Assembly (NCBI GenBank): GCA_029782135.1
Contig: JAKOVI010000069.1
Span: forward strand, 1-43,108
Source: Bacillota bacterium
GTDB lineage: Bacteria; Bacillota; UBA4882; UBA10575
DNA: 43,108 nucleotides
Reading direction: 5' to 3'
Part shown: positions 1 to 43,108 of the stretch, piece by piece
Layout of the letters: the number at the start of each line of letters is the position of its first letter
How positions within the stretch are numbered: position 1 is the first letter of the stretch
Position numbers and translations under genes: made by a program
The notes under the pieces: generated by a model
What the model was told of the DNA's origin: nothing
Database searches by the model: none
The model's input: only the letters and a program-made list of their open reading frames with translations

Positions 1-300
1 GCCTATGCCCAAGCTGAATTGGGCGATGTCGTCTATGTTGAGCTGCCTGCCCTGAACGAAAAAGTCAAAGCCAAATCCGGAATGGGAAGTATTGAATCGG
101 TCAAAGCCGTTTCTGATGTTTATGCCCCGGTCTCTGGCGAAGTTGTCGAGGTCAACGATGAACTGCAATTTAGTCCGGAACTGATTAACCAAGACCCTTA
201 TGGTAAAGGTTGGATTGCCGTCATTGAGTTGGACGATCCGGCGGAGTTAAACAACCTTTTGACCGCTCAGGAGTACCAGGAGTTAATTGGGGAAAAATGA
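1..300 (+). CDS. gcvH: Glycine cleavage system H protein (3' part)
   Basis: The lipoyl carrier protein of the glycine cleavage complex shuttles the aminomethyl group from the P to the T protein in the cytoplasm. The frame is open from base 1 (AYAQAELGDVVYVELP), so the gene is cut by the window edge and the TTG at 19 is internal. The lipoylation motif ESVKAVSD is present, with the modified lysine at bases 103-105, followed by the hammerhead strand (YAPVSGEVVEVN). The stop overlaps the next start as ATGA (297-300). The next gene is a LipM-type octanoyltransferase, the enzyme class that acts on GcvH, so substrate and modifier are translationally coupled. The rest of a gcv operon would lie to the left. 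Confidence 0.96.
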   Translation, partial: AYAQAELGDVVYVELPALNEKVKAKSGMGSIESVKAVSDVYAPVSGEVVEVNDELQFSPELINQDPYGKGWIAVIELDDPAELNNLLTAQEYQELIGEK

Positions 301-1157
301 CAGGCCGTCTTCTTCCCTGGACGATGGGAAACGCGGCTTGGAATATGGCAGTCGATGAAGCGGTTTTAATCAGTTACAGTATGGGGAAGTCCCCGCCCAC
401 CCTTCGCTTTTACGGCTGGGCTCCTCCTGCTTTATCGTTCGGTTGTTTTCAAGACCCGCCGTCTGTGCAGAAGCGCGCCGTCTACCGGGAAAAAGGGATC
501 GATTGGGTGAAAAGGCCGAGCGGAGGACGGGCCGTCTTCCATCACGATGAACTTACATATTCTTTCGTAACCGGGGCGCGGGACGGTTTCCATGGACCGG
601 TCCTCGCTGATTACCAGCGGATTGCGCATGGTTTAAAAAAGGGTTTTAGCCTTCTTGGTCTCCAGGTCGAATTGGCGGAAACGCCCACCTCTTCCTCCAG
701 GCTTCCGTCGTCGGCCTGTTTTGCTTCCCGATCCTGGTACGAACTTACCTGTGGCGGGCGGAAACTCGTCGGGAGCGCGCAGGTGCGCCGGGCGCACGCC
801 CTGCTGCAACATGGTTCCATCCCGTTTACGTTCGATGCCGGTGTCTTACTGAATTTGCTGGAAGAAAGCAGTCCCTCACCGGCGGCAATCGCGAAGTTGC
901 AACAGAGGATTATTGGTTTACAAGAGGCCTTAGGGTTTTATCCGGAAAGGCAGACGGTCATTTCCGCTTTGCAACAAGGGCTTGGGGACGAACTGGGTAT
1001 TGAGTGGCAGGAAATGCCCTTAACGGCTGAAGAAGTTGAACTTGCTCAGCGACTGGCCCGGGAAAAGTATGCGCATCCTGCATGGAACGAAACCCGCGGT
1101 GTAAGGAGTTGGGAAAACAGGTTGAATCTTACGGAGATGGAGGGCGAAAGCGGATGA
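297..1157 (+). CDS. lipM: LipM-type octanoyltransferase / lipoate-protein ligase family
   Basis: This 286-residue protein belongs to the BPL/LplA/LipB fold. LipM enzymes move octanoate from acyl carrier protein to the GcvH lysine, the first step of lipoate assembly in Bacillota. Visible family motifs are RPSGGRAVFHHDELTYS (about 73-89), the ACF..SWYEL segment with Cys141 where LipM has its catalytic cysteine, GRKLVGSAQ with Lys156, and LQHGSI (170-175). The cysteine favours a LipM octanoyltransferase over an ATP-dependent LplA ligase, although both are annotated alike. The start overlaps the gcvH stop (ATGA), and the stop overlaps the next start the same way. The family is certain; the exact reaction is inferred from the cysteine and from gcvH next door. 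Confidence 0.85.
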   Translation: MTGRLLPWTMGNAAWNMAVDEAVLISYSMGKSPPTLRFYGWAPPALSFGCFQDPPSVQKRAVYREKGIDWVKRPSGGRAVFHHDELTYSFVTGARDGFHGPVLADYQRIAHGLKKGFSLLGLQVELAETPTSSSRLPSSACFASRSWYELTCGGRKLVGSAQVRRAHALLQHGSIPFTFDAGVLLNLLEESSPSPAAIAKLQQRIIGLQEALGFYPERQTVISALQQGLGDELGIEWQEMPLTAEEVELAQRLAREKYAHPAWNETRGVRSWENRLNLTEMEGESG

Positions 1158-1372
1158 AAGAGCCTCTGAAGCTTTCAGTCGGCGATCAGATCCGGTTGAA
1201 AAAACCACACCCCTGCGGGGGGACGGATTGGGAAGTCTTACGCGTCGGCGTCGATTTCCGCCTGCAATGCTTAACCTGTGGACATTTAATTTTAATTCCC
1301 CGGCTCAAAGTGGAAAAAAGCTTGAAAAAGGTTCTTAAATCAGCCACCCTTGATCTTCCGGAACTTGTCTAA
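1154..1372 (+). CDS. DUF951 family protein
   Basis: A 72-residue protein of the DUF951 (YyzM-like) family, of unknown function. It shows the family pattern VGDQIRLKKPHPCGG..WEVLRVGVDFRLQCLTCGH, with one Cys in the N-terminal half and a later CxxC, so metal binding is possible but unproven. The ATG at 1154 overlaps the lipM stop (ATGA). An ORF in this frame opens further upstream at 1082, but the overlap start matches the family N-terminus. The next operon's -35 box lies in its last codons. Confidence 0.88.
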   Translation: MKEPLKLSVGDQIRLKKPHPCGGTDWEVLRVGVDFRLQCLTCGHLILIPRLKVEKSLKKVLKSATLDLPELV

Positions 1373-1393
1373 AAAAAGGGATGATGTTATAAT
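1365..1393 (+). promoter_or_regulatory. Sigma-A-type promoter of the rpsF operon
   Basis: TTGTCT (1365-1370), a 17-base spacer and a perfect TATAAT (1388-1393). The -35 box overlaps the stop codon of the DUF951 gene. Transcription should begin near 1400, just before the hairpin leader of rpsF. Confidence 0.8.
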
Positions 1394-1403
1394 ATAACGT
1401 GTG

Positions 1404-1449
1404 CTTCCCTGCCGCAGGATCGACCTGCGGCCATTAGTCCAGAGGGAGG
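1404..1449 (+). promoter_or_regulatory. Candidate autoregulatory leader hairpin of rpsF
   Basis: An inner stem of 8 bp, GCCGCAGG (1411-1418) with CCTGCGGC (1424-1431) and loop ATCGA, sits on an outer 7-bp stem, CTTCCCT (1404-1410) with AGGGAGG (1443-1449, one G-U pair). An 11-base bulge separates the stems on the 3' side. The outer stem covers part of the rpsF Shine-Dalgarno. In many bacteria the S6:S18 complex binds a leader structure carrying a CCG element and represses its own operon. A CCG is present at 1412-1414, here drawn as paired. The pairing is visible; the regulatory role is inferred. Confidence 0.5.
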
Positions 1450-1462
1450 AGGTGTCTGCAGG

Positions 1463-1750
1463 ATGAGAATGTACGAGAACGTTATAGTCTTCAATCCCCA
1501 ACTCGAAGAGGAGAATTTGGAGAAAGCCATTAACCGGGTGGAGGAAGTAATTAAGAACGCCAATGGTGAAGTCACCAAAATCGACCGTTGGGGTAAGCGC
1601 CGGCTGGCTTACGAGATTAAGGGATTTACCGAAGGCTATTATTTGTATGTGGAGATGAAAGCGCCCAGTTCAACTGCACAAGAACTTGACCGCGTTTTGA
1701 AAATCTCCGATGATGTCATTCGTCATTTGATCATCAGACAAAACACCTGA
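1463..1750 (+). CDS. rpsF: 30S ribosomal protein S6
   Basis: Ribosomal protein S6, 95 residues, the usual length. It binds 16S rRNA in the platform next to S18. The N-terminal strand MRMYENVIVFNP and the segment KIDRWGKRRLAYEIKGFTEG are family hallmarks. The SD GGAGGAGG near 1445-1452 supports the ATG at 1463; a second ATG at 1469 is possible. It is first in an rpsF-ssb-rpsR operon, 19 bases before ssb. Confidence 0.97.
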   Translation: MRMYENVIVFNPQLEEENLEKAINRVEEVIKNANGEVTKIDRWGKRRLAYEIKGFTEGYYLYVEMKAPSSTAQELDRVLKISDDVIRHLIIRQNT

Positions 1751-1769
1751 TTAAGGGTGGTGGAGAAGA

Positions 1770-2183
1770 ATGAATCATGTCATTTTAATTGGCAGATTAA
1801 CGCGTGACCCGGAATTAAGGTATACCCCGAACGGGGTGGCGGTGGCCAACTTCACCCTGGCGGTGGACCGGCCTTTTACCAACCAGGCCGGCGAGCGGGA
1901 AGCGGACTTTATCCCGGTCATCGTCTGGCAAAAACTTGCCGAAACTTGCGCCAATCACCTGCATAAAGGAAGATTGGTGGCAGTGGACGGCCGGTTGCAG
2001 ATCCGGAGTTACGAAACACAAGATGGTCAAAGACGAAGAGTCGCCGAGGTTGTTGCCGGGAATGTTCAGTTCTTGGACCGTGCCGGTGAGGGCAGGCGGG
2101 AGACAGCTGCCAGCGGCGGGCCGGAGGACGAACTGTCCGGAGATGATTTTGGCGAGATTAATCTGGATGATCTGCCCTTCTAA
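1770..2183 (+). CDS. ssb: Single-stranded DNA-binding protein
   Basis: A 137-residue SSB. Residues 1 to about 105 form the OB fold ([22 protein letters not shown], then VVWQ-like [10 protein letters not shown]). After a Gly/Glu-rich linker the acidic tail ends in DLPF, the tip that recruits replication and repair partners. It is a replication protein embedded, as usual, between the S6 and S18 genes. The SD GGGTGGTGGAG lies just before the ATG. Nothing is unusual in length or residues. Confidence 0.97.
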
Positions 2184-2215
2184 AAAAGCCATTAACGGTC
2201 AGAGGAGGTGTCATC

Positions 2216-2443
2216 ATGGCACGTGAACGAGGAAGAAAGAAACGGCGCGTTTGTTCGTTTTGTGTTGATAAGATCGAAACCGTTGACTATAAAGAGGTTG
2301 GCCGGTTACGTAAATTTATCACCGAACGGGGGAAGATCCTTCCCCGCCGGATTTCAGGGAATTGCGCCCATCACCAACGTCAGCTAACGGTGGCGATAAA
2401 ACGGGCTCGACAGTTAGCGATGTTACCGTATACCAGTGACTAA
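2216..2443 (+). CDS. rpsR: 30S ribosomal protein S18
   Basis: Ribosomal protein S18, 75 residues, partner of S6 on the 30S platform. It keeps CSFC near the N-terminus and NCAHHQR further on, so it looks like the cysteine-containing (zinc-type) S18 form. The SD GAGGAGGTG precedes the ATG. It closes the rpsF operon and is followed by a clear terminator. Confidence 0.97.
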
Positions 2444-2456
2444 GATTTAAAAAGGT

Positions 2457-2482
2457 GGAGGCCAAAAGCCTCCTTTCTTTTT
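2457..2482 (+). terminator. Intrinsic terminator after rpsR
   Basis: GGAGGC (2457-2462), loop CAAAA, GCCTCC (2468-2473), then TTTCTTTTT. It ends the rpsF-ssb-rpsR transcript. Confidence 0.88.
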
Positions 2483-2549
2483 CCCAATCTCACCCGGAAG
2501 GAAAAAGTCCTCCGGTGTTGAATAGATGTGGACATAAGGGGGGTTACTC

Positions 2550-2891
2550 ATGGCCCGCCCCAATCAGGATCTCGATATTACCCGCAATTTACGGACGCTC
2601 GAATGGTTAAAAGCCGAGCTGATTGAAGGGGTATCCTTTTTCTTTAAAGCTTTAATCAAACATAATCAGCAAGCCATCGCGAAAGCTTTGGCAGCGATTA
2701 TGCTCACCTGTTATTTTCTGGCGAGAAGATTAGGGATCAGCTACACCGAGCTAGATCTGACAGTCGAAGAACAACTCCGTGCCCATCTCGAGACTGAGCA
2801 TCAGCTTGAAGTCTGGTACGGGGATATTTCTGCCTGTTTAAAACATGTTCAAGGAAAGAACCAGGCGTTGAAAAAGCCTCAACCGCAATAA
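2550..2891 (+). CDS. MazG-like family protein
   Basis: A 113-residue, mostly helical protein resembling the MazG-like family often found between rpsR and rplI in clostridia. The visible pattern is DITRNLRTLEWLKAEL at the start, a central helix AIAKALAAIMLTCYFLARRLGI, and a C-terminal segment starting near TELDLTVEEQL. True MazG is a nucleoside triphosphate pyrophosphohydrolase with an EExxE metal site. I cannot point to a full EExxE here, so catalytic activity is uncertain. It lies after the rpsR terminator and 59 bases before rplI. Confidence 0.75.
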   Translation: MARPNQDLDITRNLRTLEWLKAELIEGVSFFFKALIKHNQQAIAKALAAIMLTCYFLARRLGISYTELDLTVEEQLRAHLETEHQLEVWYGDISACLKHVQGKNQALKKPQPQ

Positions 2892-2950
2892 TCATCTGCG
2901 GATGATGGAAAGCAAGGGATGAGCGAAAGGATGGGAGGTGGAGATCCAAG

Positions 2951-3400
2951 GTGAAGGTGATTTTACTCAGTGACGTGAAGGCGCTGGGGAAAAAAGGGAC
3001 AGTGAAAGAAGTGGCTGACGGTTACGCCCGTAACTTCTTGTTCCCCAAAAATCTGGCCATCCCGGCCACCCCGGCTAATCTTAAAAAGTGGGAAACCGAA
3101 CAAGCGCACTTGGAGCAAAAGGAGGCGCTTGAGGAAGCAGAGGCGAAAAGAATTGCCGCGCAAATTGACGGTTTAACCCTGAAGTTTCCGCGTAAAGCGG
3201 GCGAAGGGGGAAAACTCTTTGGCTCAATTACCGGCAAAGATATTGTCGAAGAGCTCCAGAAGAAAACAGGAATCGAAATCGATAAGAAACAACTTAACCC
3301 ATCAGAACCCATCAAGGCCATGGGAGAGCATCAAATCAAGGTCCACCTTTATCGGGGGGTTACCGCAAACATAGAGGTCCACGTGGTGCCTGAAGGGTAA
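2951..3400 (+). CDS. rplI: 50S ribosomal protein L9
   Basis: Ribosomal protein L9, 149 residues, with both globular domains and the long connecting helix. The N-terminal signature is clear: [21 protein letters not shown] followed by [14 protein letters not shown]. The C-terminal domain contains [11 protein letters not shown]. The SD GGGAGGTGGAG lies before the ATG. It is followed 27 bases later by lonC, probably in one operon. Confidence 0.97.
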
Positions 3401-3427
3401 GGTCAAAGCTCATAGGGAGGAATTAAC

Positions 3428-5356
3428 GTGAAAAGTGTACTCAGAGATGTTGGCGAAGAGAGCCGGAGGATCTCCCGCCGTGACCGTTTTCCTCAAGAGG
3501 AAGATCAGTTACACCGACAGGTAACTGCGCTGTATTCGCTCTTGGCGAATCTCTATGGTTCCGATAAATTGGTCATGAAAGCCGGTAAACTCGATGCGCT
3601 CCAATTGATGCGTTCCAAAGTTTTGGAAGAAAGAGTATTAGCGCTGCAGCGGTTGGTCTACGAAGATCCGACCCTTGCCCAGGTGCCGAATAGTGTCGAC
3701 CTGCCAACGGTTTTAGATGAGATCGAAGAGGAGATCGCCGATTTAATTGCCCGCAAAACCGTTGAGGAAAAGATCGAAAAGAAGATTGCCGAACGGATGC
3801 AGCACCGGCACGAAGAGTATGTTAAAGAGATCAAGATGCAGGTTCTGAAAGAGATCAACGGACCTGACAATCCTTATACACTAAAGAAATACGCCGAATT
3901 GGAAAGAATGGAGCAGGTTTCGCTTTCCCGTTCCGCCCTTGAAAAGCTCCGCCCGTCCGCGCTGGACCAGGTCGTGGGTCAGGACGCGGCGATCCGTGCT
4001 TTACTGGCGAAGCTGGTTTCTCCTTTTCCCCAGCACGTGATCGTCTATGGGCCGCCCGGTGTCGGGAAGACCACGGTTGCCCGGCTGGTTTTGGAGGAAG
4101 CGAAGAAGATTCATTACACCCCTTTTGCGGCAGATGCGCCCTTTGTCGAGGTTGATGGGACAACCTTACGGTGGGATCCCCGGGAAGTGACCAATCCGCT
4201 TTTAGGGTCGGTCCATGATCCGATTTACCAGGGCGCACGGCGGGATTTGGCGGAAGGCGCGATTCCCGAACCGAAACTGGGACTCGTGACCGAAGCACAC
4301 GGAGGTGTATTGTTCATCGATGAAATTGGCGAGCTCGACCCAATCCTCATGAATAAGCTGCTTAAGGTGTTAGAGGATAAGCGGGTAAAATTTGATTCGG
4401 CTTATTACGATCCCGATGACCCCGGGGTGCCTAAATATATCAAGAAATTATTTGAAGAAGGGGCGCCGGCGGATTTTATCCTGATTGCCGCGACGACCAA
4501 AGATCCCTCGGAGATCAGTCCGGCGTTACGTTCACGCTGCGCGGAAGTGTATTTTGAGCCGCTGACCAGCCAATCAATCAAGAAGATCGTGACCGACGCT
4601 GCCCGGCGTCTGAATGCAGAACTCGACCCGGAGGTGCCCGAACTGATCAGCGCCTACTCCATTGAGGGCCGGAAGGCGGTGGGGATGCTTGCCGATGCTT
4701 ACGGAATCGCCCTCTACCAGCAGGCGAGGTACGAGCATGGTTCCAAAATCCGGATCCGTGAGGAACATCTCATGGAGGTGATCAGGGCGAGCAGGCTCTC
4801 TCCTTATATAACAGTGAAAGGGAGTTCCGACGGGGAGATCGGAAAGATCTTCGGTTTGGGCGTCAGTGGGTTTGTCGGCTCGCTTATTGAAATTGAAGCG
4901 GTCAGTTTCCCGGCCGAAAAGGGGAAAGGAAAATTACGTTTTAATGAAACAGCGGGTTCCATGGCCAAAGACTCAGTCTTTAATGCGGCTTCTGTTGTGC
5001 GTCTGCTGACCGGTCTGGATATCAATGATTACGATATTCATGTCAACGTTGTTGGTGGAGGACGGATTGACGGTCCCTCTGCCGGCGTCGCGATTACTCT
5101 GGCGATTATCAGTTCCCTTCTCCAGCGGCCGTTACGTCAAGATGTTGCGATCACCGGTGAAGTGACGGTCCAGGGAAAAGTGAAGGAAGTCGGCGGGATC
5201 CCGGAGAAGATTTATGGTGCGAAACAAGCCGGCGTCAATGTGGTCTATATTCCGCGCGAGAATGAACGGGATATCCCCGCAGAGTTGGATGGGATCACAG
5301 TGAAAACTGCTTCAACCGTCAAAGAAATCATGGAAGAAGTCTTCTTTGTTCATTAA
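3428..5356 (+). CDS. lonC: Lon-family ATP-dependent protease, LonC type
   Basis: A 642-residue protein with an N-terminal coiled-coil-rich region (about 1-170, many Glu/Lys), an AAA+ module and a C-terminal Lon protease domain. Walker A GPPGVGKT lies near 208-215 and Walker B GGVLFIDE near 292-299. The proteolytic Ser551 is in GPSAGV, and the partner Lys597 is in GGIPEKIYGAK. It lacks the long LON substrate-binding domain of LonA. This build, and the position between rplI and dnaB, fit the LonC branch known from a subset of endospore formers, where a sporulation role has been proposed. The start is GTG behind GGGAGG. Confidence 0.87.
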   Translation: MKSVLRDVGEESRRISRRDRFPQEEDQLHRQVTALYSLLANLYGSDKLVMKAGKLDALQLMRSKVLEERVLALQRLVYEDPTLAQVPNSVDLPTVLDEIEEEIADLIARKTVEEKIEKKIAERMQHRHEEYVKEIKMQVLKEINGPDNPYTLKKYAELERMEQVSLSRSALEKLRPSALDQVVGQDAAIRALLAKLVSPFPQHVIVYGPPGVGKTTVARLVLEEAKKIHYTPFAADAPFVEVDGTTLRWDPREVTNPLLGSVHDPIYQGARRDLAEGAIPEPKLGLVTEAHGGVLFIDEIGELDPILMNKLLKVLEDKRVKFDSAYYDPDDPGVPKYIKKLFEEGAPADFILIAATTKDPSEISPALRSRCAEVYFEPLTSQSIKKIVTDAARRLNAELDPEVPELISAYSIEGRKAVGMLADAYGIALYQQARYEHGSKIRIREEHLMEVIRASRLSPYITVKGSSDGEIGKIFGLGVSGFVGSLIEIEAVSFPAEKGKGKLRFNETAGSMAKDSVFNAASVVRLLTGLDINDYDIHVNVVGGGRIDGPSAGVAITLAIISSLLQRPLRQDVAITGEVTVQGKVKEVGGIPEKIYGAKQAGVNVVYIPRENERDIPAELDGITVKTASTVKEIMEEVFFVH

Positions 5357-5382
5357 GCAAGGCCCGGATAACGAACGAAGCG

Positions 5383-5411
5383 AAGCCGCAGTTATTCTGC
5401 GGCTTATTTTC
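5383..5411 (+). terminator. Terminator after lonC
   Basis: AAGCCGCAG (5383-5391), loop TTATT, CTGCGGCTT (5397-5405), then ATTTTC. The stem is a perfect 9 bp but the T-tract is short, so termination may be partial. It lies between lonC and dnaB. Confidence 0.7.
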
Positions 5412-5447
5412 ACTGCCGCCTGAAATCTGGATAAGGAAGGTTTTAAG

Positions 5448-6797
5448 ATGAGCGAAGGTATCTTACTTGACCGGATTCCCCCGCAGAATCTCGAGGCCGA
5501 ACGGTCGACCCTGGGGGCGATGTTCCTGGAGAAAGAGGCGATTTACCGGGCGATGGAGATTTTGCGCCCCGATGATTTTTACCGGGAAAACCACCGCCTC
5601 ATTTACCAGACGGTCCTCGACTTGACCAACCGGGGGGAACCGGTGGATTTAGTAACGGTGACTGAAGAATTAAGGCAAAAAAACGCCCTCGAGAAAGTCG
5701 GCGGGATTACCTACCTCACCGAACTGGCGAATGCCGTCCCGACGGCCGCCCATGTTGAACACTACGCCCGGATCGTAGAAGAAAAATCCCTTCTCCGGAA
5801 GTTGATCCATGCGGCGACCGAAATTGTCACCTCCTCTTATGAAGCCAGCGATGAAGTGGAGAATATTATTGACCGGGCGGAAAATACGATCTTTGCGATT
5901 ACCAACCGGCGGTCCGGGCAATCAGTCATAAACCTGAAGGATATTTTGATCGAGACGTTTGAACAGGTAGAAAAGCTTTATGAAGCGCGGGGCGCCGTCA
6001 CCGGCGTGCCGACCGGTTTTAGCGACCTGGACCGGATCACCGCCGGCCTCCAGCCTTCGGATCTGATCATTTTGGCGGCGCGCCCCAGTATGGGGAAGAC
6101 CACTTTTGCCTTGAATATCGCCCAATATGTTGCCGTTCAGCTCAAATTGCCGGTGATCGTCTTCAGCATGGAAATGTCGAAGGAGCAATTGGCGATGAAA
6201 CTGCTCTGTGCGGAGGCTGGTGTCGACAACCAGCGGATCCGGACCGGGAATCTCCGCGAGGAAGATTGGCCCCGGCTTTCGCACGCCTTGGGACGGCTCA
6301 GCGAAGCGGCGATGTTTATTGATGACTCACCCAACCTTTCCGTCATGCAAGTCCGCTCGAAAGCACGAAGGGTGAAGGCGGAACGGGGGTTGGGCCTGAT
6401 TATCATCGACTATCTCCAATTGATGCAAGGGCGGGGACGGGTCGAAAGCCGGCAACAGGAAGTCTCCGAGATTTCACGGGGGTTAAAGGCGCTGGCCCGG
6501 GAGCTCTCGGTGCCCGTGCTTGCGCTCTCCCAGCTCTCGCGGGCGGTCGAACAGCGGCAGAACAAAAAGCCGACCCTCTCCGACCTGCGGGAGTCGGGAT
6601 CATTGGAACAGGACGCCGACCTAGTCTGCTTCTTATACCGGGAAGACTATTACGAACCGGAGACCGAAAAGAAAAACATCACCGAGTTCATTATTGCAAA
6701 ACACCGGAACGGTCCCTTAGGTTCGGTCGAATTCCTCTTCCAGAAAGAGTACAGTAAGTTTGTGGGGCTGGAGCGGTTCCGGAAGCCAGAGAACTGA
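5448..6797 (+). CDS. dnaB: Replicative DNA helicase
   Basis: A 449-residue DnaB (DnaC in Bacillus), the ring helicase that unwinds DNA at the fork. It has the N-terminal primase-interacting domain (RIPPQNLEAERSTLGAMF onward, about 8-110) and the RecA-like core with Walker A RPSMGKTT near 212-219, a Walker B-like segment LIIIDYLQLM, and a downstream RSSGSLEQDAD-like element (RESGSLEQDADLV). Length is normal, so no intein interrupts it. The SD AAGGAAGG lies before the ATG. It follows the lonC terminator. Confidence 0.97.
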   Translation: MSEGILLDRIPPQNLEAERSTLGAMFLEKEAIYRAMEILRPDDFYRENHRLIYQTVLDLTNRGEPVDLVTVTEELRQKNALEKVGGITYLTELANAVPTAAHVEHYARIVEEKSLLRKLIHAATEIVTSSYEASDEVENIIDRAENTIFAITNRRSGQSVINLKDILIETFEQVEKLYEARGAVTGVPTGFSDLDRITAGLQPSDLIILAARPSMGKTTFALNIAQYVAVQLKLPVIVFSMEMSKEQLAMKLLCAEAGVDNQRIRTGNLREEDWPRLSHALGRLSEAAMFIDDSPNLSVMQVRSKARRVKAERGLGLIIIDYLQLMQGRGRVESRQQEVSEISRGLKALARELSVPVLALSQLSRAVEQRQNKKPTLSDLRESGSLEQDADLVCFLYREDYYEPETEKKNITEFIIAKHRNGPLGSVEFLFQKEYSKFVGLERFRKPEN

Positions 6798-7007
6798 GCA
6801 GTCGCTTACCTGCTCGAAAGGGAAAAAAACAGCCAGATTTACATCTCCGCCGGGACAGCATGGTGTTTCCTTGTTCCGGTGAATTTCTGGGCTGAGGCCT
6901 ATGACAGTATTTTTTTATCTTGAGTGGAGGTCAAGCAACGAGCGAAGGGCGAACAGAAACGAATGATGCGTGACGAGTTGCAGAAGGCTTATTAGGAGGT
7001 GGAGGGG

Positions 7008-7337
7008 ATGACCCCGGTAGAACTCATTATCATTGCCGATGGCGAGGAGAAGAGTTGCGGTGCGGAGCCGCTGCCGCTTAAAACTCAGATCAACTACTTA
7101 AGGCAAGGAATGCTCCTGGCCTACGGTGGACAACTGGCGGTGGAGTTTATTGACCTCCACCAAACCCCGGGCCACCCCCTTGTGCAAAAGCTGATGAAGG
7201 AAGGGCGCTGCTTTCCTCTTCTGCTGTTTAACGGGGAGGTTAAGTTTGAAGGAGGGATTCCCCTCCTCGCCTTAAAAGCACTCTTGGACCAAGCCGGCCT
7301 GGTGCCAACCGGAAAACAATCCCATGCCGAAAGATAA
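7008..7337 (+). CDS. Small thioredoxin-fold-like protein, unknown function
   Basis: I do not recognise this 109-residue protein with certainty. The pattern of an initial strand (VELIIIADG), one Cys in KSCGAEPL, a strand AVEFIDLHQTP and a later FPLLLFNGEVKFEGG resembles small thioredoxin-like proteins such as YuzD/DUF1462, in which that last segment follows a cis-proline-like turn. Only one cysteine sits near the expected active site, so a CxxC disulfide role is unlikely. The frame opens with GTG at 6999, inside the SD AGGAGGTGG (6994-7002). ATG 7008 is the better start. Confidence 0.6.
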   Translation: MTPVELIIIADGEEKSCGAEPLPLKTQINYLRQGMLLAYGGQLAVEFIDLHQTPGHPLVQKLMKEGRCFPLLLFNGEVKFEGGIPLLALKALLDQAGLVPTGKQSHAER

Positions 7338-7456
7338 AATTGGTTGGTGATTTCGGTTAAACTAAACTTAAGCACCTTCCGCACCTGCCGGTTGCGGCCG
7401 GAATTAAAAACGCAGTTGCCGTAAGGGTGAGCGGGGGAGATGAAAGGAGAAGCAAG

Positions 7457-8011
7457 ATGGAGAAAAAAAGGGGTTATTTAATCATTCTCCCGGCACTAGT
7501 GATTGGCCTGTTTCTGCTCTTGGTCTCTCCGGAGCTATTCCGGCGCGGTCGAGAAGAACCGGCGCCTGCTCCCCAGCCGGCAGCGGAAGAACGGACAGTC
7601 GTCGTCAGACTTTACTTTGCCAACCAGGAATATGTCGAGAGCGGGCGGGAAGACCTCCCGATGTTTAAAGCGGTTGACCGTGAGGTGAAATATAAAGGGG
7701 ACGATCTAATCGATGTAGTGCTTCAGGAATTAAGAAAACCCCCGGCGAAAGAAGGATTATCCACCGCCCTCCATGAACAGCTCACGATTCGCCAGGCATG
7801 GGTGGAAGGCGATCTCGCTTATGTTGATTTTTCCAGTGAAAACCTGCATGGAGGTTCGCTTCAGGAAACACTGTTGGTCCACCAGATCGTCAGAACCGTG
7901 ACCGGTTTACCAGGGATTAAACAGGTCCAGTTTTTGGTTAACGGGGAAAAAGCGGAATCGCTGATGGGGCATATCGCGACCAATGAACCGCTCAGCTTAG
8001 AAAATCTTTGA
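7457..8011 (+). CDS. GerMN-domain membrane-anchored protein
   Basis: A 184-residue protein with one N-terminal membrane segment (about GYLIILPALVIGLFLLLV), a Pro/Ala/Glu-rich linker, and a C-terminal GerMN domain (VVVRLYFANQEY to VQFLVNGEKAESL). GerMN domains occur in the Bacillus germination protein GerM and in many clostridial envelope proteins of sporulation. There is no lipobox cysteine, unlike GerM lipoproteins. ATG 7457 follows AAAGGAG (7443-7448 region); the longer frame from GTG 7427 lacks a site. The domain call is good; the role in spores is inferred from the family only. Confidence 0.75.
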   Translation: MEKKRGYLIILPALVIGLFLLLVSPELFRRGREEPAPAPQPAAEERTVVVRLYFANQEYVESGREDLPMFKAVDREVKYKGDDLIDVVLQELRKPPAKEGLSTALHEQLTIRQAWVEGDLAYVDFSSENLHGGSLQETLLVHQIVRTVTGLPGIKQVQFLVNGEKAESLMGHIATNEPLSLENL

Positions 8012-8070
8012 TTTTATAAGGAAATCAAATGAATTCCGGCGGTTGCTCCGCGGATCGGAAGATGCTAGTA

Positions 8071-8099
8071 TTGACTCACTCCCGCCCTTGATCTATGAT
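8071..8099 (+). promoter_or_regulatory. Promoter of fabK
   Basis: TTGACT (8071-8076), a 17-base spacer and TATGAT (8094-8099). Transcription should start near 8106. This rules out the ATG at 8095 as the start of fabK, because it lies inside the -10 box. Confidence 0.78.
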
Positions 8100-8184
8100 C
8101 TTAAGTATTATTTTATTCTACAAGCCCACTTCATCTTCGTGGCGAACCTTGACATTTCTTGCGGGAGTGGTGCTTGGTTTAAGC

Positions 8185-8202
8185 AAAGGAGGAAGGACCA
8201 TA
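8185..8202 (+). promoter_or_regulatory. Strong SD in front of an ATA codon (fabK start region)
   Basis: AAAGGAGG (8185-8192) is followed by 7 bases and the codon ATA (8200-8202), then AAG ACG AGA GTA. The encoded sequence after ATA (KTRVTELLGIEYPIIQGG) is where FabK proteins normally begin. No ATG, GTG or TTG sits at a proper distance from this SD. Confidence 0.6.
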
Positions 8203-9129
8203 AAGACGAGAGTAACTGAGTTACTAGGGATCGAATACCCGATTATCCAAGGGGGAATGGCCTGGATCGCCACCGCTGAACTGGCGGCGGCCGTCTCGGA
8301 GGCGGGTGGCTTGGGGATCATTGCTGCCGGGAATGCACCTGGGGACTGGGTGCGGGCGGAAATCAGAAAAGCCCGGGAGTTAACCACCAAACCGGTGGGG
8401 GTGAACCTGATGCTCCTCTCGCCCCATCTGGAAGAAGTGCTCAAGGTCGTTCTGGAGGAAAAGGTACCGGTCTTGACCACTGGCGCCGGCAACCCGGGGA
8501 AATACCTGCCGGTCTGGAAGGAAGCCGGGATCAAGGTTATTCCGGTGGTGAACTCCGTTTCCCTCGCCCAAAGGCTGGAACGCGCCGGCGTGGATGCGGT
8601 GATTGGGGAAGGAATGGAAGCCGGCGGTCACATCGGGACGGAGACGACGATGGTCTTGATCCCTCAATTAGCGGACAAGCTGGAAGTCCCGGTGATTGCC
8701 GCCGGAGGAATCGCCGACGGCCGGGGAATGGCGGCCGCCATGATCTTGGGAGCGGAAGGAGTGCAACTGGGGACCAGGTTCCTTTGCGCTGAAGAGTGTC
8801 AGGTTGCCCCCGCCTACAAAGAGATGGTGTTGAAAGCGAAAGACCGGTCAACGGTCGTGACGGGAAGCTCCACCGGACATCCGGTACGGGTCCTGAAGAA
8901 TCCATTTGCCCAGCAATTCCTCGAACTTGAAGCGGCCGGTACTCCTCCGGAGGAGTTGGATAAGTTCGGAACCGGACGCTTGGCGGCCGCGGTCCGGGGG
9001 GATGTGAAAGAAGGCTCGGTGATGGCCGGCCAGTCGGCAGCCCTGGTTGAGCGGATTGAACCGGTGGCCAAGATTATTGAGAGTTTGGTCAGCGAATGCC
9101 GGGCTCTGCTTCCGTCATCTGGCTTCTAA
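8200..9129 (+). CDS. fabK: Enoyl-ACP reductase II (FabK), possible AUA start
   Basis: An FMN-dependent enoyl-[acyl-carrier-protein] reductase of the nitronate-monooxygenase TIM-barrel family. It carries out the last reduction of each fatty-acid elongation cycle. The match runs the whole length: IEYPIIQGGMAWIAT, GVNLMLLSP, TTGAGNPGKY, GEGMEAGGHIG, AAGGIADGRG, GVQLGTRFLCAEEC and the C-terminal GSVMAGQ. From ATA 8200 it is 309 residues, the usual size. In-frame alternatives are TTG 8149 and GTG 8167/8170, which lack an SD and add residues, or ATG near 8254, which removes conserved sequence. An ATG-to-ATA change or sequence error is also possible. It has its own promoter and a terminator at 9220. 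Confidence 0.88.
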   Translation: MKTRVTELLGIEYPIIQGGMAWIATAELAAAVSEAGGLGIIAAGNAPGDWVRAEIRKARELTTKPVGVNLMLLSPHLEEVLKVVLEEKVPVLTTGAGNPGKYLPVWKEAGIKVIPVVNSVSLAQRLERAGVDAVIGEGMEAGGHIGTETTMVLIPQLADKLEVPVIAAGGIADGRGMAAAMILGAEGVQLGTRFLCAEECQVAPAYKEMVLKAKDRSTVVTGSSTGHPVRVLKNPFAQQFLELEAAGTPPEELDKFGTGRLAAAVRGDVKEGSVMAGQSAALVERIEPVAKIIESLVSECRALLPSSGF

Positions 9130-9219
9130 CCGCAGGAAAAGCGGAGAGTTGCCGGTTGATGAAAAACGGAATTATACTTATTTATCAGTTATCTTAAAGA
9201 TGTAATGAGCTTAATCAAT

Positions 9220-9245
9220 AAAAAGGTGGGCATGCCCACCTTTTT
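9220..9245 (+). terminator. Terminator after fabK
   Basis: AAAAAGGTGGGCA (9220-9232) is the perfect inverted complement of the next 13 bases (9233-9245), which end in TTTTT. The symmetric A and T tracts would let it act in both directions. Confidence 0.85.
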
Positions 9246-9248
9246 ATG

Positions 9249-9262
9249 TTATGATTTAAGCA
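9249..9262 (+). repeat. Short direct repeat, left of the DUF6062 gene
   Basis: TTATGATTTAAGCA, followed by GAGAGG. A near copy lies at 10091-10104; over 20 bases the two agree at 17 positions. The pair brackets the single DUF6062 gene. It could be chance, or similar -10-like sequence. Confidence 0.4.
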
Positions 9263-9338
9263 GAGAGGATGCTTATAAACGAAAAATCCTATACCCGCCA
9301 AGCGCACGGCGACATTAAGCAAGATAGTGGTGAAGGCC

Positions 9339-10043
9339 ATGATTAATAATAATGATGCTATCCAATATAATTTAACACAAGCATTAACCGGTCCAACCTG
9401 CCCGGTTTGCCGGTGCCTCGCCGAAGCGACCCGCCGTTTTCTGGATAACCTGATGTATGAGTTTGTCAATGACAACCAGACGAGAGACCGGCTCCGGGCG
9501 ACTAGGGGCTTCTGCCGCGAGCACGCTTGGACCTTGCAAAAAATGGGTGATCCGTTGGGCCATTCCATTCTCTATGCCGATCTGATCGATGCTTACCGCC
9601 AGCACCTGGAGAAAAAGGGGTTGCTCAGTAAAATCAAAAGCACGAAGTTTGGGCAAGGGAAAGAGGAAGAATGCCTGGCCTGCCGTGAAGAACGGGAGAT
9701 GGAACGGCGTTACATCTTTGGCTTGCTGCGAGCATTAAACAACGGAGAGTTCCGGGAGGCTTACCGCTCCTCCGCCGGCCTCTGCCTTCCCCATTACCAA
9801 TTGGCTGAACAGCAGGCGACGGACGGGGACGTCCGCGCTACCCTCCGGGAGGTACAGATTGACCGGTTTGCGAAACTAAGCGCCGAACTGAAAGAGTTCA
9901 TCCGGAAATCGGATTACCGGAACGTTGACGAACTCCCGGGGGAGGAGCGGGATGCCTGGATCCGTGCGGTCGGACTCTGGGTCGGGTCACCCCACGTCGA
10001 GAAGGAACAGCGGCCGTTTCGCCATAAAAAACAACCGGTCTGA
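9339..10043 (+). CDS. DUF6062 family protein with two CxxC...CxxH units
   Basis: A 234-residue soluble protein of the DUF6062 type, function unknown. It is an internal duplication. CPVC (21-24) with CREH (59-62) forms the first set, and CLAC (112-115) with CLPH (149-152) the second, each separated by helical sequence. Two zinc sites are a fair guess; an iron-sulfur role is less likely with His in the fourth position. There is no signal or membrane segment. ATG 9339 is chosen over GTG 9327; neither has a strong SD. It is a single gene between two terminators and has a short direct repeat on each side (9249 and 10091). Confidence 0.72.
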   Translation: MINNNDAIQYNLTQALTGPTCPVCRCLAEATRRFLDNLMYEFVNDNQTRDRLRATRGFCREHAWTLQKMGDPLGHSILYADLIDAYRQHLEKKGLLSKIKSTKFGQGKEEECLACREEREMERRYIFGLLRALNNGEFREAYRSSAGLCLPHYQLAEQQATDGDVRATLREVQIDRFAKLSAELKEFIRKSDYRNVDELPGEERDAWIRAVGLWVGSPHVEKEQRPFRHKKQPV

Positions 10044-10090
10044 AGCAGGCGGAAAAGCTACGTCTTCATCCTGTATGCCAAAAAAATGCC

Positions 10091-10104
10091 TTATAATTTA
10101 AGCA
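10091..10104 (+). repeat. Short direct repeat, right of the DUF6062 gene
   Basis: TTATAATTTAAGCA, followed by AGGAGG, 842 bases from its near copy at 9249. It contains TATAAT, but I see no matching -35 box at the right distance. Confidence 0.4.
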
Positions 10105-10106
10105 AG

Positions 10107-10141
10107 GAGGGCTGACGCCAAAGTCAGCCCTCTTCTTTATT
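10107..10141 (+). terminator. Terminator after the DUF6062 gene
   Basis: GAGGGCTGAC (10107-10116), loop GCCAAA, GTCAGCCCTC (10123-10132), then TTCTTTATT. The stem is a perfect 10 bp. Confidence 0.87.
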
Positions 10142-10200
10142 GTCCGGCCTGCGCTATGTCCGGCGTTTTTTGCAGGTCCAAACCTGGCGATGGCAAGGCA

Positions 10201-10234
10201 AAAAGAAGGCCCAACAGGTTAGCCTGTTGGGCCT
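10201..10234 (-). terminator. Terminator after hppA
   Basis: On the minus strand, GGCCCAACAGG, loop CTAA and CCTGTTGGGCC (10209-10234) are followed by TTCTTTTT (10208-10201). The stem is a perfect 11 bp, just past the hppA stop. Confidence 0.9.
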
Positions 10235-10263
10235 ATCGTGAATTTTAGCTTTGGCCGTCCTTA

Positions 10264-12246
10264 TTAGCGGATTAACAAGGGAGCAATCGCCAGGGCGACA
10301 ATTTCGATCAACTTGAAGAGAATGTTCAAGCTGGGACCGGCTGTATCTTTGAAGGGATCGCCTACGGTATCGCCGATTACTGCGGCGCTATGAGCATTGG
10401 AACCTTTCCCGCCATAGGCGCCCGCTTCAATGTACTTCTTCGCATTATCCCAGGCACCACCGGAATTCGCGAGGAAGAGCGCCAGGAGCATACCGGTTAC
10501 CAACGAACCGCCCAAAACGCCGGCGAGGGCTTCCGTTCCGAGGGTGAAGCCAATGAGGACCGGGGCAATTAAAGCAACCAGACTGGGGTAGATCATTTCT
10601 TTCAGGGCCATCCGGGTCGAAATATCGACACACCGTGCATAGTCCGGTTTGGCTTTCCCTTCGCGGAGACCGGGGATCTCCCGCATCTGCCGGCGGACTT
10701 CTTCAATCATATGACCGGCCGCCCGGCCAACCGCATCCAAAGCCTGGGCCGAGAAGAAGAAAGGCAGGACACCGCCGATAAAGAGACCGATAATGACGTG
10801 CGGGGACAGTAGATTGATCGTTTCCAGCTTTGCAGCGCTGGCATAAGCGGCAAAGAGAGCAAGTGCCGTCAGCGCAGCGGCGGAGATGTCAAAACCTTTG
10901 GTGACTGCCGCCATCGAGTTACCGACTGAATCCAGCGCATCGGTGACTTCGCGTACTTCTTCGGGCAACCCGGCCATTTCAGCAATCCCACCGGCGTTGT
11001 CGGTGACCGGACCATAAGCGTCAACCGCAATGGTAATTCCGGAGATGGAGAGCATCGAAACGGCACTCAAGGCCAGCCCGTAGAAACCGCCAAAGCGATA
11101 AGCGATTAAAACAGCGGCGGAGGTGATCAGAATCGGTAAGACCGTGGACTTCATGCCGATGGCCACACCGTCAATGATGGTCGTCGCGGCGCCGGTTTGG
11201 GCCGAGGCAGCCAGATTGTGCACCGGTTTTTTCTCATCAGAGGTGTAGTACTCTGAGGCCAACCCGACAAACAAACCGGCGAGCGGGCCAACCATGACCG
11301 CCATGAACATGTTGAGATCATTCAGGTAAAACTTGCTGAAGAAAAAGCCGCCAATGACCGCGAGCGCACAGGTCAGATAGTTACCCATGTTGATCGCGTG
11401 GTAAGCGTTGTGGCTGCGGAGCATCTTTACGAAGTAAATACCGATGACCGAAGCCAGAACCCCAAGGGCGAAGAGGAGAACCGGTCCAACGATCGCTTTC
11501 ACGCCATAAGTGGCGGTTAAAGTGGTACCGATCGTCATGGCAGCGACCATTACCTCGGCTTCACTTTCAAACAAATCGCTGCCCATTCCGCAGACATCGC
11601 CAACGTTGTCCCCAACGTTATCGGCGATAACCGCCGGGTTGCGCGGATCATCCTCGGGAATACCTTCTTCGAGTTTTCCGACCAGATCAGCGCCGACATC
11701 CGCGGCTTTCGTGTAGATGCCGCCGCCGAAACGGGCAAACAACGCCACCAAGGAGGCGCCTAGACCATAACTGGTAAGCAACTCGGGATCAGGGAAGAGA
11801 AGATATAAGACGGAGATTCCGATCAAATTGAGGCCAACCACCGTCAACCCCATAATGGCGCCGGCCGGGAAAGCAATATGGATGGCGTCGGCGGCGCTTT
11901 TTTTGGCAGCCTGTGCCGTCCGGACATTCGCCAGCGTGGCTGCGTTCATACCAATGAAACCGGCGGACAGGGAGAATAAGGCACCGACGATAAAGGAGAT
12001 ACTTGGCGCGCCACCCAAGACGAAAAAGATCACGGGAATGGCGATCAGTAAAACCCAACCGACAGTGGTATATTCGCGCCGGATAAAAGCAAAGGCCCCG
12101 GTGCGGATCGCATGGTTGATCTCCCGCATTTTTTCGTCGCCAGGATCAGCAGACCGTACACCACGGTAATAGACCCAGACCACAAAGAGGGTTATGATAC
12201 CAACCAGAGGGACAACCCAGAATAAGTCAGACCATAAAAGCGACAT
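10264..12246 (-). CDS. hppA: Membrane-bound ion-pumping pyrophosphatase, K+-dependent type
   Basis: A 660-residue, many-spanning membrane pyrophosphatase that couples PPi hydrolysis to pumping of H+ or Na+ out of the cytoplasm. The substrate-binding segment [20 protein letters not shown] (174-193) leads into [20 protein letters not shown] (198-217), all key Asp/Lys residues present. In the motif [11 protein letters not shown] the Ala and Thr are those of K+-dependent enzymes; K+-independent ones carry Lys and Ala there. K+-dependent members include both Na+ and H+ pumps, so the ion is left open. Start ATG behind GGAGGTGT. It is a single gene with its own terminator, and fits an organism that saves pyrophosphate energy. 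Confidence 0.95.
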
Positions 12247-12596
12247 TCTTACACCTCCAAAGTTATGTAGGTAAAGTATGATCTTTTCAACTTCCCCCCC
12301 TAATTGGGCATTATTCGAAAAAAAAAGGGTAAATCCTATGGATGAAAGTTTCTAATGGGTAAAGACGGGGTTAACAATTGATTTTCGGAAACAGGCGGGT
12401 AATTTCCGGACAAGTGTGGGGATTAAACCCTTTCTATATTTTTAACCGGTCTAAAGCTTTCCCCGAAGGGAATATCTGTAAGGCATCTGCGCTGCGGTGT
12501 GAAAAAGTCCTTTAACACTTACAATCACTATATATATTGGCGTAATTAAAGGGTGGTTCCGCCTGTAAGGTTACAAGCAAGGAAACGGTCGCCAAG

Positions 12597-12614
12597 AAAA
12601 AACCCCGATTGGGG
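12597..12614 (-). terminator. Second tandem terminator downstream of tRNA-Leu
   Basis: On the minus strand CCCC-AATC-GGGG (12614-12603) is followed by TTTTTTC (12602-12596). Short stem with a good T-tract; it backs up the terminator at 12626-12646. Confidence 0.65.
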
Positions 12615-12625
12615 GCGCATGGCAA

Positions 12626-12646
12626 TAAAAAAACCCCTTTTCGGGG
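12626..12646 (-). terminator. First terminator downstream of tRNA-Leu
   Basis: On the minus strand CCCC (12646-12643), loop GAAAA, GGGG (12637-12634), then TTTTTTTATT. It lies 18 bases past the tRNA 3' end. Confidence 0.75.
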
Positions 12647-12663
12647 ATTGTATTTTAAAGTGA

Positions 12664-12750
12664 TGGTGCCGAAGGCCGGACTCGAACCGGCACGCTTTTG
12701 AGGGCGGTAGATTTTGAGTCTACTGCGTCTGCCAATTCCGCCACTTCGGC
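12664..12750 (-). tRNA. tRNA-Leu (anticodon CAA)
   Basis: 87 bases with CCA encoded (12664-12666). Acceptor stem GCCGAAG/CTTCGGC with discriminator A, D-arm with GGCGGAATTGGCAGACGC, anticodon stem GTAGA/TCTAC around loop CTCAAAA (anticodon CAA, reads UUG), a long variable arm (a class II tRNA), and T-arm GGTTCGAGTCC. All features fit leucine. Confidence 0.95.
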
Positions 12751-12766
12751 ATGGAGTTCGTTATTT

Positions 12767-12795
12767 ATTCTAGCAAAGAAGGAGACTGATGTCAA
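12767..12795 (-). promoter_or_regulatory. Promoter of tRNA-Leu
   Basis: On the minus strand a perfect TTGACA (12795-12790), a 17-base spacer, and TAGAAT (12772-12767). Transcription would begin near 12760, about ten bases before the mature tRNA end. Confidence 0.82.
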
Positions 12796-12881
12796 GAAAA
12801 GATCGGCAAACGGAAAAACCCATTTTATGTCGGGCTCTAATCGGGAATACCGGTTAAACCAGATCTTGGAGCGGGAAATAT

Positions 12882-12905
12882 AAAAAGGCGGGTGACCGCC
12901 TTTTT
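12882..12905. terminator. Bidirectional terminator, probably for the YigZ-family gene
   Basis: AAAAAGGCGG, loop GTGA, CCGCCTTTTT. The stem is perfect with T-tracts on both strands. The only gene reading towards it is the minus-strand YigZ-family gene that ends at 13058. Confidence 0.75.
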
Positions 12906-13057
12906 AACCTGGATTCGGAGTTAGAAGGATCTGGCCTTTGGTGCGGGCAAGGCCGGAGAAGGACTTTGGTGAGGAAGAGAGGCTTAATCGTTTGTTAAGA
13001 CCTCTCTTTAGTAATAGGATATGCCGGGGTGAAAAGAACAGTCCCGGGCGATTGGCA
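12906..13057. other. Gap between terminator and YigZ-family gene
   Basis: No gene seen. A long hairpin lies at about 12975-13010: AAGAGAGG-CTTAA, 7-base loop, TTAAG, one bulged base, CCTCTCTT. It lacks a strong T-tract on either strand. Confidence 0.4.
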
Positions 13058-13663
13058 TTAATTGCCCTCTTTCCACTGGACTTCCCGGAGTGCCGCCAAC
13101 GCGTCGCGCAGGGCCGGGCGGTGTTTCTCCGGAACCCGGGCGGTTAATTTTACAGTGGCGCCGTAGTCCTGCGCCAGTATCTCTGCTTCGTAAGTCTGCA
13201 AAAGATGGTTGATGAGCGGGAGTTGGGGGTAATCCAGCTCCAACTCCAAGTTGAAAGCAGGGATTAATGGTTTCTTCCCGGCTTGTTTTAAGGTCTGGAG
13301 AGCCGTGGAATGATAGGCATCAATTAAACCTCTGATTCCCAGTTTTTTGCCCCCAAAATACCTGGTAACTACGACGATCGTATTGGTTAACTCTTCATGG
13401 AGGATGGCATTGAGGATCGGTTGCCCGGCGGTTCCGGAGGGTTCGCCCTGATCACTATAGTAGGCGGTGGGATAGTTGCCTAACCCGACCCGGTAAGCAT
13501 AGCAGTGGTGGTTGGCTTTCGGATGCTCTTCCTTAATCCGGTTAATCACAGCCTGCGCTTCTTCGGTTGAAGTCACCGCACAGGTATCACCGATAAACAG
13601 CGAGCGTTCGATCTTTTGTTCCCAGCGAAAAGCACGGGCTACAATAAAATATGTGGTATCCAT
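13058..13663 (-). CDS. YigZ / IMPACT family protein
   Basis: A 201-residue protein of the YigZ (UPF0029, IMPACT N-terminal) family, with the second small DUF1949 domain at the C-terminus. Family hallmarks are SLFIGDTCAV near the start, HHCYAYRVG, the stretch DQGEPSGTAGQPIL (about 71-84) and VVVTRYFGGKKLGIRGL. In eukaryotes IMPACT binds GCN1; the bacterial role is not settled. The SD AGGAGG stands before the ATG on the minus strand. It is divergent from the small ORF and VanW gene. Confidence 0.92.
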   Translation of the reverse strand: MDTTYFIVARAFRWEQKIERSLFIGDTCAVTSTEEAQAVINRIKEEHPKANHHCYAYRVGLGNYPTAYYSDQGEPSGTAGQPILNAILHEELTNTIVVVTRYFGGKKLGIRGLIDAYHSTALQTLKQAGKKPLIPAFNLELELDYPQLPLINHLLQTYEAEILAQDYGATVKLTARVPEKHRPALRDALAALREVQWKEGN

Positions 13664-13746
13664 CGTTCCTCCTAGGTCTAAACCTGTCCGTTAGCCTGAT
13701 CCGGTTAAAGCTGGACAAGACCGGGTTCTGTGGCAAGGACTTGAAG

Positions 13747-13959
13747 ATGAACCGGCTGGTTTTAATCTCTACTTCCACATTCATTCTGACATTTCCTGTT
13801 TTTCTTGTACCCTTATGCCATGACCGGACTTTTTACTATGGTGTTGAGTTAATTGGCCCGACGCCGCCCACAGGACAGGCAGATATTGATCCGGTGAAGA
13901 CTTTTAAGTATTTATGCGCGATTATGGGGATACTAACCGTTACTAATTCTTATGCATAG
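13747..13959 (+). CDS. Small predicted membrane/exported peptide upstream of vanW-like gene
   Basis: A 70-residue frame from ATG 13747, with SD AAGGA (13735-13739) at 7 bases. It starts with a basic residue and a hydrophobic stretch (LVLISTSTFILTFPVFLVPL), has a polar middle (GPTPPTGQADIDPVKTF) and a second hydrophobic stretch (YLCAIMGILTV). I recognise no family. Its stop lies at the start of the vanW-like gene, suggesting coupling. The frame also runs upstream to 13651, over the start of the divergent gene; that part is unlikely to be coding. Confidence 0.45.
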   Translation: MNRLVLISTSTFILTFPVFLVPLCHDRTFYYGVELIGPTPPTGQADIDPVKTFKYLCAIMGILTVTNSYA

Positions 13960-13969
13960 GAAGGTAGAA

Positions 13970-14848
13970 GTGTCCTCTAGCTGGAAAAAGATCGGTATAG
14001 TGCTCTTTTTCGGGGTTAGTTGTGGTTTCCTGGTGCATGCTCTCAGCCCCCAACTTCTCGATCGGCTCAGGGATTTTCCCGAAGCCCGGATCGAAAACGA
14101 TACCCACTTCCGGGCGGAGGCCGGCGAAGAGGGAGCCGGGTACCCTTACGGCAGGCCGGTCGCGGGCCGGACCCGGTTATGGTGGGAAACGGAACCGGAG
14201 TTTCGCCGTTTATGCCTCCAACACCGGACGGTGGTCCGATTGGCCGCCTTCCAGACTACCCTTCCCCATCCGCAGGCGGGCGAAGAACATAATATTAAAC
14301 TGGCGGCGGAAAAGATCAGGGGGCAGGTAGTTGCGCCAGGCACGGTCTTCTCTGCCAATGCCGTCATCGGACCGCGAACGGCGGAACGCGGTTTTCAGGA
14401 CGGACCCACCTACTATGGTACGGAGGTCCGGCCCTCAGTTGGCGGAGGGGTGTGCAAGGTCGCCAGTACCCTTTATAATGTAGCGGTCCTGGCCAATCTG
14501 GAGATCATTGAACGCTGGCCGCATAGCATGCCGGTGCCGTATGTTCCCCCCGGACAGGATGCGACGATTGCTCTTTATAAGGATCTTCAATTCCGGAACT
14601 GTACCGGTACTCCCCTTTTGATCTGGGCGGAAACTAAGGACTCAACTTTGTATATCGCCTTTTACGGCCGGAAAAGACCGCCCAAGGTCTCCTGTCATCA
14701 TGAGGTGTTATCCCGCTGGCCGGCACGGACGATTTATCGGGAGAACTCCGAGAAATTCACCGGAACAAGGAAATACCATTCTGCCTGGGCAGAGATTCCG
14801 AGCAAAGGGCAGCATTTTCAAGTCAGACGATTGACTTTAGTAGCATAA
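13970..14848 (+). CDS. VanW family protein, membrane-anchored
   Basis: A 292-residue protein with one N-terminal hydrophobic segment (IGIVLFFGVSCGFLVHAL) and a VanW domain. The match is clear: NIKLAAEKIRGQVVAPGTVFSAN-type opening, IGPRTAERGFQDGP, VGGGVCKVASTLYN (family usually GVCQ; here Lys) and ERWPHSMPVPYVPPGQDATI. VanW proteins are found in some glycopeptide-resistance clusters and widely in Bacillota; the function is not known. GTG 13970 has the SD AGGAAGG (13958-13964); the in-frame ATG at 13952 has none but overlaps the previous stop. A resistance role is not supported, since no other van gene is nearby. Confidence 0.87.
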   Translation: MSSSWKKIGIVLFFGVSCGFLVHALSPQLLDRLRDFPEARIENDTHFRAEAGEEGAGYPYGRPVAGRTRLWWETEPEFRRLCLQHRTVVRLAAFQTTLPHPQAGEEHNIKLAAEKIRGQVVAPGTVFSANAVIGPRTAERGFQDGPTYYGTEVRPSVGGGVCKVASTLYNVAVLANLEIIERWPHSMPVPYVPPGQDATIALYKDLQFRNCTGTPLLIWAETKDSTLYIAFYGRKRPPKVSCHHEVLSRWPARTIYRENSEKFTGTRKYHSAWAEIPSKGQHFQVRRLTLVA

Positions 14849-14859
14849 TAAGCTAAAAT
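14831..14859 (+). promoter_or_regulatory. Promoter of the ileS T-box leader
   Basis: TTGACT (14831-14836), 17-base spacer, TAAAAT (14854-14859). It overlaps the last codons of the VanW-family gene and places the start of the leader near 14866. Confidence 0.78.
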
Positions 14860-14865
14860 AAATGC

Positions 14866-15122
14866 AATTATACAAGTCTTAACCAGGCGAGGAGAGGACG
14901 AGTAGTACGGTAACGGGTAGACAGAGAGTCCCGGTTGGTGGAAAGGGATAACTACGGCCGTATGAAGATCAGCCTTGAGCCTCCGGACCGAACCTGGCAG
15001 TAAGTCCGGACGGATTACCTCCGTTATCAGGTCTTGAGTGGGTAAGGTACGCATGAAAGCTGACCTTATCAAGATGGGTGGTACCACGGTCTAATTGCCG
15101 TCCCTTTGCGGACGGTTTTTTT
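14866..15122 (+). ncRNA. T-box leader, isoleucine-specific, controlling ileS
   Basis: The conserved T-box AAGATGGGTGGTACCACGG lies at 15071-15089; its UGGU bulge (15079-15082) would pair with the tRNA ACCA end. In Stem I, GTACGG pairs with CCGTAT just before GAAG and the specifier ATC (14968-14970, Ile) followed by A; the AGTA of the opposite strand is also present. The terminator is CCGTCC (15098-15103), loop, GGACGG (15110-15115) and seven Ts. Uncharged tRNA-Ile should favour the antiterminator and raise ileS expression. The left boundary is inferred from the promoter. Confidence 0.95.
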
Positions 15123-15215
15123 ATTTAATAACCTAAAATTTAAATAAGCAAGATCAAAACGGATCGAACAAGGATAGTTGCGCAGCAATGCCCGAAGGGG
15201 AAAGGAGTTTGCAAA

Positions 15216-18200
15216 ATGGGTGGAAAGTTTCGCGAGATTGATGTCAAAGGTTCGGTCAGCGAGCGGGAAGAGCAGATCCTCAAGCGCTGGCTGGACGAAG
15301 ATATGGTCAAGCTAAGTGTGGAAGCGCGGGCGGGCGCGCCCAAGTTTATCTTTTATGAAGGGCCGCCGACCGCAAACGGGAAACCGGGAATTCACCATGT
15401 CCTAGCCCGGACGATCAAGGATACGGTCTGCCGCTACAAGACAATGGAAGGCTATCAAGTGGAGCGGAAAGCCGGCTGGGACACCCACGGGTTGCCGGTG
15501 GAGATTGAAGTCGAGCGGAAATTGGGGCTCTCTTCCAAACAAGGAATCGAAGAATACGGGATTGAGGCCTTTAACAAGGAGTGCCGTGAATCCGTCTTTA
15601 CCTATGAGCGGGAGTGGCGCCGGATGACGGAACGGATCGCCTACTGGATTGATCTGGATCATCCGTACATTACCCTGGATAATGACTATATCGAATCCGT
15701 CTGGTGGATTTTGAAGAAATACTTCGATGCCGGGTTGATCTACGAGGGCCATAAGATCATGCCCTACTGCGCCCGCTGTGGGACCCCCCTGGCTTCGCAC
15801 GAAGTTTCGCAGGGGTACAAGGAAGAGAAGATCAACTCGATTTATGTGCGGATGAAAGTGGTGGGGGAACCCGGGACCTACTTCCTGGTCTGGACCACCA
15901 CCCCCTGGACACTGCCGTCCAACGTTGCATTGGCGATTAATCCAGCCTTCACCTATGTCCGGGCCCGCCGGCCGGACGACGAGAATATCTATATCCTCGT
16001 GCGTGAGCGCGTCGATGCGGTGCTCGGCAAGGGGGCGGAGATCCTCTCCGCGGTCAAGGGGGAGGAACTGGTGGGGATGGCGTACGAGCAACTCCTTCCC
16101 TTCATTAAGCTGGAGGACCAGGCCGCTTTCCATGTCTACGGCGCCGACTTTGTCTCCACCGAGGACGGGACCGGGATTGTGCATATCGCCCCGGCCTTTG
16201 GTGAGGATGACTACCGTTTAGGCCAAGAGTATAACTTGCCGGTCCTGCAGCCGGTCAACAAGGAAGGGAAGTTTACGCCGGAGATCACACCCTGGGCCGG
16301 ACAGTTTGTCCGGGACGCCGATGACGAGATCACCGAACATCTGAAGGAGGAGGGCAAACTCTTCCGGAAAGAGCGGATCACCCACTCTTATCCTTACTGT
16401 TGGCGGTGTGACACACCCCTGCTCTACTATGCCCGTAAATCCTGGTATATTGCCGTTACTAAATATAAAGACCGGCTGATTGAGTGCAACAAAAAGGTCA
16501 AATGGTATCCGGAGCACGTCGGTAGTGGCCGTTTCGGGAACTGGCTGGAGAACCTGATCGACTGGTCGCTCTCCCGTGACCGTTACTGGGGAACCCCGCT
16601 CAATATCTGGCGGTGCGAAACCTGTAACCGGCTGACCGCCGTTGGCTCGCGCCAGGAACTGGCGGAGCGGGCGCTGGAGGCCGTTGATCCGGCAACGATT
16701 GAACTGCACCGTCCATATATCGACGAAATTCACCTCAAGTGCGAATGCGGCGGGCGGATGACCCGTACCCCGGAAGTGATCGACTGCTGGTTTGACTCCG
16801 GCGCGATGCCGGTTGCCCAGTGGCATTACCCCTTTGAGCATAAGGATAATTTTGCGGAGCGTTTCCCGGCTGATTTTATCTGCGAAGGGATTGACCAGAC
16901 CAGAGGCTGGTTCTACTCGCTCCTGGCGATCTCGGTCTTCCTCTTTGACCAATCGCCTTACAAGAGTGTCCTCGTCAATGACTTGGTCCTCGATAAGAAT
17001 GGGCAGAAGATGTCGAAATCAAGGGGCAATACCGTTGATCCTTGGAATTTAATCGAACGGTACGGCGCTGACGCCACCCGCTGGTACCTCTTGGCCGTCT
17101 CGCCGCCCTGGACCCCGACCCGCTTTGATGAGGAAGGGCTCAAAGAAGTCTTCTTAAGATTCTTTGGTACGGTCTTAAATGTCTACTCCTTCTTTACGCT
17201 TTATGCGAATATTGATAATGCCGATCCGGAAGCCTATGCGATTCCGGTGGCCGAACGGGAGGAGATTGACCGCTGGGTGATCTCCCGTCTTAATTCGCTG
17301 ACGAAACAGATCCGGAAGGATATGGAGGGTTATGACCTGACCAAAGTCGTCCGGGCGATCCAGACCTTTATGATTGACGAGGTCTCGAACTGGTATGTCC
17401 GGCGGACCCGCGAGCGCTTCTGGGCGCCGGAGATGGACCGGAATAAACAGGCAGTTTACCGCACTTTGTGGGAGGTGCTGGTGACGGTCGCCAAGTTGAT
17501 GGCGCCCTTCGCCCCCTACCTGGCGGAAGATATCTATCAGAATCTGGTGCAAGGCCCGGCGAAGAAGCGTTCGGTCCATATTGAACTCTACCCGGAGGCC
17601 GAAGAGGCGTATATCAATCCCGAACTGGAACGCCACATGAACCTGGTGATCAAACTGGTCTCCCTCGGGCGTGCCGCCCGGAACCGGGTCCAGTTGAAAG
17701 TCAGACAACCGTTGGCCGCCCTCCGGATTGACCGGAAAAACGAAGAGCTCTTAAAACCAATGGAAGACCTGGTCAAAGAAGAGCTCAATGTTAAATCCAT
17801 CCTCTACGTCTCCGATCCGGACGAGTATGTCTCCTATACGGTCAAACCCAACTTCCCGGTTTTAGGCCCCAAATACGGCAAGCTTATGAAAGGGATTGGG
17901 CAAGCCCTCGCGGCGGCCGACGCCGCGGCGTTGGTCAGAAGTTTAAGAACGGAGCAGAAAGTGACGCTTAATGTGGAAGGGACGGCGGTGGACCTCACGG
18001 TCGAGGACCTCGAGGTGCGGACGGAGGAAAAACCCGGTTTCGCCGTTGAAATGGAGCGGGATCAGTATGTGATCCTTGATACCACGCTCACCCCTGCCCT
18101 GATCCAGGAAGGTTTGGCCCGTGAGGTCGTCTCTAAAGTGCAGAATATGCGGAAGAATGCCCAATTCGAATTGACGGACCGCATTAAGATTGCCTATTGG

Positions 18201-18359
18201 GCCGAGGCGCCGGTGCGGGAGGCGATTAACGCGTTCAAGGATTATATCCTGGAGGAAACCTTGGGAGTCGCCATTGAAGAACTGGCCGAAAAGACGGCCG
18301 GGATGGAAGAGTGGGAGATTAACGGTTATCCGGCCGCTTTAGCGGTGGAGAAACTCTAA
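15216..18359 (+). CDS. ileS: Isoleucyl-tRNA synthetase, type 2 (IleRS2), altered HIGH motif
   Basis: A 1047-residue class I synthetase that charges tRNA-Ile. Its HIGH region reads GPPTANGKPGIHH (49-61), so the motif itself is G58-I59-H60-H61 in place of H-x-G-H. The KMSKS loop is intact at 598-602. The length, the KPGIHHVLARTIKD segment and the rest of the core match the eukaryote-like type 2 branch, which is far less sensitive to mupirocin than type 1. Swapped GxHH motifs have been linked to especially high resistance in some IleRS2. The editing domain (WTTTPWTLPSN) is present. SD AAAGGAG (15200-15206) before ATG. It is the only ileS in the window; the T-box before it is specific for Ile. 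Confidence 0.95.
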   Translation: MGGKFREIDVKGSVSEREEQILKRWLDEDMVKLSVEARAGAPKFIFYEGPPTANGKPGIHHVLARTIKDTVCRYKTMEGYQVERKAGWDTHGLPVEIEVERKLGLSSKQGIEEYGIEAFNKECRESVFTYEREWRRMTERIAYWIDLDHPYITLDNDYIESVWWILKKYFDAGLIYEGHKIMPYCARCGTPLASHEVSQGYKEEKINSIYVRMKVVGEPGTYFLVWTTTPWTLPSNVALAINPAFTYVRARRPDDENIYILVRERVDAVLGKGAEILSAVKGEELVGMAYEQLLPFIKLEDQAAFHVYGADFVSTEDGTGIVHIAPAFGEDDYRLGQEYNLPVLQPVNKEGKFTPEITPWAGQFVRDADDEITEHLKEEGKLFRKERITHSYPYCWRCDTPLLYYARKSWYIAVTKYKDRLIECNKKVKWYPEHVGSGRFGNWLENLIDWSLSRDRYWGTPLNIWRCETCNRLTAVGSRQELAERALEAVDPATIELHRPYIDEIHLKCECGGRMTRTPEVIDCWFDSGAMPVAQWHYPFEHKDNFAERFPADFICEGIDQTRGWFYSLLAISVFLFDQSPYKSVLVNDLVLDKNGQKMSKSRGNTVDPWNLIERYGADATRWYLLAVSPPWTPTRFDEEGLKEVFLRFFGTVLNVYSFFTLYANIDNADPEAYAIPVAEREEIDRWVISRLNSLTKQIRKDMEGYDLTKVVRAIQTFMIDEVSNWYVRRTRERFWAPEMDRNKQAVYRTLWEVLVTVAKLMAPFAPYLAEDIYQNLVQGPAKKRSVHIELYPEAEEAYINPELERHMNLVIKLVSLGRAARNRVQLKVRQPLAALRIDRKNEELLKPMEDLVKEELNVKSILYVSDPDEYVSYTVKPNFPVLGPKYGKLMKGIGQALAAADAAALVRSLRTEQKVTLNVEGTAVDLTVEDLEVRTEEKPGFAVEMERDQYVILDTTLTPALIQEGLAREVVSKVQNMRKNAQFELTDRIKIAYWAEAPVREAINAFKDYILEETLGVAIEELAEKTAGMEEWEINGYPAALAVEKL

Positions 18360-18381
18360 AAACCGGGCATCTTATGGACGA

Positions 18382-18424
18382 AAGAAGGGCCCTTCTTTGG
18401 AGCAGCCCTTCTTTTTCTTTTTCC
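18382..18424 (+). terminator. Terminator after ileS
   Basis: AAGAAGGGC (18382-18390), 14-base loop, GCCCTTCTT (18405-18413), then TTTCTTTTT. A shorter local palindrome, AAAGAAGGGCCCTTCTTT, competes for the same left arm. Confidence 0.8.
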
Positions 18425-18460
18425 AAGTTTCTATCCTGCATTCTGCCCCCGGGGAAGGGT

Positions 18461-18489
18461 TTGCTTTTCTCCCTGGGGAACGATATAAT
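18461..18489 (+). promoter_or_regulatory. Promoter of the trkA-trkH genes
   Basis: TTGCTT (18461-18466), a 17-base spacer and a perfect TATAAT (18484-18489), about 70 bases before the trkA start. Confidence 0.75.
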
Positions 18490-18558
18490 ATACAAATATG
18501 GTAAAGGGTTTTAACCCAGGTTGTTGGTTGGAGCCGATCTTCAGTAGGGGGAGAAACG

Positions 18559-19905
18559 ATGCGCATTGTCATTGTTGGGGCCGGAAGAGCCGGGTTTGAT
18601 ATCTCCAGGATCCTCTCCGGCGAAGATCATGATGTCATTTTAATCGACAAGGATCCGGAGGCCCTCCGTGCCGCGGGAGAGCAGCTGGATGTGATGACCG
18701 TGGTGGGCAACGGCGCGAGCGCCCGGACCTTGGAAGAAGTCGACATCAAATCGGTCGATATTATTCTGGCGGTAACGGAAAATGACGAACTGAATATGAT
18801 CGCCTGTATGACGGCGAAACAGTGCGGGGTACCGATGACCGTCGCCCGGGTTAGAAACTCCGACTATACCTCCTCTCATCCTTATTTATTATCCTATTCC
18901 AAATACGGGATTGATCTGATCGTTAATCCGGAACACCTGGCCGCCCAGGAAATTTTCCGGCTGCTCGAAGTGCCGATGGCGACCGATATGGAGTATTTCC
19001 ATGATGGGAAACTCAGTTTGATCGGTCTAAAAGTCACCGAGGAGCTGGCGATTGCCGGCCATCGGATAAGCGATTTGAACCTGGAAACATTGACGATTGT
19101 GGCGATTATCCGCGACGGCAAAGCGCTCATCCCCAGTGGCAATACCAAATTGCTGCCGCAGGACCGGATTTTTGTCCTTGGGGAAACCAAGGGCTTTCAC
19201 AATTTAAACGAGTTAATCAAAATGAAGACCCCGCATTTCCGGCGGATTGTGATTGCCGGTGGCGGTTTAATCACCCAGTACTTATTAAAGCTGTTACGGG
19301 AGAAAAAGAACAACTTAGAAGTGAAGATTATCGACCCCCGGGTGGAGCTCTGCCGGACGCTCGCCGGTGAACTTAAAGGGTGCAGTATCATCTGCGCCGA
19401 CCCGACGAAAAAAGAGGTTTTAGAGGAGGAAGACATAGGGCCGGGCGATATCTTCCTCTCCTTGCAGGGCGTGGAGAATCTGGATCTAATCGCTTCCTTA
19501 CTGGCGCGGAAAGCAGGCGTGGAGGAGATCATCTGCGAAATCGGCCGGGAAGATTATATCCCCTTGGCCGAGACGATTGGGGTCACCGCCACGATCACGC
19601 CCCGGATCTTATTGACCAACACCATGCTGAAACTGGTCCGCAAGAGCAATATCGTCAGTATCAACCTTTTACAATCAGGGGATGCGGAGATCATTGAAGT
19701 GATTCCAACCGAGCATTCGCCGGCGACACAGAAGTCTCTGCGTGAATTGGATCTTCCGCCCGGAATCGTAATCGGGAGTATACTTCATCAAGGGCGGATT
19801 ATTGTGCCCCGGGGTGATACCATAATCCACCCGCATGATCATGTCATTATTTTTGCCCTCAAAAGCGTGGTCCCCGTGGTGGAAAAGCTATTCGATAAAA
19901 AATAG
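18559..19905 (+). CDS. trkA: Trk potassium uptake protein TrkA
   Basis: A 448-residue cytoplasmic gating subunit of the Trk K+ transporter. It is a tandem of two RCK units. The first nucleotide-binding fold starts at MRIVIVGAGRAGFDIS (GxGxxG), with an acidic IDKD at the end of the second strand. The second starts near RRIVIAGGGLITQYLL (about 228). Each is followed by a TrkA_C domain (KVTEELAIAGHRISDLN; IEVIPTEHSPATQKSLREL). NAD(H) or ATP/ADP binding controls the partner TrkH. The trkH gene follows after 15 bases. SD GGGGGAG before ATG. Confidence 0.95.
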   Translation: MRIVIVGAGRAGFDISRILSGEDHDVILIDKDPEALRAAGEQLDVMTVVGNGASARTLEEVDIKSVDIILAVTENDELNMIACMTAKQCGVPMTVARVRNSDYTSSHPYLLSYSKYGIDLIVNPEHLAAQEIFRLLEVPMATDMEYFHDGKLSLIGLKVTEELAIAGHRISDLNLETLTIVAIIRDGKALIPSGNTKLLPQDRIFVLGETKGFHNLNELIKMKTPHFRRIVIAGGGLITQYLLKLLREKKNNLEVKIIDPRVELCRTLAGELKGCSIICADPTKKEVLEEEDIGPGDIFLSLQGVENLDLIASLLARKAGVEEIICEIGREDYIPLAETIGVTATITPRILLTNTMLKLVRKSNIVSINLLQSGDAEIIEVIPTEHSPATQKSLRELDLPPGIVIGSILHQGRIIVPRGDTIIHPHDHVIIFALKSVVPVVEKLFDKK

Positions 19906-19920
19906 ATTAGAGGGGTAGCT

Positions 19921-21357
19921 GTGCATTTTCGCCTTGTTTTTCATTCGATCGGTAAAATTCTTCTGATTTTAGCTTTATTCATGTTCTTCCCTTTGTCGGT
20001 GGCGCTGGGGGATCGTAGTGCAGATCTCCCGGCTTTTAGCGTGACGATTATATTAACCGTTTTGGTGGGAGGAGTGTTTACTCTCATCAAACCGACCGGT
20101 GACTTTCGGCGGCGAGAAGGGTTTGCCGTGGTTGGTGTCGGGTGGGTGCTGATCGTCTTCTTGGGAGCTATACCTTTCTACCTGTCGGGAACGGTTACTA
20201 CTTATACCGATGCCTTTTTTGAGACGATGTCCGGGTTTACGACCACCGGAGCAACTATCCTTCCGGCTGTTGAAAGTTTACCGCGAGGTCTCCTCTTGTG
20301 GCGGAGTTTAACCCATTGGTTGGGCGGGATGGGGATCATCGTTCTCTCCCTGGCCCTCTTCTCCTTTCGGCAGGGAGCCTCGCTCTTCGAGGCGGAGGTA
20401 CCGGGGCTGGTTCCGGAACGGATTGTTCCCCGTTTAAAAAATACCGCGATTACCTTGTGGCTCATCTACACCGTTTTGACCTTGGTCGAGATGCTTGCTC
20501 TTTATTTGGCGGGGATGCCATTGTTTGAAAGCGTGATTCACGCTTTTGGCACCCTTGCAACCGGGGGATTCTCTTCCCGGAACATCAGTATTGAAGCCTT
20601 CCACAGTCTTCCGATCGAAATCATCATTACCTTCTTTACTTTCTTAGCCGGAATAAATTTTTCCCTTTATTACCGGGTGGTGAAAAAGAAAAGTCTCAAG
20701 CCTTTATTGCTCAATACCGAAACACGGGTTTTTGTTGGTATTATTACTTTGGCCTCTCTACTAATTACGGTGGCCTTAGTTACGGAAATGGCCTTACCGG
20801 TGGGAGAAGCGCTGCGGCGCGCTGTCTTTCAAGTAGTCACGATTATCACGACGACCGGTTTTTCCAATGACAACTTCGCGGCCTGGCCGACTTTCGCCCA
20901 AGGTATTCTATTTATCCTGATGTTTTGCGGCGGTTGTGCCGGCTCTACCGCCGGGGGATTAAAAATCGCCCGGTTAGTGGTGTTGTTTAAATATGCTTAC
21001 CGCCTGGTGCAAAAGACTGTCCATCCCCGGCAGGTGTTTCAAACCAAAGTGGAACACTCACCCCTGCCGGATAGTGTGATCCACGAAATCTTGGCGTTTT
21101 TCTTTATCTACATTGCCCTTTACGCCTTCGGCGGACTCTTTCTGATGGCAACCGGCCAGGAGATGGTGACTTCCTTGACTGCGGCGGCGGCGGCGATCGG
21201 CAATATCGGGCCGGGCTTGGCCGGCGTTGGACCCCACAGTAATTATGTGGCCTTTGCTGCTCCCGCCAAGTGGATGCTCAGCTTTTTAATGCTCGTCGGC
21301 CGCTTGGAGATCCTCTCGATTCTTGTGTTGTTTTCCTCCCACTTTTGGCGAAAATAA
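19921..21357 (+). CDS. trkH: Trk potassium uptake protein TrkH
   Basis: A 478-residue membrane channel subunit for K+ uptake. Four pore loops of the SKT family are seen: MSGFTTTGAT, TLATGGFSS, ITTTGFSNDN and AAIGNIGPGL, each with the filter glycine. About ten membrane helices surround them. It starts with GTG at 19921 behind GAGGGG. Paired with trkA upstream, it gives a complete Trk system; no extra subunit is needed. Confidence 0.95.
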   Translation: MHFRLVFHSIGKILLILALFMFFPLSVALGDRSADLPAFSVTIILTVLVGGVFTLIKPTGDFRRREGFAVVGVGWVLIVFLGAIPFYLSGTVTTYTDAFFETMSGFTTTGATILPAVESLPRGLLLWRSLTHWLGGMGIIVLSLALFSFRQGASLFEAEVPGLVPERIVPRLKNTAITLWLIYTVLTLVEMLALYLAGMPLFESVIHAFGTLATGGFSSRNISIEAFHSLPIEIIITFFTFLAGINFSLYYRVVKKKSLKPLLLNTETRVFVGIITLASLLITVALVTEMALPVGEALRRAVFQVVTIITTTGFSNDNFAAWPTFAQGILFILMFCGGCAGSTAGGLKIARLVVLFKYAYRLVQKTVHPRQVFQTKVEHSPLPDSVIHEILAFFFIYIALYAFGGLFLMATGQEMVTSLTAAAAAIGNIGPGLAGVGPHSNYVAFAAPAKWMLSFLMLVGRLEILSILVLFSSHFWRK

Positions 21358-21378
21358 CGAAGGAAGTGAGGGTGAGTG

Positions 21379-22764
21379 ATGAAACAAGAGTATGATGTGA
21401 TTATCGTCGGCGGTGGCCCGGCCGGCATCTTTGCTGCACTGGAACTGGTGAAACGGACCGGGAAAATCCTGATGATTGAGAAAGGGAAGAACCTGGCGGA
21501 GCGGTTCTGCCCCTCGAAGGATAAACATATCCCGTGTATTACCTGTAAACCCTGCTCGATTGTCTGCGGGTGGGGAGGGGCCGGGGCGTTCAGTGACGGC
21601 AAACTGACCCTTTCTGCGGAAGTCGGCGGGTTTTTGGATGAATATCTCAGCAAAGACCGGCTCCACAAGATGATCAGATATGTGGATGATATCTACCTGC
21701 GCTTCGGCGCGCCGGAAAAAGTCTACGGTGACGATGAAGAAAAGATTACGGAGATCGAGAAACGGGCGATCCTGGCTAACTTAAGGATGATCCCGTCCCG
21801 GATCCGGCACCTGGGTTCAGGCCGGACCCTGGAGATCCTCCAGGCAATGAAAGAGTACCTGGAGGGGGAAGGGGTTGAGGTGGCGCTCGGGACGACCTGT
21901 GAGGAACTTCTGGTGGAAGCGGGGGAAGCGGTTGGCGTCCGGACGGGCCGCGGCGAAATTTACCGTGGGAGATATATCATCGTCGGTCCCGGACGGGAAG
22001 GCTCGGAATGGCTGGTAGCCGAGGGGAAGAGGCTGGGACTGAACACCAAGGTTAATCCGGTGGATATCGGGGTCCGGGTAGAACTCCCGGCTGAAGTGCT
22101 TGAACCGGTCACCGACGTGGTCTATGAAAGCAAGTTTATCTATTATTCCCGTTCGTTTGAGGACCGGGTACGGACCTTTTGTATGTGCCCGTACGGGGAA
22201 GTGGTCACGGAGAATAATGACGGGTTGATCACGGTGAACGGCCACAGCCACGCCCATAAGAAAACCCGGAATACCAATTTTGCCCTCTTGGTCAGCAAGA
22301 ACTTTACCGAACCGTTTAAAGAGCCGATCACTTACGGCCGTTACATTGCCGGGCTGGCCAACCTCTTGGGCGGCGGTGTCCTGGTCCAACGCCTGGGGGA
22401 TCTCCAGGCCGGGCGCCGGTCCAACCCGGAGCGGATCAAAAAAGGGCTGGTCGTCCCGACTTTAGAAGAAGCGACCCCCGGCGACCTCAGCCTGGTCCTG
22501 CCATACCGTCATCTCCTGGCGATCATGGAGATGCTCGAAGCCTTGGATATGATTGCCCCCGGGGTGAATTCGCGCAATACCCTTCTGTACGGCGTTGAGG
22601 TGAAGTTCTACTCCTCCCGCCTGAATCTGAGCAGCAACCTGGAGACGGAGATCCCTAACCTGTTTGCCGTCGGGGACGGGGCCGGGGTGACGCGGGGCTT
22701 GATGCAGGCGTCGATCTCCGGGGTGATTGTGGGGAGCGAGATTGCGAAGCGGCTGGGGCAGTAA
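21379..22764 (+). CDS. NAD(P)/FAD-dependent oxidoreductase (COG2509-type)
   Basis: A 461-residue flavoprotein of the uncharacterised FAD-dependent dehydrogenase family. The N-terminus holds the Rossmann motif YDVIIVGGGPAGIFAALEL and an acidic end (MIEKG). A cysteine-rich segment CPSKDKHIPCITCKPCSIVCG (about 50-70) precedes GAGAFSDGKL, as in the family; it may bind a metal or form disulfides. The C-terminal FAVGDGAGVTRGLMQASISG closes the FAD site. It follows trkH by 21 bases and may share its transcript. ATG 21379 is preferred to GTG 21376. The reaction is unknown. Confidence 0.82.
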   Translation: MKQEYDVIIVGGGPAGIFAALELVKRTGKILMIEKGKNLAERFCPSKDKHIPCITCKPCSIVCGWGGAGAFSDGKLTLSAEVGGFLDEYLSKDRLHKMIRYVDDIYLRFGAPEKVYGDDEEKITEIEKRAILANLRMIPSRIRHLGSGRTLEILQAMKEYLEGEGVEVALGTTCEELLVEAGEAVGVRTGRGEIYRGRYIIVGPGREGSEWLVAEGKRLGLNTKVNPVDIGVRVELPAEVLEPVTDVVYESKFIYYSRSFEDRVRTFCMCPYGEVVTENNDGLITVNGHSHAHKKTRNTNFALLVSKNFTEPFKEPITYGRYIAGLANLLGGGVLVQRLGDLQAGRRSNPERIKKGLVVPTLEEATPGDLSLVLPYRHLLAIMEMLEALDMIAPGVNSRNTLLYGVEVKFYSSRLNLSSNLETEIPNLFAVGDGAGVTRGLMQASISGVIVGSEIAKRLGQ

Positions 22765-22859
22765 GTGGTGGCAGTTATTAGAGAGTGTCGAGGCGGAAAG
22801 AGAGAGAGACAACGGAGAGTTTGCCGGATTGTTGGCGTGCGGCGTGATCAGCGGCAAGA

Positions 22860-23429
22860 TTAAAAGATATAGAAATGAATCCCGCAGCCGTAGACAATGG
22901 TCGTGTCCGCCGGCGCCCAGGGGGAACCGACGGTCGAGTAGCCGATCTCTATGTTGTACTTGAGGTTGGCGATGAAATCACTGGTGGTAAACTCTAAACC
23001 AACCCCGGCGATCAAGCCGGGGGAAGAAACGAAATCCCAGTTGTAGGTGAAGAACGAAAAGTGGCCGAGTAGTCCGTAGGCATAAAAGTTATGGGTCGGG
23101 CGGCGCCAAAACCGGTGGATGTATTTGCCGCCATAAATTAAGGTATAATCGTTATAAACGAAGATTCCTTGGAGGGCGGAGGTTCGATTCAGATTAAGGA
23201 TGGCGCTATAACCGAACTCCGGGAAGACGGACTGGATGCCGCCCCCGAGACGCAAGAGATAAGGTTCGCCGTCAGGTGCGGCGGCAGCCGGGGAACAAAG
23301 GCTAAGGCTCAGGGAGAACAGGCCTAAACAGAAAAAAAAGATGCAGAGTCGGCGGTTTGGGGAAAAGATCGGAATCACCCCGTTTACAAAGTTGATTGGT
23401 ACCTTCTTCAAGTCTTCCGGTGAGATCAA
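22860..23429 (-). CDS. Small exported beta-barrel-like protein (possible outer-membrane protein)
   Basis: A protein of up to 189 residues that I cannot assign to a named family. After a signal peptide (RRLCIFFFCLGLFSLSLSLCSPAAAA) the mature part is rich in alternating polar and aromatic strands (YLLRLGGGIQSVFPEFGYSA, NFYAYGLLGHFSFFTYNW, GLIAGVGLEFTT) and ends in YGCGIHFYIF. A C-terminal Phe after alternating hydrophobic residues is the usual signal of a barrel inserted by BamA. The size suggests about eight strands. The frame opens with TTG at 23429; TTG 23411 (MKKVPINF, with GGAAG upstream) or GTG 23378 may be the real start. Being on its own on the minus strand, it has no helpful neighbour. 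Confidence 0.62.
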   Translation of the reverse strand: MISPEDLKKVPINFVNGVIPIFSPNRRLCIFFFCLGLFSLSLSLCSPAAAAPDGEPYLLRLGGGIQSVFPEFGYSAILNLNRTSALQGIFVYNDYTLIYGGKYIHRFWRRPTHNFYAYGLLGHFSFFTYNWDFVSSPGLIAGVGLEFTTSDFIANLKYNIEIGYSTVGSPWAPADTTIVYGCGIHFYIF

Positions 23430-23436
23430 ATTCTCG

Positions 23437-23465
23437 AAAAGGGTCCCAAAACCCTTTTTCTCTTT
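23437..23465. terminator. Possible hairpin terminator in the 23430-23617 gap
   Basis: AAAAGGGT (23437-23444), loop CCCAAA, ACCCTTTT (23451-23458), then TTCTCTTT on the plus strand. It lies upstream of the minus-strand barrel gene, so it could end read-through from the FAD gene or act in the leader of the barrel gene. Role unclear. Confidence 0.4.
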
Positions 23466-23520
23466 AAAAAGGATGTAATTGCCCAGTACAGGATTTTGTG
23501 ATATTAATATTAAGGAGATT

Positions 23521-23607
23521 ATGATCGGAAAAGGTTCCGCTTCGTTGCCCCAACTAATAGTTTGCCGGCCGCACTGGAAATCCTTAATGCCGGCGAGGAT
23601 GGAATGA
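23521..23607 (+). CDS. Possible 28-residue leader peptide before the GntR gene
   Basis: ATG 23521 follows AAGGAG (23512-23517) at 3 bases, which is tight. The frame gives MIGKGSASLPQLIV... and stops at 23607, ten bases before the regulator start. No family is known, and length gives little support. Confidence 0.2.
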   Translation: MIGKGSASLPQLIVCRPHWKSLMPARME

Positions 23608-23617
23608 GGGAAGCAGA

Positions 23618-24313
23618 TTGGCGCAGGCGAAAATTGCCCACACCATTAAGGAACAGGTCTATAACATTCTGAAAAATTCGATCTTGGACGGGACTTTTCA
23701 GCCGGGTGAGTGGTTGCAAGAAGCAAAACTGGCCAAAGACTTGAAAGTAAGCCGTTCGCCGGTGCGGGAGGCGTTGCAACAGTTAATCGGGGATGGCTTG
23801 GTGGTGAATATTCCCAACAAAGGTGTCTTTGTACGGGAGATCACCGAACAGGACCTGCGGGATATCTTCGAAGTACGGCTCTGTTTTGAGGGAGTGGGGA
23901 TTCGCCGTTCGGCGGAAACTCTTACCGACCAAGCCCGGGAAGAATTACGGGAAATTAAGGCCAGACTGATCAAGAGCTATGAAGCGGCCGATAAAAACCT
24001 TTATCTTCAGGAAGATGCCAAGCTTCATAAACTACTGATTGCCCTGACCGGCAATAAAATGATTCAGGATCTCAATGAACGGATTTACGGAATGGAGCAT
24101 CTATCCAGGACCATTGCCTTCTACAGCCACGAAGGATTTACCGAGTACCAGAAAGAGCATCTTGGCATTATCGACGCTTTGCTCGCAGGGGATGTCGAAA
24201 AAGCCTTACTTTATCACGAAAGACATCTTTGCTTTGCCCGGGATGAAAGTATAAAGCAGCTCCAGATGTCGACGAAACAAGCGCGGCCGGCGACCGTTGT
24301 TAACATTCCTTAG
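23618..24313 (+). CDS. GntR-family transcriptional regulator, FCD type
   Basis: A 231-residue regulator. The N-terminal winged helix (about 10-75: YNILKNSILDGTFQPGEWLQ, DLKVSRSPVREALQQL, GLVVNIPNKGVFV) is typical of GntR, and the C-terminal helical FCD domain (DIFEVRLCFEGVGIRRSAE, then H in LQEDAKLHKLLI and later EHLGIIDALL, HERHL) carries likely metal/ligand histidines. FCD regulators often sense small carboxylates. It starts with TTG at 23618 behind GAGGGAAG. No obvious target operon is adjacent. Confidence 0.9.
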   Translation: MAQAKIAHTIKEQVYNILKNSILDGTFQPGEWLQEAKLAKDLKVSRSPVREALQQLIGDGLVVNIPNKGVFVREITEQDLRDIFEVRLCFEGVGIRRSAETLTDQAREELREIKARLIKSYEAADKNLYLQEDAKLHKLLIALTGNKMIQDLNERIYGMEHLSRTIAFYSHEGFTEYQKEHLGIIDALLAGDVEKALLYHERHLCFARDESIKQLQMSTKQARPATVVNIP

Positions 24314-24371
24314 TTATTGGCCCGTCAGTTCAATACTTAGGGTCATTTTTTAAATAGAAAGGGGAAGCTCT

Positions 24372-26171
24372 TTGGACCAGAGTCGGATTCGGAACTTTTG
24401 TATTATTGCCCATATTGATCATGGTAAATCCACCCTGGCCGATCGGTTATTGGAGTTTACCGGCGCCGTTTCCCAGCGGGAAATGACTGAACAGCTGTTA
24501 GATTCCATGGATTTGGAAAGGGAAAGAGGAATCACGATTAAAGCGCGTTCTGTCCGCTTGACTTATCAAGCACAGGACGGTAACGAATATATCCTTAACC
24601 TGATTGATACGCCCGGCCATGTCGATTTCACCTATGAAGTCTCCCGCTCCCTGGCAGCCTGTGAAGGCGCCCTTTTGGTGGTCGATGCGACCCAGGGGGT
24701 GGAAGCGCAAACGATCGCCAACCTTTACCTGGCACTGGAACATGACTTGGAGATTATCCCGGTGATCAATAAAGTTGATCTCCCGAGCGCCGATCCGGAA
24801 CGCGTCCGCCAGCAAATCGGAGACCTCTTTGGCTTTGACCCGCAGGATGCCATTCTCGCCAGTGCAAAAACGGGTTTGGGGGTTCAAGAGATTTTAGAGG
24901 CGATCGTGCAGCGGATTCCGGCGCCGAAGGGCCTACCGGACCAGCCGATGCAGGCCTTGATCTTTGATTCGCAGTATGATCCCTATAAAGGAGTGGTCTT
25001 ATATTTCCGGATCTTCCAGGGTAGACTGGCCGTGGGTGACCGGATTAAGATGATGGCGACCGGTAAGGAGTTTGAGGTAACCGAGCTCGGCATCTTCCGA
25101 CCGGCGATGGTCCCGGTTGCCGAACTGCAGAGCGGGGAGGTTGGCTTTTTAGCCGCCGCGATTAAGAATGTGCAAGATACGCAAGTCGGCGACACGATAA
25201 CCAGCGCCGGGCGGCCGGCGGACAAGCCGCTCCCCGGTTACCGGCCGGTGAAGCCGATGGTTTATTGCGGGTTGTATCCGGTTGATAACGTCGATTATGA
25301 GCATCTGCGCGAAGCCTTGGAAAAACTCAAACTCAACGACGCCGCCCTGGTCTTTGAGCCCGAGACCTCGAATGCGCTGGGGTTCGGCTTCCGTTGCGGT
25401 TTTCTGGGGTTGCTGCATATGGAGATCATTCAGGAGCGGTTGGAACGTGAGTATAACTTAAACCTGATTGCCACCGCCCCCAGTGTTATGTACCGCGTGC
25501 ACCGGACAAACGGGGAGATCCTTGAGGTGCGGAATCCGGCTGATTTTCCGGAGGTGGGGGTTATTGACTACCTGGAGGAGCCGTATGTAAAGGCCAGCAT
25601 GATCCTGCCCCATGATTTTGTCGGCCCGATGATGGAACTCTGCCAGGAGAAACGGGGCGTTTATAAATCAATGGAATACCTGACCACCGACCGGGTCATG
25701 CTCATCTATGAGCTGCCCCTGGCCGAAATCCTCACGGATTTTTATGACAAATTAAAGTCCAGGTCAAGAGGGTATGCCTCGCTGGACTATGAATACCTGG
25801 GCTTTGTCCAATCGGATCTGGTGAAGATGGATATTCTGCTGAACGGCAAACCGGTCGACGCCCTCTCCGCGATTGTGCACCGGGATAAAGCTTACCAACT
25901 GGGCCGTCAACTCGCCCAGAAACTCCGGACGCTCATCCCGCGCCAGTTGTTTGAGGTTCCCATCCAGGCGGTAGTGAATAATAAAGTGATTGCCCGCGAG
26001 ACGGTGAAAGCCTTGCGCAAGGATGTCCTGGCCAAATGCTACGGCGGCGATATCACCCGGAAACGGAAGCTGCTGGAGAAACAGAAAGAAGGAAAGAAGC
26101 GGATGAAACAACTGGGGACGGTGGAGGTGCCGCAGGAAGCGTTCTTGGCCGTCCTCAAAATGGAAGAATAG
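24372..26171 (+). CDS. lepA: Elongation factor 4 (LepA)
   Basis: A 599-residue translational GTPase linked to ribosome assembly and elongation under stress. Its G motifs are [10 protein letters not shown] (G1), RERGITIKA (G2 region), DTPGHVDF (G3) and NKVD (G4). The C-terminal LepA-specific domain ends with [21 protein letters not shown], the family signature. It starts with TTG behind AAAGGGGAAG. Typical neighbour of hemW and hrcA in Bacillota, here separated from them by a minus-strand gene. Confidence 0.97.
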
Positions 26172-26176
26172 CGACA

Positions 26177-26214
26177 AAGCCCCCTGCGGCCTTTGGTGCG
26201 GCCGCAGGGGGCTT
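26177..26214. terminator. Hairpin between convergent lepA and the DUF5698 gene
   Basis: AAGCCCCCTGCGGCC (26177-26191) pairs perfectly with GGCCGCAGGGGGCTT (26200-26214), 15 bp. T-tracts are short on both sides. It probably serves both converging genes. Confidence 0.7.
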
Positions 26215-26247
26215 CTGTGACGGATTGTCTTTTCGGCGTTGTCCTGA

Positions 26248-26760
26248 TTATTTCTTATCCCTCAGGATATAACCGCCTTTGGTACTCCGGGCATCAAAGA
26301 TCGTAAAGAAAGACTCCGGATCAACCTTTTCAACCACAGAGATAAAGCGGGGCAAATCCTTGCGACGGAGCATCACATTGAGGATCAGACGGGTGCCGGT
26401 CCGGCCTTTCCCTTCGACGACGGTCACCCCGAAATTTTCTTGCCGGAGGGCGATAATCAGTTGGGAGGCATGCAGTTTCGGGATCAATTGTACCATAGCA
26501 TATCCCAACGCGATCTTTTCTTCGATAAAGCCCCCCACCAAGGTCCCGCAGGCAAACCCCAGGCCGTAAATGAAGACCTTCATAGGGCTGTCCAGCTTGG
26601 TAACGACTTGGCTCAGCGCGGTAATATAAATGCTTACTTCGCAGAAACCGAGCAGCGCAGCAAGGAGACGTTTTCCCTTGGTGAGCATTAAGACACGGGT
26701 TGTGCCAAAAGTAACGTCGATAATGCGCGCTACAAATATAAATAATAAGGTAAAATCCAT
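26248..26760 (-). CDS. DUF5698/DUF2179 membrane protein (UPF0316, YebE-like)
   Basis: A 170-residue membrane protein. Three helices (FTLLFIFVARIIDVTFGTTRVLML; LLAALLGFCEVSIYITALS; VFIYGLGFACGTLVGGFIEEKI) form the DUF5698 part, and a soluble DUF2179 part follows (FGVTVVEGKGRTGTRLILNVMLRRKDLPRFISVVEKVDPESFFTIFD). DUF2179-like domains are ligand-binding folds seen in YitT-like proteins. Start ATG with AGGAGG upstream. It interrupts the usual lepA-hemW order. Confidence 0.88.
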   Translation of the reverse strand: MDFTLLFIFVARIIDVTFGTTRVLMLTKGKRLLAALLGFCEVSIYITALSQVVTKLDSPMKVFIYGLGFACGTLVGGFIEEKIALGYAMVQLIPKLHASQLIIALRQENFGVTVVEGKGRTGTRLILNVMLRRKDLPRFISVVEKVDPESFFTIFDARSTKGGYILRDKK

Positions 26761-26871
26761 AAAAAAACCTCCTAATTATTATAAAGGAGCCGCGCTCAAC
26801 AAGCAGTTAATTAGACTGTTTTTAAAATAACATAAAACCAGGGATAAAGCAATGCGTAGCGCTGGCAATTT

Positions 26872-28050
26872 ATGACGGGAGGGAAGAAGATTAAACCATT
26901 AGCCCTCTATATCCATATCCCGTTTTGCCGGAAAAAGTGCCTGTACTGTGACTTTACCTCCTTCCCCGGGCGGACGGAGGACTTCGACACCTATTTGCAT
27001 GCCCTTACGCAGGAGATTGAACTCCGCTTGTCGTCCGGGATGACCATCGCTTCACTCTACATCGGCGGGGGCACTCCGACCGTTCTGCCGGCGACGGCGC
27101 TTGCCGGCCTTCTGGCGACGGTCCGAAGGGTGGCCCAGGTTTTACCGGAAGCCGAAGTGACGGTCGAAGCCAATCCGGGGACCGTGACCGAGGCTGATCT
27201 GGCCCTCCTCCGGCAAGCCGGGGTCAACCGTCTCAGTCTGGGGGCCCAATCCGGGCAGGACCGCCTCTTGCAAACCCTGGGGCGGATCCATACCGTCCGC
27301 CAGGTGGAGATGACCATGGCCGCCGCCCGGAACGCCGGTTTTACCAATATTAATCTAGACTTGATCTTTGGGCTCCCGGGGCAGTCGGTCGCTGCTTGGC
27401 AGGAAACCTTGGAATGGGCAACCGCCCTGCGTCCGGAGCACCTTTCTTGCTACGGGCTGCAGGTTGAGGCAGGAACACCCCTTGCCGCGCGGCTCACTGC
27501 CGGGGAACTAACCCTCCCCGGGGAGGAGGAGACCAGCGCCATGTTTTTGTTCAATACTGAGTTTCTCCCCCGGGCCGGCTACCGGCAGTATGAGATCTCC
27601 AACTTTGCCCGCTGCTTCCCGGCGGAAGGCGGGGATTACCGGAGCCGGCATAACCTTGCTTACTGGCGCTATGACGACTATCTTGGCCTCGGCCTCGCCG
27701 CGTACTCCGGAATCGCCGGCCGCCGCTGGGTGAATCTTGATGATCTAGAGCAGTATATCAACGCACTGCGCGACGGCCGCCTCCCGGTGGCCGAGGTGGA
27801 GGAGATCCCGCCGTCGACCGCGATGGCGGAGATGATCATGCTGGGGCTGCGCTTAACGAGCGGGCCGGACCCGGTGGCTTTCGAAAAACGCTGGGGGGTC
27901 TCCTTGGAGGAAATAATCGGTGAGCGGGCGGCTCCGCTGGTGGCGGGCGGCTTTTTGGTGAAGGAGGCGGGGACCTACCATTTAACCCCCCGCGGCATGC
28001 TCCTGAGCAACCAGGTCATTGCCGAACTGCTTGTCCCTCTGCTCCGTTAA
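26872..28050 (+). CDS. hemW: Heme chaperone HemW / radical SAM protein
   Basis: A 392-residue radical SAM protein, formerly called oxygen-independent coproporphyrinogen oxidase. The cluster motif C19xxxC23xxC26 is in FCRKKCLYCDF, followed by GGGTP (about 65) and IFGLPGQ. HemW enzymes bind and deliver heme, and lack the extra N-terminal cysteine pattern of HemN. ATG 26872 has no SD upstream, although GGGAGG lies just inside the gene; translation may be weak, or the start differs slightly. It sits before the hrcA promoter. Confidence 0.93.
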   Translation: MTGGKKIKPLALYIHIPFCRKKCLYCDFTSFPGRTEDFDTYLHALTQEIELRLSSGMTIASLYIGGGTPTVLPATALAGLLATVRRVAQVLPEAEVTVEANPGTVTEADLALLRQAGVNRLSLGAQSGQDRLLQTLGRIHTVRQVEMTMAAARNAGFTNINLDLIFGLPGQSVAAWQETLEWATALRPEHLSCYGLQVEAGTPLAARLTAGELTLPGEEETSAMFLFNTEFLPRAGYRQYEISNFARCFPAEGGDYRSRHNLAYWRYDDYLGLGLAAYSGIAGRRWVNLDDLEQYINALRDGRLPVAEVEEIPPSTAMAEMIMLGLRLTSGPDPVAFEKRWGVSLEEIIGERAAPLVAGGFLVKEAGTYHLTPRGMLLSNQVIAELLVPLLR

Positions 28051-28061
28051 CCACTTTTCTC

Positions 28062-28090
28062 TTGACAAAGGAGGAGGAGGGTGATATTTT
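28062..28090 (+). promoter_or_regulatory. Promoter of the hrcA heat-shock genes
   Basis: TTGACA (28062-28067), a 17-base spacer, TATTTT (28085-28090). The CIRCE operator lies just downstream. Confidence 0.85.
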
Positions 28091-28101
28091 TTTAGTAGGA
28101 T

Positions 28102-28128
28102 TTAGCACTCGTCATATGGGAGTGCTAA
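28102..28128 (+). promoter_or_regulatory. CIRCE operator (HrcA binding site)
   Basis: TTAGCACTC (28102-28110), 9 bases, GAGTGCTAA (28120-28128), a perfect consensus. HrcA should bind here and repress hrcA-grpE-dnaK-dnaJ until heat shock titrates GroEL-assisted repressor folding. Confidence 0.97.
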
Positions 28129-28193
28129 CAACGGGGTTATAGAGAGTTAACCCCAGGGTTTCCCTAGATCACGGTCATAGAAGGTGAACAGCG

Positions 28194-29234
28194 ATGAAAG
28201 GGAGGGCGCTGGATTCCAGAAAGGAGTTAATCCTTAAAGTCGTCACTGACGATTATATTGAATCCGCCGAGCCGGTGGGGTCCCGCACGATTGCCCGGAA
28301 ATATAACCTCGGGCTAAGTCCGGCCACGATCCGTAATGAGATGGCGGATCTGGAGGAGAGCGGGTATCTGAAACAACCGCATGTTTCGGCTGGCCGGATT
28401 CCTTCGCAACAAGGCTACCGTTATTATGTCGATTCCTTAATGGAACTGCAAACCCTGGCGGATGAAGAGCTGCGGATGATCAAGTCCTACATCGAAAGCT
28501 GGTCGAAAGAGATTGATACCCTGCTCCAGCAGACAGTGAAACTGCTGGCGCAGATTACCAGGTATCCTTCGATCATGCTTGGCCCGAAGTTGCAATCCGC
28601 CGTTTTTAAGCATATTCAGTTGGTTCCCCTCAACGATTACAATATTTTGGTCCTGGTCGTGACGAGTACGGGGGTTGTGGAGAACAAAATCATCACGGTT
28701 GATTTCCCGGTCTCCCAGGTGGAACTGGACCAGATCTCGAATCAGCTGAACAGGAAACTGCGCGGTGTCACTTTAGAGAATCTGAAATCCTCTGTCCTTA
28801 ATGAGTTAAAGACAGAGATTGAAGCCAGGAATGGTTTTCTCCAACAGGCGGTCAATTTACTCCAGAGAACGCTGGAGACCAAGGAGCGGACGCGGATTTA
28901 CCTTGATGGCGTCATTAATATCCTGGAACATCCTGAGTTCAAAGAGGTTGAAAAGTTCAAACCGTTAATGGGGATGATGGAAGAGGAAGAAAAGTTATAC
29001 CGGATTCTGACCGCTCCGACCAACGCCAACGGCCTCCGGATCTCGATTGGGGAGGAGATCCAGGAAGAGGCCGCCCAGGATTGCAGTGTGATCACCGCCA
29101 CCTATGAAATGGGCGGACGCGTTGTCGGGACAATTGGCGTGTTGGGCCCGACCCGGATGGATTATGGTCATGTCGTGGCCGTTGTTGATTTTATCGCCAA
29201 ATGTATTAGTAAGCTATTATCGCCGGAATCATAG
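28194..29234 (+). CDS. hrcA: Heat-inducible transcription repressor HrcA
   Basis: A 346-residue repressor. N-terminal winged helix (LILKVVTDDYIESAEPVGSRTIA, then LSPATIRNEMADLEESGYLKQPHVSAGRIPSQQGYRYYVD), then a dimerising domain and a C-terminal segment (SVITATYEMGGRVVGTIGVLGPTRMDYGHV). It represses its own operon through CIRCE 66 bases upstream of the start. Typical length and order. Confidence 0.97.
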   Translation: MKGRALDSRKELILKVVTDDYIESAEPVGSRTIARKYNLGLSPATIRNEMADLEESGYLKQPHVSAGRIPSQQGYRYYVDSLMELQTLADEELRMIKSYIESWSKEIDTLLQQTVKLLAQITRYPSIMLGPKLQSAVFKHIQLVPLNDYNILVLVVTSTGVVENKIITVDFPVSQVELDQISNQLNRKLRGVTLENLKSSVLNELKTEIEARNGFLQQAVNLLQRTLETKERTRIYLDGVINILEHPEFKEVEKFKPLMGMMEEEEKLYRILTAPTNANGLRISIGEEIQEEAAQDCSVITATYEMGGRVVGTIGVLGPTRMDYGHVVAVVDFIAKCISKLLSPES

Positions 29235-29356
29235 CTTAATGGTCCATTGGCGAGCGGGCTTTTTTACGATGAGGTTGGAAGATTCGGTGGGCTGAGGTAA
29301 GGGATGATCCCTGACCAAGGCCTTCTCCTTTTAATTTGTACGGAGGTGGTTGGAGA

Positions 29357-30025
29357 TTGGCCATTAAAGAAGAAGACAGAACAAAAGTCGGCCAGGAAAA
29401 CACGGAGCAGCAAACCGGAGAAAACAAGGAACTAACCGGCGAACAGCCGCAGGGAGAGGCCACAACCCCGGAAGCCTGTCCGCCTGAGGATGCCCCGGAG
29501 GCCGGCAAGCCGGAAGAGGAAGCCAAAGAGCAGGTTGATCTCGGGGTCCTCATGGCCGAACTCGAGAAGGCAAAGAAGGAGAAAGAAGAGTATCTCCAGA
29601 CTTATCTGCGCTTACGTGCGGATTTTGATAATTTCCGCCGCCGTTCCCGCGAAGAACTGGCGCAGGCCGTGCGTCAGGGGAAAGAAGAGTTACTCCAGGA
29701 GCTTCTTCCGGTCCTCGATAACTGGGAACGGGCCCTCGGCAGCACCGGAGAACTGGAGAATTGGCGGAAGGGTGTGGAGATGATCTTTGAGCAGTTTAAA
29801 GCCATTTTAGCCAACGAAGGGGTCAGTCCGATCCCGACCGTGGGCGAACCCTTTGACCCCCGGTTTCATGAGGCGGTGCTGCGGGAACCCTCCGCTGAGC
29901 CGGAGAATACGATTTTGGAAGAGCTGTCCAAAGGTTACTTATTTGGCGAAAAAACGCTGCGCCCCAGCAAAGTAAAGGTCGCGGCGTATGATCCGGATTT
30001 AGCCTCGGGGAAAGAGAAAGAATAA
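29357..30025 (+). CDS. grpE: Nucleotide exchange factor GrpE
   Basis: A 222-residue GrpE that releases ADP from DnaK. The N-terminal 70 residues are acidic and low-complexity (many E, Q, T, P), then a long helix (EKAKKEKEEYLQTYLRLRADFDNFRRR) and the C-terminal beta domain (GEPFDPRFHEAV). The frame reaches back to 29336, but TTG 29357 behind GGAGGTGG is the sensible start. It follows hrcA after about 120 bases. Confidence 0.95.
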   Translation: MAIKEEDRTKVGQENTEQQTGENKELTGEQPQGEATTPEACPPEDAPEAGKPEEEAKEQVDLGVLMAELEKAKKEKEEYLQTYLRLRADFDNFRRRSREELAQAVRQGKEELLQELLPVLDNWERALGSTGELENWRKGVEMIFEQFKAILANEGVSPIPTVGEPFDPRFHEAVLREPSAEPENTILEELSKGYLFGEKTLRPSKVKVAAYDPDLASGKEKE

Positions 30026-30094
30026 ATTCGAGTATCAATGCGACCGCAGACTAGTCCTGATTGAGTAATTTTTGAAGTGGGAGGTAACAGAAGG

Positions 30095-31933
30095 ATGAGC
30101 AAAGTAATTGGGATTGATCTCGGAACAACAAACTCTTGTGCCGCGGTCATGGAGGGTGGTGAACCGGTTGTTATCCCCAGCGCTGAAGGAGGTCGGACCG
30201 TTCCCTCAGTGGTTGGGTTTTCAAAGACTGGTGAACGTCTGGTTGGTCAGTTAGCCAAACGGCAGGCGGTCGCCAACCCGGATCGGACGGTTACATCGAT
30301 CAAACGGCATATGGGGACGAATTACAAAGTGACGATTGATGATAAAAGTTACACCCCGCAAGAGATCTCGGCGATGATTTTAAGAAAGATCAAAACCGAC
30401 GCCGAAGCTTACTTAGGAGAAAAGGTCGAAAAAGCGGTGATTACTGTTCCGGCCTATTTCACCGATGCCCAGCGGCAGGCGACGAAGGATGCCGGGGCAA
30501 TTGCCGGTCTGGAAGTCCTCCGGATCATTAATGAACCGACGGCAGCAGCCCTGGCATACGGGCTGGATAAATCCGATGCCCAAACCATTTTGGTCTTTGA
30601 CCTTGGAGGCGGAACCTTCGACGTCTCCATTCTGGAACTGGGCGAGGGTGTTTTCGAAGTCAAGGCGACCAGCGGGAATAACCGCTTGGGCGGCGATGAT
30701 TTCGACGACCGGATCATCAACTGGATGGTCGAGAACTTCAAACGTGAATACGGTGTCGATTTGACGAAAGACCGCATGGCGATGCAACGGTTGAGAGAGG
30801 CGGCCGAAAAGGCGAAGATTGAGCTCTCCGGTGTTCTCAGTACCAATATCAACCTGCCGTTTATTACGGCGGTCGACGGGCAACCGGTCCACCTTGATAT
30901 GAACCTGACCAGAGCGAAATTTGAAGAGCTCATCGCCGACCTGCTTGAGGCGACGGCCGGCCCGACCAGACAGGCGATGGCCGATGCCGGTTTGGCACCG
31001 GGACAGATTGACAAAGTAATCCTCGTCGGCGGTTCGACCAGGGTGCCGGCGGTCGTCGAAATGGTGAAGAAACTGACCGGGAAAGAACCGTTCAAAGGGG
31101 TAAACCCGGATGAAGTGGTCGCAATCGGCGCGGCGATCCAGGCCGGCGTCTTGGCCGGGGAAGTAAAGGATATCGTCCTGTTGGACGTTACCCCGCTCTC
31201 CCTCGGGATCGAGACTTTGGGCGGGATCTTCACCAAGATTATTGAGCGGAATACGACGATCCCTACCCAGAAAAAGCAGATCTTCTCCACCGCCGCCGAT
31301 AATCAGACCGCGGTCGATATTCACGTCCTGCAAGGGGAAAGACAGTTTGCCGCCGATAATGTGACCCTCGGCCGTTTCCGGTTGGAGGGGATTCCCCCGG
31401 CACCGCGTGGCGTCCCGCAGATCGAAGTGGCGTTTGATATCGACGCGAACGGGATTGTCCATGTCTCGGCGAAAGATTTGGGTACCGGGAAGGAACAGAA
31501 GATCACGATCACTACTTCCAGCGGGTTAACGAAAGAGCAGATCGACCGGATGATGAAAGAGGCCGAAAGCCACGCGGAAGAAGACAAGAAACGCCGGGAG
31601 CAGGTCGAACTGCGGAACGAGGCGGACAGCCTGGTTTACACTGTGGATAAGACCTTGAAGGAAATCGGGGATAAGGCGTCCGCCGACCATGTGGAGCGGA
31701 TCAAGAAGGCGAAAGAGGAACTGACCTCTGCGTTGGCCGGCCAGGATTATGATCTGATCCGGAGCAAGAAAGAGGCGCTTGAGAAAGCGCTGCATGAACT
31801 CTCGGCGACGATTTACCACCAGACCGCACAGCAGGCTGGGCCGGGCGCCGGACCGAATCCGGGTCAAGCCGGACCGGGTGCCCATGAAGGGCCGACGGTC
31901 GATGCGGAGTATGAGGTGAAAGACGATAAATAG
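30095..31933 (+). CDS. dnaK: Chaperone DnaK (Hsp70)
   Basis: A 612-residue Hsp70. The ATPase domain has [27 protein letters not shown] and [12 protein letters not shown]; the substrate domain has NTTIPTKKSQ-like [11 protein letters not shown]. The C-terminal tail is Gly/Pro/Ala-rich and ends in acidic residues. ATG 30095 (MSKVIGIDL) with SD GGGAGG is used; the frame from GTG 30077 adds an unlikely MGGNRR. Part of the CIRCE-controlled block. Confidence 0.98.
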
Positions 31934-32199
31934 GAGCGGCAGTCACCCTCGCGCCTTGCTCTGCTTGCTGCTGACGCCGCGAGCGGGCTCAATGAAGAAT
32001 GGCTGCCAATAATCCGGCAAGGATGCTCCCCGGCGCGCTGGGGTAAGGGCGTCGGGCTTAGGTAGGGGTCAGCGAAAGATCGTAAAGGAGTACTTTGGCT
32101 TGAGAGGTTTCTGTTTACCGACTATGAAAAGGCGAAAATGCACTTGAAATTCGAGCAACGAGAGACGATCTGTAATTTAAGGCGGAAGTGTGGTTGGTC
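31934..32199. other. Gap between dnaK and dnaJ
   Basis: About 266 bases, long for this pair. No gene, terminator or promoter is evident to me; dnaJ may still be read through from dnaK. Confidence 0.4.
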
Positions 32200-33330
32200 A
32201 TGGCAAAAAGAGATTATTATGAAGTCTTAGGGGTGCCGAAAGGGGCGAGCGAGGAGGAGATCAAAAAGGCCTACCGGCGCTTGGCCCGTCAGTACCACCC
32301 CGATGTCAATAAAGATGATCCAAAAGCGGAAGAGAAGTTTAAAGAGATCAACGAGGCGTACGAAGTATTAAGTGACCCGCAAAAAAGGGCGGCTTATGAC
32401 CGTTTCGGCCATGCCGGGACCGATCCGAATTTCAACGGCGGAGGCGGTTTCGGCGGGTTTGGCGGGTTTGACTTTGGCGGCTTCGGTGATATCTTTGATA
32501 TGTTCTTCGGCGGGACCGGTCGCCGGCGCGATACGGGCCCCGTCCGTGGGGAAGATCTCCGTTACGACCTGCGGATAGATTTTGAAGATGCCGTTTTTGG
32601 GAGAAAGATGACCATCAAGGTTCCGCGGATCGAGCTCTGTCCAACCTGTCACGGGAATAAAGCCAAACCCGGTACTCCGATTAAGACCTGTCCGCAGTGT
32701 AAAGGAACCGGACAAGTACAGACGGTGCAGACTACGCCGTTTGGGCGGTTTTCAACCGTTCGCACCTGTGACCAGTGTCAAGGTGAAGGGAAGATTGTTG
32801 AGACCCCCTGTCCGGAATGTGCCGGCCGGGGCCGGGTCCGGCGGGTGCGCGAGATCGAGATTACGATTCCGCCCGGGGTTGATACCGGGCATCGCCTGCG
32901 CGTCGCCGGCGAGGGTGAAGCCGGCCTGCGTGGCGGCCCACCCGGTGACCTCTATGTATATATCTCCGTGAAACCGCACCGGTTCTTCCAGCGCAGCGGG
33001 AATGATATCATTCTGGAGCAGGCAATCAGTTTTGCCCAGGCGGCCCTGGGCGGGACGATTGAAGTCCCGACGCTCGATGGAAAAGCCGAGCTGAAAATTC
33101 CGGAAGGGACACAGCCCGGAACCGTCTTTAAGTTGCGCGGGAAGGGCGTTCCTTACCTGCGGGGCAGCGGCCGGGGCGACCAACTGGTCCGGGTGAAGAT
33201 CGATGTTCCGACCAAACTGACTCCCGCCCAGCGCGAAGCGGTCCAAAAACTGGCGGAGGCCTTTGGGGAAGCAGTTGTTCCGCCGGAGAAAGGGATCTTC
33301 GGTAAAGTCCGGGAAGCGTTTGGAAAATAA
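32200..33330 (+). CDS. dnaJ: Chaperone DnaJ (Hsp40)
   Basis: A 376-residue type I DnaJ. J-domain with HPD in RQYHPDVNK, Gly/Phe region ([15 protein letters not shown]), four CxxCxGxG zinc repeats ([32 protein letters not shown]) and the C-terminal substrate domains. The first repeat has N instead of G/T at its third glycine position. ATG 32200 begins [11 protein letters not shown]; the GTG at 32188 is less likely. Stimulates DnaK ATPase. Confidence 0.98.
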
Positions 33331-33361
33331 CTCTGGAAATACTAAAAAAATTAAAATTTCC

Positions 33362-33375
33362 TTGTGTATACACAA
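33362..33375. promoter_or_regulatory. 14-bp perfect palindrome, candidate operator
   Basis: TTGTGTATACACAA is fully symmetric. It lies 32 bases past dnaJ and about 90 bases before the ABC solute-binding gene. Its right end touches the next terminator. The GT...AC spacing resembles GntR-type operators, but no protein can be assigned. Confidence 0.45.
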
Positions 33376-33400
33376 ACCCGCACAATGAGGCGGGTTTTTT
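33375..33400 (+). terminator. Terminator after dnaJ
   Basis: AACCCGC (33375-33381), loop ACAATGAG, GCGGGTT (33390-33396) with TTTTTT (33395-33400). Confidence 0.82.
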
Positions 33401-33463
33401 CATATTTTATGATAACCGCATTTCCGTGCGGAGGTACTAAAACGCAGTGGAGGTAATGCTTGG

Positions 33464-34474
33464 ATGAAGAAGATGTCCCTGGTCCTCTTATGCTTACTCC
33501 TCATCACCGGCAGTGTATTGACGCCCATGTTGCACACCGCCTCGCGGGCCGAAGAACTCAAGATTGCCGGACAATTCGGTCTCGTTTATGCTCCCCTCAT
33601 GGTCGCCCGTCAGCTGAAGATCTTTGAAAGGTACGGGTTAAAACCGATCTGGAAAGAGTATGGTTCCGGCGGCGCCGTGCGGGAGGCTTTGGTCTCCGGC
33701 GAAGTTGATGTCGGGTTTATGGGGATCCCGCCCTTCCTGATCGGTTGGGACAAAGGCTGCCAGTGGAAAGTGGCGTGCGGCTTTGTCGTAATCCCGGTCG
33801 GGCTGGTCACATATGATCCAAACATTAAAAGCCTGAAAGATTTTAAGCCGGACGATAAAATTGCCGTCCCGTCGCCGGGTAGTGTACAGCATATTCTGCT
33901 CGCGATGGCCGCCGAGCAGGAACTGGGTTCGCCGAACGCCCTCGATAACAACATCGTCGCCATGCCGCATCCGGATGGAGCAGCTGCGCTCATTTCGAAG
34001 AAGGGAATCAAAGCCCACTTTACCACCCCGCCCTACCTCTTTGAAGAACTGCTCGAACCCGGTTTCCATCTGGTCACTGATGATATCAAGATCTTCGGTC
34101 ATCCCTTCAGCTTCAATGTGGGAGTGGCGGCGGAACGGTTCTATGAGCGCCGTCCGGTCGTTTACAGTTGCTTTGTTAATGCGATCGCGGAGGCGATGGC
34201 CTGGATTAACAGTAACAAAGAGGAAGCCGCCAAGATGCTGGCGCCGGAGTTTCAGTTGACCCCGGAAAAGACCCTGCAGTACCTGACCTGGGAAGGAATG
34301 AACTACACAACCGCGCCGTATGGCTTGATGGGTTTTGCCGAATTTATGAAAAAAGCCGGCTATATCTCCAGGGTGCCGAAGAGTATCGATGAGATTGCCT
34401 TTCCGAACATGACGGCGATCATTGGGAGCCGGGGTGGCGCCCCTTCCGAGATCGAAAAGCTCCAGTACAAATAA
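33464..34474 (+). CDS. ABC transporter solute-binding protein, NitT/TauT type
   Basis: A 336-residue binding protein of the SsuA/TauA/THI5-like (NMT1) family, found with importers of sulfonates, nitrate or thiamine precursors. It has a signal peptide (KKMSLVLLCLLLITGSVLTPML, cleavage near TASRA-EELK) but no lipobox at the cleavage site; the only Cys in the signal lies too early. Domain features: AGQFGLVYAPLMVARQLKIFERYGL and EALVSGEVDVGFMGIPPFL. It is followed by permease and ATPase genes. Substrate unknown. Confidence 0.9.
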   Translation: MKKMSLVLLCLLLITGSVLTPMLHTASRAEELKIAGQFGLVYAPLMVARQLKIFERYGLKPIWKEYGSGGAVREALVSGEVDVGFMGIPPFLIGWDKGCQWKVACGFVVIPVGLVTYDPNIKSLKDFKPDDKIAVPSPGSVQHILLAMAAEQELGSPNALDNNIVAMPHPDGAAALISKKGIKAHFTTPPYLFEELLEPGFHLVTDDIKIFGHPFSFNVGVAAERFYERRPVVYSCFVNAIAEAMAWINSNKEEAAKMLAPEFQLTPEKTLQYLTWEGMNYTTAPYGLMGFAEFMKKAGYISRVPKSIDEIAFPNMTAIIGSRGGAPSEIEKLQYK

Positions 34475-34519
34475 GAAAAATATGAACATAAATTTGCATG
34501 GGCAAAAGGAGGGCCTTGC

Positions 34520-35320
34520 TTGAAAGCGCTTCCGTTGAGAAAGAACCCCAAAACGAAAACCTTAAACCAAGGCTTGTTTATCGCCGGCGTGATGATCGGT
34601 TGGGAACTCCTTGCCCGCACCGGATGGTTTCCACCTCTCCTCTTCCCTAGTATCAGCAAGATCTTGATTAATCTCTATACCGACCTGACCGGCGGTGAGA
34701 TCCTGGGGAGGTTGGGCTTTTCTTTGTACCTGATCGGAGTGGGGTTGGGACTGGCGATCGTGACCGCCGCCGTCACCGCCACCGGTGCGATGATCTTTCC
34801 GCTCTTCTCCGATTGGGTGCAAGCCTTAATGGCGATCTTACACCCCCTCCCCGGGATCGCCGTCCTCCCGGTTATTATCCTCTGGCTTGGCACCGGACCG
34901 CAGTCGATCATCGCCGTGATCTGGTTCTCCTCGATTTGGCCGTTAATCACAAACCTCCACACCGGCCTGCGGTCGGTGCCGGTCACCCAGATCGAAGCCG
35001 GCAAAAACCTGGGACTGAAAGGAATCCCTTTAATCCGCTCAATCCTCCTCCCGGGCGCCTTCCCCTATATCCTGAGCGGCCTGCGCGTGGCTTGGGCGCG
35101 CGCCTGGCAGGCTTCGGTCGCTGCGGAGATGGTCTTTGGGGCTTCCGGTGGCGAAGGGGGGCTGGGCTGGTTTATCTACAAGAAACGCTTCTTTATGGAG
35201 ATCCCCAGTGTCTTCGGGGGGATGCTTGTCATTATTCTTGTTGGTTTACTTGTTGAACGGCTCTGTTTTGAATTGGTCGAGATTCGGACGGTCAGACGTT
35301 GGGGGATGACCTCAGAGTAA
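34520..35320 (+). CDS. ABC transporter permease, NitT/TauT type
   Basis: A 266-residue permease with about six membrane helices. The cytoplasmic coupling loop (EAA-type) is EAGKNLGLKGIPLIRSILLP followed by GAFPYILSGLRVAWARAW. It starts with TTG 34520 behind a strong AAAGGAGGG. It lies between the binding protein and the ATPase, as usual for SsuC/TauC-like systems. Confidence 0.93.
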   Translation: MKALPLRKNPKTKTLNQGLFIAGVMIGWELLARTGWFPPLLFPSISKILINLYTDLTGGEILGRLGFSLYLIGVGLGLAIVTAAVTATGAMIFPLFSDWVQALMAILHPLPGIAVLPVIILWLGTGPQSIIAVIWFSSIWPLITNLHTGLRSVPVTQIEAGKNLGLKGIPLIRSILLPGAFPYILSGLRVAWARAWQASVAAEMVFGASGGEGGLGWFIYKKRFFMEIPSVFGGMLVIILVGLLVERLCFELVEIRTVRRWGMTSE

Positions 35321-35332
35321 GGGGTTGATGAC

Positions 35333-36178
35333 ATGAGCTTAAATACAGAGGAACTAGTCATTGAAAATCTGGATAAAACTTTTACCGTGGGTGATCGCCA
35401 GATTAATGCGCTGCAGTGTATTAATCTGACCGTGCGGACCGGTGAGTTTGTCAATATCATTGGCCCCTCGGGGTGCGGCAAATCAACCTTGCTGCGCTGC
35501 ATCGCCGGTTTTGAAAAACCGAGCAACGGCCGGGTCAAACTGGGAGGGGAAGAGATCAAAGGACCTGGCATTGACCGGATGATGGTCTTTCAGGACTTTG
35601 ATCAATTGTTCCCCTGGTATACGGTCTTGGATAACATCATCTTCGCCTTAAAAGTGACGAAGATGGGAGCTTCCAAAGCCGAGCGGACCGAGATGGCCCA
35701 CTACTATCTCAAGCTGGTCGGCTTAACCGGGTTTGAAAAGTTTTATCCCCATCAACTGTCGGGGGGGATGAAACAACGGGTGGCCATCGCCCGGGCGCTC
35801 TCCGTCCAACCCCGGATTCTCCTGATGGATGAACCCTTCGGCAGCTTGGATGCGATCACCCGTTCCGCGCTTCAGGAGGAGTTAATCCGGATTTGGACCA
35901 AGACCAAAGTCACCATTATCTTTGTGACGCATAATATCGAAGAAGCGATCATTCTCGGCGATCAGATCATGATCTTGGAAGCGAATCCCGGACGGGTGAA
36001 AAAGATCGTGAACAATCCGTTGGCGCGGCCGCGTTCCCCGGAAGCGACCGATTTCAGCCTGATCTGGGAAGAGATCCACACGCTGTTGGGCTTTAAAGGC
36101 CGGGAGCAGGCAGAGGAGAAGAGCCTCACCCGGTTGTTCAAGGAAGAAAGGAAACTCTCCCTCTTGACTCACATTTAG
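35333..36178 (+). CDS. ABC transporter ATP-binding protein, NitT/TauT type
   Basis: A 281-residue ATPase. Walker A GPSGCGKST (44-52), Q-loop in MVFQDFDQLFPW, signature LSGGMKQRVAIARAL, Walker B ILLMDEPFGSLD and switch His in VTHNIEEAI are all intact. The order is binding protein, permease, ATPase, with a terminator after it. ATG start 12 bases after the permease stop. Energises uptake of the unknown substrate. Confidence 0.95.
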   Translation: MSLNTEELVIENLDKTFTVGDRQINALQCINLTVRTGEFVNIIGPSGCGKSTLLRCIAGFEKPSNGRVKLGGEEIKGPGIDRMMVFQDFDQLFPWYTVLDNIIFALKVTKMGASKAERTEMAHYYLKLVGLTGFEKFYPHQLSGGMKQRVAIARALSVQPRILLMDEPFGSLDAITRSALQEELIRIWTKTKVTIIFVTHNIEEAIILGDQIMILEANPGRVKKIVNNPLARPRSPEATDFSLIWEEIHTLLGFKGREQAEEKSLTRLFKEERKLSLLTHI

Positions 36179-36197
36179 CAAACTGGCGAAGCAAGAG

Positions 36198-36228
36198 AAA
36201 AACCGGCGTGCAAAACGCCGGTTTTTTA
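36198..36228 (+). terminator. Terminator after the ABC operon
   Basis: AAAAACCGGCGT (36198-36209), loop GCAAA, ACGCCGGTTTTT (36215-36226), then TT. Confidence 0.9.
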
Positions 36229-36296
36229 CATATTTATGGCAGCCGGCGCCGCTCGGTTTGTTGTATAATTAAGGGAAGGGAGGAAGGGGGGGGAGG

Positions 36297-36704
36297 ATGG
36301 AAACCATCGACTTACACGGCCTCAGTCTGGAAGAAGCAAAAATCACTTTGGAAAAGAGACTGCTCAGCGCCTACCATTACGGGGAGAAGGTAGTACGGAT
36401 TATTCACGGGCAAGGAAAGCACAGTGAGGTTTTTCCGGTCATCAAGTCGTATGTCCGGCGCTGGCTTGAAGAATCGGAGTTTGCCCGCCAGTACGTGGCA
36501 ACCTACTTCCGGGGGGAGGATGGTTCCCCCTATACCAGACCGAATCCGGGCGAGACGGTGATCTGCTTCAAAGGAGCGGAGGAAGGCAGCGGACGCTCCG
36601 AAGAGCTGGACTGGGAGGAAGAAGAGGAGGATTGGGCCAAGCGGCAGGCGAAAAGGTGGCGGGCTGAGGAACGGAGCAAACCGCGGCGGAGTCCGCGGCG
36701 CTAA
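36297..36704 (+). CDS. Stand-alone Smr-domain protein
   Basis: A 135-residue protein. The Smr domain fills residues 1-95 (IDLHGLSLEEAK, VVRIIHGQGKHS, then VATYFRGE). Smr domains act as nucleases in MutS2 and in related single-domain proteins. Here the tail is highly charged: acidic (DWEEEEEDW), then basic and Ser/Pro-rich (RSKPRRSPRR), perhaps for nucleic-acid contact. ATG 36297 follows GGGGGGGAGG. A TATAAT at 36264 may be its -10 box. Confidence 0.85.
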   Translation: METIDLHGLSLEEAKITLEKRLLSAYHYGEKVVRIIHGQGKHSEVFPVIKSYVRRWLEESEFARQYVATYFRGEDGSPYTRPNPGETVICFKGAEEGSGRSEELDWEEEEEDWAKRQAKRWRAEERSKPRRSPRR

Positions 36705-36719
36705 ACGAAAAGAAAAATT

Positions 36720-36753
36720 AAGGGGCGTGGCGCCGGAGCGCAACGCCCCTTTT
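36720..36753. terminator. Bidirectional terminator between Smr and DUF401 genes
   Basis: AAGGGGCGT (36720-36728), 14-base loop, ACGCCCCTT (36743-36751) with TTTT on the plus side. On the minus strand it is followed by AATTTTTCTTTTC. It serves both converging genes. Confidence 0.85.
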
Positions 36754-36761
36754 CCTTCTCC

Positions 36762-38057
36762 TTAACCGGGGATGAGTCCGAAGAGGAAATAGAACGCCAA
36801 AGCGCAGATGATCCCGGCCCCGGCCGGTTTTAAAAGATACCGCAGGGAAGTGGATAGTTTCACCTCAAAATACTCGTTGGAGACAAGGAGGCAGACATGG
36901 AGCGGGGAGATCATCACCCCCATTAGGCCGCAACCATAGGCGAGCGCCAGGGTAGCAAGGGTTTGCCCTAAACCGGGATTGGTCCCCAAGAAGCTAAAGA
37001 TCAGCGGGAAACTGGTGCCGACAAAGCCCAGCGACAACCCGGTGGTCAGTCCGGTAATAAAGGGAAGGAGGATGGTCAGGAAGAGGACCGGGATCCCGAA
37101 GGCGGTCAGTTCTTCGCTGAGCTTGGTGACCAGCGGCGTCCCGCCGGGGAGCTTCGCATCGATAAAAGCCGAGTAGACCTTGATCATCGCAATCATCAAG
37201 GTCATCGCGTAGATTTTCTTCTGGCGCAAAATCTTCCGCCAGTCGGCAAGTTTAAGCGGCCGCAGGGATTGCAGGAAGAGGGCGGCGATGATATTCCCCA
37301 GGATAATCGGGAGGTACTTGTAGACCCGGCTGAGTTCCGGAAAGACCACTTGAAAAAGGGATTGGGTGCCGACCACGATGATAATCGGGGAAGTCAACAA
37401 CAGAAAGCGTGAGAGGAACCGGCCGTTGGCCGCGACCGGCTTGGCCTCTCTGGCCGGGACTTTGCGTAACAAGAAAAGGTAACCGGTCAGGACCATGGAG
37501 AGGCAGAGGGGAACACCGTACAGTAAAACATGGAAAAGGTTAATGTCGCCGATCTCCATCGCCAGCAGGATCCCGGGAAAGAGCGGCCAGCAGAATTCCC
37601 AGATGTGCCGGAACCAGAAGTTGATGACCGATTTGAGACAGGGGTCGGTGTTTTTACCGGCATCGCAATTGTCAACGAGGGGCGCGGAAAAAAGGGCGCC
37701 GCCGGGGACCGGCAACAGGCCGATCACCACGGGGAGGACAGCCATCGAGGTGCGGGGTGAGACCCGGCTCTGGATCAGGCCGACCAGATCCTGCAACATG
37801 TCGGTGGCCGCCATTTGCGAGTTGAGGATATTAATCTGGGTAATCGCGATCAACAACCCGATGGTCGAGAGGGAAGAGAGCGTTTGGCCGCTGATCGAAA
37901 AGATGGTAGCGGCGGAATGTCCAGAGAGGAAAGCCAGGGTTAAGGAGCCGACCGCCAGCGCCAGGGAAAGGTTTCTGAGGAGACGGTTTGCGACGAGAAT
38001 AATACCGAGCGTGCCGAGAATCTTGACGATCCAGGGAATGTTCGAAAGGAACTGCAT
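36762..38057 (-). CDS. DUF401 family membrane protein
   Basis: A 431-residue membrane protein with about ten to twelve helices. It matches DUF401, a family resembling anion or dicarboxylate-type transporters. Family traits: LLPVPGGALFSAPLVD, NFWFRHIWEFCWPLFP and CGLMGVMISPLHVCLLVSNEYF. Its substrate is unknown. Start ATG at 38057; the preceding gap (38058-38244) holds a small GTCTCC/GGAGAC hairpin and no clear promoter that I can defend. Converges with the Smr gene. Confidence 0.88.
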   Translation of the reverse strand: MQFLSNIPWIVKILGTLGIILVANRLLRNLSLALAVGSLTLAFLSGHSAATIFSISGQTLSSLSTIGLLIAITQINILNSQMAATDMLQDLVGLIQSRVSPRTSMAVLPVVIGLLPVPGGALFSAPLVDNCDAGKNTDPCLKSVINFWFRHIWEFCWPLFPGILLAMEIGDINLFHVLLYGVPLCLSMVLTGYLFLLRKVPAREAKPVAANGRFLSRFLLLTSPIIIVVGTQSLFQVVFPELSRVYKYLPIILGNIIAALFLQSLRPLKLADWRKILRQKKIYAMTLMIAMIKVYSAFIDAKLPGGTPLVTKLSEELTAFGIPVLFLTILLPFITGLTTGLSLGFVGTSFPLIFSFLGTNPGLGQTLATLALAYGCGLMGVMISPLHVCLLVSNEYFEVKLSTSLRYLLKPAGAGIICALAFYFLFGLIPG

Positions 38058-38244
38058 CTTGTCACCGTTCTTTCATACGAAATTATGCTGAGAACAAATC
38101 AGGAAATAATATGGCTTTTAGCTCTATGTTTGGTATATTCTCCTAGTATTTCGACGGCAGCGCGGAGTCTCCTGCCACATTGGAGACAGAAAGCATGAAC
38201 GGGGTTTTTTCTTCAAACGGCATGCGAAGAGAATATGTTTTATG

Positions 38245-39540
38245 CTAATCGGGGACGTCGTTTGGGATAAAAGCAGCGTGCAGTTCGACCGGCTCCGGAC
38301 CGGCGACCGCTAAGCGCCATTGCTTTAAATAAGTTTGGGTAAAGTAACGAAGGTCGTCACCGGTGATATTTTGCAGCGCGGCGGAGAATTCTTCAAGCCC
38401 GGTTGCCCAAGTCAAGCCCAGATGAACGCCGAGCGCGTCCATGTAAGATAAAAACCGCGGGGAAGAATAATTCTTTTGTTGCTTTTTTTCCTCCCGCGCG
38501 CTCAAATGCGCAATCTCTTCCGGAGTCGGCGGTTCTTTTTCCAACTGTGCCAGCAGGCGAAAGACTTCATTGAGGGCGGGCTCCGTATTCTCCGGCAGCA
38601 CTTGCAGAATGATCGTGATGTTCGGGGCGGTTGGTTCCTGGAGCGCGGTGTAATTCACCTGGACGTGATAGCAGTAACCGAGATCCTGCCTCAGTCTTTT
38701 CCAGAGTTGAGTCTGGAGATATTTTTGGAGCACCCGGGCGGTAAAATAAGCATCTTCTGTGGGTCGCGGTCCGGGGAAAGATAAGAAAATGGTGCTGTAG
38801 GGAGTACGGGTTTCCGTAAACCGGAAAGCAGGGCCGCCGATCAAGGGCGGAGGGATAGCGGGAAGCACGACTTTTTTCTGTAGATCCCTGCCGCTTGGCT
38901 TCCGCAGAAACTCTTCCGGCAGTTCGGCGGTGGTGGAGATGACTAGATTGTTAGGCTTATATATTTCCCGGAACCACAGATTGACCTCGTTGATATTGAG
39001 TTTGGGATAATCCGCTTTGAATTGATTAAGGTAGGGATGGGCCGGCCCATAAAGGAGTTCATAGAGCACATGCTGGCCGACGCGCGCCGGCGGTTGCGGG
39101 GTATGATAATGTCGGTAAATCAGTTCATTGCACAAGTCATAGAGTAAAAGCGTATCAAGGCGAATAATCGTATCCAGTTCGGAGCAGAAGGCGCGGAAAT
39201 CCTCCCGCCGGAGCACGAAGGTAAAGACGGTATACTCCGCATAAGGATAATAGTTTACCTCAAGCGCCGAAGTGGTACGGAGCAAGAAGAAGATTAATTC
39301 ATTGGTTAAGTTGTGCAGTCCATATTTGCCCGCTGGTTCATGTCCATACCCGGTTTTGAGGAGCAAGGTTAAATACTCGTAATTATCCTCAGCCGCGGGG
39401 AGAGTCCGCGTGGAGATGACCAAGCCGTCCTCCCGTTCCTCAATGGAAGCGGTAGTCGATAAAGTGCAGGTGAGGATAATGAGAAAAAGGAGGAGCCCGC
39501 GGGAGGCCTTTTTCCTTATGCGCCTTTTCATTTCATCCAT
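38245..39540 (-). CDS. Exported M16-family protein without zinc motif (non-catalytic partner)
   Basis: A 431-residue protein with a signal peptide (GLLLFLIILTCTLSTTAS), then an M16 peptidase fold. Where HxxEH should be it reads GLHNLTNEL, so both zinc residues and the Glu are lost. The C-terminal half keeps the R...Y pair (RLRQDLGYCYHVQV) that in two-protein M16B enzymes sits on the non-catalytic subunit and helps bind substrate. That matches its neighbour with an intact site. A Cys in LTCTLS is a poor lipobox. Last gene of a three-gene operon, 20 bases after the active subunit. Confidence 0.82.
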   Translation of the reverse strand: MDEMKRRIRKKASRGLLLFLIILTCTLSTTASIEEREDGLVISTRTLPAAEDNYEYLTLLLKTGYGHEPAGKYGLHNLTNELIFFLLRTTSALEVNYYPYAEYTVFTFVLRREDFRAFCSELDTIIRLDTLLLYDLCNELIYRHYHTPQPPARVGQHVLYELLYGPAHPYLNQFKADYPKLNINEVNLWFREIYKPNNLVISTTAELPEEFLRKPSGRDLQKKVVLPAIPPPLIGGPAFRFTETRTPYSTIFLSFPGPRPTEDAYFTARVLQKYLQTQLWKRLRQDLGYCYHVQVNYTALQEPTAPNITIILQVLPENTEPALNEVFRLLAQLEKEPPTPEEIAHLSAREEKKQQKNYSSPRFLSYMDALGVHLGLTWATGLEEFSAALQNITGDDLRYFTQTYLKQWRLAVAGPEPVELHAAFIPNDVPD

Positions 39541-39560
39541 CTTCCTTTTTGCTTGACCTC

Positions 39561-40832
39561 TTAATCGGCTTTAATCACAATCTGGTGGTAGGCTTGATCC
39601 TCCAAGTATCTTTCGACAAATTTCTTCAGATCGCTGGAGGATAAACGTTTGATGATCGTTAGATCCGCCCGGGAAATCGTCGTCGGCTCAAAGATGAGCT
39701 GGGAGTAATACTCTCCCAAAAGGGCCGGCGAGGCTTCGATCAGTTGCAATCTTTTCTCAAGCCACTTGGCTAGAGCCTTGAGGAAGGAGGAAAAATCCTT
39801 TGCCTTTAGATACTTACAGTAGCGGCGGATATTGCGATCATGCCATTGACCGATCTCCGGTGTGTATTCTTCTTGTACATCCCTGTATTCGAAGATTAAG
39901 TAAAACTCCTCCCCAAGGTTGAAAAGATAGCTGTCGTAATCGAGGGGGCGGTTTGTTACATAATCGTACTGGCGGGACTCAAAGGTCAGGATATAGGGGA
40001 GGGTCTTTGCGATCGTAAGGTCTTTCCCGTTCAGCTTTTTTAGATCAAACCCGAATAACAGCCGGTATTTTTCGCCCGGGAGAAAATCCTCGAGGATCAT
40101 ACCCTGCTCCGGGGGGGTGGCGGGGCGGAGCGGCTGCTTGCCGGCTGCTTTGGTTGACGGCGGGGACAGTTCAGACAGGTACGCGCTGATTTCCTTTAGA
40201 TTAAAGTTCCCGGTGATGATCACCGTCAGTTGGTCGAGGGTGTAATACGTACGGTGGAAGGTTAGTACCTGTGCGCGGCCGATCGCCTGGATTTTTGAAT
40301 CAAGCTGGTTCTGGGTTAGCTGGTTTATGTAGGTCAAAAAAACATCCCCTGGTCTTGTGCGCAGCGCTTTTTCGATGGTGACAATCTTTTTTTCTTTTTC
40401 AATATCCGCCGGGTCAAAAGCCGGGTTCAGGATCAAATCGAGGAAAAAAGAAAGGGCGGAGCCGAGGTTTTCGGCGGTGGACTCCAGGATGAATTCCGTC
40501 CGGTTTAACGTGGTGAAAGCATTATAGGTATTGCCTTTCCCGTCCATTAGATCAGGAGAATCTGAAAGCGCCGCATGGCCATTACCCCGGAAGACCAAGT
40601 GTTCAACCAGATGGGAGATTTCCAAGTATTCCTGGGGTTCGTCAAGGAAACCGGCCGGCACAATGATGCGGGCGGTGACGGTTTGCCCTTTGGGCAGCTG
40701 TTTATAGACCAGCCGGACCCCGTTGGGGAAGACTTTTTCGGTAAACTCCTTTTCCTGGCCAACCGCCGTCTCCCCCAAGAGGAGGATGGCAATAAGGACG
40801 ATCCGAAGGATGGATTGACGAAAGATACGCAT
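39561..40832 (-). CDS. Exported M16-family zinc metallopeptidase
   Basis: A 423-residue protein from ATG 40832 (AAAGGA upstream). The signal peptide is RQSILRIVLIAILLLGETAVG; no lipobox. The zinc motif H74-L-V-E77-H78 lies in EISHLVEHLVF, and the third ligand Glu154 (VTIEKAL) is 75 residues further on, as in the family. The C-terminal half lacks an obvious R/Y pair, which its neighbour has, so a two-protein enzyme is likely. The frame also extends to TTG 40892, overlapping the previous stop, but the ATG gives a proper signal peptide. Confidence 0.9.
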   Translation of the reverse strand: MRIFRQSILRIVLIAILLLGETAVGQEKEFTEKVFPNGVRLVYKQLPKGQTVTARIIVPAGFLDEPQEYLEISHLVEHLVFRGNGHAALSDSPDLMDGKGNTYNAFTTLNRTEFILESTAENLGSALSFFLDLILNPAFDPADIEKEKKIVTIEKALRTRPGDVFLTYINQLTQNQLDSKIQAIGRAQVLTFHRTYYTLDQLTVIITGNFNLKEISAYLSELSPPSTKAAGKQPLRPATPPEQGMILEDFLPGEKYRLLFGFDLKKLNGKDLTIAKTLPYILTFESRQYDYVTNRPLDYDSYLFNLGEEFYLIFEYRDVQEEYTPEIGQWHDRNIRRYCKYLKAKDFSSFLKALAKWLEKRLQLIEASPALLGEYYSQLIFEPTTISRADLTIIKRLSSSDLKKFVERYLEDQAYHQIVIKAD

Positions 40833-40888
40833 TTGATCATTCCTTTGGCTGTAATCAGAGGCGCAGCGCCTCTTTTTGCCCCCAACGA

Positions 40889-41680
40889 TCAATAAGTGAC
40901 GGTGAGGGCTTTCGGCACTGCCGCAAAACTGATCTCCTGATAGCTGCCCCGTTTAAAGCGGAGTTTCGAAATATTTCTGATCTCCACCGCCTCCGCGGCA
41001 GTAAAGTTTAGATCATAGTCCATGTCAATCAAAAAGAGATCACGGGGATCGTTAAAGCACCCGTTAAAATCCGTGTCGACCAGGGCGATCGGGAACTCTT
41101 CCCCGTCAAGCAAGAGATTGCCGGCCAACCAGGTGCGCGTTTTTAATAAAAGATAATCGCGATAACCGGCCCAGGCGACCACGAGAAACGGTAAATCGAA
41201 ATGAACGGGAATGCTGTATTCTTCCTCACCGAGGCTGTAGGTCACCAGGAAGCGGAGCGGCATGGGGGAGTAATAAACGTTCAGCCCGGGGTGGCGGTCG
41301 CTTTTAAAGATTTCATAACCAGTTTCTTCGGCAAAATCCCGGTCCCGGTCGGCATCAACCCAGATTTGTCTCCTTTCCCCTTCGAGATCAACCAGGATCC
41401 CGTACGGTTGGGGCGGATTGCCGAAAACCGCTTCGGCATAGTAGAGCACGTTGGCGTCAACCGGCGGTGGTTGTTCGATTTTGCTGTTCCCCCGGATCCT
41501 CACCATTCTGAGTTCGCATTTTTGCCCAACCTCTTCTTCAACCTTGAGGCGAAAAGGGCGGTCCCGGTCGACCGGCCGCAACGGAAATTCTTCCTTTCCG
41601 TGCAGCGCTTTTATGGTCAAGCTGAAAAGCAGGATGACAAGGCCGAAGAGAACAAATTTTCCACGCAAATGATTCGGCAA
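40889..41680 (-). CDS. Exported protein with three DxDxD/N loops, unknown function
   Basis: A 263-residue protein that I do not recognise. It has an N-terminal signal (GKFVLFGLVILLFSLTIKALHG, no lipobox). Three acidic loops resemble calcium sites of EF-hand or dockerin type: DADRDRDFAEET (109-120), DTDFNGCFNDPRD (202-214) and DMDYDLNFTAAE (219-230). The latter two follow the D1-D3-D/N5 spacing well. It starts with TTG at 41680 behind GGAGGAGGAGG. As first gene of the M16 operon it may be a partner, substrate or inhibitor of the protease; this is inference. Confidence 0.68.
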   Translation of the reverse strand: MPNHLRGKFVLFGLVILLFSLTIKALHGKEEFPLRPVDRDRPFRLKVEEEVGQKCELRMVRIRGNSKIEQPPPVDANVLYYAEAVFGNPPQPYGILVDLEGERRQIWVDADRDRDFAEETGYEIFKSDRHPGLNVYYSPMPLRFLVTYSLGEEEYSIPVHFDLPFLVVAWAGYRDYLLLKTRTWLAGNLLLDGEEFPIALVDTDFNGCFNDPRDLFLIDMDYDLNFTAAEAVEIRNISKLRFKRGSYQEISFAAVPKALTVTY

Positions 41681-41877
41681 TAATCCTCCTCCTCCCCTTC
41701 AGGGACTTCGGAAGTCCCGCTCTTTACACAATCCATTTTACCGGGATCGCCCGGTTAAAGGCAACCGGTTAGCTTTATAAATTATTTTTACTTATAGTTT
41801 ATATACAAAATTCAAAAAACCTGCAGGCAATTAAGAAATAATAGCGAATTAAGAAAGAAGAGAAAGGAGGCATGATC
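41681..41877. other. AT-rich divergent intergenic region
   Basis: It separates the minus-strand M16 operon from the plus-strand exported-protein gene. It holds a perfect hairpin GGGACTT-CGG-AAGTCCC (41702-41718) in the leader of the M16 operon, just ahead of its SD, and an AT-rich stretch (41772-41825) with several -10-like sequences. I could not pair them with -35 boxes reliably. Confidence 0.5.
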
Positions 41878-43108
41878 ATGAGCGTCATAAAATTGAAGTG
41901 CACGGTCTTTATGCTTTTATTACTGCTTCTCTTACCAAGTGCAGCTTTTGGGGCGGAGTATTTTTTGTTTGATGCCGAAGAGAACGAAATACTGTTTATG
42001 GATGAGGATGCGTTAGACTTTAGTAAGACGATCAAGATGGAGAAAGTCCCCGATTTGCTAATGAAGACGGCTGATCCTGACAAGTATTTGGCAATCTACG
42101 GGCCTGATCCGGCCGAGGAGGAAGAGGGGAATTTCTTCGCCAGTTTATTCAGTAAGAAAGAAACGGAGGAGAAAAAGACAGGGATCGCCGGGCGGTTAAT
42201 TCTTTTTAATGTGAAAACCGGGCGTACCGAAGATCTGGTGGACCTGGGTTTTGCTCCTTTTAATTGGGAATATACCGAAGACCGGCAACATTTCTTCATT
42301 ACCTACCGGGTCTCCGAAGCGGATGACAGTGCTTATGAACTCCTGCATTACAACGTCACCGAGATGACCTGTGCTACGCTCGAGCTCCCCAAGCTCACCA
42401 AAAGGGTTGATCAGATCGCAATTAACCAGGACTTAGACCATGTCTATCTGTTGTTGGACAATGAAGACCGGATCAGCGCTAAAAATCAGAAAATTATCGG
42501 CCAGCCCCAGTTATTAACGGTTAAGATTCGGGATTTTAAAGTTGAAGCAAGTATTGATCTGGACCACGCTCCGCTGAGTTTTCAAGTTTTAGAGAAGAAT
42601 AAAGGGGTTTTGATCTGCCAGGATTGGGAGATTAAGAGCTATTACATAAACGGAAAACTTCGCCGCGATATTGACATTGGAAATGGTTCGGTCACCCTCT
42701 TTGATCTGGAGAAACAAAAACCGCTGGAAAAGTACAAAGTGGACGAGGGAAGCATCTATTGGCAATGGTTCCCGGAGGAAAAGATTACTATGGTCCATTA
42801 CCAATCGCGGGAGAGTTACACCAAGCGAAACTACCATTTCCTGAAGTTCTCGGGCGAGGGTGTGGAGAGCAAAGATTTTACAACGGAACCGGTGCATTTT
42901 GCCTATTACCCGGAAGATGACAAGCTCTATATCTTACATAAAGATACGTTAAGTATTGTCGATTACCGGACAAACCGAACCGCAACTTATGCGACCGGTA
43001 ATAACATGTATAAAAAATACCCGTATCTTTTCAGCAAACTGCCCGCTTCGGACCTGGCCGTGATTTATTCTGTCGAAGAAGGCAAAGTCAAGTTTTATGA
43101 TCTCAAGG
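41878..43108 (+). CDS. Exported protein, beta-propeller-like, cut by the window end
   Basis: An open frame of 410 codons with no stop before the window ends. It begins with ATG 41878, 7 bases after AGAAAGGAGG (41861-41870); the ATG at 41872 is too close to that site. A clear signal peptide (MLLLLLLLPSAAFG, cleavage before AEYF) has no lipobox. The mature part shows repeats of strands such as RLILFNVKTGRTEDLVDLG, YVLL-like HVYLLLDNEDRI and KLYILHKDTLSIVDYRT, as in propeller proteins. It is divergent from the M16 operon. No family assigned. Confidence 0.75.
   Translation, partial: MSVIKLKCTVFMLLLLLLLPSAAFGAEYFLFDAEENEILFMDEDALDFSKTIKMEKVPDLLMKTADPDKYLAIYGPDPAEEEEGNFFASLFSKKETEEKKTGIAGRLILFNVKTGRTEDLVDLGFAPFNWEYTEDRQHFFITYRVSEADDSAYELLHYNVTEMTCATLELPKLTKRVDQIAINQDLDHVYLLLDNEDRISAKNQKIIGQPQLLTVKIRDFKVEASIDLDHAPLSFQVLEKNKGVLICQDWEIKSYYINGKLRRDIDIGNGSVTLFDLEKQKPLEKYKVDEGSIYWQWFPEEKITMVHYQSRESYTKRNYHFLKFSGEGVESKDFTTEPVHFAYYPEDDKLYILHKDTLSIVDYRTNRTATYATGNNMYKKYPYLFSKLPASDLAVIYSVEEGKVKFYDLK

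Follow-up and report, generated by a model that had tools for sequence, protein, structure and literature searches.

A sole, T-box-controlled type-2 isoleucyl-tRNA synthetase with a GIHH signature in a Bacillota lineage

Introduction

Type-2 isoleucyl-tRNA synthetases (IleRS2) in which the first class I signature, HXGH, is replaced by G/AXHH were described by Brkic et al. (2023), who sampled 86 G/AXHH and 77 HXGH IleRS2 sequences (PMC10485003). Although most class I enzymes strictly require the histidine at position 1 and the glycine at position 3 of the HIGH motif, natural G/AXHH IleRS2 proteins are fully active (kcat of 45.5 per s for Deinococcus radiodurans DrIleRS2), and the variant retains a housekeeping role and has a broad distribution (PMC10485003). 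Exchange of the motif in both directions demonstrated that G/AXHH causes hyper-resistance to mupirocin: DrIleRS2, which naturally carries ALHH, exhibits a mupirocin Ki of 6.6 mM, as compared with 8.1 uM after restoration of HVGH, and introduction of GVHH into two canonical IleRS2 proteins increased the Ki about 170-430-fold (PMC10485003). The size of the effect depends on the enzyme background, with mutant TtIleRS2 reaching a Ki of only 35 uM (PMC10485003). The IleRS2 from Streptomyces griseus (Ki of 10 mM) is able to replace Escherichia coli IleRS and represents an already known housekeeping IleRS2 encoded by a sole gene (PMC4861432). Genomes encoding two IleRS proteins occur in some Bacillaceae (PMC10485003).

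In this study, we analyzed the ileS gene carried by a Bacillota genome (assembly GCA_029782135.1) on contig JAKOVI010000069.1, the whole 43,108-nucleotide stretch of which is referred to here as the window. We compared its product with the enzymes described above and with IleRS proteins encoded in related genomes, with a particular emphasis on the first class I signature, copy number, and regulation.

Results

Signature motifs, type, and closest relatives of the protein

The features identified at the locus are listed in Table 1. The window protein belongs to the class I isoleucyl-tRNA synthetases, matching the curated ileS family model TIGR00392 with 1007.8 bits (cut-off 621.4) and scoring under the cut-offs of the valS models. 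Its first signature lies in the context ...GPPTANGKPGIHHVLARTIKD... and, with glycine at position 1 and histidine at position 3, assigns the protein by sequence to the non-canonical G/AXHH IleRS2. The second signature is unaltered (QKMSKSRGN, at about residues 597-605), and other invariant synthetase positions are also kept in the alignment. Both motifs had been reported in the initial annotation of this DNA; translation of the ORF confirmed the GIHH residues and bases exactly, and translation together with alignment confirmed that KMSKS is intact. A sequencing or frame error behind GIHH was ruled out, because the motif is found in the same context in the nearest species (90% identical) and in all 20 of the 20 close relatives in which it was readable (68-90% identity to the window protein). 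Long ORFs of 177-260 aa located antisense within ileS (15402-16184, 16218-16952, and 17175-17708, all on the minus strand) are likely shadow ORFs of the coding strand.

Table 1. Features of the ileS locus (positions refer to the window)
Feature	Position	Strand	Evidence
Candidate sigma-70-like promoter, TTGACT-17-TAAAAT, ahead of the T-box leader	14831..14859	+	Consensus scan, 10/12; weak alone (3 found in the region vs 2.4 expected)
T-box leader with an AUC (Ile) specifier and a conserved GGGTGGTACC antiterminator element	14881..15108	+	Rfam RF00230, 114.8 bits, full-length model match
Intrinsic terminator, 7 bp stem followed by a T run, competing with the antiterminator	15097..15116	+	
ileS, type-2 isoleucyl-tRNA synthetase, 1047 aa	15216..18359	+	ORF, TIGR00392, genome searches, tree
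First class I signature, GIHH (residues 58-61), replacing HXGH	15387..15398	+	Direct reading; kept in close kin
Second class I signature, KMSKS (residues 598-602), intact	17007..17021	+	Translation and alignment

To place the protein among the two IleRS types, we used a tree of 87 sequences with a ValRS outgroup, in which IleRS1 was represented by E. coli and five local sequences. IleRS1 formed a single group with full support. The window protein fell inside the group of IleRS2, the eukaryote-like type (99-100% SH-aLRT), apart from IleRS1, as the initial annotation had proposed.

Among solved structures, the nearest by sequence are those of Priestia megaterium IleRS2 (8c8w, 8c8v, 8c8u, and 8c9d; about 1090-1100 bits, with matches spanning almost the entire length), the top match being 8c8w, which carries GVHH. 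The motif arrangement in the P. megaterium GVHH mutant is the same as in the window protein, whereas the wild-type enzyme carries HVGH and accompanies an IleRS1 as a second copy; the window protein carries GIHH and is the sole copy. An AlphaFold2 model of the window protein, based on an 11-sequence alignment, was poor (mean pLDDT of 63.9, <30 around the motif).

The IleRS proteins from S. griseus and D. radiodurans resemble the window protein in both IleRS type and the swapped first signature, and S. griseus also resembles the window genome in encoding IleRS2 by a sole gene. In contrast to both of these enzymes, the window protein belongs to another phylum and another sequence subclade and is under T-box control. 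MupA and MupB, responsible for acquired mupirocin resistance in staphylococci, are IleRS2 homologs as well, and the MupA sequence compared here is 42.6% identical to the window protein. However, this MupA has the canonical HTGH and is plasmid-borne, whereas the window protein has GIHH, is encoded by the sole ileS of its genome, and scores far under the cut-off of the MupA/MupB resistance models (965 and 1014 bits, compared with 1900).

Copy number, genomic context, and regulation

Protein and family-model searches of the whole draft genome (2.38 Mb) identified a single ileS; the further matches were to ValRS (HLGH) and other class I paralogs, which scored far lower and under the ileS cut-off. 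The draft comprises 163 contigs and is 96.6% complete, which makes a second ileS unlikely. Relatives possessing the same gene, within a class of 29 genomes, also carry it as their sole ileS. Downstream of ileS in the window are trkA and trkH, an ordinary chromosomal setting among annotated genes.

A T-box is located ahead of ileS in relatives too, with AUC found in those whose specifier was readable. The genome contains 17 T-box matches, several of which directly precede other synthetase genes, e.g., valS, leuS, and metG, and T-box control thus appears as the normal mode for synthetase genes in this genome. The claim in the initial annotation that the gene is the housekeeping ileS, made on the basis of its Ile T-box, is therefore upheld by two findings: the gene is the only copy found, and it is regulated by a confirmed Ile T-box, as a translation gene.

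Distribution of the GXHH signature

With a degenerate DNA pattern encoding A-N-G-x-P-G-x-H-H, we found GXHH in at least 42 of 398 genomes and at least 27 of 266 genera of the phylum, both counts being lower bounds since the pattern is exact. Among 80 named IleRS2 loci, 38 encode GXHH and 42 HXGH, a ratio which does not represent a census because the loci were chosen by similarity to the query; GXHH occurs there in Bacillota and nine other named phyla. Judged from these sequences, GXHH is an inherited lineage trait and not a peculiarity of a single genome, since it has become fixed in almost the entire class of the window and also occurs in at least 42 of the 398 genomes from the phylum, as well as in nine other phyla. 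Any implication that a sole GXHH IleRS2 is rare was not borne out, the arrangement being both common and already published.

Exceptions within the class comprise G023, with a canonical HIGH IleRS2, G027, with IleRS1, G017, with two IleRS proteins, and genus g3, with an HTGH IleRS1. The last of these represents a type swap in the window's own family: in G003 and G008 (loci L132 and L134), the HTGH IleRS1 is T-box-led and IleRS2 is missing. The two IleRS proteins of G017 (L036/L130 and L129) are an IleRS1 with the canonical HIGH and a highly divergent enzyme; the divergent enzyme carries ITANNPMGIHH and KFSKT, shows ~35% identity to the window protein, and forms a long branch.

Among the plasmid and phage matches listed, we found no convincing case of a mobile GXHH ileS. 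Apart from MupA, the best of these matches were L125 (NZ_CP081930.1, a Riemerella 'plasmid' with lepA and lspA), L126 (NZ_CP154629.1, a 2.6-Mb 'plasmid'), and the unverified 'phage' scaffolds L127 and L128 (MT835536 and MT835484). All four carry a housekeeping ileS and are probably mislabelled chromosomal or contaminating sequences.

A first tree hinted that GXHH is ancestral in IleRS2. After removal of the motif columns, this hint did not hold: in the main IleRS2 group, neither a single GXHH clade (AU p 0.66) nor a single HXGH clade (AU p 0.67) was rejected, and we accordingly do not call the published ancestral reconstruction into question.

IleRS1 proteins with an HIGT signature

IleRS1 carrying HIGT, with threonine in place of the fourth-position histidine, was observed in ten genomes of the phylum: G027, which belongs to the same class as the window genome (L131/L144), and nine others (L146-L151 and L153-L155). 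At the threshold applied, the HIGT gene was the only IleRS1-like gene in each of these genomes, with that of G284 reported in two pieces, and in the IleRS1 tree the HIGT proteins are spread over several branches among HXGH enzymes. In L153 and L154, HIGT is accompanied by AMHKS in place of KMSKS, so that each of these two enzymes departs from the canonical form in both class I signatures. All IleRS1 proteins have been stated to possess HXGH, in a study from which sequences without the catalytic motif had been removed (PMC10485003), and our literature search found nothing relevant on the HIGT signature among the papers listed. An HIGT IleRS1 is less ordinary than a sole GXHH IleRS2.

Discussion

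The window gene is very probably the housekeeping ileS of a T-box-using, Bacillota-like lineage (a class of 29 species), whose IleRS2 naturally carries GXHH and is expected to be insensitive to mupirocin, yet catalytically competent. The enzyme would charge tRNA-Ile as any IleRS does, and its own expression would respond through the T-box to uncharged tRNA-Ile. From published homologs, the tip of the signature helix in IleRS2 would be displaced from the adenine pocket; solved and assayed homologs suggest that, as a result, the histidine at position 3 of the motif may be compatible with ATP and Ile-AMP but clash with mupirocin. By analogy, hyper-resistance of the window enzyme is expected, because natural GXHH/AXHH IleRS2 proteins have Ki values of 6.6-10 mM (PMC10485003, PMC4861432), values which also bear out the statement in the initial annotation that such variants have been reported as hyper-resistant. 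The window enzyme is predicted to retain catalysis and to have a mupirocin Ki between high micromolar and millimolar values. In all likelihood, the sole ileS of the lineage would make it intrinsically resistant, a real property of an already published kind.

A separate question is why the motif became fixed. There is about an even chance that GXHH is present here by descent, as an old state that is neutral or was selected differently, with resistance as a by-product instead of an adaptation to mupirocin; this concerns the cause of fixation and is compatible with a housekeeping, mupirocin-insensitive IleRS2. Fixation of the motif across the class and its presence in many unrelated phyla, including gut anaerobes, which presumably have no obvious exposure to mupirocin from Pseudomonas, favor such an origin, and our data are compatible with one clade uniting the GXHH sequences of the major IleRS2 branch. 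On the other hand, swapping the motif alters mupirocin binding strongly and specifically (PMC10485003), which fits past selection by mupirocin itself or by a compound like it. We consider it rather unlikely that GXHH represents an ancient alternative mode of catalysis in IleRS2, found class-wide and across phyla, in which hyper-resistance is accidental and some other ligand or kinetic property maintains the motif.

It is very improbable that the 3-4% absent from the assembly contains another, canonical ileS, with the window gene serving as an auxiliary resistance copy. The assembly is fragmented, and dual-IleRS genomes exist, both in the same class (G017) and in some Bacillaceae (PMC10485003); however, near relatives with the same gene have one ileS only, the window gene possesses the complete Ile T-box expected of a main copy, and its position beside trkA and trkH is that of an ordinary chromosomal gene. 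That the altered motif marks an inactive or repurposed synthetase-like protein can practically be dismissed, despite the importance of the two exchanged residues in most class I enzymes, given that the protein is the only IleRS found in the genome, retains KMSKS and other invariant positions, and has fully active natural G/AXHH counterparts such as DrIleRS2.

If the window IleRS2 acts like its relatives, the whole lineage would be intrinsically insensitive to mupirocin, with no acquired gene needed. This would be useful to know in predicting resistance from genomic or metagenomic data, where a match to the general ileS model does not flag such an enzyme and the protein falls under the MupA/MupB cut-offs. 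The window ileS is an ordinary new example of the known and widespread GXHH kind of IleRS2, and it adds one T-box-controlled class to the published pattern without changing that pattern.

Follow-up and report, generated by a model that had tools for sequence, protein, structure and literature searches.

A predicted small outer-membrane-type beta-barrel protein in a Bacillota genome with outer-membrane and spore genes

A minus-strand gene in a 43,108-nt stretch of Bacillota DNA (hereafter the window, meaning the whole stretch analysed) very probably encodes a compact, OmpA-like eight-stranded barrel. BamA would insert the protein into the outer membrane of a diderm member of the Bacillota, where its role would be structural or narrowly gated. 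We computed the conservation of the gene, a fold model of its product and the complement of outer-membrane machinery genes in the genome. Features of the gene and its neighbours are listed in Table 1.

Table 1. Coordinates of the barrel gene, its predicted parts and its neighbours
Feature	Position in window (or residues)	Strand	Basis
Gene for the predicted small outer-membrane barrel (183 aa; probable start codon TTG 23411)	22860..23411	-	ORF, start of relatives, orthologs, dN/dS, model
Putative signal peptide region, ~residues 1-45	23277..23411	-	Sequence, model helix 18-39, alignments
Predicted mature eight-stranded barrel	22863..23276	-	AlphaFold2 model, VIA-align Z up to 14.9, two-faced strands
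C-terminal strand end GIHFYIF, terminal Phe	22863..22883	-	Sequence; BamA-recognition-type ending
Predicted strands	Residues 54-62, 65-73, 78-86, 90-103, 107-121, 127-142, 150-159, 171-182		AlphaFold2
FAD-dependent oxidoreductase, convergent with barrel gene	21376..22764	+	Pfam on window copy
GntR/FCD regulator, divergent	23618..24313	+	Pfam; neighbourhoods

Conservation of the barrel gene

The ORF at 22860-23429, for which an earlier sequence-only reading had given no strand, was confirmed as a genuine ORF of the minus strand. Its longer form has a TTG start at 23429 and encodes 189 aa. Because the TTG start of the closest relative lies six codons downstream of the 189-aa start and aligns with TTG 23411 of the window, a 183-aa product appears more likely than the longer one.

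A protein search covered 61 genomes and a profile search covered 29 genomes of the class; both counts include the bacterium's own genome. The protein search gave matches in 14/61 genomes, comprising 12 close members (own included) and 2 distant ones. Of the class genomes, 14 had matches in the profile search, and five of these also held weaker second matches, six in all. Close members were present in 12/29 class genomes (own included) and shared 53-78% identity. Comparison with the nearest relative (L027) revealed purifying selection (dN 0.130, dS 0.541), and identities at the three codon positions were 0.83, 0.90 and 0.72. Less weight can be put on the dN/dS values for more distant members, since dS was near saturation and one ratio was not computable. 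The 12 close members, the dN and dS values and the codon-position identities indicate that the ORF is more than a chance one.

The window protein had no match in Pfam, PF13505 (OMP_b-brl) included, or in NCBIfam even at E 10, and none in a sequence search of the PDB. PF13505 likewise describes a small outer-membrane barrel, and a distant relative (L016) matched it at 4e-4, which is weaker than the family's cut-off. Relatives of the barrel protein were not found in viral contigs or phage records, so a phage origin of the gene is unsupported. The protein represents a lineage-restricted small-barrel family, unnamed in the Pfam, NCBIfam and PDB sequence searches and with very short predicted surface loops, which is a modest novelty.

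Other small barrels were also observed. A second, very distant small-barrel family (L053-L058) ends in HYYF, and in several relatives its genes lie beside a conserved 253-aa gene, which we take to be Nif3-like. The genome to which the window belongs carries two more small outer-membrane barrel genes (L059, 1498-2055; L060, 1429-1995), of which one matched PF13505 over the cut-off and the other below it.

Termini and fold model of the barrel protein

The N terminus contains a hydrophobic helix (residues 18-39) followed by AAAA, both in the sequence and in an AlphaFold2 model. These elements of the signal peptide claimed earlier are present; the signal peptide itself is a prediction from sequence and model. 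Alignments showed no lipobox in this region: Leu precedes Cys39, and Cys39 is retained in the nearest relative only. A lipoprotein reading was rejected on these grounds. The C-terminal Phe was confirmed as a family trait, the terminal residue being F in 11/12 close members and Y in the remaining one. A C-terminal aromatic (Phe) ending is a BamA-recognition-type signal of outer-membrane proteins.

The AlphaFold2 model was built on 12 aligned sequences and had a mean pLDDT of 80.8 and a pTM of 0.65; the chain continues from the N-terminal helix into eight beta strands. The first rows of a Foldseek search against the PDB were OmpA, Ail, a designed transmembrane barrel, PagL and OmpX; there were zero matches at E <= 0.001, and outer-membrane barrel rows in the first 20 had query TM-scores of 0.33-0.51. 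VIA-align 2 was run on the top 1000 chains, and 50 rows were listed. The model aligned to CarO (4fuv) with Z 14.9 and rmsd 3.0 over 128, to OprF (4rlc) with Z 14.9 and rmsd 2.7 over 121, and to OmpA (1qjp) with Z 14.5 and rmsd 2.6 over 119. Superposition on solved outer-membrane barrels spanned residues 49-183. The sequence-only reading had proposed an outer-membrane-type barrel and suggested a structure model as a check; the outcome was a barrel-type model rather than some other fold. An eight-stranded outer-membrane-barrel-type fold, with a presumed closure between strands 1 and 8, is supported at the level of the model.

The predicted protein resembles the N-terminal transmembrane domain of OmpA and the N-terminal barrel of OprF in its eight strands, size, conserved polar-face charges and Z values (14.5-14.9). 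It differs from them in sequence (8-14% identity) and in its far shorter predicted surface loops. Unlike the full OmpA family, it stops at strand 8 and has no C-terminal peptidoglycan-binding OmpA domain, as judged from the model and the lack of a Pfam match.

Strand faces and alternative functions

Calculated over the eight predicted strands and the alignment, the mean hydrophobicity difference between strand faces was 2.23, as compared with 1.21 (sd 0.32) in shuffles. This value was reached by 11/5000 shuffles, and by 21/5000 when shuffling was done inside strands. The amphipathic strands described in the earlier reading were clear in the strand-based test; blind alternation over the mature sequence was only weakly above shuffles (91/1000 reached the observed value). 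Strands 3 and 5 were not clearly two-faced and contributed little to the difference. In most strands, one face was hydrophobic and aromatic and the other carried conserved charges. Polar-face residues were Arg54, Glu65, Ser69, Asn73, Lys96, Arg100, Glu140, Lys151 and Glu155, the majority being unchanged across 12/12 rows (including K96, R100, E140, K151 and E155); Gln81 was also invariant. Outer-membrane barrels usually have both termini at the periplasmic side. In this orientation the predicted surface loops comprise residues 63-64, 87-89, 122-126 and 160-170 and are very short.

The lumen is probably closed by a network of salt bridges among Arg54, Glu65, Gln81, Lys96, Arg100, Glu140, Lys151 and Glu155. 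This probable closure favours a structural or narrowly gated protein of the outer membrane over an open porin. CarO and OmpW (Z 13.0) were among the best structure matches, as would be expected of a small open solute porin like the CarO or OmpW family channels; however, the invariant polar-face charges are of both signs, and such charges block the lumen of OmpA-type barrels. We consider an open porin unlikely.

The same strand faces bear on a further reading, a soluble eight-stranded barrel of avidin or lipocalin type that is released into the periplasm or the medium and is no membrane protein. In most strands the hydrophobic or aromatic face opposes a face with invariant charges, and all 12 close members end in Phe or Tyr; both observations argue against a soluble barrel. 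Some soluble barrels did occur in the VIA-align list. The first 34 rows among the 50 listed were outer-membrane or designed transmembrane barrels in 33 cases, and the exception was BcnB (Z 10.8), presumably a soluble lipocalin-type protein. Avidin-type soluble barrels had Z 9.6 and below, and avidin-family chains and a polyisoprenoid-binding chain (TT1927b) fell at Z 8.8-9.6. These Z values are far lower than those of the best outer-membrane barrels, and a soluble barrel is improbable.

Lipid A genes in the genome and structure matches to PagL (Z 11.7) and PagP (Z 11.1) are compatible with a small LPS-modifying enzyme of the outer membrane, similar to PagL or PagP. The catalytic pair of PagL is His-x-Ser. 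At the sequence level, this pair was not seen in the penultimate strand KYNIEIGYST, and the predicted topology puts the RPTHN turn, with its well conserved His, at the periplasmic side. We regard an enzyme of this type as highly improbable.

Outer-membrane machinery in the genome

The sequence-only reading regarded the absence of a BamA/Omp85 homologue as evidence against an outer-membrane barrel. Three Omp85/BamA matches over the cut-off were found. The best (E 1e-35) adjoins two Skp-like genes at the end of a contig, and the one Skp-like gene scanned is OmpH by Pfam. The cluster also holds LpxD, LptF/G, a 755-aa LptD_N protein, an LptC-related gene and another LptD_N gene. A second cluster contains LpxC and LpxA with an LpxB-like gene nearby; the gene between LpxC and LpxA is, by its sequence, presumably FabZ-like. 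TolC-type OEP gave eight matches over three contigs, so that the lipid A genes and tolC, proposed earlier as checks, are both accounted for. SLH domains were also present. The earlier statement that an outer membrane may coexist with spore genes agrees with the finding of Spo0A (two copies of its C-terminal domain) in the same genome as the Omp85, lpx and Lpt genes.

The search for lptD was successful in part: LptD_N proteins were found, and the LptD C-terminal domain (PF04453) had 0 Pfam matches in the genome. The 755-aa LptD_N protein (L038, 9153-11420, minus strand) has no PF04453 match and is placed as expected for a divergent LptD. TamB also had 0 Pfam matches in the genome; bamA is at a contig end, and a gene that usually adjoins it may not have been assembled. 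We did not take the missing LptD C-terminal domain as excluding a diderm, because PMC5007114 reports that other diderm Firmicutes, too, have no clear LptD.

Omp85 was detected in 29/29 class genomes (G000-G028) and in 7/32 other genomes of the phylum examined. It is extremely improbable that this MAG represents an ordinary monoderm Bacillota and owes its outer-membrane genes to contamination: the assembly is in 163 contigs, but estimated contamination is 1.02%, every class genome has Omp85, and the barrel gene occurs in one recurring gene order across several assemblies.

Neighbourhood of the barrel gene

The FAD-dependent oxidoreductase gene adjoins the barrel gene in 11/12 close members, and in the twelfth the contig ends first. 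As far as known, it is a conserved neighbour with no part in the function of the barrel. The recurring gene order further includes genes that we take, by sequence, to be ileS-like, trkA/trkH-like, lepA-like and hemW-like. In 7/12 close members (L007, L010-L015), a gene for an SdpI-family membrane protein lies directly upstream of the barrel gene, in six of them within ~10 bases. In the window this place is occupied by the GntR/FCD regulator gene; no SdpI-family gene is next to the barrel gene, and the only SdpI match of the genome is on another contig. In relatives, the loop-poor barrel might work with the upstream-encoded SdpI-family protein, the two forming a pair that spans both membranes, serves envelope protection or the envelope-stress response and is peculiar to diderm Bacillota; we regard this idea as improbable.

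Pfam confirmed the two spore-lineage genes noted earlier in the window, a LonC-type protease at 3428-5356 and a Germane/GerMN gene at 7427-8011. At 38245-40892 (minus strand), two M16-type peptidase genes lie side by side; both products probably have signal peptides, and one gives no PF00675 match. The two genes possibly encode an exported two-subunit protease. The gene next after them (40889-41680) encodes 263 aa and has no Pfam match.

Discussion

We propose that the secreted precursor of the barrel protein is exported and that BamA inserts the protein into the outer membrane. It would fold there as a compact eight-stranded barrel comparable to the OmpA transmembrane domain, and the charged polar-face network would close its lumen, leaving a structural or narrowly gated role.

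The earlier suggestion that some deep Bacillota lineages have an outer membrane is already in print (PMC11456536, PMC11448272 and PMC5007114, in the passages considered). Among these passages, that of PMC11448272 counts Negativicutes, Halanaerobiia and Limnochordia among the diderm classes, and that of PMC5007114 describes an outer-membrane gene cluster of diderm Firmicutes; a passage of PMC5491611 later lists LptD in Veillonella. The present genome resembles the diderm Negativicutes, Halanaerobiales and Limnochordia, as described in the passages of PMC5007114, in having BamA with Skp-like genes, lpx genes, LptF/G and OstA-domain genes. It differs in giving no Pfam match to TamB or to the LptD C-terminal domain, and those passages do not contain this small barrel family.

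In a comparison of 11 loci, the nearest named relatives were Bacillota MAGs, one of them labelled Hydrogenispora, which NCBI taxonomy places in Bacillota incertae sedis. We infer that the group is close to or inside Limnochordia. A literature search on Hydrogenispora and its Gram type found nothing evidently about its envelope.

The organism is very probably a diderm, spore-gene-bearing Bacillota, a kind of cell that has already been described, and the barrel protein is ordinary apart from its unnamed family. To the published argument for a diderm ancestor of Bacillota, the genome contributes a further example in which spore genes accompany an almost complete set of outer-membrane genes. For relatives of Hydrogenispora, the barrel family provides an outer-membrane marker that is compact and specific to the lineage; it leaves the diderm-ancestor picture unchanged.
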